From: Methanococcoides seepicolus
GTDB taxonomy: Archaea; Halobacteriota; Methanosarcinia; Methanosarcinales; Methanosarcinaceae
Length of the DNA stretch: 34,301 bases
Direction: 5' to 3'
Assembly (NCBI RefSeq): GCF_023684405.1
Contig: NZ_JAGSOI010000025.1
Span: forward strand, 1 to 34,301
In this document: piece after piece, positions 1 to 34,301 of the stretch
How the letters are laid out: each line of letters starts with the position of its first letter
Position numbering within the stretch: position 1 is the first letter of the stretch
Notes under the pieces: generated by a model
What the model was told of the DNA's origin: nothing
Databases searched by the model: none
What the model saw: only the letters and a program-made list of their open reading frames with translations
Position numbers and translations under genes: made by a program

Positions 1-75
1 CTCTAATTTTATCTGCTTGTCTAACTCTTCAACGGTCATATGCCGTTCAATAAAGATCCCCTCAGGTCTAACCAT
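1..75 (-). CDS. N-terminal end of a putative IS630-type transposase (runs off window)
   Basis: A minus-strand frame opens with ATG at 75-73 and stays open for 25 codons to the window edge. The visible peptide contains MTVEELDKQIKLE. From memory of the family, this resembles the start of helix-turn-helix IS630-like transposases of Methanosarcina, which begin with a TVEELD-type helix before the DNA-binding region. Only the N-terminus is present, so the assignment rests on a short stretch. ATG at codon 13 is an alternative start. A T/A-rich TATATA lies about 15 bases upstream of the first ATG. Confidence 0.4.
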   Translation of the reverse strand, partial: MVRPEGIFIERHMTVEELDKQIKLE

Positions 76-146
76 GGAACAGTCTATATAACGAATTAGT
101 CTAATAATTTGGGGTTTTAACTATAATCAGGTAAATTTAGATAAGG

Positions 147-174
147 ATTTTGGTTTGTTGCCCCAGACCAAAAT
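147..174. repeat. 8-bp inverted repeat between divergent genes
   Basis: ATTTTGGT at 147-154 and ACCAAAAT at 167-174 form a perfect 8-bp stem with a 12-base loop. It lies between the minus-strand transposase start (75) and the plus-strand isomerase start (207). It could be an operator, a hairpin or part of an insertion-sequence end; nothing in the sequence decides between these. Confidence 0.4.
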
Positions 175-206
175 AGTTATTAGAGGCTATTTTCGTTCTA
201 ATCAAT

Positions 207-1016
207 ATGATCATAGGTGCATCCTCCTTTGCAGGCGGTCTTAAAGAGCTGGACCAGCATGTCAAATCCGTCGAGCTCTATATGCCAAAACTTGGAGTAT
301 ATGAAGGAAACTACCTTCAGAAAGACAGGTTAGAACAGATCCTCGACGAACTGTCCACATGCGATCTTGATACATCCATGCATGCACATTATTTTGCAGA
401 CGTTCCAACATATCCAAAGGACCTTGTAGTTGATACTGCATCCATGGAACCCATGCACTTCAAGCTGATGGAAGAATGCATAGCACTTGCAGGAAAGCTC
501 GAAACGAAAGCAGTAGTCATCCATCCCGGCAGAGTTGGAGATGACAGACAAAGGTCCCTTGGCAGGATGACAGATAATCTGAAAAGACTTGCAGCTTTTG
601 CGTCAGAGAACAATGTCATGTTAGGACTCGAGAACAAAGAGGCGACAGACCCCGGCAATCTCTGTTGTGAAGCAGACGAATTGCTCAAAGTTGTAAATGA
701 AGTGGATTCTACGAACCTTGGGGTGACATTTGACATCGGTCATGCGAACCTGACCTGCGGCGGAGAACATGAGAAACTGAACGAGTTCATCAGGACAGTA
801 TCAGAACAAGTGATACATGTGCACCTGCATGACAATTACGGAACGTGGACCTCCAATTACGATGGAGATGAGCACATGGCACCCGGAACCGGCACGATCG
901 ATTATTCAGTGCTTAATTCGCTTAAAGGTTACAAAGGGATATTCAATCTTGAGGTTTTTTCCATTGAAGATGTCCTTGCGGGAAAAGAGATGATCAGAGA
1001 GAATATCAGCCTTTGA
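207..1016 (+). CDS. Sugar phosphate isomerase/epimerase-like TIM-barrel protein
   Basis: This 269-residue protein has the features of the xylose isomerase-like / AP endonuclease family 2 TIM barrel. The metal-site segments appear in order: AVVIHPGR near residue 100, LGLENKEA near 140, FDIGHAN near 175, HVHLHDN near 207, and DEHMAPGTGTIDY near 222-235. Members isomerise or epimerise sugar phosphates or cleave abasic DNA, using divalent metals held by His, Glu and Asp at these positions. The short length and the GTGTIDY loop favour a sugar-phosphate isomerase over an endonuclease. No Shine-Dalgarno sequence is visible before the ATG, so the mRNA may be leaderless. The gene stands alone, 13 bases from the convergent stress-protein gene. 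The exact substrate cannot be told. Confidence 0.85.
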   Translation: MIIGASSFAGGLKELDQHVKSVELYMPKLGVYEGNYLQKDRLEQILDELSTCDLDTSMHAHYFADVPTYPKDLVVDTASMEPMHFKLMEECIALAGKLETKAVVIHPGRVGDDRQRSLGRMTDNLKRLAAFASENNVMLGLENKEATDPGNLCCEADELLKVVNEVDSTNLGVTFDIGHANLTCGGEHEKLNEFIRTVSEQVIHVHLHDNYGTWTSNYDGDEHMAPGTGTIDYSVLNSLKGYKGIFNLEVFSIEDVLAGKEMIRENISL

Positions 1017-1029
1017 TCAACATTTTATT

Positions 1030-1440
1030 TTATAAACGAAATTCCGGCGGAACGACCAGAACAAGTATTGGCGACAGTTGAAGGACCTTCTGTGTCACAG
1101 AACCCATTATCTGTTTTATTCCAGTGTGACCGCGAGTGCCTATAACGATCCTGTCGACATTGTGCTTCTTTGCAGTCTTTACGATCATTTCTGCGGCATG
1201 CCCATCAACGATCTCCGAAATGAGGTTCTGCTCTTTACAGCCTCTTTTGAGAAGTTCTTCCCTTACGCTATTGATCACATGCTCAGCACCGTTCTCACGC
1301 CAAGTTTTCCTCCCAAGCCCCTTGTCTTCGACCACATGAACGATTATGACCTCCGAATCGTGTTTGCTTGCGATTTGACCTGCAACCATTGCAGCGTTTT
1401 CCGAATATCCTGACCCGTCAGTGGGAAGTAATATTTTCAT
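1030..1440 (-). CDS. Universal stress protein (UspA family)
   Basis: This 136-residue single-domain protein starts with the Usp beta-strand MKILLPTDGSGYSENA. It carries the ATP-binding signature near the C-terminus: GTRGHTG, then nine residues, then GSVTQKVL, matching G-2x-G-9x-G(S/T). The length is normal for a single-domain Usp. Usp proteins bind ATP in the cytoplasm and are induced under stress or starvation; the exact job here is unknown. It is convergent with the isomerase gene and divergent from nothing nearby. About 160 bases of AT-rich DNA separate it from the next minus-strand gene, so it probably has its own promoter. Confidence 0.93.
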   Translation of the reverse strand: MKILLPTDGSGYSENAAMVAGQIASKHDSEVIIVHVVEDKGLGRKTWRENGAEHVINSVREELLKRGCKEQNLISEIVDGHAAEMIVKTAKKHNVDRIVIGTRGHTGIKQIMGSVTQKVLQLSPILVLVVPPEFRL

Positions 1441-1601
1441 ATAATTTTTGGTTACTTTTTAAGTGTATTAAAGTTATTGGAGATCGACCTTTAGCTAATT
1501 CATTCTATATTTATTCAGGAATTGATCAAAAACGAAAAAATCAAAAATAAATGTAAAACAAAAATAAAACATCATGAAAAAAATGGAGGAAAGAGGAGCC
1601 T

Positions 1602-2117
1602 TTATCCCCTCTGAACTGTTTCGAGGTGAGCTGCCACAATAGCATCCAGCCCCATTACGACATTTCCATCAGATATGGTATAAGGAATGTTCTCTTTCGG
1701 ATATGCCACGCATGACCCCTGGATACCTTCTCCGGTACTAGCATCAAACCTAGTTCTGCATGAATCGCAGACAAGTACCCCGTTGTCAAGGGAAAAACCA
1801 ATTGAGCCACATGGCGGACAAACGTTCGATCTGACTATTATGTCGTCACCTAGCTTATAGGCCATAACTGCGATCTCACCTGTATCGGTATTTACCTTGA
1901 AATGAGTGTTTACGTTCTCCTCGATCGCCTGGACAGGGATCGTAACAATATTGCCCGATACTTCCGGATCAATCCACGTTGCTGCAATAGGTTTAACGAC
2001 AGATTCCGCAACAGGTTCAACAGCAGCTTCTGCCTGTGTATCATTTTCAAGACATCCGGGTACAAACGCAACCGCAATCATTATCAGCAGTATGGTCCCT
2101 ATTAATTTTGAATTCAT
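1602..2117 (-). CDS. DUF2318 Fe-S/metal-binding lipoprotein
   Basis: This 171-residue protein has an N-terminal hydrophobic segment ending in a lipobox-like VPGC at about residues 19-22, so it is probably anchored outside the membrane by a lipid. The C-terminal half is the DUF2318 domain: NVCPPCGSIGFSL, then VCDSCRTRFD, giving two CxxC pairs, followed by GSCVAYP. These cysteines look like a metal or Fe-S site. In Campylobacter a DUF2318 protein is encoded beside FtsX-type permeases and an ABC ATPase in the P19/FTR1 iron uptake cluster. The same three parts are seen here in the order permease, ATPase, lipoprotein. No FTR1 permease or P19 gene is in the window, so a role in iron or other metal handling is an inference. 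Confidence 0.8.
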   Translation of the reverse strand: MNSKLIGTILLIMIAVAFVPGCLENDTQAEAAVEPVAESVVKPIAATWIDPEVSGNIVTIPVQAIEENVNTHFKVNTDTGEIAVMAYKLGDDIIVRSNVCPPCGSIGFSLDNGVLVCDSCRTRFDASTGEGIQGSCVAYPKENIPYTISDGNVVMGLDAIVAAHLETVQRG

Positions 2118-2123
2118 TTTATA

Positions 2124-2786
2124 TCATTCCTTTATTTTTCCATCTTGTAAGTTGATGATCCTGTCCGACATTCTGGCAAGGTCGTGATTGTGCGTTATCA
2201 TGACCACAGTCATATCGTCCTTCAGGGAATTGAGAAGGGAGATTATCCTCTCCCCTGTTTCTTTATCCAGTGCCCCAGTGGGTTCATCCGCAAGCAGTAT
2301 TTTAGGACTCATGACCAATGCCCTTGCGATCGCGACCCTTTGTTGTTCCCCCCCACTTAGCTCAGAGGGTTTATGGTCCAAACGATGGGAAAGCTCCACT
2401 CTTTCAAGGGCATCAAGGGCTGCACTATGACCCTTATCCCCTGCAAAAACAAGAGGTAAGGCAACATTCTCGTATGCGGTAAGAGAGGGGATAAGGTGGA
2501 ATTGCTGGAACACAAAACCCACTGTCCTCCGCCTATAGTCGACCATCTCTTTCCGGGATATTGTAGTGAGATCATCCCCGTCTATGAGAATGGACCCTCC
2601 TGTGGGCCTGTCCAGCATTCCGATCAGGTTCATCAGGGTAGTTTTACCGGACCCGGATTGCCCCATGATGGACACAAACTCCCCATTCTCAATGTCCATA
2701 TCGATGCCATGCAGTACCTCAACATCATTGGGTCCTATTTTGTAGCTCTTTTTCAATCCACTTGCATGGATCAGTCCGTTAGACAC
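2124..2786 (-). CDS. ABC transporter ATP-binding protein (LolD/MacB type)
   Basis: This 220-residue nucleotide-binding subunit has the Walker A motif GQSGSGKTT at about residues 42-50, the Q-loop in VFQQFHLIP, the signature LSGGEQQR, Walker B ILLADEPTGALD and the switch histidine in MITHNHD. Length and motif set fit the LolD/MacB/FtsE class, which pairs with FtsX-like permeases rather than with classical importers. The start codon overlaps the end of the permease gene by 8 bases, and the lipoprotein gene follows 6 bases after the stop, so the three genes form one translationally coupled operon read on the minus strand. The ATPase probably powers conformational changes of the permease acting on a partner outside the membrane. 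Confidence 0.95.
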   Translation of the reverse strand: MSNGLIHASGLKKSYKIGPNDVEVLHGIDMDIENGEFVSIMGQSGSGKTTLMNLIGMLDRPTGGSILIDGDDLTTISRKEMVDYRRRTVGFVFQQFHLIPSLTAYENVALPLVFAGDKGHSAALDALERVELSHRLDHKPSELSGGEQQRVAIARALVMSPKILLADEPTGALDKETGERIISLLNSLKDDMTVVMITHNHDLARMSDRIINLQDGKIKE

Positions 2787-3948
2787 TCCTTAACACCTCC
2801 GCAGGATCAATACTCAATGCCCGTTTTGCAGGGATTATGGATGCGACAATTCCCACCAGCACAGCCATACCGGAGACCAGAGGCAGAAGTTCCCACATTG
2901 GGAAAGGTTCAGCAAAGCCCAGTAAAGGGGCAATTAGGTATGATAGCAAAGTTCCGGTCCCAAATCCAATGCTGCCCCCGATCGTTCCGATCAATGCTCC
3001 TTCAAGGAACAACATTGATATGACCTGATGATCGCTTGCGCCAATTGCACGCATGATCCCGATCTCCCTTATCTTTTCGTTCACAGATGCAAGCATGGTA
3101 GAGGCAACTGTAAGGGTACTTACAAGCAGGGTTATGATCGAGATCGCCATTGCAGACGTTTGAGTATGCTTGATCATGGCCATCTCACTCTGAACGATCT
3201 GACTCATTGCCTTGGCTTCCACATCCGGCAGGGCGCCTTCTATCTGGAGGCTCATTTCGGACACCGGACAGTCATTACAAAGGGCACGAACATCAATGCT
3301 GCTAACTTTTCCCTTTTTATCAAGAAGGGTCTGAGAGACGGAAAGGGGCATTATTATGTAGCCATCTTCCTCCCCACCCGTACTCTCAACAATACCCAAC
3401 ACTTCAAGGTCCATGGCGACACCGTTCCCTTCAAGGGTAAGGGTCGAGCCAGCATCCAATCCGAGTGGTTTTGCTATGTCCGATCCAAGCATCACTTCCG
3501 TCCCATTGGGATCGGATAGCCATTCCCCGTTTATGTTCCACCACGATCTGAGATTTTGTTCCTGTTCCACATCAACCCCCATTACTATGACCTTTCCATG
3601 CCCAAGTCCTGCAACACCATACAAACGAGGCGCCACCACCCCCAGATTCGCACTGTTCTCGATATCGTATATTCCGGGAATATCGGATTCCAATATGTAG
3701 TTATCACCAGTGGATATCGAGCCGAGAGATGTCGAACCTGCTATCAAGGGTATCGAATTTGTCTGCGGCCTTACGATGATATTAGCACCGAAATTGTTCG
3801 ACTCCTCGTAAAGGCTTTCAGTTGCAGCAGAAAACGTTGTAACAACCGCAACCATAGCGGATGCTGCAACAATGATCCCCAGGACTGCGATCGCAAGTTT
3901 AGTTCTCCTGCGGAAAACGTCTTTTAAAACAACAGAATATAAGCGCAT
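2779..3948 (-). CDS. FtsX/MacB-type ABC transporter permease
   Basis: This 389-residue permease has one transmembrane helix near the N-terminus (about 18-40), a large extracytoplasmic MacB-like periplasmic core domain (about 45-255), and three more helices near 260-385. The C-terminal IIPAKRALSIDPAEVLR is typical of FtsX/MacB permeases. IREIGIMRAIGAS just after the second helix is the conserved coupling segment of this family. It is the first gene of the permease-ATPase-DUF2318 operon. The extracellular domain contains one CNDCP motif (about residues 213-217), unusual for this family and possibly matched to the cysteine-rich DUF2318 partner. Transport of a metal or handling of surface proteins is possible; the sequence does not decide. 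Confidence 0.92.
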   Translation of the reverse strand: MRLYSVVLKDVFRRRTKLAIAVLGIIVAASAMVAVVTTFSAATESLYEESNNFGANIIVRPQTNSIPLIAGSTSLGSISTGDNYILESDIPGIYDIENSANLGVVAPRLYGVAGLGHGKVIVMGVDVEQEQNLRSWWNINGEWLSDPNGTEVMLGSDIAKPLGLDAGSTLTLEGNGVAMDLEVLGIVESTGGEEDGYIIMPLSVSQTLLDKKGKVSSIDVRALCNDCPVSEMSLQIEGALPDVEAKAMSQIVQSEMAMIKHTQTSAMAISIITLLVSTLTVASTMLASVNEKIREIGIMRAIGASDHQVISMLFLEGALIGTIGGSIGFGTGTLLSYLIAPLLGFAEPFPMWELLPLVSGMAVLVGIVASIIPAKRALSIDPAEVLRSV

Positions 3949-4106
3949 AAAATGTAATTGAAAAGATAGCTACATTAATGCAATTTACAAGGCAAATATG
4001 GCCCCTAAGTAAAGCCCTCACATTTAGAGGAATTATATAGACCATATAGATCGTTCTGAATCTACCCATTTCAACAACAGCACAGCTTTCACCCCCCTCA
4101 GCACTG

Positions 4107-4143
4107 CTCGCAATAGCATTACTCGCAATAGCATTACTCGCAA
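4107..4143 (+). repeat. 15-bp tandem repeat inside a hydrophobic ORF remnant
   Basis: The unit CTCGCAATAGCATTA occurs at 4107-4121 and 4122-4136, followed by a partial copy at 4137-4143. On the plus strand the repeat sits in an open frame from 4050 to 4163 that reads as a Leu/Ala/Ile membrane helix (LLAIALLAIALLA) followed by a basic tail (NRHKK) and TAA. That layout resembles the C-terminal anchor of a surface protein. No start codon lies in the open part. The same frame upstream from ATG 3978 is broken by two TAG codons at 4038 and 4047. It may be a gene remnant or chance. Confidence 0.4.
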
Positions 4144-4226
4144 CATACAACAGACACAAGAAATAATGAATGTCCATTAGAATATTATAAATAAGTGAAA
4201 CGGAACTATATATGTGGAGTCGAAAT

Positions 4227-4637
4227 ATGGATTGTCTGTTCTGCAATATAATAAAGGGAGAGATCCCATCCCATAAGATCTATGAAGACGAGGAGACCTA
4301 TGCTTTCCTTGACATAAACCCCTGTTCCAGAGGGCATACCGTAGTTATCCCTAAAAAGCACTACGACAGCTTTACCGACATGCCAACGGAAGATGCCGGT
4401 TCACTTTTCGCTACCGTGAAAATGCTAACAGGGATGATAGAGGATGCCATGTCAGCGGACGGCTCGAACGTCGGTCTCAATAACAAAGCTGCTGCCGGTC
4501 AGTTAGTGCCACATGTGCATGTCCACATCATCCCGAGAATGGATGGAGATAATGGCGGTTCAATGCATTCGATAGTAGCTGTCAGCGGTGCAGGGAACGA
4601 TCTGGAAGAGTTGGCTGAGAGTTTGAGGGTTGATTGA
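4227..4637 (+). CDS. HIT-family nucleotide hydrolase/transferase (intact copy)
   Basis: This 136-residue histidine-triad protein has CLFCNIIKGEIP at the N-terminus, SRGHTVVIPKKH in the middle, and the active-site triad as HVHVHIIPR near residue 97-105. HIT proteins bind nucleotides and hydrolyse or transfer nucleoside phosphoramidates or dinucleoside polyphosphates. ATG 4227 is chosen over the in-frame ATG at 4212 because GGAG at 4216-4219 lies 7 bases before it, and because the family starts right at the CxxC segment. The last 310 bp (4328-4637, to the exact end of the stop codon) are repeated at 6138-6447. This copy keeps the 5' third that the other copy lacks, so it is the functional one. 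Confidence 0.93.
   Translation: MDCLFCNIIKGEIPSHKIYEDEETYAFLDINPCSRGHTVVIPKKHYDSFTDMPTEDAGSLFATVKMLTGMIEDAMSADGSNVGLNNKAAAGQLVPHVHVHIIPRMDGDNGGSMHSIVAVSGAGNDLEELAESLRVD
4328..4637 (+). repeat. 310-bp direct repeat, left copy (3' part of HIT gene)
   Basis: This segment aligns without gaps to 6138-6447 at an offset of 1,810 bases. I count 11 mismatches in 310 positions, all but two in the first 130 bases. The identity ends exactly at the TGA stop codon on the right. Only the four-base stretch CAGA and onward is shared on the left. With its partner it frames the Fic gene. Confidence 0.95.
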
Positions 4638-4680
4638 TAAAGCTTAAGGGATAAGAGAGGAGTTATTGATTTTAACGCTT

Positions 4681-5997
4681 TTATGCATCATTGTGTATTA
4701 AAACAAATAAAAACTCCTTCCCGGATTTTTGTTTTTTGAGATGACCAATTTCTTCAAGATGAAATAAGTCGCTTCTTGCCGTAGCATACGATACACCTTG
4801 TGTATTCATGACTTCTTTTACTGCCATTGTTTTGTGTGGATATTTTATAAATTGCCTAAGTATTTCTCGTTGCCTGATGTTTAATTCATCAGATTCATTC
4901 ATGTATATCAGGGCCTGATATTGTTCCTGCTGCTTAATTTCAAGATATTTTAGAATTTCATGCAACGATTCTATTATAGCAGTTAAATTAAATTTAATAA
5001 AGTACGTCAGATCACCAATCTCTTTATCTTTATCAAAAAAGTAATCCGATTCTGTATATTGATATGCCAATTTATATTGCCGGCGTTTTTTGTAGATCAA
5101 ACGTGATACGGACATATACTCAAAAAGCCAATAATCCTTTTTCAGGACATACCAGTAAAATAGACTTCTGCCAGTACGCCCATTTCCATCATTAAATGGG
5201 TGAATATAATTAAGTAAGTAATGAAGAAATATTCCTTTAATTATGGGATGAATGAAAAACTGGTCATCATTATTTGCAAAATTGCACAGTTCGCTCACTA
5301 ATTCTGATACTTCTTCTTTTTTTGGAGGAGTATGTAAAACTTCACCATCATTATCAAAAACTCGGATCTCATCGTTGTCCCTGAAAACGCCTTCGTCTTC
5401 AGGATTGTCGAGAGTACCTTCGGTCATTCTTTTTTGAAGTTCCAGAAGAAGTTCAGGAGTCATTTCTTCATTTTTTATTTCTAACACATATTTCATTGTG
5501 TTATAATTGTTAATGATCATCCGCTCATCTTTGTTTTCTGGTTTTTTACTTTTCCTTAGCATCTCCTTTGCGACTCGACGTGATGGTGTTGCTCCCTCGA
5601 TCTGACTTGATGCAATAGCTTCTTCCATAAGAGAATTTAATATGTACTTTTCACGATTGTCAGAGATAGCATCGATAACGCTTGAAAGATTTCCTGCTGC
5701 GCCTTTATCGAGGGTGTGCAATTTTTCTTGAAACTCATCAAGCATCGTATAATGAAATATATATTTTCCAAAAACAACTTTATTAGGAGCCTTCATGGCC
5801 CGAAACATTTTCATTAAGTACCACAAATAAATTGGTTTGATTGGAATGTTGTCTTTCCTTTTTCCAACCTCTTCCCAATGAAGATATCTCCGATTATATT
5901 CAGAAACAAAATTGATCACATCTTGATCATGAATGTACTTCATTGCCTCAGTTCCATCTTCCGTGGACAATGAGGATATTTTGAGTATCTTTTTCAT
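4681..5997 (-). CDS. fic: Fic-domain AMP-transferase with N-terminal inhibitory motif and C-terminal winged helix
   Basis: This 438-residue Fic protein carries the catalytic motif HPFNDGNGRTGR at residues 266-277. It also has an inhibitory helix motif (S/T)xxxE(G/N) as SSQIEG at residues 130-135, placed before the Fic core as in class II enzymes. The N-terminal part (about 30-120) is the Fic_N-type region. The C-terminal 60 residues form a predicted winged helix (REILRQFIKYPHKTMAVKEV and onward). Such enzymes usually transfer AMP from ATP to a target protein hydroxyl and are held off by the inhibitory glutamate. Many are stand-alone regulators, others part of toxin-antitoxin or defence islands. 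The gene is on the opposite strand to, and exactly between, two copies of the HIT gene's 3' end. Confidence 0.93.
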   Translation of the reverse strand: MKKILKISSLSTEDGTEAMKYIHDQDVINFVSEYNRRYLHWEEVGKRKDNIPIKPIYLWYLMKMFRAMKAPNKVVFGKYIFHYTMLDEFQEKLHTLDKGAAGNLSSVIDAISDNREKYILNSLMEEAIASSQIEGATPSRRVAKEMLRKSKKPENKDERMIINNYNTMKYVLEIKNEEMTPELLLELQKRMTEGTLDNPEDEGVFRDNDEIRVFDNDGEVLHTPPKKEEVSELVSELCNFANNDDQFFIHPIIKGIFLHYLLNYIHPFNDGNGRTGRSLFYWYVLKKDYWLFEYMSVSRLIYKKRRQYKLAYQYTESDYFFDKDKEIGDLTYFIKFNLTAIIESLHEILKYLEIKQQEQYQALIYMNESDELNIRQREILRQFIKYPHKTMAVKEVMNTQGVSYATARSDLFHLEEIGHLKKQKSGKEFLFVLIHNDA

Positions 5998-6137
5998 ATT
6001 ATCAATATCTAATAAATTAGTACAGTTTATAGAATTTAATACTTAATAATACTAACTATTAATTTAATAGATATTAACAGATACCAATAGTTTATTTTTA
6101 ACTTGCTTAAAATTGCACAGTTCTTATTGAGATTTGT

Positions 6138-6447
6138 CAGAGGGCATACCGTAGTTGCCCCAAAAAAGCACTACGACAGCTTTACCGACATGCCAACGGA
6201 AGATGCAGGTTCCCTTTTCACCACCGTGAAAATGCTAACAGGTATGTTAGAGGATGCCATGTCAGCGGACGGCTCGAACGTTGGTCTCAATAACAAAGCT
6301 GCTGCCGGTCAGTTAGTGCCACATGTGCATGTCCACATCATCCCGAGAATGGATGGAGACAATGGCGGTTCAATGCATTCGATAGTAGCTGTCAGCGGTG
6401 CAGGGAACGATCTGGAAGAGTTGGCTGAGAGTTTGAGGGTTGATTGA
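6138..6447 (+). pseudogene. 5'-truncated second copy of the HIT gene (right direct repeat)
   Basis: The frame matches residues 35-136 of the intact HIT protein from RGHTVV to the C-terminus, including HVHVHIIPR, but lacks the N-terminal third with the CxxC and first strands. The upstream in-frame codons (from TTG 6103) are unrelated, and there is no plausible ribosome binding site, so it is not a functional gene. Of 11 differences from the left copy most are synonymous; Ile to Ala, Ala to Thr and Ile to Leu are the amino-acid changes. That pattern suggests the copy diverged while still part of a selected gene, for example in a related strain, before it was joined here. Confidence 0.9.
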
Positions 6448-7011
6448 GGTATTGACAGCGATTAATTTTACTTTTTTGATTTGGATTTTGTTAGTATTAT
6501 CTGACAGAGGCACGAAAATAGCGGTTCTGAAAGATAATATTGATGAGGGAGTTGTGAATTACTCTTGACAATTTTGCAACACAAAAAAATAATTTCCTAT
6601 TACTTGCATAACTATATCGATACCATCTGAGTACATTTTAAGCAAACACAATTGCGCTCCTATTAAGTCTGTTTGAGTATCTACAACGAGAGCTTATTAT
6701 TATTAAATTTTCAGACTATTTTTTAAAATTGGAATCGAGAAATTATATAGAGTTATTATTTACTACCTCTGTTAGTCCTAATTGAAAAAATTGAAGAAAT
6801 ATTACTAGCGTGTAAGCATAATAGATTGAGATTTGATAGAAATATACAAGTTGCTGAATATAAACTATAGAATAGCCTAATAGATATCAGCACAAATAAT
6901 CAACATTTGAATTATTAATTTTTTAACATGTGTGTTTAATTATATGATAAGTTATTTAAAGTAATCGAAATATTACTTATTATAATTTTAGAGTGATTAT
7001 AGGGAATCATA
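6448..7011. other. 564-bp AT-rich intergenic region without genes
   Basis: No open frame of useful length or coding-like sequence is visible on either strand. The DNA is far more AT-rich than the chromosomal genes at the left. Toward its right end it holds the probable promoter of the helicase operon. Confidence 0.7.
6959..6990 (+). promoter_or_regulatory. Inverted repeat and TATA-like box upstream of the helicase operon
   Basis: AAGTAAT at 6959-6965 and ATTACTT at 6972-6978 form a perfect 7-bp inverted repeat with a 6-base spacer. They run directly into a TATA-like stretch TTATTATAATTTTA at 6977-6990, about 25 bases before ATG 7012. A weak GGGA lies a few bases before the start. The repeat could be an operator overlapping the core promoter. 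Confidence 0.45.
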
Positions 7012-9084
7012 ATGGGACTTAAAAATATTCATTTAAAGGGTTTTTACGATTCTGACGCAGACAATTTGTTGCTTGATTTTTATATTCCAGTTCTTGAAGA
7101 ATCCATATTTTATAAAAGGATAGCCGGATATTTTTCATCTAATTCACTTGCAATTTCTGCAAAAGGCATCTCCAAATTCATTGATAATGGAGGGAAAATG
7201 CATCTAATAGCTAACGTAGTGCTCTCAGAAAATGACCAAAACACCATCAAGAAAGCTATCCACGAAAAAGAGATGCAAATATTGGATGAATTTGAAACAA
7301 TGGATGATGCTCTAAAAAGAGGGCACTTAGGGCTTCTAGCATGGATGATCAAAAATGAGATATTAGAAATAAAAATCGCAGCAGTTAAAAATGGATTGGA
7401 ACATAAAAAGAAAGGGATTTTTAAAGACATAGAAGGAAATGAGATTTCATTTACGGGATCCGACAATGAAACTATTGGCGGTTGGCTCCATAACCATGAA
7501 GACTTTCATGTATTTTGTAGTTGGTTGGAAGGGGATAAAGAAAGACACTTAGACCCCGACATAAAAAATTTTGAGGAATTATGGAATGATCAGTTAAATA
7601 GTGTCCAAGTCTTTGAAATTTCAGATGCTTTTAAAAAAGGCCTTATTCAAAATGCACCAGCTAACGAAGAAGATTTTAAAACATTATCAAATGAAGTTAC
7701 AAAGATGCTGGTTGAAAAATCGAAAGTTGGATACTTAAAGCATAATGTTGCTGAAAAACCATCAAAGAATAATTTAGATGATTTTCTTAGAGATTACCAA
7801 ATTGAAGCCATTGGGAAATGGGCTGAAAATGGAAATCAAGGCATATTCAAGATGGCTACTGGCACCGGTAAAACATTTACTGCTTTTGGTGCAATAAATC
7901 ATTACTTGAAAGAAGTTGGCTCTGGGTTAATTATCATAGTAGCCCCGACTCAATTACTAGTCACGCAGTGGTCTAATCAATTAAAAGGACTTGGATATTT
8001 AAATGTTGTAGAAGTAATGAAGAACAGTTCAGTTTGGAAGCAAGATATGAATGGTTCTCTTCTAAAAATAGAACTTGGAAAAGCTAATGAAGCTATAGCA
8101 GTTGCAACATATGATTCATTCTCATCAACAACATTCGTGAATCTCATCAACAAATATAAACTGAATACTTTCTTGATCTGCGATGAAATGCACAATTCCT
8201 GGGCTCCGAAATATAAAAAGGGGCTTCTTCCTTCATATCAATCTCGTCTCGGCTTGAGTGCCACTCCTGAAAGATATATGGATGAAATGGGTACAAAAGA
8301 AATGCAAGAGTATTTTGGAGGAATTGTTTATGAGTTCACTATTGCACAAGCAATACCTGAATTTCTTGTGGAATATGAATATCATGCAGAGACAGTTGAA
8401 CTAACTGATGAAGAGAGAGAAGAATATCATGATCTAACGCACTCCATTGCTAAAAGGATTGCTAGTAACAAAGGAGATATTGATGATATAACACTTAGCA
8501 TAATATTGAAACGTTCAAAGCTTGTAAGCAATTCTAAGTCTAAATGGGAAGCTTTTAACAATATTCTTGACAGCATCTCCTCTGTTAAAAGGACTTTAAT
8601 ATACTGTTCGAATAAACAACTTCCACATATCTTGAAGATACTCCATTCAAGAAAAATAAGTGCTTGTAAGATCACATACAAAGAAAGTCCAAAAGAAAGA
8701 AAAAGGATTATCGAAGATTTTATTTCGGACAAATATGATGCGATCGTTGCTATGAAGATCTTGGATGAAGGTATCGACCTTCCAAAAATTGAACAAGCTA
8801 TAATAATGTCAAGTAGTGGAAATCCCATTGAGTATGTCCAAAGAAGAGGACGAATTTTAAGGAAATGTGATGGAAAAGATTTTGCCAGTATTTATGATAT
8901 ATTAATTTTCCCATGGAAAGATATACCTGAGAATATAAGTAAATCTGAACTATCCATAATAAGAAAGGAAATGAAAAGGGTTGAAGAGTTCGTGAGCACT
9001 TCTACTAATCCACTAGAAGTGATGAATGACATTATAGATTACAAATATTTGCTTTATGACGGTGATCCATATGAAGAAGTTTGA
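7012..9084 (+). CDS. PLD-like nuclease fused to SF2 (DEAD/DEAH-type) helicase
   Basis: This 690-residue protein has two parts. Residues about 1-180 resemble a PLD-family nuclease half: an HxK at His131-Lys133, the GSDN block at 149-152 and a conserved NHE at 161-163. Residues about 255-640 form a superfamily II helicase: the YQ-type motif Q in RDYQIEAI (260-267), Walker A ATGTGKT (282-288), Walker B DEMH (391-394), SATP (416-419), and motif VI QRRGRILR in the C-terminal RecA domain. The likely job is ATP-driven DNA translocation coupled to cutting. It heads a four-gene operon whose downstream genes overlap or nearly touch. Fusions of this kind occur in several phage-defence systems. It is not HsdR, as the nuclease motif and domain order differ. 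Confidence 0.88.
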   Translation: MGLKNIHLKGFYDSDADNLLLDFYIPVLEESIFYKRIAGYFSSNSLAISAKGISKFIDNGGKMHLIANVVLSENDQNTIKKAIHEKEMQILDEFETMDDALKRGHLGLLAWMIKNEILEIKIAAVKNGLEHKKKGIFKDIEGNEISFTGSDNETIGGWLHNHEDFHVFCSWLEGDKERHLDPDIKNFEELWNDQLNSVQVFEISDAFKKGLIQNAPANEEDFKTLSNEVTKMLVEKSKVGYLKHNVAEKPSKNNLDDFLRDYQIEAIGKWAENGNQGIFKMATGTGKTFTAFGAINHYLKEVGSGLIIIVAPTQLLVTQWSNQLKGLGYLNVVEVMKNSSVWKQDMNGSLLKIELGKANEAIAVATYDSFSSTTFVNLINKYKLNTFLICDEMHNSWAPKYKKGLLPSYQSRLGLSATPERYMDEMGTKEMQEYFGGIVYEFTIAQAIPEFLVEYEYHAETVELTDEEREEYHDLTHSIAKRIASNKGDIDDITLSIILKRSKLVSNSKSKWEAFNNILDSISSVKRTLIYCSNKQLPHILKILHSRKISACKITYKESPKERKRIIEDFISDKYDAIVAMKILDEGIDLPKIEQAIIMSSSGNPIEYVQRRGRILRKCDGKDFASIYDILIFPWKDIPENISKSELSIIRKEMKRVEEFVSTSTNPLEVMNDIIDYKYLLYDGDPYEEV

Positions 9085-9262
9085 AATAAACCAACTAATT
9101 CAAAAAAAAGTAAATGATTCTGACGAATCTGACATAATGAAAAATTTCATTCTTGAGATATTAGATCTAGAACGTAGGAATGTAGAATATCCACAGAACA
9201 AGTACGTTAAAGATTTTACAACCATGGCTGGAGATTATAGCAATAAAGAGCAGAGAGGCTAA
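9071..9262 (+). CDS. Small charged hypothetical protein in helicase/DndD-like operon
   Basis: This 63-residue acidic/basic, probably helical protein has no family I recognise. ATG 9071 is preferred over the in-frame ATG at 9056 because GGTGAT at 9061-9066 ends four bases before it; both starts lie inside the end of the helicase gene, so translation is coupled. The stop is two bases before the ATG of the ATPase gene. Its fixed place between the helicase and the ATPase suggests a small subunit or adaptor. No membrane segment, cysteine motif or DNA-binding motif is visible. Confidence 0.7.
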   Translation: MKKFEINQLIQKKVNDSDESDIMKNFILEILDLERRNVEYPQNKYVKDFTTMAGDYSNKEQRG

Positions 9263-9264
9263 CT

Positions 9265-11265
9265 ATGTGGATATCAGAAATCAAAATCACTAACTTTAGA
9301 CCATTCTATGGTGAACAGATTTTTTCATTTAAAGATGATTCACAAGAAAAATTCACAATAATAGAAGCTAAATCTGATACTGGCAAAACAAGTTTACTTT
9401 CTGCAATCTCTTGGTGTCTTTATGGAGACGATAAAAAGAGCGAAACTGACCAGCATAAAGGAAATATTCACCCATTCAATCTTGATCGAAAGGATGAAAT
9501 GGCAGAGGATGAAGACGATTACCTCGAAGTGGAATTGACTTTGAATGCTGATGGTAGTACATTACCTAAATATGTAATCACAAGAAATGTCAGTTGCACT
9601 AAGAACAAAGGTCGTATGGCTAACAGAAGCTATCCTTTCGTAACAGTCGAAGAATGGGAAAACAACGAATCAAGAACTATTGATAATCAAAGCCTTTGCC
9701 AAAAAACGATAAATTCCATATTGCCCGAGAACATCCATATGTTTTTCTTGTTCGAAGGTGAAAAACTGGAAAAACATTTTTCTTTTGAAAATCAAGAAAA
9801 CATCAAGTTTGCTATAGAAAAAATATCACAAATAGAACAAGTAAAATCTGCGCTCAAACATCTAGAAATTACACGCAATAAAGTATACAGTGATAAAAAG
9901 GAAGGTAGAGGTAACAAGCAACTTGAAAGTAATCTCTCTGAAATTGATAATTTAAATGACTTTATTGAGAATTTGACCGAAAAAATTCAGCTATACAACG
10001 AGCAGATCAATGAAGCAGAAAAAGAAGTTGATGTAATCGATGGAAAATTGAAGGAGCAAAACATTGACAAAGTAACTGAATGGTCTAAAGCGAGGAAAAT
10101 TTTAGAACAAAATAATCAAAGTTTAGAAAAAAGAATAAATGACCTTCAAAAAAAATCTAAACTTTGTATGCTCAAAAATGCACCGCTTGCAATGTGTTCA
10201 AATTCCTTGAAATCTCTTATTAATGTCATAGAAGAATCAGAACAAAACAATCAGCTACCTCCAAAAATAAAGAATATTTATGTTAAAGAATTACTTGAGA
10301 AGAAAATTTGTATATGTGGAAGAAGCTTACTTCCTGATGATGAGGAATCAAAAAAAGCGATTTCCGAATTAGAAAAGATACTTGGACAAAATGATCTAAG
10401 TGATCTCTCAGAAAAATTGATTGAAGGAAGATATAATATAAGAGACATTCTCAGAAAATTACCAAACACTTTTGTTGAAAAGCGTGATGAGATTGTTTCT
10501 GATATTGAAAGGATTCAACAGCAGATATCTAGTAATCTTTCCGAAATTAATGATATTAACAAGCAGTGCGAAGGTATTGATGAAAGCGAAGTTCTTGAAC
10601 TTAATAATAAGAGACAAGAATTGAAAGTTAATATTCGTAGCCAAACCGAAAGTATAGGTAGACTTAACGCCACCCTTAATTCAAAGAGAGCAAGATCTAC
10701 ATCCATTAAAAGAGAAAACGAAACGTTGGCGAAAGAACTAGATAACTATGCTAAAATAAAACAAGTTTCTGATTTCATGGATCGCGCTCTAATCATGCTA
10801 AATGATATCAATAATGAAATTCTTACCGAAGTACGTAGTACTGTGGAGCAAAGGACCTTTGAATCATTCCTCAATCTACATTGGGACAAGGCAAATTATG
10901 CTGGCTTCAAGATAGGATCTAGGTACAATATGAGTTTGGTAGATTATCAAAATGTTAACAGGATAACAAATCTTGCTAGTGGGACTAAACAGGTACTTTT
11001 ACTCTCATTTATAGCTTCATTGGCAGAAGTTTCTGGTTTCAAGTTCCCAATTTGCATCGATACTCCTTTAGCAAACACCGATAATGAGCAAAGGATAAAC
11101 ATTGCCAAGAATTTACCTAATTATTTGAAAGGAAACCAAGTAATACTTCTCGTAAAGGATCAAGAGTACACACCTGATTTTCGAACTACGATTTCAGAAA
11201 GAGTTAGCCAAGAACTGCGTATGGTGAAACGAGAAGGCAAAACTGAGGTGACAACATGGGATTAA
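9265..11265 (+). CDS. DndD-like SMC/Rad50-type ATPase
   Basis: This 666-residue protein is a head-and-coil ATPase. The N-terminal FRPFYGEQIFSF strand precedes a P-loop at 35-42, A-K-S-D-T-G-K-T, whose first Gly is replaced by Ala. MFFLFEGEKLEKHF near 170 is typical of DndD and related ATPases. Coiled-coil segments follow (about 205-305 and 400-510), separated by a hook region with KICICGRSL near residue 349, also a DndD-family mark. The C-terminal half has an altered signature (LASGTKQ) and Walker B PICIDTPLANTD, with Thr where classic ABC ATPases have Glu, as in DndD. No dndA, dndB, dndC or dndE genes lie nearby, so phosphorothioation is not expected. It probably works with the PLD-helicase in foreign DNA sensing or degradation. 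Confidence 0.85.
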   Translation: MWISEIKITNFRPFYGEQIFSFKDDSQEKFTIIEAKSDTGKTSLLSAISWCLYGDDKKSETDQHKGNIHPFNLDRKDEMAEDEDDYLEVELTLNADGSTLPKYVITRNVSCTKNKGRMANRSYPFVTVEEWENNESRTIDNQSLCQKTINSILPENIHMFFLFEGEKLEKHFSFENQENIKFAIEKISQIEQVKSALKHLEITRNKVYSDKKEGRGNKQLESNLSEIDNLNDFIENLTEKIQLYNEQINEAEKEVDVIDGKLKEQNIDKVTEWSKARKILEQNNQSLEKRINDLQKKSKLCMLKNAPLAMCSNSLKSLINVIEESEQNNQLPPKIKNIYVKELLEKKICICGRSLLPDDEESKKAISELEKILGQNDLSDLSEKLIEGRYNIRDILRKLPNTFVEKRDEIVSDIERIQQQISSNLSEINDINKQCEGIDESEVLELNNKRQELKVNIRSQTESIGRLNATLNSKRARSTSIKRENETLAKELDNYAKIKQVSDFMDRALIMLNDINNEILTEVRSTVEQRTFESFLNLHWDKANYAGFKIGSRYNMSLVDYQNVNRITNLASGTKQVLLLSFIASLAEVSGFKFPICIDTPLANTDNEQRINIAKNLPNYLKGNQVILLVKDQEYTPDFRTTISERVSQELRMVKREGKTEVTTWD

Positions 11266-11687
11266 AAGAAAGTTTTGGAAGAAATATTAATATTAACCAT
11301 GAGATTCGTGAAAGGTATAATCATATCCAATCAGGATTCCTTTTCAAAGGTGAAGATAACAAAGGTGTAGATTACAAATATCTGTTCATGATGTGCCTTG
11401 GTTTGGCTTATACCCAAAAATGTTCCCCGAAAACGGTTAAAAATCCTGTAGGACTTTTAAATATAAGCAGTTTTTCTGAAGATGATCTATGGACAATAGC
11501 TTCAATAGCAGTTGAAACCACTGGAGACATACGAATAATAGGGAAAGCTGCAGAGATGAGAAAAATTGCTACAGAGTATGCTCATGCAGGTCTCGATGTT
11601 CTTGAAGATCTTATCGCAGAATATGGCTCTGGGGAAAATTTGGAACTGGTGTTAGAAAAGATTGGTAAAGATTCACTTAGTATGTGA
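11256..11687 (+). CDS. 143-aa hypothetical protein closing the helicase/DndD-like operon
   Basis: The start ATG overlaps the end of the ATPase gene by 10 bases and has a good ribosome binding site, GAGGTGA, so it is translated with it. The protein is mostly helical, with a hydrophobic helix YLFMMCLGLAYTQK near residue 43-56 and a conserved-looking MRKIATEYAHAGLDVLEDLI near the C-terminus. I do not recognise the family. By size and place it is in the position of DndE beside DndD, but I see no sequence likeness to DndE. It may be a DNA-binding or regulatory subunit of the same system. Confidence 0.85.
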   Translation: MGLKESFGRNININHEIRERYNHIQSGFLFKGEDNKGVDYKYLFMMCLGLAYTQKCSPKTVKNPVGLLNISSFSEDDLWTIASIAVETTGDIRIIGKAAEMRKIATEYAHAGLDVLEDLIAEYGSGENLELVLEKIGKDSLSM

Positions 11688-11870
11688 TAAAAAATCTTTA
11701 AAGATTGTTTTGGAGAAAACATACTAATGCTTAACTCAACAAAAGTATGATCACTTGTGGAAATCTAAATCGTTAATTCATAAGCAACAATTCAAAGTTA
11801 GAGTAAAGATGAAATCTAAAAAACTTATTAGGTTGCCTTAGAAGCATTGGAAAATGACAAATTGATTGAA

Positions 11871-12305
11871 ATGAGCTATATAAGAGATGGACGTGCCCCC
11901 ATTCCAAAATTGGAAAGCACTTCTAAGGTTATGAGTGCTAACAAAGGAAAAGATACAAAACCCGAGCTATTGTTACGCAAAGCATTGAGGGAAATGGGAC
12001 TTTCTGGATATCGCTTACATTGGAAAAGAGCAGTTGGACATCCAGATATAGCCTATCCTGGTAGAAAGATAGCCATATTCGTCAACGGTTGCTACTGGCA
12101 CAGATGTCCTTACTGCGACCTCCCCCTCCCAAAGTCCAACATAGAGTTCTGGGCAAACAAGTTCAAGAAGAATATTGAAAGGGATGCAGAGAAAAAACGT
12201 AAACTTGAAGACGATGGGTGGACTGTTCTGGTGTTCTGGGAATGTCAGATAAAAGAAAATGTGCAGAATTGTGCTAAAAAAGTAAAAGAACTGTGGGATA
12301 AATAA
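11871..12305 (+). CDS. vsr: Very short patch repair endonuclease (Vsr)
   Basis: This 144-residue protein has the full Vsr signature: TKPELLLRKALRE, then GHPDIAYPGRKIAIFVNGCYW in two blocks, HRCPYC (zinc site), PLPKSNIEFWANKF, N-x-RD, and GWTVLVFWECQI. Asp in the PDI block and the His/Cys residues are the known catalytic and zinc ligands. Vsr nicks at T:G mismatches that arise when 5-methylcytosine deaminates, starting repair back to C:G. ATG 11871 is chosen; a TTG at 11847 in the same frame is possible, and neither has a clear ribosome binding site. It faces the C5 methyltransferase gene tail to tail, 37 bases apart, as expected for a partner of that enzyme. Confidence 0.95.
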   Translation: MSYIRDGRAPIPKLESTSKVMSANKGKDTKPELLLRKALREMGLSGYRLHWKRAVGHPDIAYPGRKIAIFVNGCYWHRCPYCDLPLPKSNIEFWANKFKKNIERDAEKKRKLEDDGWTVLVFWECQIKENVQNCAKKVKELWDK

Positions 12306-12342
12306 ACGTAGTTCCCACAATCAATAATTCAAAAATTCGCCT

Positions 12343-13974
12343 TTACTTCAACTGCTTCACAAAATAATCACATGCATACAAGCCTGCTACTATCCTAAGC
12401 GGTACTTGTTCCCGATTGATCGCTATGATTACCTCGGAATTATCCACCATGGCAGCTTCATCAGGGAAATGTACATCGACGATATCTCGCATCTTCTGCA
12501 AAGCCATCTCTGGAGTAATATCCTCAGTTTGACAGCTGGAAACATAGGCCCTTTGCAAGTCCATGGAAGTCGTATCGATTTCATCGAAAGTTCTTTTCAC
12601 ATCATTGATAAGATCATCGAATTTTGGGATCTCATTTATCAATCCGGTAAGATTACATTCTTCAGGGCTGCACATCGTGGCATTCTTCCCACTACCCTGA
12701 TGCAATACACAAGACCATTTTATGTTCCCACTCTTGAAATCAGAGGTCTTGTTCGTAAGTTCAACACGGAACCCCTTTATCTTAATGTAAGGGATATGTA
12801 TCGCAAATTTAGCATCTAACCTCTTATCTTTCTGGTCCTTTAGTTCTATTTTAGTACCCGTAAGATCGAACGAAGATTTAGTCGCTGGTAAAGGTATGAA
12901 CTCCATAGGAGGTTCAATGTGCTCTTTTTCAAGTATGGCTTTAGCCAGAGCAGATGAAAGTTTAGCACATACCGCATTGCCCACTAAACGATATTTAGAA
13001 GATTCATTGCCTGCTTCGAACTGATATGTGATCGGGAATGACATCATTGAAGCTATTTCCCTTATCGTGGGCAGTCTATATCCAATGTGCTTCCCGTTCT
13101 TGTCTATGGCTTCGAATATCATTGATTCACGTGTAGATGCCGACCTAGTGGCCATAACCGTCCTACTTGGCCTATCAAGGTTCTCAGGGAATGACATCTT
13201 GCCCATAAAACCATGGTCCTCTTTCATCCTTTTCGCTTTCTTCCATTCGAAATTTGCTACACGAGTATCATAAAAATGATCGGTCAGTGAATTGGAAGCT
13301 ATAGAAAAACCATAGTTTGTATCAGTGATCGTACCCCCAGTATCACCTTCAAGGGGGTTCCCCAAAGAGTGCATGACCTCTTTCATTGTCAGCCACTCGT
13401 CCTTATCTTTGCAAGTAGGAACTGGTGCAGGAAATTCGCCACACATGAACCTTTTTCTTGTCTGAGGTGCACCATAATCTGCTGCATTAAAGACGTTGCT
13501 GACCTCCATTTTCAGGTCAGGTCCTTCACCGGGAAGGCCTAGTTCTTTCCAAGTATATTTATCTTTAATGTACTTGCCTGCATTGGGAACATTTTCCAAT
13601 ATCCAATATTTTAATACGCCGCCCTTTTTGTACTTCTTCCAAGCGACTATACGAAGATACGATTCGATCAGCTTTATTCCCAATGTCTTGTCTGCCTTTC
13701 CAGCATTATTGGAACCAGAAAAAGAAACACACGGAGGACTTCCTATAATTACATCAACGTCTGGGATGTGCTCATCTATCTTTTCAGGAGTGTCCAGTTC
13801 TAAAATATCCATCTTCACAGTATTACAGTCAGGATGGTTCAAATGATGAGTATCGATCGCGGGTTGCCAGTGGTCAAGAGCAAACACAATATCCAAATCG
13901 TTCTGACGGAAACCTTCTGAGAATCCACCGCCTCCACAGAAGAAATCAGCGACCTTTAATCTCGTTTTTGTCAT
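12343..13974 (-). CDS. DNA (cytosine-5-)-methyltransferase with long C-terminal extension
   Basis: This 543-residue enzyme has C5 methyltransferase motifs in order: I VADFFCGGGGFSEGF, IV GSPPCVSFSG with the catalytic Cys, VI WILENVPN, VIII QTRKRFMCGEF, IX RPSRTVMATRSAS and X YRLVGNAVCAKLSSALA. It methylates cytosine in DNA, probably protecting the sites cut by the adjacent Sau3AI-type enzyme. Motif X ends near residue 340; about 200 further residues form an extension with no motif I recognise. ATG 13974 is preferred over an upstream ATG at 14025: it leaves motif I eight residues from the start as is usual, and a TATA box centred 29 bases upstream predicts a leaderless transcript. Confidence 0.93.
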   Translation of the reverse strand: MTKTRLKVADFFCGGGGFSEGFRQNDLDIVFALDHWQPAIDTHHLNHPDCNTVKMDILELDTPEKIDEHIPDVDVIIGSPPCVSFSGSNNAGKADKTLGIKLIESYLRIVAWKKYKKGGVLKYWILENVPNAGKYIKDKYTWKELGLPGEGPDLKMEVSNVFNAADYGAPQTRKRFMCGEFPAPVPTCKDKDEWLTMKEVMHSLGNPLEGDTGGTITDTNYGFSIASNSLTDHFYDTRVANFEWKKAKRMKEDHGFMGKMSFPENLDRPSRTVMATRSASTRESMIFEAIDKNGKHIGYRLPTIREIASMMSFPITYQFEAGNESSKYRLVGNAVCAKLSSALAKAILEKEHIEPPMEFIPLPATKSSFDLTGTKIELKDQKDKRLDAKFAIHIPYIKIKGFRVELTNKTSDFKSGNIKWSCVLHQGSGKNATMCSPEECNLTGLINEIPKFDDLINDVKRTFDEIDTTSMDLQRAYVSSCQTEDITPEMALQKMRDIVDVHFPDEAAMVDNSEVIIAINREQVPLRIVAGLYACDYFVKQLK

Positions 13975-13996
13975 AGCAAGTAGAAAGACGATTATT

Positions 13997-14010
13997 CTTA
14001 ATATATCTTT
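13997..14010 (-). promoter_or_regulatory. TATA box of the methyltransferase gene
   Basis: Read on the minus strand, AAAGATATATTAAG is centred about 29 bases before ATG 13974. Archaeal transcription starts about 25-27 bases after the TATA centre, so the mRNA would begin at or next to the ATG. This supports both a leaderless start and the choice of ATG 13974. Confidence 0.55.
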
Positions 14011-14084
14011 TGATCGAAAGAACAAAAACCCTACAAAAATAATTTAGTTCCAACATGCTTAGTAATTATAGATAGAAACTAATT

Positions 14085-15479
14085 TTAATTGTAATTCGCA
14101 ACTTGCTCTTTTAGATATTTTGCATTTAGCCAAAATGATTTTTTAATTAACTGTTGCCCATCTGGAGTTTCACAAGTATCCTCTTTATTCCTAGCATGTG
14201 GCCTTACATGACACACTTCACTATCAGAGATCCTAGGAAGATCAGCAGCACTACCTGAAATAATCCTACTAACGGTTTCTTTCCAAACTCTTTCTACCTC
14301 TTTCAGATCATCATAAGGAATCGTCCAGAACATACCCTTTTTAAACCGTAGTATGCCAAATTCATCTTCTTGATAAACAACAAAGAAGAACTTTTTGTCA
14401 ATAGTATTCAATAAAGTTGAATTATCCCATTTTTCTTCCACAATCTCTTTGTATTTGAAATATGGAAATGACATCGACTCTTTAGGAGTTGCATTCTGAT
14501 TTAGTCTAATTATTTTGACATCAACGTTCCCTTTTTCAAATTCCTCGATCTTGCTCTTTTTCAGACCTAGCATCCTTGCAGCCAAACTTGCATAATAGCC
14601 TTTGGCATCATTGTTCAGATCATCACCGACCAATTCATGGATCTCATCAACTGTTTGCCCAGAATATATTGATAATCTATCCAAAACTATCTCTTCAAAG
14701 GACCTAGCACCTTTTAATTCGCTTACGTCCTTAATGAAAGGCTCTACATCCAAAGTATTCAGAATTCCCTTAGGAGGTATTTCATCTGCGATCGTTGAAG
14801 ATATTATGTAGTTAACATATTTCTGTTTGAGACAAAATGCACGCTGCTTAGCCCTAATTGTAGAATGAGGCTGATCCCTCAAACTGCTTGCACTGGTCAT
14901 TCCTTTGGTACAGGCACCCAAGTAAAGTGAATCGCCTTCTGAAAGTTCATGAGCTCGACCATCTCTTATCTTTGCAACTATTCGTTCCCAATCCCGTCTT
15001 ATGATCTCAAGGTCAACATTATAATATTTCCACAATGTCACAAATTTAATAAGATAATCAAGACGATCTTTATCAGACTCAAAAAGATAGAATATCAAAA
15101 GAAGAAGCGAATTCTTATGTAAAAATGAACTGTTTATCCAGTCCTCCTTAACAACTTCCATATAGTTAATGATATTAAGGACAATTCTTTCTTTTGAAAC
15201 CAGATGTCCATTTTTAAGTTTTTTGAGAGGAGTTACTTTAAGTTCAACACCTGCTTCTTTGAAATCAGGGTCTTTATCGGAATTTAATTCATAAAGAAAG
15301 TAGTTTTTTTCTAAGTACTGACCCAAATGGCCTTTATTGCCACCATATCCAGTGGACCCTTCACTTATGACCCATGAACATGCATCCCTAAATTTACTAC
15401 CCTCTAACTTTTTAGCATAAACATAGATATCTTCAGGATCTTGGGAATCATAGGGAAGTTCGTCAACTAGAAAGCTCAT
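14085..15479 (-). CDS. Sau3AI/MutH-type type II restriction endonuclease
   Basis: This 464-residue protein is close to Sau3AI (489 residues) in size. The N-terminal domain has the MutH-like catalytic pattern D-x6-E-x-K as Asp72, Glu79, Lys81 in DPDFKEAGVELKV, the same spacing as MutH Asp70-Glu77-Lys79. SYGGNKG-like GSTGYGGNKGHLGQYLEK precedes it, as in Sau3AI. The C-terminal half (about 230-460) should be the second, non-catalytic DNA-binding domain. Sau3AI and relatives cut before G in GATC when its C is unmethylated. With the adjacent C5 methyltransferase and Vsr this makes a complete restriction-modification-repair unit. A TATA-like ATTTATATAA about 30 bases upstream suggests its own promoter with little or no leader. 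Confidence 0.9.
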   Translation of the reverse strand: MSFLVDELPYDSQDPEDIYVYAKKLEGSKFRDACSWVISEGSTGYGGNKGHLGQYLEKNYFLYELNSDKDPDFKEAGVELKVTPLKKLKNGHLVSKERIVLNIINYMEVVKEDWINSSFLHKNSLLLLIFYLFESDKDRLDYLIKFVTLWKYYNVDLEIIRRDWERIVAKIRDGRAHELSEGDSLYLGACTKGMTSASSLRDQPHSTIRAKQRAFCLKQKYVNYIISSTIADEIPPKGILNTLDVEPFIKDVSELKGARSFEEIVLDRLSIYSGQTVDEIHELVGDDLNNDAKGYYASLAARMLGLKKSKIEEFEKGNVDVKIIRLNQNATPKESMSFPYFKYKEIVEEKWDNSTLLNTIDKKFFFVVYQEDEFGILRFKKGMFWTIPYDDLKEVERVWKETVSRIISGSAADLPRISDSEVCHVRPHARNKEDTCETPDGQQLIKKSFWLNAKYLKEQVANYN

Positions 15480-15594
15480 GCATAAAATAATGAGAAATGT
15501 TATATAAATAAATATGGAGGAAGTTAGGAGCTAGAATAATGAATGAAAAAGAAGAAATTAAATATTGAAAGCAAGTTAATCTTAAATAATGTAA

Positions 15595-15608
15595 TAGTCC
15601 CGCCCGGA
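15595..15608. repeat. 14-bp copy of the tRNA-Gln 3' end (possible attachment site)
   Basis: TAGTCCCGCCCGGA here is identical to 27410-27423, which is the discriminator, acceptor strand and part of the T stem of tRNA-Gln. It lies exactly where the open frame of a truncated dockerin gene begins, at the right border of the defence island. Elements that integrate into tRNA genes leave such a copy of the tRNA 3' end at their far side. No integrase gene is visible, so this remains a candidate. Confidence 0.5.
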
Positions 15609-16413
15609 CAAACTCTACATCCAGCAGGAGGCACTCCTGAACATTGGTGTAACAGTCGGTGACCTCAGGCTATATGTACCTGTGAACGATCCAACCAGCC
15701 CATTCTTTGGAATGGAGGACTGGCCAGACTGTGGTACCAAAGTCACCCTCTGCAACATTGACGTTGAGTATGGAGTCACTGAAGTGTTCGAAGAGTACGA
15801 CCTCATAAGGTACGTTGACAGGAACAATGACGGTGATTTCGACGCAGGTGTCGACCATGCATACATTGATATGGACGATTCCGACGATGTAACTCTCTAT
15901 GATGTCAGGCTTACGGATGTTAGCATCAAGGAAGCATTCTATCCAAACAACACCAAAGTCATGACACAGCATGATCTTGACCTCGGTGACACTCTGGTAG
16001 AAGCAGATTGGAACCTGATGAGCTCTGACATCGATCTGTTGGGTGTAGTTCCAAACTTCTACGAAGAGATGGAAGAAGAAGACGTGCCATTATTCACAGT
16101 CAACATGTTTGATACTGACTGCAGTGGAGACTGGACATGCGTTGACGCTCTTTACCTGAGTATCGACGATGAGTTCTGGGTGGATGACTTTGCTGTCACC
16201 CATAAGGACATCAGGCTTTACATCCCACCAAACATGATCTGTGATGAAGAACCCGACTGTGACTACCACGCATATGATGCAAACCAAGATGGTATCATCA
16301 GCATTGGTGAGGTAAACACCGCAATCGATGACTACCGTACACAGGGGCCAACATCTATTGCAGATGTCAGTGAACTGATAGATATGTATCGTACAGGTGA
16401 GCCCTACTGTTAA
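15598..16413 (+). pseudogene. C-terminal part of a secreted dockerin/EF-hand protein, 5' truncated
   Basis: The frame is open from 15598 (after a TAG at 15595) to TAA 16413, about 271 codons. It has coding-like sequence from its first codons (DKLYIQQEALLNIGVTVGDL), well before the first possible start GTG 15682, so the 5' end of the gene is missing. Asp-rich segments such as DRNNDGDFDAGVDH and DTDCSGDWTC look like calcium-binding loops, and the last 50 residues (DANQDGIISIGEV) are a dockerin/EF-hand unit. The visible part has two similar halves with VTLYDVRLTDV and the like. The parent was probably a large secreted surface protein. Truncation coincides with the tRNA-like 14-mer, so an integration or deletion cut the gene there. 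A stem-loop terminator follows. Confidence 0.75.
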
Positions 16414-16419
16414 GAATTA

Positions 16420-16442
16420 GTTGAGGGGGATTATCCCTCAAC
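16420..16442 (+). terminator. Stem-loop after the dockerin gene
   Basis: GTTGAGGG at 16420-16427 and CCCTCAAC at 16435-16442 form a perfect 8-bp stem with a 7-base loop, 7 bases after the stop codon, followed by an AT-rich stretch with a run of T. It is likely a terminator. Confidence 0.6.
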
Positions 16443-16701
16443 CAATATTTTTCAAATGTCTTGAATTTTTTACACCTTCGCAACATATCGATTTACTATT
16501 ATTACACTTTAATTTACGGATAAATTTACTAGTGGTAAATTAACCTTCAATCATTTTTCTCCATCCTTCCAACCTCACCCTAACATGAGCATTGAGAGTA
16601 AACGGTTTATCATTCTTAGCATAAGCTCCTAAGTTTAACATTTCATTCAAGAATGTTAAAAATAAGATTTTTAAATTGAATATATAAATTCTGATAATCA
16701 A

Positions 16702-16833
16702 GGCTCTGTAGAAATCCTCGATATTCAGACACTAATCCAATTTTAAAAGATTATGGAATGTGTTACATGATGTTGGAATATAATCCCAATTCCAGTCTAT
16801 ATATGTTGATTTTGATAGGTTTTCTACAGAGCC
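16702..16833. mobile_element. 132-bp MITE with 17-bp terminal inverted repeats
   Basis: GGCTCTGTAGAAATCCT at 16702-16718 and its near-perfect reverse complement at 16817-16833 (one mismatch) bound a 132-bp AT-rich segment with no coding sequence. The same terminal sequence (reverse complement) is at 27042-27057, at the end of a decayed transposase gene. The small element is therefore a non-autonomous derivative that the same transposase family could have moved. No clear target duplication is visible. The rest of 16443-17027 is AT-rich and holds only the promoter region of the next gene. Confidence 0.8.
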
Positions 16834-17027
16834 AAATTATTAAATCCGTCAACACTTAAATAGCATAAACATAAACAATTAAATGGGGAAAATACAGGGG
16901 TTTAAATTGAATTTAAATAATATTTAATATTCGTTTCTAAAAATTCCATATTGGACCTAATTAAAAATTGAAAATACTTGAGCAAGTCTCTTGTATTAAG
17001 TAATATAAAGAATTAGGGCGTGAAAAT

Positions 17028-20000
17028 ATGATGAAAATAATAGCGGTAGCTGTAGCCTTACTATTGATAATATTGCCAAGCATAGCAGGAGCAGAAACCA
17101 TCAATTATTCAATAGAAACAGATGGGTATAAAATAATCCCAGACCAGGAATTTCATAAAATTATTATGGGTACTCCAGGCTATGGAGTAATAGAATCACC
17201 TGGAGATCCAGCTCTTCCTGAGAAAATGCTAGAACTTTGGGTTCCCCAAGATATTAACTGGTCAAGTGTTAACTTTACTGTAGAAATAATTAATGAATCA
17301 GAGATAACAAATATAAGCATGATTCCAAATCCGCCTCTTAAGCCAGGGCTCGCTGCAAATGCAATTTTAGAATACGATCCTGACTATGAGGATTGGGGCG
17401 TTGAGAAGAGCATTGTGAATGGAATAAATATGTATGTATATGGTAGAGATGCAAATTTCCCAGAGCAACACGTGGAATTACTTCCTTATACAGAAAGAAA
17501 AGATGCTGTACAAGGAACAACTCCGATAGATGCGTTTGGAGAGAATAAGTATTTAAGACTTGCATACAGGCCATTTATATATAATCCGGTTAGCAAAAAT
17601 TTAACTCTGATAACAAAAGCAAATATAACAATTACTTACGATCGTTATCCAATAAATGGAATTAAATCCGCTGGGGATGGGGGTACATACGATTATGTGA
17701 TTATCACTACAAATGATATTGTATCAAATAGCACAAAGTTAGATAGTTTCGTATATCTTAAAGAGTTTCAAGGCCACAATGTTAAGGTTGTTACAGAAAC
17801 AGATTTTGGTGGTCTGACAGGACAAGCACCAAACGGCAGGGCAGAAAAAATTCGAAAGTGGTTGATTGATAATTACAATACGCTTGAAATAGATTATGTC
17901 CTGTTAATCGGTGACCCTAATCCCGACGATCCTACCAATCCTAGTGATAGTGTTGGTGATATACCTATGAAAATGTGTTTTCCACGCTATTTTAGTTCGA
18001 CACATAGGGAGTCCCCGACAGATTACTTCTATGCAGACCTAACCGGTAACTGGGACTTGGATAACGACCAGTACTTTGGCGAGGATCTGGATCTGAGTCA
18101 TATTAAGAGCCCAGATCCATCAATTGGTGAAGACACCTTCTCGGCCAATTGGACTGGAAAAATAATGTGCGATTACAATGAAACCTACAAATTCCATACT
18201 TTTAGCGATGATGGTGTTAGATTATACATTGATGGGTCATTAGTGATTGATAACTGGGCAGAACACTTGCCTGCGAATGACTATTGGACCCAATCCATGA
18301 CGGCAGGAAAACATGATATTACTCTTGAGTTTCGAGAAAACACTGCGGACGGGATAATCCAGCTATTTTGGCAAACTACAGTTTCAAAGGGTCACTCCCA
18401 TTATGTTGGGCACCAGATTATACCCTCAGATCATCTTTATGATGCATCAGATGTCGTCGGTGGACTAAGCGGAACATATTACGATAATTCAGATTTTACC
18501 GGCACTTCCATTACACGCAAAGATGCTGCAATTAACTTCATTTGGGGTACAGGAGATCAGGGAGCTGGAGGACCTGATACCGGTGCACAGGTTTTCGTTG
18601 GAAGGATACCAGTATATAATGACGACTATGCACAATTAGATAGTATTTTGCAGAAAATAATTGAATATGAAACCGATCCGGGAGACATATCCTGGAGGAG
18701 CTCCATTCTATTGCCCATGGAACCTATGGATGAAAACACACCTTGCGCCCACCTGGGAGAGGGGATCAAGAATGACCTTGCAAATCCTGCAGGGTTTACA
18801 AGCTACCGCATATACGAGGAGGATTATAATCCACCAACACCAGAGTTATGGCCATGCAATAAAAACAACGTCAAGAATGAATGGAAAAATGGATACGGCA
18901 TGGTTGTATGGGCAACGCATGGCTCTCAAACGAGTGCATCTGATATTTTTGACTCGTCTTTAACAACCCAGCTCAATGATACCAAACCAGCCTTTACCTT
19001 CCAAACTTCATGCCTCACTGGCTACCCTGAATATGATGACAATCTTGCATATGCTCTGCTTAAACATGGAGGCATAGCCACAGTGGGGGCATCGAGGGTT
19101 TCATGGTATTCAGGCGGAAATTGGACAACATATGATCCGACCTCAGGCGTGTATCATCCCACTGCTTATTACTACACAAAAGGCGTTATAAGCGATGGAC
19201 TTCCTGCAGGAGCTGCATTGGCTCAACAAAAAGCACCCATTCCAAAGATGGGCATGAACGAAATGGATTTTAACTTGTATGGCGACCCGGATTGCTATCT
19301 TTTGAACACATTTCCTAATTCTCCACCAACAGCAGATGCAAATGGTCCATATGTGGCAGATGAAGGCACAGTAATAACCTTTAATGCCAGTGGTTCTTCT
19401 GATCCTGAAGGGGATTCGTTGGAATACAGGTGGGATTTAGATAACAATGGTGTATGGGATACTGATTGGTCAAATGATCCAACAACTTCGAATACATGGG
19501 GTGATGATTATTCAGGTGAGGTAAAAGTAGAAGTGCGTGATATGCTTGGACTAACTGGTATGAACATTACATCGGTCACAGTGAACAATGTAGCACCAAC
19601 AGTAGTCAATATCTCAATGGATCAACCAAACCCACAGTTCATACTTCCAATTGTTCATACACTAACTTTTAATGGAAGTTTTATTGATCCGGGATGGTTA
19701 GACACCCATACATCACTCTGGGATTTCGATGATGGAACAATAGTAAATGGAACTCTGACTGAAGAGCACGATGAACCAAACGCAACAGGAGATACAATAG
19801 CAGAACAAGTATATTCTGAGCCCGGAGTCTACAACGTGACTTTGACTATAGCAGATGATGATGGTGGGGTTGGAACCGCGACGATGCAGGTTACAGTGGT
19901 GGATGCTGAAGGTGCCAAGCATGACCTTAACGATTATATTCAGAATCTACCCAACGATGCTTTCAAAAAGCCTGCAGATCAGCGAAAGAACGCCTTTGCA

Positions 20001-20204
20001 AATAAGTTCAATGCGATAGATGAAATGTTTGAAGCCGGTAACTATCAAGGTGCAATAAATAAGTTGCAAAATGAGGTACGTCCGAAGGCAGATGGATATG
20101 TCGACGGAAATATGAATAACGACTGGATAATAGACCAAGAAGTACAAGTAGAGATCTGTATGAAGATTGATGATTTGATAGCTTATCTTGAAACATTGCT
20201 GTAA
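17028..20204 (+). CDS. Secreted C25 (gingipain-like) cysteine peptidase with PA14, PKD and FIMAH-like parts
   Basis: This 1,058-residue secreted protein has a signal peptide (MMKIIAVAVALLLIILPSIAGA). An N-terminal propeptide-like region is followed by a C25 peptidase domain from about residue 220 (DYVIITTND, YVLLIGDPNPDD) to about 770, with candidate catalytic His631 in WATHGS and Cys662 in FQTSCLTG. A PA14 segment with FSANWTGKI and FSDDGVRLYIDG (about 374-465) is inserted inside the peptidase domain, before VFVGRIPVYN. Two PKD domains follow (about 765-860 and 865-965; WDFDDGT and YNVTLTIADDDG). The last 90 residues are helical and resemble a FIMAH-type tail. PA14 and PKD bind glycans or surface polymers, so extracellular protein degradation or surface maturation is likely. 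ATG 17028 or 17031 may start it. A terminator-like hairpin follows. Confidence 0.9.
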   Translation: MMKIIAVAVALLLIILPSIAGAETINYSIETDGYKIIPDQEFHKIIMGTPGYGVIESPGDPALPEKMLELWVPQDINWSSVNFTVEIINESEITNISMIPNPPLKPGLAANAILEYDPDYEDWGVEKSIVNGINMYVYGRDANFPEQHVELLPYTERKDAVQGTTPIDAFGENKYLRLAYRPFIYNPVSKNLTLITKANITITYDRYPINGIKSAGDGGTYDYVIITTNDIVSNSTKLDSFVYLKEFQGHNVKVVTETDFGGLTGQAPNGRAEKIRKWLIDNYNTLEIDYVLLIGDPNPDDPTNPSDSVGDIPMKMCFPRYFSSTHRESPTDYFYADLTGNWDLDNDQYFGEDLDLSHIKSPDPSIGEDTFSANWTGKIMCDYNETYKFHTFSDDGVRLYIDGSLVIDNWAEHLPANDYWTQSMTAGKHDITLEFRENTADGIIQLFWQTTVSKGHSHYVGHQIIPSDHLYDASDVVGGLSGTYYDNSDFTGTSITRKDAAINFIWGTGDQGAGGPDTGAQVFVGRIPVYNDDYAQLDSILQKIIEYETDPGDISWRSSILLPMEPMDENTPCAHLGEGIKNDLANPAGFTSYRIYEEDYNPPTPELWPCNKNNVKNEWKNGYGMVVWATHGSQTSASDIFDSSLTTQLNDTKPAFTFQTSCLTGYPEYDDNLAYALLKHGGIATVGASRVSWYSGGNWTTYDPTSGVYHPTAYYYTKGVISDGLPAGAALAQQKAPIPKMGMNEMDFNLYGDPDCYLLNTFPNSPPTADANGPYVADEGTVITFNASGSSDPEGDSLEYRWDLDNNGVWDTDWSNDPTTSNTWGDDYSGEVKVEVRDMLGLTGMNITSVTVNNVAPTVVNISMDQPNPQFILPIVHTLTFNGSFIDPGWLDTHTSLWDFDDGTIVNGTLTEEHDEPNATGDTIAEQVYSEPGVYNVTLTIADDDGGVGTATMQVTVVDAEGAKHDLNDYIQNLPNDAFKKPADQRKNAFANKFNAIDEMFEAGNYQGAINKLQNEVRPKADGYVDGNMNNDWIIDQEVQVEICMKIDDLIAYLETLL

Positions 20205-20235
20205 TCATATTGTCGCTTCATTCATGGTAGTTTTT

Positions 20236-20261
20236 GGGGAAGGGGCTAATGAATCCTCCCC
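20236..20261 (+). terminator. Hairpin terminator after the C25 peptidase
   Basis: GGGGA at 20236-20240 and TCCCC at 20257-20261 form a stem extended by GG/CC across a one-base bulge. It lies about 30 bases after the stop codon and is followed by TATATTTTCC. Confidence 0.5.
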
Positions 20262-20323
20262 TATATTTTCCTACATTCATCAATTTTTCCTTTTTTCTTC
20301 AATTCATTCGATTGTGACAAATG

Positions 20324-20390
20324 TTTATATAACAAAACAACACCCGTCAAAATGTGCGGGGGTTTCACTCTCTTTTATTAAGTGAGTGAA
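20324..20390 (+). promoter_or_regulatory. TATA box followed by a leaderless nonapeptide frame and a hairpin
   Basis: TTTATATAA at 20324-20332 is followed about 24 bases later by ATG 20352, which opens a 9-codon frame (MCGGFTLFY). TTCACTC at 20364-20370 pairs perfectly with GAGTGAA at 20384-20390 around a 13-base loop that contains the TAA of the nonapeptide. A shorter CCCG/CGGG pair lies just upstream. This may be a small transcript with a leader peptide and hairpin, or the promoter of a lost gene. Confidence 0.3.
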
Positions 20391-21690
20391 ATAAGCAGCA
20401 TTAGACTCTGTATTAAAAATTTGATTAAAATGGGTGGCGAATTTTAAGAAGTTGTTTTCGGCATGAGTTGAGCGGGTGTGGGTTTATTTGTCAAAACCAT
20501 TTGCAGGGACAGTTCATATAATTCATACTGCACATTAAAGAAATGGTAGGGGTGATGATGGCGATTTGGACGTAGCTCCCCCTCACGAAATATAGGCATC
20601 AACAGTAGCATTACCTTTAGTTTAGGAGTATAAGGGACAATCGTAGGAAGGGTAAGTTCCAAAAATATTTCAATCGTGGAGTGGAAATGTTCATGCTTAT
20701 ACAATAAAATTAACATGGCCAACGAAATAATCGAGTAAGACCCGGTTTCCGTATGATAGTAACTCTTCGCCTCGTCTGGAAACTCTGCTTATCTATCTTG
20801 AATAAAAGGGCCGATGGCCCGCGGGATAATCTGTTGAGTGAACAACTGGAAATTGAGAAGTAGTATACCATAACCCCCTCGATCTAACAGCCCAGCTTAT
20901 TTTGTTCCAATATCACAGTGGTGCAGCAGAAAACACTATCAAACCACTGATTCCATCAAATGTGATCGTATTCCGTTTTAAAAATATCTGGAGCTGTAAA
21001 ACAATGTCAACAAGCACACATTACAGAACACCAATCATTCCACATCACCCCAGAATACCCCAAACAACGCTCACCAGCCAGACTGTGTACTCAGTTCGAC
21101 TAACCTCGCGATAAGATCTCACTGGATATCCACCCATAAGCAATATCCCCATCTCTATCAAAAGGATGGATAACGTCCTCTTCTAATACAAATCCCGGCA
21201 TGTTCGACTCGACAGCAAGAAGTTCCACGCTCGCAGCAGAGCAAATGGATGCAGTACCAGGGCATCAGTTGTCGTATCGCTCATTTTATTCGTATCACAC
21301 GATCCAGTACATTACAAATCTGCTTCTCGTTGGAACTGCCACTAAACGCAGGTCTGCGTTGAGTGTGATGGTAGCACCTTTTCTCCCACGGACGTTGCAA
21401 GGTATCAAGGGGGAGCAGTTGAGTGGAGCACAAATTGAAGTATAAATAACAGCTGATAACTCGCATCAAAATACCAGGGGGGTGTATGTATTATTATTGT
21501 AGGGCTGTTTTCCCTTGCTACCCGGATTTTTCAAAACACACTTCCTAAAAAAATAGCAGGTGATTGCGACATATATTATTGAATACTCAGACTATTTTCC
21601 TGTTTTTTGAAGTAAATATATGCCTAAAAAAGTCCCATAGTTAACTTCATTTTTCACTAAATAATTTCATTTCAAATTAGTGCACATAAC
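20391..21690. other. 1.3-kb gene-poor stretch with decayed coding traces
   Basis: No intact gene is convincing. On the minus strand an open frame runs from about 20892 to 20444 with one TAA. It contains coding-like stretches (LLDRGGYGILLLNF, FPDEAKSYYHTETGSY) that suggest a decayed gene of unknown family. A second minus-strand frame from 21465 to 21100, broken by TGA, TAA and TGA, ends in VIHPFDRDGDIAYGWISSEI, which recalls a damaged Fic motif (HPFxDGNG). The base composition is less AT-rich than in the defence island. This is best read as a graveyard of old genes. Confidence 0.4.
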
Positions 21691-21699
21691 AATCCTAAC

Positions 21700-21790
21700 A
21701 TCTTTTTATATAGGCCGACTAAAAATATAGGATTTTTTTATATAGAGCAAATTCTTACGAATATGTACTGGTGTGTAGCACTATACACAC
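21700..21790 (+). promoter_or_regulatory. Promoter and palindromic operator of the RHH regulator gene
   Basis: Two similar TATA-like stretches, TTTTTATATAGG near 21704 and TTTTTTATATAGA near 21734, lie upstream. GTGTGTA at 21771-21777 and TACACAC at 21784-21790 form a perfect 7-bp inverted repeat with a 6-base spacer, directly touching the GGAGGT ribosome binding site at 21791-21796. The site lies about 35 bases after the second TATA box, close to the expected transcript start. It is well placed for the encoded ribbon-helix-helix protein to repress its own operon. Confidence 0.7.
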
Positions 21791-21799
21791 GGAGGTACT

Positions 21800-22015
21800 A
21801 TGAAAAGAAAGATAACAATTACAGTGGATTCAAATATCCTTACAAAATTTGATGAGATACGGGGATTGATCCCACGCTCAACATATTTGAACCAAATGAT
21901 GAACGATAAAATTGAGACCGTAACTGGCATGTTCGTGCAAGATCATAAAACCAGCTACAGTCAAGCAGCATCCAACAGCCACTTATGTAATAAATGGAGG
22001 GACGCAGATGTTTAA
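21800..22015 (+). CDS. Ribbon-helix-helix (CopG/Arc-like) regulator
   Basis: This 71-residue protein opens with the basic beta strand MKRKITITVDSNIL followed by two predicted helices (KFDEIRG and PRSTYLNQMMNDKIE). That is the order of the ribbon-helix-helix fold of plasmid copy-number and antitoxin-type repressors. The C-terminal 25 residues look disordered. GGAGGT sits 3 bases before ATG with a palindromic operator next to it. As first gene of a module with small ORFs and a PrimPol-helicase it probably controls replication gene expression of an integrated plasmid or virus. Confidence 0.8.
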   Translation: MKRKITITVDSNILTKFDEIRGLIPRSTYLNQMMNDKIETVTGMFVQDHKTSYSQAASNSHLCNKWRDADV

Positions 22016-22106
22016 CATGCTTTATTCTGATTTAAATTTTTGTAATAATTGCCAAATACTCCACATATTGACAATTGCTCCTGGAAGGAAGGTGGCCAAT
22101 GACTGA
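22008..22106 (+). CDS. 32-aa peptide with a CNNC motif
   Basis: ATG 22008 overlaps the end of the regulator gene and has GGAGG at 21997-22001, 6 bases before it. The 32-codon frame contains a CxxC (FCNNC) and ends in TGA at 22106, overlapping the next start by 8 bases. I do not recognise it. A good ribosome binding site and the chain of overlapping frames support translation, but it may be only a coupling device. Confidence 0.45.
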   Translation: MFNMLYSDLNFCNNCQILHILTIAPGRKVAND

Positions 22107-22254
22107 CACTGAAGTTCTTCAGAAGCATCCACTCATTCAAGAGTTTGCATCTGTACATAATGATCCTGAACTTTATCAGATCATTGAGAAGACCAATCCC
22201 ACACTCAAGATGCTTGTAGACGTGGCCAGTGAGATCATGGGGGACTATCAATGA
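22099..22254 (+). CDS. 51-aa acidic hypothetical protein in the replication module
   Basis: ATG 22099 follows AAGGTGG at about 22089-22095. The 51-residue product (MTDTEVLQKHPLIQEFAS and onward) is helical and acidic, with no recognised family. Its TGA at 22252-22254 overlaps the ATG of the next frame as ATGA. The protein-like composition and exact coupling on both sides make it a likely real gene, too short to be found by usual length cut-offs. Confidence 0.65.
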   Translation: MTDTEVLQKHPLIQEFASVHNDPELYQIIEKTNPTLKMLVDVASEIMGDYQ

Positions 22255-22436
22255 GTAAAACTGAGCTCGTACGACTATCTCGTTTTCTGTGGGATCATCT
22301 TGATAGTGATGAAAAAGAGATGCTGGCTAAATATGATCCATTTGTGTACAAAATTCTAAGTGGTGACGTGATTTTTACGCTCAATGTCTGGGATTATAGA
22401 ATTGCATTCATACATGTTATGAATATTTTGGAGTGA
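22251..22436 (+). CDS. 61-aa hypothetical protein in the replication module
   Basis: The start overlaps the upstream stop as ATGA, and the stop region leads into the primase gene with GGAG at 22430-22433 serving that next gene. The 61-residue product has KTELVRLSRFLWDHL and aromatic-rich helices, no cysteine motif and no membrane segment. Its family is not recognised. Place and coupling suggest an accessory to the PrimPol-helicase. Confidence 0.65.
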   Translation: MSKTELVRLSRFLWDHLDSDEKEMLAKYDPFVYKILSGDVIFTLNVWDYRIAFIHVMNILE

Positions 22437-22441
22437 AAACA

Positions 22442-24823
22442 GTGACACAAGCTCCACGGATCAAAGTAAACGAAGAGGGTATCCCTCAAGAGCTCAAAAA
22501 GGTTCCACAATGGGTACTGTATAAAATCACAAAGGTAAAGGGCAGGGACACAAAAAAACCATATCGTGCAACCTGTAAGAAATCAAATCCTAACAGACAG
22601 GGCGACGAGTTCGCAAGTTCTACTGATCCGGATACCTGGTCTACATATGAGGAAGTTATCAAAGACTATAAGACCGGACGGTTTGCAGGCATCGGATTTG
22701 TACTTGCAAATGGTTACATAGGCATGGACTGGGACCACATCCATGACATAGAATCAGATGAATGGGATTCCAAAGCACTCCAAGAAATACATAGTATGGG
22801 AAGTTATGGAGAGTTGTCTCAGAGTGGCACAGGTGTCCATGTTATAGGAAGGGGTAATGTCCCGGGGGAGAAAGGAATCAACAAACCTGATGGGGAGATG
22901 TATGACCAAGGCCGTTTTTTTGTCGTTACTGGTCAACATCTAAAAGAGACATCTACAGAAATCAATGATGTCTCAAAAGAAGCTATACAGGCAATGTATG
23001 ACAGGCTCAATCCATCGAAGAACCATACTTCATATGTGAACATCCCTAGGACAAAGACAGAACTTACTGATGAAAAGGTCCTTGCATTATGTATGAGTGC
23101 CACAAATGCTGACAAGTTCGAAGCACTCTGGAATGGAGATCTTACAGATTACCGTGATGATCAAAGTGCTGCAGACCTGGCACTATGCAATATATTTGCA
23201 TTTTACACCTAGGACTGTGTTCAGATTGACCGGATATTCAGACAATCTGCTTTATATCGTGAGAAATGGGACGCGAAAAGGGGTCAGAATACCTATGGAG
23301 AAATTACAATCAAAACGGCTATTGAAGGCGTGACATACATATATACGCCATCAAAGGAAGAGAATGGGGAAGATGGTCAAGCGGAGGGTAATGGTCACAC
23401 AACCAGCCAACAAGATTTAGTGGACTCATACCCAGAACATATCCTGAAATTGGCTCATATAATTCTTGAAAATGGGGATCCATTGTCTTTCTATGTGGAG
23501 ACATGGAGCAAGCAACATGTGGGGGATGAGATTATAGGTAAGTCCTGTGCGTGTGCTGTTGCTGCAACTTTTCTTACAAACACAAGGGGGTTGCATGTAA
23601 AACCAAGCGGAGACAGTGGAAAAGGCAAATCTGACGGCACAGAGAATTACTTGAAGCTGGTTCCAGATCACAAAAAGATGGTGGGTTCTCTCTCAGGCAA
23701 AGCGGCATTCTATCACCCGAACATGAAAAAGGGGACAATCATCTATTCTGATGACGTAAAGTTCGATGAGAACATAACTGCCACCATCAAACAATCGACC
23801 AGCGATTACCAGAAGAAAACCGCACACAACACCGTGGTAAAACAGAAATTCAAATCACTCGACATCCCTCCACGCGTAAGTTGGTGGCTCACTTCAGTGG
23901 ATGGTTTTGACGACGAACAGATGTCCAACCGCTTCCTTGGAATGGATGTGGATGCAAGCAATGTCCAGGACAAGCTCGTGTTCAACAAACAGGTGGAAAA
24001 TGAATTGTATGGAAGCACTCAAGGAGTGCTGGATACTGATATACTGCTATGCAGAGCAATGTACGATATCCTAGGACTGGATGAATACGAGATAAGAGTC
24101 CCATTCGCTGAATGCATCGAGTGGTCCAACAAAGAGAACCGCAGGAACTTCCCCATGTTCCTGGATATCGTGAAGAGTGTCACGTTCTACAAAATCAAGC
24201 AGCGTGAGAAGTTCCACGGGGCATATTTAGCCACGATGGAGGACTTTTACAAGGCAAAAAATATCTATCAAGGACTGGCTGAAACCAATGCAACCAACCT
24301 CACGGAAAAGGAATTGAAGGTGGTGAAATACATGGATAGCAAAAAAGGCACAGAGGTGGAACGGAAGGATATTGGAAAACTGCTAAATGTCTCTCTCACA
24401 TCTGTGAAGAACCTCATGCATGGCCAATACAACAATGGTGGACTATTGAACAAGGTACCTGGGTTGTATTTTGAAGAGGCGATAGTCAAGGTAGGTGAAA
24501 CAAAATCCACAAAAAAATATCTTTACTCATTTGACGTTGGCCTAGGTTTTGATGCTTATACTGATGTTGTGGGTATTCGTGAAGATGAAGTGGAAGATGC
24601 AATTAGGAAATTCAAAGAGGAATTCGAGGATATTCAGAAAGAGAAAGAAAGAATAATTGCTAATGATATCGATGCAATCACTATAACCCCGCTGCAACCT
24701 CACTATAACCTCACTACAACAGAAGATAATAATACAAAAACAAGTACAATAGATAGAATAATAAATAATATTCTAAAAAATAAAGAAAATGATACTAGTG
24801 TGTGTGGAGAAAGTGCACTTTGA
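22442..24823 (+). CDS. PrimPol-helicase replication protein with one in-frame TAG
   Basis: The frame from GTG 22442 to TGA 24823 encodes 793 residues if one TAG at codon 257 is read through. Residues about 1-200 form an archaeo-eukaryotic primase domain: QWVLYK, GMDWDHIHD with metal-binding Asp residues, and SGTGVHVIGRG with the S-x-H type motif. Family-like sequence continues across the TAG (LALCNIFAFYT then DCVQIDRIFRQSALYREKWD) with no frame change. The C-terminal half is a P-loop helicase with Walker A GDSGKGKS and Walker B IIYSDDVKFDE, then a winged-helix-like end. The likely role is to prime and unwind DNA for a plasmid or virus-like element. GTG 22442 is preferred to GTG 22433 because GGAG lies 8 bases before it. 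A TAG in this order can mean pyrrolysine. Confidence 0.85.
23210..23212 (+). other. In-frame amber codon, candidate pyrrolysine or nonsense site
   Basis: TAG replaces one codon between FAFYT and DCVQIDR in the PrimPol-helicase. The frame continues without a shift for another 536 codons of family-like protein. One base change from CAG (Gln) would give TAG. Confidence 0.85.
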
Positions 24824-25032
24824 CTATTTTTCCATCTAGCTGTGGAGTAACACTAAGTTTTAGTCAAAAATCAGCAAAAACTATAAAACTGTCCGATGGT
24901 GCTGAAAATAGGGAGTTGCAGCGATGTTGCAATGAGGTTGTACCGTCTTTGAACGGTTGTACGACACCAATTTTTAATCATGGGGGATCCGGTTCATTAA
25001 CACTTGATGATATTGCGAAAGCACAAGCATAA
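24802..25032 (+). CDS. 76-aa hypothetical protein overlapping the replication gene end
   Basis: GTG 24802 overlaps the last 22 bases of the PrimPol-helicase in another frame. The product is Cys-containing (ELQRCCNEVV) and ends with SGSLTLDDIAKAQA. No family is recognised. It could be a small downstream gene of the same element or a chance frame; the C-terminal half looks more protein-like than the start. Confidence 0.35.
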   Translation: MWRKCTLTIFPSSCGVTLSFSQKSAKTIKLSDGAENRELQRCCNEVVPSLNGCTTPIFNHGGSGSLTLDDIAKAQA

Positions 25033-25136
25033 TCAGGAAACTTGAAAAATAGATATGATTTGAACCTCAAGTTTCCACGAAATCATTATAATGTGGGAAC
25101 AGAAACGAATTGTTTAACGTTTTTCTGAGGGGAATG

Positions 25137-25250
25137 TCAAGCTTGAACTATAAAATGAGGTTCACCTTCAGCTGATCCTTTTCTTTTGGTTAAAAGTCGT
25201 AAATAAGATCTCCCTTCTTCATCCAAGTCTTCATATTTTTTCTCAATTGA
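25137..25250 (-). pseudogene. C-terminal coding fragment joined to a truncated YgjP gene
   Basis: On the minus strand a frame from about 25250 to TGA at 25137-25139 reads IEKKYEDLDEEGRSYLRLL and continues as a charged, protein-like C-terminus ending in EPHFIVQA. It begins where the YgjP frame ends and is one base out of frame with it. I do not recognise the parent protein. It appears to be the tail of another gene brought next to the YgjP fragment by a deletion. Confidence 0.4.
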
Positions 25251-25788
25251 AGCGCAATTGGTTCTTCTTGGAACAGCTACCCCATTTCTCCTTCAAATCC
25301 TGAATCTTAATTAAAGAAGGTTCATCATCAAAGTATTTTAGATACCTTTTCACCCTTTCATCAATTACCTGTTCGGCTTTATGGTGATAATATTCAAGAA
25401 ATAATGGTTGCAGATAGCTTTTATATTCAAATTCAGGAACATCGACAGGAATAGTGGCATGAAATTTCCCCTTCAAGAACTTCAATGCAGGTTCATCACC
25501 CTTATTGACCTTGAGCCTGTATCTTCTACCCCTTAACAGGTATTTTTCACCACTGATGAACTCTTTATTGGATTCATATTCAATTACTTCATCCATTCTG
25601 TCAATATTGTTGATAATCCACTTTGCCCTTCTGAAAAGATTGGTTGTTAGAGCATCTTCTGTCATGCCCTGTGGAGCCTTTACAGTCATCCTATTATTGT
25701 GACCGATTGTCAACTCAATGGTCTTCTTCCGTCCTGTAAAAATTAAATCGTAGGGTACAGTTGTGTTTCCAATCTGTATAGAATGCAT
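25243..25788 (-). pseudogene. YgjP-type (DUF45/SprT-like) metallopeptidase, lacking its active site
   Basis: The 181-residue frame matches the N-terminal part of YgjP-like proteins: a beta-rich start, KWIINNIDRM, YRLKV, and the block EKWGSCSKKNQLRFN. In the family this block is followed by about 60 residues with the zinc motif HExxH, which is absent here because a TGA follows directly. The protein would have no catalytic site, so the gene is probably dead. YgjP-type genes often sit inside type I restriction loci, and here the gene overlaps the end of an HsdR remnant by one base (TAATG), so both came from one such locus. Confidence 0.75.
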
Positions 25789-26018
25789 TATAGGATATTC
25801 CTGACAAGATGAATGATATTTTTACTTTCTTTGTCAGCAGTATTTACATCATACCCTAATTTATACAATGACCGCTTGACCTTCTGTAGCATTTTTTTCT
25901 GCTGGTCTTGTTTGTGCTTCCAGTCAATTACCGCAAGTTCATCCAGTGTTTCGAAAATAGATTTTGATACTGCATGACCTGTGCTTTTTATAATTTTAAA
26001 AGTTGACCATGCCTTGAT
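25788..26018 (-). pseudogene. C-terminal remnant of type I restriction subunit HsdR
   Basis: On the minus strand 76 codons are open from 26018 to TAA at 25788-25790. They include SIFETLDELAVIDWKHKQDQ and KVKRSLYKLGYD, the usual end of HsdR, the ATP-dependent translocase and nuclease of type I restriction enzymes. Everything upstream (nuclease, helicase domains) is missing, cut just before a stop at 26019. The stop codon overlaps the start of the YgjP-type gene, as in intact type I loci. No hsdM or hsdS remains in the window. Confidence 0.7.
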
Positions 26019-26063
26019 TTATGCAATAAATAGTTCAAAAAAAGAAAAAAAGGAAGTTCAGTT

Positions 26064-26753
26064 TTAAGCTTCATAGAAGCGTATCTGAACTAACTTGCTT
26101 CCATGGTTGTCATACTGCCAGAAGTACGATGGGTCTGGATAGAGAGCAGAGTCAAATGTATTTAGATTGTTCAGGTAATCGAAAACCCATACATCATCAC
26201 CCGGACTCAACATTCCGATTGCATCCGGTTCTTCCTTTGCACTTACATAAAACAGGTCTGTAGCATCAGTCCATTGTGCTTTTTTAGATTTAGAAACCTG
26301 TACGTCCCCTATATCAAAGTAGTAGGTATCGTTAGCCTTTACCCATCCAACAATGTTTGTGTATGCATTTGGTTTAGCTTTGGCAGCAATGTATACATTG
26401 TATTTTCCTGGTGCCAGCTGGAAGGCACATGTACCATCATCAAATGCATTTCCATCGATGACAGTAAACTCGTCTCCCTGTGTTATATCTATTTGAATAC
26501 CAGGAATTACGGTTTCAACCCCTTCGTCCCAAACAGTAATATTAAATTCACTGGTGTTATCAGGAACGAACATTGTGTTTCCGTTATCATAACCTTCACC
26601 ATTACCTTTCCAGTCAACATCTTTTCCAATGATGTTCAGGGTGTCGTGAGGACCATTGAAGTTTGTCCCTGGTTTGGCTGCTTGTACCGATACTGCTAGC
26701 CCTGCCAATATAAGCACAGCTAGAACCCCTATTGTTATCGTTCTTATATTCAT
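26064..26753 (-). CDS. Secreted protein of unknown function
   Basis: This 229-residue protein has a signal peptide (MNIRTITIGVLAVLILAGL, cleavage near VSVQAA) and a beta-rich mature part with many Asp, Asn and aromatic residues, no cysteine clusters and no C-terminal membrane helix. It is probably released or held at the cell surface. ATG 26753 is preferred over an upstream start at 26786 because GAGGGGG lies 6-7 bases before it and the signal peptide begins right there. A TATA box lies about 55-60 bases upstream. I do not recognise the family; the repeat of GDDVWVFDYL-like strands suggests an Ig- or jelly-roll-like fold, which is only a guess. Confidence 0.85.
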   Translation of the reverse strand: MNIRTITIGVLAVLILAGLAVSVQAAKPGTNFNGPHDTLNIIGKDVDWKGNGEGYDNGNTMFVPDNTSEFNITVWDEGVETVIPGIQIDITQGDEFTVIDGNAFDDGTCAFQLAPGKYNVYIAAKAKPNAYTNIVGWVKANDTYYFDIGDVQVSKSKKAQWTDATDLFYVSAKEEPDAIGMLSPGDDVWVFDYLNNLNTFDSALYPDPSYFWQYDNHGSKLVQIRFYEA

Positions 26754-26802
26754 TAGTACCCCCTCATTAAATATGAGATAATACAAATGTGGTATCTCTT
26801 CC

Positions 26803-26818
26803 TATATATATTCGATGC
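26803..26818 (-). promoter_or_regulatory. TATA box of the secreted-protein gene
   Basis: Read on the minus strand, CGAATATATATAGG is a good archaeal BRE/TATA match. It predicts a transcript start near 26785 and a leader of about 30 bases carrying the GAGGGGG ribosome binding site. Confidence 0.6.
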
Positions 26819-26869
26819 AACTCATTATTATGAGCATAATATGAAAGCTTAATTATTTCATTTGACTAA

Positions 26870-27061
26870 GAAATCTATCATCGACGTAATTTTGTTGAAA
26901 CAATGTTTTCAGTCCTGAAAGGAAAATATGTGGAGAGTCTCTGTGCAAGGAAATATGGAAATTAAGTAAAAGAAGTGAAACTAAAAGTATTGATACACAA
27001 TCTTGACAGGTATGTCAAAATTGTGTGCTTAGTTTGGAGGAGGATTTCTACAGAGCCGTAA
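26870..27061 (+). pseudogene. C-terminal remnant of a transposase, with terminal inverted repeat
   Basis: The frame reads RRNFVETMFSVLKGKY, then ESLCARKYGN, a TAA at 26963 in place of a Gln-like codon, then [18 protein letters not shown] and RRISTEP. From memory this is the C-terminus of a DDE transposase common in Methanosarcina insertion sequences. The terminal repeat GGATTTCTACAGAGCC at 27042-27057 overlaps the end of the frame and equals the ends of the MITE at 16702-16833. The 5' part of the element is missing. One nonsense codon and a lost start show it is dead. Confidence 0.75.
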
Positions 27062-27133
27062 TACTAGTAGTTTTAATTATTATATCACCACAATTTATAT
27101 AGAATCTTTTGCTCGCGACATGATGGCTGTTTG

Positions 27134-27328
27134 ATGGGCAACATTAATCCAAACGTATTTGGCAACGGGTCATTTGCCGATATTGAGAATGAAGTGAAAA
27201 AACTATATGGATGCAGCTCCAGAAAAAGGCTTCATCCTCTCGACAGGATGGGAGATCCCGCTTCAAAGCCGGCGATTATAAAATCAAAAGCATTGAAAAT
27301 AAATCGTCAAATACTAAATGTTGAATGA
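27134..27328 (+). CDS. 64-aa hypothetical protein
   Basis: ATG 27134 opens a 64-residue frame, MGNINPNVFGNGSFADIENEVKKLYG and onward, basic in its second half. A TATA-like ATTTATATAG lies about 35 bases upstream; a ribosome binding site is not evident. No family is recognised. It sits between the dead transposase and tRNA-Gln and may be a small gene or a fragment. Confidence 0.4.
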   Translation: MGNINPNVFGNGSFADIENEVKKLYGCSSRKRLHPLDRMGDPASKPAIIKSKALKINRQILNVE

Positions 27329-27409
27329 TGATATGCATTCATAGCAAAAGTTCGATTTCAAAAAAAGTAAAAATGACCTGTCAAAATAGGACTATCTAAA
27401 GAAATTTAG

Positions 27410-27482
27410 TAGTCCCGCCCGGATTCGAACCGGGGTCTCAAGCTCCAAAGGCTTGAAAGATTGACCGCTACTCAACGGGACT
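27410..27482 (-). tRNA. tRNA-Gln (anticodon TTG)
   Basis: Read on the minus strand the gene starts AGTCCCG and ends CGGGACT plus discriminator A, a perfect 7-bp acceptor stem. The anticodon loop is CTTTGGA on a CAAGC/GCTTG stem, giving anticodon TTG. The T arm is CCCGG TTCGAAT CCGGG. No intron and no encoded CCA. Its last 14 bases recur at 15595-15608. Confidence 0.95.
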
Positions 27483-27531
27483 TCACACCTTGCATAGGCA
27501 TAATAATACTTATTTGTTATGCAAAAAATGT

Positions 27532-28623
27532 TTATTTTTGTATGATAAGGGTCAGAAGATCACCATCTTCAAGATAATGGTCAAGACCGGCACGCTGACC
27601 GGGGTGTTTGGCTGAGGGGCCCCATACCTGGGAATACCTGAACTTATCCCTGAAATCGCGGTGTAGACGTTCACAGATATCACCAACGGTAACGCCGTCC
27701 GTCACTATAAGAGGCTCATCCATGTCGGCAAGGCCGCCTTGCGGTTTTAGATATACTCTGATGAAATCCAGGGAATCGTATATGAGGTCCTTCACAGCCT
27801 CGAGGTTCTTCTCCTCGTTAGCGGAAATGAACGTTGCGTCAGGGAATAGCTCCTCCATCTTATTGAGGATCTCCTCATTGGCAAGATCGACCTTGTTCAC
27901 GACCACGATTGAAGGAACGTATACCCTGTTACCCATGATAACATCGATGAGCTCGTCCACATTGATGTTATCCCTTATCAGAACATGGGCGTTATGTATC
28001 TTATATTCACCAAGTACTGCCTTGATAAGATCATCAGTGAGCTCCAGCTCCATCGTAGTACTGATCGTGACCCCGCCGCGGTCCTTCCTCTTGATAACTA
28101 CATCCGGACGGGTAGTGTTCAACCTTATTCCGGCATCATAAAGCTCCTGTATAAGCACTTTATAATGCTCGGGCTGGAAAACATCCAGCAGGAACAGTAC
28201 CAGATTGGAATTACGCACAACAGCTATGACCTCTCTCCCGCGGCCACGACCACTTGCCGCACCCCTTACCAGACCAGGTACATCAAGCACCTGAATGGTC
28301 GCGTCCTTATAGTCCAGCACACCGGGAATGACATCAAGGGTGGTAAACTCATAGGCACCCACCTCTGAATTAGCGCCTGTGATCTTGTTCAGTAACGTGG
28401 ACTTACCCACAGAAGGGAAACCCACAAGAGCAACAGTAGCATCACCGGACTTCTTCACGGAATACCCTTCACCGCCGGATTTGGTAGAAGCCTTCTTTAC
28501 AACCTCTTCTCTTAAACGTGCGAGTTTAGCTTTCAATCTACCTATGTGATGTGAAGTAGCCTTATTGTAGGAAGTCTTACGTATCTCATCCTCAACTGCC
28601 TGAATATCTTCCTGTATGCCCAT
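27532..28623 (-). CDS. DRG-family GTP-binding protein with TGS domain
   Basis: This 363-residue GTPase belongs to the Obg-related DRG family, which is found in archaea and eukaryotes. An N-terminal helical region (1-60) is followed by G1 GFPSVGKST near residue 68, G3 DVPG near 114, the GRGRGREV loop of DRG proteins, G4 NKVD, and a C-terminal TGS domain (about 285-363, ending HYLEDGDLLTLIIQK). DRG proteins associate with ribosomes and translation. The length is normal. It supports the archaeal origin of the window. It is read on the minus strand with moeA and ilvE upstream. Confidence 0.95.
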   Translation of the reverse strand: MGIQEDIQAVEDEIRKTSYNKATSHHIGRLKAKLARLREEVVKKASTKSGGEGYSVKKSGDATVALVGFPSVGKSTLLNKITGANSEVGAYEFTTLDVIPGVLDYKDATIQVLDVPGLVRGAASGRGRGREVIAVVRNSNLVLFLLDVFQPEHYKVLIQELYDAGIRLNTTRPDVVIKRKDRGGVTISTTMELELTDDLIKAVLGEYKIHNAHVLIRDNINVDELIDVIMGNRVYVPSIVVVNKVDLANEEILNKMEELFPDATFISANEEKNLEAVKDLIYDSLDFIRVYLKPQGGLADMDEPLIVTDGVTVGDICERLHRDFRDKFRYSQVWGPSAKHPGQRAGLDHYLEDGDLLTLIIQK

Positions 28624-28673
28624 CTGTTCCCTACCACAACTTCAATATAAAAAAGAGTTTCCTTAGAAGAGCC

Positions 28674-29891
28674 TCATTTGAACGCATCATCGAAAAAAGT
28701 TACCACAACTTCCATTCCTTTTTTGACCATAGGAACATCCGCCGGGATCTCAATAAAACCACCCGCATACGCAAGGGTCGTGATCGCTGCTGAAGACCTG
28801 CTGGTCGAGAACACCACACCATTTTCCAGCCTGACCGCCAGCAGCTCATGCCGGGTGCCGGATATGATATCCTCACCAAGAACCGCAGTCAGAGTCTGCT
28901 TTTTAGCCATTGGGCCACCCAGGTTCCTTCTGATAAGAGGCAATATGAACTCATAGAAGACCGTAAGTGAAGACGTAGGATGTCCAGGTAAGGCAACGAT
29001 CGGAATTTCATTGATCATCCCTAAAACCACCGGTTTACCCGGCTTGAAATTAAGACCGTGAGCAAGAACATTTCCTTGCTCTTCAATAATATCATACATG
29101 AAATCATCGGGTCCTGCTGACGTACTGCCAGAGGTCAGAACAATATCACATTCCCCAATCGCCTTTTTCACTACAGCACTTACCGCATCCTGATCATCCT
29201 TAATAAGACCATAAGCGATCGTATCAACACCTAATTTTGTTGCTGCCGCATAAAGTGAATAAGAATTAGTGTCATAGACCATCCCAGATTGAAGACTTGT
29301 TCCGGGCACAGCAAGTTCATTGCCCGTAGAAATAATTCCCACCTTCATAGTATTGACAGCAACCTCACGCATGCCAATAGCTGCAAGAACACCAACCTCC
29401 CGAACACCTATGGTCAACCCCTTGGAAAGCAAGCAAGCATTCTTTGAAATATCAGAACCTGCCAATATCAAAAATTTTCCTGTCTTTACAGATGTTTTCA
29501 CAAGGACCGTATTGCCATTAAGTTCAGTATCCTCGACCATCACGACAGCGTCAGCACCATTCGGGATCGGACCGCCTGTTGCAACCTCGACGGCCTCCAT
29601 CTTGCCTACCTGGTACTGAGGAGGCTCCCCCACTGGAGAAAAACCTACCATATTTAACGCGACGGGAATATCACCTGCAAAAGCAACATCCTCCGAACGC
29701 ACAGCATAGCCATCCCTGAGAGACTTATCAAAACCAGGCACATCGATGGTCGATACGATATCCTCTGCCAGAACCCGACCTGTTGACCTCTCAATAGGAA
29801 TAGACACTATGTGTGTCCTAACCTTTACCCCTTTGAAAAGGGATCTCGCATCTTCAATAGAAAGAAGATCCCGCAGTATTTTTCGTGACAT
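28674..29891 (-). CDS. moeA: Molybdopterin molybdotransferase MoeA
   Basis: This 405-residue MoeA has the domain order and motifs of the family: DVPGFDKSLRDGYAVRSED in the N-terminal region, ATGGPIPNGADAVVMVED, GIISTGNEL, DIVLTSGSTSAGPDDF of the MPT-binding domain, GKPVVLG and ALPGHPTSSL. MoeA inserts molybdate or tungstate into adenylylated molybdopterin. In methanogens this cofactor is needed for formylmethanofuran dehydrogenase. There is no C-terminal extra domain. It lies 50 bases after the DRG gene and 49 before ilvE on the same strand, so a shared transcript is possible. Confidence 0.95.
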   Translation of the reverse strand: MSRKILRDLLSIEDARSLFKGVKVRTHIVSIPIERSTGRVLAEDIVSTIDVPGFDKSLRDGYAVRSEDVAFAGDIPVALNMVGFSPVGEPPQYQVGKMEAVEVATGGPIPNGADAVVMVEDTELNGNTVLVKTSVKTGKFLILAGSDISKNACLLSKGLTIGVREVGVLAAIGMREVAVNTMKVGIISTGNELAVPGTSLQSGMVYDTNSYSLYAAATKLGVDTIAYGLIKDDQDAVSAVVKKAIGECDIVLTSGSTSAGPDDFMYDIIEEQGNVLAHGLNFKPGKPVVLGMINEIPIVALPGHPTSSLTVFYEFILPLIRRNLGGPMAKKQTLTAVLGEDIISGTRHELLAVRLENGVVFSTSRSSAAITTLAYAGGFIEIPADVPMVKKGMEVVVTFFDDAFK

Positions 29892-29940
29892 TGTAAGTTC
29901 AAGTTTAAAAATAAAAGAAAGTGAGAATGATCTTTAAAGA

Positions 29941-30819
29941 TCACTTAAAGATAGGCGTACCAATGCTACCAGTAACTTCCTCGAACGCAGCAACCGCAGC
30001 TTTTGTGATAGGACCGACTGAACCATCGCCGATCTTGCGACCGTCGAGCAGTGTAATAGGTGCCGCCTCTGCCGCTGTACCTGTAACAAAGATCTCATCT
30101 GCAGTGTACATATCGAAAAGACCGAGGTTCTGAACAATGACCTCATAGCCACGCTCTTCAAGAAGCTCGATTGCGGTTGCCCTTGTGATACCTTTCAGAT
30201 TGTTGACTGTCGGAGGGGTGTAGATCTTGCCGTTCTTGATAACAAATATGTTGTCACCGGAACCTTCGGAGACGAAACCGTTCTGGTCAAGGAAGATAGC
30301 CTCATCGCCACCCTTAGCGTTCGCTTCGATCTTGGCAAGGATGTTGTTCAAATAGTTCAATGATTTGATGTTAGGGGACAGTGCGTCAGGGGCATTACGC
30401 CTGATACCGACTGTGATGGCTTTAAGGCCGACCTCATAGAGGTCGCCATACATTGCACCCCATTCCTGTGAAATTATGTAGATGCTTGGCTCTGGACACT
30501 TGCGTGGGTCAAGACCAAGATCGCCGATACCACGTGTGACGATAGGGCGGATGTATGCATCAGTGAGATTGTTCTTCCTCAATGTCTCAAGGATGGCCTC
30601 TGTCATCTCAGCCTTTGTGATAGGAACTTCAAGAGCAATTGCCTTTGCGGAATCATAGAGCCTGTCAACGTGCTCATCGAGCTTAAAGACACGCCCGTTG
30701 TATGCTCTGATACCCTCAAAAACACCGTCTCCGTAAAGGAAGCCGTGGTCATAAATGGAAACTGTAGCTTTGTCCTTTGGGACAAACTCGCCGTTGTAGT
30801 AGATCAGTAATTCGCTCAT
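29941..30819 (-). CDS. ilvE: Branched-chain amino acid aminotransferase
   Basis: This 292-residue fold-type IV PLP enzyme has [21 protein letters not shown] at the N-terminus in two blocks, the substrate-side RPIVTRG, the PLP lysine in IKSLNYLNN, and the phosphate-binding [12 protein letters not shown] and [12 protein letters not shown], all in the usual order. It transfers the amino group between glutamate and branched-chain 2-oxo acids, the last step of Val, Leu and Ile synthesis. GAGGATC lies 6 bases before the ATG. Length is standard for archaeal IlvE. Possibly the first gene of an operon with moeA and the DRG gene, all read on the minus strand. Confidence 0.95.
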
Positions 30820-30920
30820 AGTGGATCCTCATTGAATATACCGGTAAAGGTATAGTTTGTAAATATTGTACCCAACATGTTATCGCTAATATATATCAAT
30901 ATTTGTAGCACCAAACGAGA

Positions 30921-31451
30921 TCAGAGTTTTGAGTCATAAAACTCCTTGAATATTATAACATATTCTCTCAAATTCATCAAGAATGAAACAAGTATGAATG
31001 GACCAAATATAAGAAAATTGATATTACTTGAAGAATCAGAAATCAAAATTACCAAAACCAAAGCAATTAGGCCAAACTGAACAAGAGAATATCCCCAAGC
31101 AGCCTTATTCGGCCCGTTCTTTAATGCATAGGCTGCCCAGTATTTAATATTTGTAACATGCCTGATCGAGAATGTAGAATTAATATCAACATCATCCATT
31201 GCTTTTAAAAATGACTGTTTTCTTATGCCAAATATCTTGCCGGATGAAAAGATAGCCAGTAAAAGTATAATTACAAATGCAAACCCACCAATTATCGGTC
31301 GATCAAAAAGAATAAGAGCCGTTGCTAAAGCCATAAGTATCCCAAAAACAGATGGAAGATAACTTTTCTTATGCCTTATAGAGTGTACTAGGTTGTAAAG
31401 GCTAATCGCTGCAAAGAAAATAATACCAATTATTAAAATTGCTTCATCCAT
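30921..31451 (-). CDS. Four- to five-helix membrane protein of unknown function
   Basis: This 176-residue protein has hydrophobic segments near residues 3-22, 33-50, 55-75, 115-135 and 140-160. ATG 31451 is chosen because AGGTG lies 6 bases before it. The N-terminal 75 residues (GIIFFAAISLYNLV, LPSVFGILMALATALIL) are clearly similar to those of the 89-residue protein at 32805-33074, so the two are paralogs on either side of tRNA-Arg. No function is recognised. Confidence 0.8.
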   Translation of the reverse strand: MDEAILIIGIIFFAAISLYNLVHSIRHKKSYLPSVFGILMALATALILFDRPIIGGFAFVIILLLAIFSSGKIFGIRKQSFLKAMDDVDINSTFSIRHVTNIKYWAAYALKNGPNKAAWGYSLVQFGLIALVLVILISDSSSNINFLIFGPFILVSFLMNLREYVIIFKEFYDSKL

Positions 31452-31634
31452 GTGTGACACCTTACTGTTTCATACCCCCATATTCAAACAGATACAGATC
31501 ATTGAGAATAAATAAACATTCCGAAAGTATAAATTTAATCAGTATGCATTAAGCAAATATAATCGCCTCCTGTACAAAAGGCTTTTATGCATAAACATCC
31601 ATGTCACATCTCATCCGCCCAGAATAACAATTTT

Positions 31635-31709
31635 GGGCCCGTGGCTTAGCCAGGATATAGCACCGGGCTTCTAACCCGGGGGTCGTGGGTTCAACTCCCA
31701 CCGGGTCCG
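31635..31709 (+). tRNA. tRNA-Arg (anticodon TCT)
   Basis: The acceptor stem GGGCCCG pairs with CGGGTCC with one G-U pair, followed by discriminator G. The anticodon arm CCGGG CTTCTAA CCCGG gives anticodon TCT (Arg, AGA). The D arm and TTCAACT T loop are regular. No intron and no encoded CCA. Confidence 0.95.
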
Positions 31710-31860
31710 TTAGAAATGTTTAGAAAGTCCTAAACAGATATCGATGTTTTCAAAAATTCGGTATCTGTTTGTTTGCTTTTTTGTACTTAACCTCAGTGGC
31801 AATTAGCGTACGCTCTTGGCCAGAAATTAATCTGACTTAACCATTGCTTAATTCGTGGGA

Positions 31861-31960
31861 AGGGGTGGCACACGTTAGCCAGGATTATGCCCCTCATTGA
31901 ATTCTGTGCAAGTGTGCACAGCTTAAGCAGGATGGCAGCAGCTGGAAGCCCACGGCCTGC
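31861..31960 (+). ncRNA. Candidate structured RNA downstream of tRNA-Arg
   Basis: In a 320-bp gap without genes, a GC-richer block of 100 bases folds into three adjacent stems. AGGGGT (31861-31866) pairs with GCCCCT (31889-31894) around an inner GGC/GCC hairpin. CTGTGCA (31904-31910) pairs with TGCACAG (31915-31921) across the tetraloop AGTG. GCAGG (31927-31931) pairs with CCTGC (31956-31960) around a GGC/GCC. I do not recognise the family, and the coding strand is uncertain since the stems fold on both. A decayed gene is the alternative. Confidence 0.35.
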
Positions 31961-32032
31961 CCGTACTCAGACATCTCGCACCCTTGGAGCAAAACATATC
32001 ACCCACATATGTATTTTTTATTAGAAATAATT

Positions 32033-32611
32033 TCAATCATATTTCCTTAACAACAAAAAAGCACCTGACACGGCAATCGACATACCCGCAAGTCCAATGA
32101 ATGGAATCTCATTGCTTGGAATCTCTTCATCTGTTTCATTTTTCGATTCCGATTCTAATGTTGCCTCATTGGCCAGGACGAATTCAGTTGTCTTGTTCTT
32201 ATGATCCAATTCTCTCAAAATTATATCTTTATCGGACAGTAGGTGTTTCCCAGGTTCCCCATACAGAACCTTGAACCTGTTATCACTGACATCTGCATCT
32301 TTGAGCATCAGGAGCACGGTTTCATTTTCAGTAAATTTTGGCTCGCCTATACGTTCAGAAAATTTGCCAATTTCCGTTATCACAGTGATCTCTTCCAAGG
32401 GCAGAGGACCCATCAGCCATTCATCTACTTCTATTGCCACTTCAGTGCGGTCATAATATTGCTGAATATCAGTTACAGTCCCGGTTATAATTCGATTGGA
32501 ATGATTTATCTGATATGGAATTTCAAATGCTTCTGGTGTCCATATAGTTGCTGTAGCATTTGTTGATGAGAAGATCAATATTAGAATTAAAAACAAAAGT
32601 GTTCGTTTCAT
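32033..32611 (-). CDS. Secreted, membrane-anchored protein of unknown function
   Basis: This 192-residue protein has a signal peptide (MKRTLLFLILILIFSSTNATA), an extracellular beta-rich domain (about 25-140) with an IITGTVTDIQ strand, an acidic linker (ESESKNETDEEIP), and a C-terminal helix FIGLAGMSIAVSGAFLLL followed by RKYD. It is therefore held in the membrane by its C-terminus, with the bulk outside. Its start overlaps the upstream stop as ATGA, so it is coupled to that gene. The function is unknown. Confidence 0.85.
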   Translation of the reverse strand: MKRTLLFLILILIFSSTNATATIWTPEAFEIPYQINHSNRIITGTVTDIQQYYDRTEVAIEVDEWLMGPLPLEEITVITEIGKFSERIGEPKFTENETVLLMLKDADVSDNRFKVLYGEPGKHLLSDKDIILRELDHKNKTTEFVLANEATLESESKNETDEEIPSNEIPFIGLAGMSIAVSGAFLLLRKYD

Positions 32612-32907
32612 ACAACATCCATCCCGAATTCAAGTTCATCTACAAGCTCTGCATTAATTCCAATGTTTTCGAACATGGTTTTAAGAATCACTTTCCCATC
32701 TTCAAGTGAAAAGCTATCATGCCCGATGTTAATTTCCACATTCAAGGTGCCCATGTTGTCAATCAAGATTGCATACTCAGCGTTTCCTGCTTTGTGATTT
32801 ATTTTTACGTATCCTGTATGAACAAAAAGATTTCCTGGGTTTTTGAGATCTCTGGGTATTTTATCACTGAAAGCAGGAATGTCGCAAACAGGAGCAGGCT
32901 TATACAC
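32608..32907 (-). CDS. Hypothetical protein or C-terminal part of a frameshifted membrane protein
   Basis: The frame encodes up to 99 residues from GTG 32907 and ends with a coding-like block (INIGHDSFSLEDGKVILKT and onward) and MDVV. It overlaps the upstream membrane-protein gene by 103 bases in another frame, and the frame stays open without a stop up to about 32985. The only start codon in the overlap is a GTG without ribosome binding site. It may be a separate gene with a nonstandard start, or the C-terminal domain of the upstream protein split off by a frameshift near 32800-32850. The second half is very likely translated, since its stop is coupled to the next gene. Confidence 0.5.
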   Translation of the reverse strand: MYKPAPVCDIPAFSDKIPRDLKNPGNLFVHTGYVKINHKAGNAEYAILIDNMGTLNVEINIGHDSFSLEDGKVILKTMFENIGINAELVDELEFGMDVV

Positions 32908-33074
32908 AAAAGAGATTGTTTCAGGAACAGGAGTAATGTTACTAGAGTCAGCAAAAAACCGAAGATTGTTGGTAAGATACTTGTTTTATTTTTTCTGTAT
33001 GCAACCGCATTGTAAACGGTCATGAAGGCAAAGAACACAATTCCCAGTATCCAGATGATTTCTATCATGCTCAT
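32805..33074 (-). CDS. Small membrane protein, paralog of the 30921-31451 protein
   Basis: This 89-residue protein has three hydrophobic segments near residues 5-22, 33-50 and 53-70. Its sequence IEIIWILGIVFFAFMTVYN and LPTIFGFLLTLVTLLLF matches the N-terminal part of the protein encoded at 30921-31451. The paralog continues for about 90 more residues, whereas this one stops at IQDT, in the region where another open frame overlaps it. A truncating frameshift is therefore possible. It lies 16 bases after the gene for the 269-residue membrane protein on the same strand. Confidence 0.7.
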   Translation of the reverse strand: MSMIEIIWILGIVFFAFMTVYNAVAYRKNKTSILPTIFGFLLTLVTLLLFLKQSLLCISLLLFATFLLSVIKYPEISKTQEIFLFIQDT

Positions 33075-33090
33075 ATTCCTGATTTCTTCA

Positions 33091-33900
33091 TTAATGAGTT
33101 AAGATTTTCAGTATCTCCCGAATCTCCCCGATGGCATTTCTATTGGAACAAGCGTCATTCAGATTCAAATCAGTAGAGATATCATATTCAGAAGCAACGG
33201 CGAGCACATGAAATACCCTGCGATTTCCGAGTGATTCGACAGGAATGCTTGCTCGGAGAATGGTACCCTCTGCCTCCATTTCCTCCAGATCGATGTTATG
33301 ATTCCAGAGGCTGTATTCCTGAGTGGCTATGTAGAACACATACTCTGCGTCCCTATCCTCATCGATCTCTCCTGCAAGTTCCATCTCTAAGATTACAGAG
33401 TCTCCTTCAACACGAGACTCCAGCCGCAGAATGTCAATGTAGTCAGGTCTATCTATTTCTGAGTCTGCATATCCTGCATAACTGACATCTTCTATTGGGT
33501 CACTTATGCGAAACTCGAGATCATTTCCTGTAAATGAACTGTACAGGGAAAATGAAAAGAGGAGCACAATTATTAACGCCACCAAGATGATGTTTTTTCT
33601 GCTAAGAAAATCGGTTTTATTTTTCATTACTGTAACAGATGGGGCAGCTAGCTTTGGAAGAAAGAGGATCCCAAGAATACCAGCTATGCTCCCTGCGAAA
33701 ATCCCACGTATCCAGAATGGGAAGTCATGAAATATTGTCAGTGTCAAAAAGAATACGCAAACTCCTGCGGTGGCTACCAGCCGACTCATTTTTAGCTGCC
33801 TGTATTTAGTAAAATATACCAGGAAAGCCGTGCAGAAAGGGACAATGCTCAGAATGATTATGATAAATAACAATCCTACGAGCGTGGGAACATTCGTCAT
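33091..33900 (-). CDS. Membrane protein with extracytoplasmic C-terminal domain
   Basis: This 269-residue protein has hydrophobic segments near residues 7-29, 40-55, 62-82 and 105-122, followed by an Asp/Glu-rich soluble domain of about 140 residues (SRVEGDSVILEMELAGEID and onward). No family is recognised. It is the upstream member of a minus-strand run (33900 to 32033) of membrane and secreted proteins that overlap or lie close, so they probably act together at the cell envelope. Confidence 0.8.
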   Translation of the reverse strand: MTNVPTLVGLLFIIIILSIVPFCTAFLVYFTKYRQLKMSRLVATAGVCVFFLTLTIFHDFPFWIRGIFAGSIAGILGILFLPKLAAPSVTVMKNKTDFLSRKNIILVALIIVLLFSFSLYSSFTGNDLEFRISDPIEDVSYAGYADSEIDRPDYIDILRLESRVEGDSVILEMELAGEIDEDRDAEYVFYIATQEYSLWNHNIDLEEMEAEGTILRASIPVESLGNRRVFHVLAVASEYDISTDLNLNDACSNRNAIGEIREILKILTH

Positions 33901-33913
33901 TTTTCACTCACAT

Positions 33914-34189
33914 TTATTTTGCTGAATTTGCTTTGTAATCTTTTCGGGGAGACCATTTTACTCCATAAACAACAAATCCAAGGTTTTCACATCCGTTTTT
34001 ACCTCTTTTACCTTTCAGATACTTTACATCAACAACAATATTCAGATGAATCTTCTTTTTTTCTGAGTTCTCCATCGTGTATTGTGCGTTCCTGGCCTTC
34101 CTTCCGATAAGCATCTTTTTGATCTTCTTTCCTCTTCTTACAACAGGAGTTATATGGGGAATCTTTTTATTTTGGGATCTCCTCAACAT
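33914..34189 (-). CDS. Basic hypothetical protein, possibly disrupted
   Basis: A 91-codon frame ends in TAA 13 bases before the next gene. The C-terminal 53 residues from Met at 34075 (MENSEKKKIHLNIVVDVKYL and onward) look more protein-like than the very basic N-terminal part. No family or membrane segment is seen. The 5' region is next to the ISL3-type element, so the true gene start may have been replaced by the insertion. Confidence 0.35.
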   Translation of the reverse strand: MLRRSQNKKIPHITPVVRRGKKIKKMLIGRKARNAQYTMENSEKKKIHLNIVVDVKYLKGKRGKNGCENLGFVVYGVKWSPRKDYKANSAK

Positions 34190-34230
34190 CGAGTGGGTAA
34201 TTTAACATCTTCATCTTCCAATTCAATTCT

Positions 34231-34301
34231 ATGGAAGATAAAGAACTCATTCAAATTGCACTTGGCTTATCATCTCCTTGGTTTGTGAAAGATATTGACC
34301 T
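34231..34301 (+). CDS. N-terminus of an ISL3-family transposase (runs off window)
   Basis: ATG 34231 opens a frame that stays open to the window edge: MEDKELIQIALGLSSPWFV, then KDIDL. From memory this is the typical start of ISL3-family transposases, whose N-terminal zinc-finger domain follows. Only 23 codons are visible. The left end of the element should lie in about 34140-34230, but I cannot place its terminal repeat. Confidence 0.7.
   Translation, partial: MEDKELIQIALGLSSPWFVKDID

Follow-up and report, generated by a model that had tools for sequence, protein, structure and literature searches.

The window studied here is the whole of a 34,301-nucleotide contig (C77) from the draft genome of Methanococcoides seepicolus, which amounts to 2.80 Mb in 158 contigs. 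On its forward strand lies a reading frame (22433..24823, +) whose product is a PrimPol-helicase of the NrS-1/SaPI5 type. The frame comprises 796 codons when an in-frame TAG (23210..23212, +) is read through, and closes with TGA at 24821-24823. Two start codons are available, GTG 22433, giving the longest frame, and GTG 22442; the TAG is codon 260 of 796 counted from the former and codon 257 of 793 counted from the latter.

Three small ORFs precede the gene. The first (21800..22015, +) is ribbon-helix-helix-like and has matches in L004/L092, L011 and L045, a similar ORF adjoining sibling primases; a search of PHROGs returned no family match for it. The second (22072..22254, +) is kept directly upstream of related primases, with 75% identity in L007/L227 and 42% in L044 and L048. 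Since these two recur beside related primases, they evidently belong to a replication module. For the third, a 61-aa ORF overlapping the primase start (22251..22436, +), no relatives were found.

All these genes lie in a probable integrative element. The 3´ end of a tRNA-Gln(TTG) gene (27409..27482, -), the probable integration target, forms the proximal copy of a 17-nt direct repeat of family D2 (27407..27423), and a second copy (15592..15608), 11.8 kb away, is the probable distal att site. The bracketed 11.8-kb insert contains a C25-peptidase-like gene, small ORFs, the primase and a truncated YgjP gene (25243-25788). No integrase gene was recognised in these 11.8 kb, but related primases in G001, another genome of the genus, and on contigs C137 and C129 of the window's own genome have ORFs nearby that resemble tyrosine recombinases on visual inspection. 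When the locus was compared with possible empty sites, the close relatives G009, G002, G003 and G006 matched only from tRNA-Gln rightwards, their left flanks being unmatched by the window. The lack of a recognised integrase and the truncation of a neighbouring gene make it doubtful that the element is still alive, and it may be a remnant.

Several further features of the window were recorded. The YgjP-like metallopeptidase region (25243-26018, -) has a TGA before the HExxH motif and no continuation in any frame, and it adjoins an ORF resembling the C-terminus of a type I restriction subunit. The roughly 200-bp segment at 26861-27060, probably a repeat of IS or MITE-like type, recurs many times across genomes of the genus. 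Next to the tRNA-Gln element is a defence island of low GC content (7012-15479, 35%), coding for a helicase, an SMC/AAA-like ATPase, Vsr, a cytosine methyltransferase and a MutH/Sau3AI-like protein. Farther to the left, part of a HIT-family hydrolase is duplicated (4328-4627 and 6138-6437, 96% over 300 nt) on either side of a Fic-domain gene, an arrangement that looks like an insertion scar or the ends of another element.

Protein family on both sides of the TAG

The TAG at 23210-23212 is the sole stop inside the primase frame and no other frame break was detected, so that the frame from 22442 to 24823, described in the original prediction as unbroken but for this TAG, is borne out. The same family also continues across the TAG without a shift, as had been proposed. 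The phrog_1829 DNA primase profile matches residues 14-259 (E 1e-57) and then the part past the TAG (E 3e-16), while positions 19-64 of the Pfam NrS-1 helix-bundle domain PF22763 start exactly at the first residue past it. Three homologs of the same archaeal family (L043, L044 and L045), none with a stop, jointly cover residues 12-790 at 34-37% identity. The codon-usage score is 0.185 before the TAG and 0.186 after it. One frame spanning the TAG is not a matter of chance. Moreover, conserved residues are retained on either side (49 of 54 before, 47 of 50 after) at the rate seen in intact homologs, and there is hence no sign of decay behind the TAG, although a recent change would leave none anyway.

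All three modules of an NrS-1-like protein were identified. The AEP/PrimPol motifs MDWDH, SQSGTGVH and RFFVVTG (22724..22933, +) are conserved columns in an alignment of 17 sequences and supply the catalytic signatures of the DxD, S/T-x-H and R/K..G types (D99, D101, H136 and T166-G167). After the catalytic core comes a helix-bundle domain like that of NrS-1 (23159..23332, +; PF22763, E 7e-17), supported by alignment and by an AlphaFold model with helices 244-258, 262-269 and 288-299. The AAA+ helicase (23609..23755, +) is marked by Walker A GDSGKGKS (23609-23632) and Walker B GTIIYSDD (23732-23755); Foldseek matches this C-terminal half to MCM-type AAA+ modules, the model there being of low confidence.

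The model has a mean pLDDT of 72.7, rising above 90 around the TAG site, and Foldseek aligns it to NrS-1 N300 with E 2.6e-17. The best solved relatives are 7ola (E 3e-31), the SaPI5 primase-helicase, which is listed as 'DNA primase', and NrS-1 PrimPol (6a9w, 6k9a and others, E 1e-28). In the model, helices 244-258 and 262-269 of the helix-bundle domain are joined by a turn of three residues, and residue 260 lies in this turn. The TAG thus breaks a domain, and its earlier placement in a linker does not hold.

Use of TAG in the host genome

Genes for tRNA-Pyl (pylT, anticodon CTA), pylS, pylB, pylC and pylD stand in a row on contig C1, each Pyl protein scoring over its NCBIfam cut-off. The pyl genes on which the original prediction depended are thus present in this host. 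The genome also has three MtmB genes with one in-frame TAG each, a gene for the release factor aRF1, and a RubisCO nearly identical to structure 5mac, which is that of M. burtonii (PMC5399129).

Usage of TAG was measured on a 952-kb sample of the genome, in 851 ORFs of at least 80 codons. TGA ends 456 of them, TAA 374 and TAG only 21. A coding-like extension of at least 40 codons follows 9 of the 21 TAG ORFs and 60 of the 830 TAA/TGA ORFs (Fisher p 1.2e-5). In the TAA/TGA class, the extended ORFs mostly have a new start codon right after the stop, often with a ribosome-binding site. Ten TAA/TGA junctions, picked mainly for a weak new-start signal, were read through and scanned for domains, and a domain crossed none of the ten. 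A TAG is found inside one domain or family in MttB, MtbB, MtmB, a protein of the Lyase_1 family, HypF, a CitG-like protein and a histidine kinase.

The strongest case is the lyase, a member of the fumarase/aspartase family (L094:3-1034, corresponding to C137:40003-41034 of the window's genome, G000, -; likewise L117 and L120-L125). Codon 249 of this fragment is TAG in seven of the nine genomes of the genus (G000, G001, G004, G005, G007, G008 and G010); the other two, which are the two closest relatives, have CAG (G003) and TGG (G009). With the TAG read as pyrrolysine, the sequence at this site would be GL-Pyl-ELNMGGTAVGTGLN. Over the 95 codons that follow, protein identity between G000 and the other TAG-bearing species is 79-84%, and the changes fall mostly on third positions (for example 16, 6 and 47 at positions 1, 2 and 3). 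Purifying selection downstream of a shared TAG implies that this codon is read through. A TAG conserved in a gene unrelated to methylamines is a sign of sense reading, as judged from sequence, and a stronger result than the primase itself.

The remaining genes outside methylamine metabolism each have one in-frame TAG: HypF (L069:13923-16196, -), the CitG-like gene (L099:9807-10787, +) and the histidine kinase (L023:312-2258, +). At the TAG position of CitG, relatives have Leu, Trp, His, Met or Val, the same pattern as in the primase. Since the TAGs of HypF and CitG are specific to this genome, they speak for use of the codon and not for its conservation.

Some ORFs still end in TAG, among them pylB and a sibling primase on C137, and TAG may therefore not be sense every time. 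The sibling primase-helicase (L092:6543-8732, -) has 155 codons between its TAG and the next other stop; because its host uses TAG as sense, the protein may be extended at its C-terminus. Taken together, the comparative sequence data show TAG in use as a sense codon in this lineage, and the primase TAG is accordingly expected to be read through.

Probable origin and decoding of the primase TAG

The original prediction called for an alignment of homologs at the TAG codon. The position turned out to be variable and TAG occurs there in none of 21 aligned homologs: Gln is found in 11 (CAG or CAA), Arg in 4, Lys in 2, and Asn, Asp, Thr and Gly in one each, so that Q, R or K accounts for 17 of 21. 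The nearest homolog (L007, same genus, 62%) has CAG. The simplest origin of the primase TAG would consequently be one C-to-T change (CAG to TAG), the site being tolerant and mostly polar in character. A search of viral and genome contigs for TAG-bearing relatives of the primase yielded only distant ones, at most 39% identical; G129 contains a fragment, a short and uninformative remnant, whose TAG precedes the window's TAG position by 15 residues. For a dN/dS comparison behind the TAG, the nearest homologs cover one half each (L007 the N-terminal, 62%; L006 the C-terminal, 50%), neither with a TAG, so that such a comparison would not separate a recent mutation from a tolerated codon. As no homolog shares the TAG, selection on it cannot be shown, and as pyrrolysine is not conserved here, no special role for this residue is indicated.

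Most probably, the primase TAG is read as a pyrrolysine codon and one 796-residue PrimPol-helicase is made. The UAG would be decoded by tRNA-Pyl (CUA), charged by PylS with pyrrolysine from PylBCD, and the ribosome would continue to TGA 24821-24823. Residue 260 of the resulting protein would then be pyrrolysine, in a turn on the surface of the helix-bundle domain. The TAG is probably recent and would have been kept because the lineage uses TAG as a codon genome-wide, not for any function of pyrrolysine. With pyl genes in the host and TAG read as sense in unrelated genes, suppression at the primase TAG is to be expected; this part of the original prediction stands, apart from the linker in which suppression was thought to occur. 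Expression of the gene, the efficiency with which its UAG is decoded and the identity of residue 260 as pyrrolysine are inferred.

The likeliest alternative is that the element is dying and has newly acquired an inactivating nonsense mutation, ribosomes stopping at the TAG and the gene being a pseudogene. This would agree with a TAG that is unique to the window copy and one step from CAG, with the lack of a recognised integrase between the tRNA-Gln repeats and with a neighbouring YgjP truncated before its active-site motif. However, where several unrelated genes of the host use TAG as sense, such a change does not inactivate a gene by default, the frame is otherwise unbroken, and conserved residues after the TAG are kept as in intact homologs. 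We therefore consider inactivation unlikely. Pyrrolysine and fresh nonsense mutation had been posed as alternatives; they are not exclusive, since a fresh CAG-to-TAG change would in this host be a pyrrolysine codon.

An extension of pyrrolysine decoding is that replication of the element is coupled to the pyrrolysine supply of the host, production of the full-length PrimPol-helicase requiring an active pyl system, as when the cells grow on methylamines. If true, only Pyl-decoding hosts could harbour the element, and its copy control would be tied to methylamine metabolism, but we regard such coupling as distinctly unlikely.

It is very improbable that the TAG programmes a dual output, a stand-alone primase made by stopping and a primase-helicase made by read-through, in a ratio set by pyrrolysine supply. 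Partial read-through is conceivable, aRF1 being present, and there is a precedent in Acetohalobium, where the meaning of UAG depends on growth substrate (PMC8211752). A stop at the TAG, however, would cut through the helix-bundle domain and leave the product without R276, K278 and Y288. According to the alignment, these three residues, all encoded after the TAG, are counterparts of R249, K251 and Y261 of NrS-1, and mutation of any of the latter weakens priming (PMC8718748). A useful product ending at residue 259 is thus unlikely, and with it the role that the original prediction had allowed for a primase-only fragment; nor is the TAG conserved in relatives. Least credible of all is a sequencing or assembly error in which CAG was read as TAG, as might be imagined for a single position in a draft of 158 contigs with CAG in the nearest homolog, for in-frame TAGs recur in several unrelated genes and contigs with no matching excess of in-frame TAA or TGA.

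Comparison with known systems

The window primase shares with the NrS-1 polymerase (6a9w/6jop/6k9a) and the SaPI5 primase-helicase (7ola) the order of AEP PrimPol, helix-bundle domain and C-terminal AAA+ helicase, and it is alike in its motifs and N-terminal fold. It differs in that their genes have no such stop codon, and the structure match gives about 28-30% identity across the first 300 residues at the N-terminus.

Kivenson and colleagues (Science, 2025) reportedly described an archaeal 'Pyl code' that gives every TAG codon a sense meaning, pyrrolysine, and is said to include Methanococcoides burtonii. Here too, TAG is rare as a terminator and occurs inside several unrelated genes, and the genus is probably the same. 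In contrast, our case is a replication gene of a mobile element, and some TAG-ended ORFs of this genome look like true ends.

In the pyl-decoding Methanosarcinaceae, the UAG genes mtmB, mtbB and mttB likewise carry UAG within a conserved frame, and their genomes encode pylTSBCD. Unlike the UAG in these genes, that of the primase is neither at a catalytic position nor conserved. Among the genes with in-frame UAG reported from Methanosarcina are transposases, a TetR regulator and a CobN homolog (PMC1242214, PMC3639795); a replicative PrimPol-helicase is not named in the portions of these two papers considered here.

Automatic annotation divides a gene of this sort into two, a truncated primase and an orphan helicase, and labels it broken. 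Mobile elements residing in Pyl-decoding hosts can gain TAG as an ordinary codon, and their spread would then be restricted to hosts that share this code. Such UAGs in mobile-element proteins are already known from the Methanosarcina transposases, and to these the primase-helicase adds a further case.
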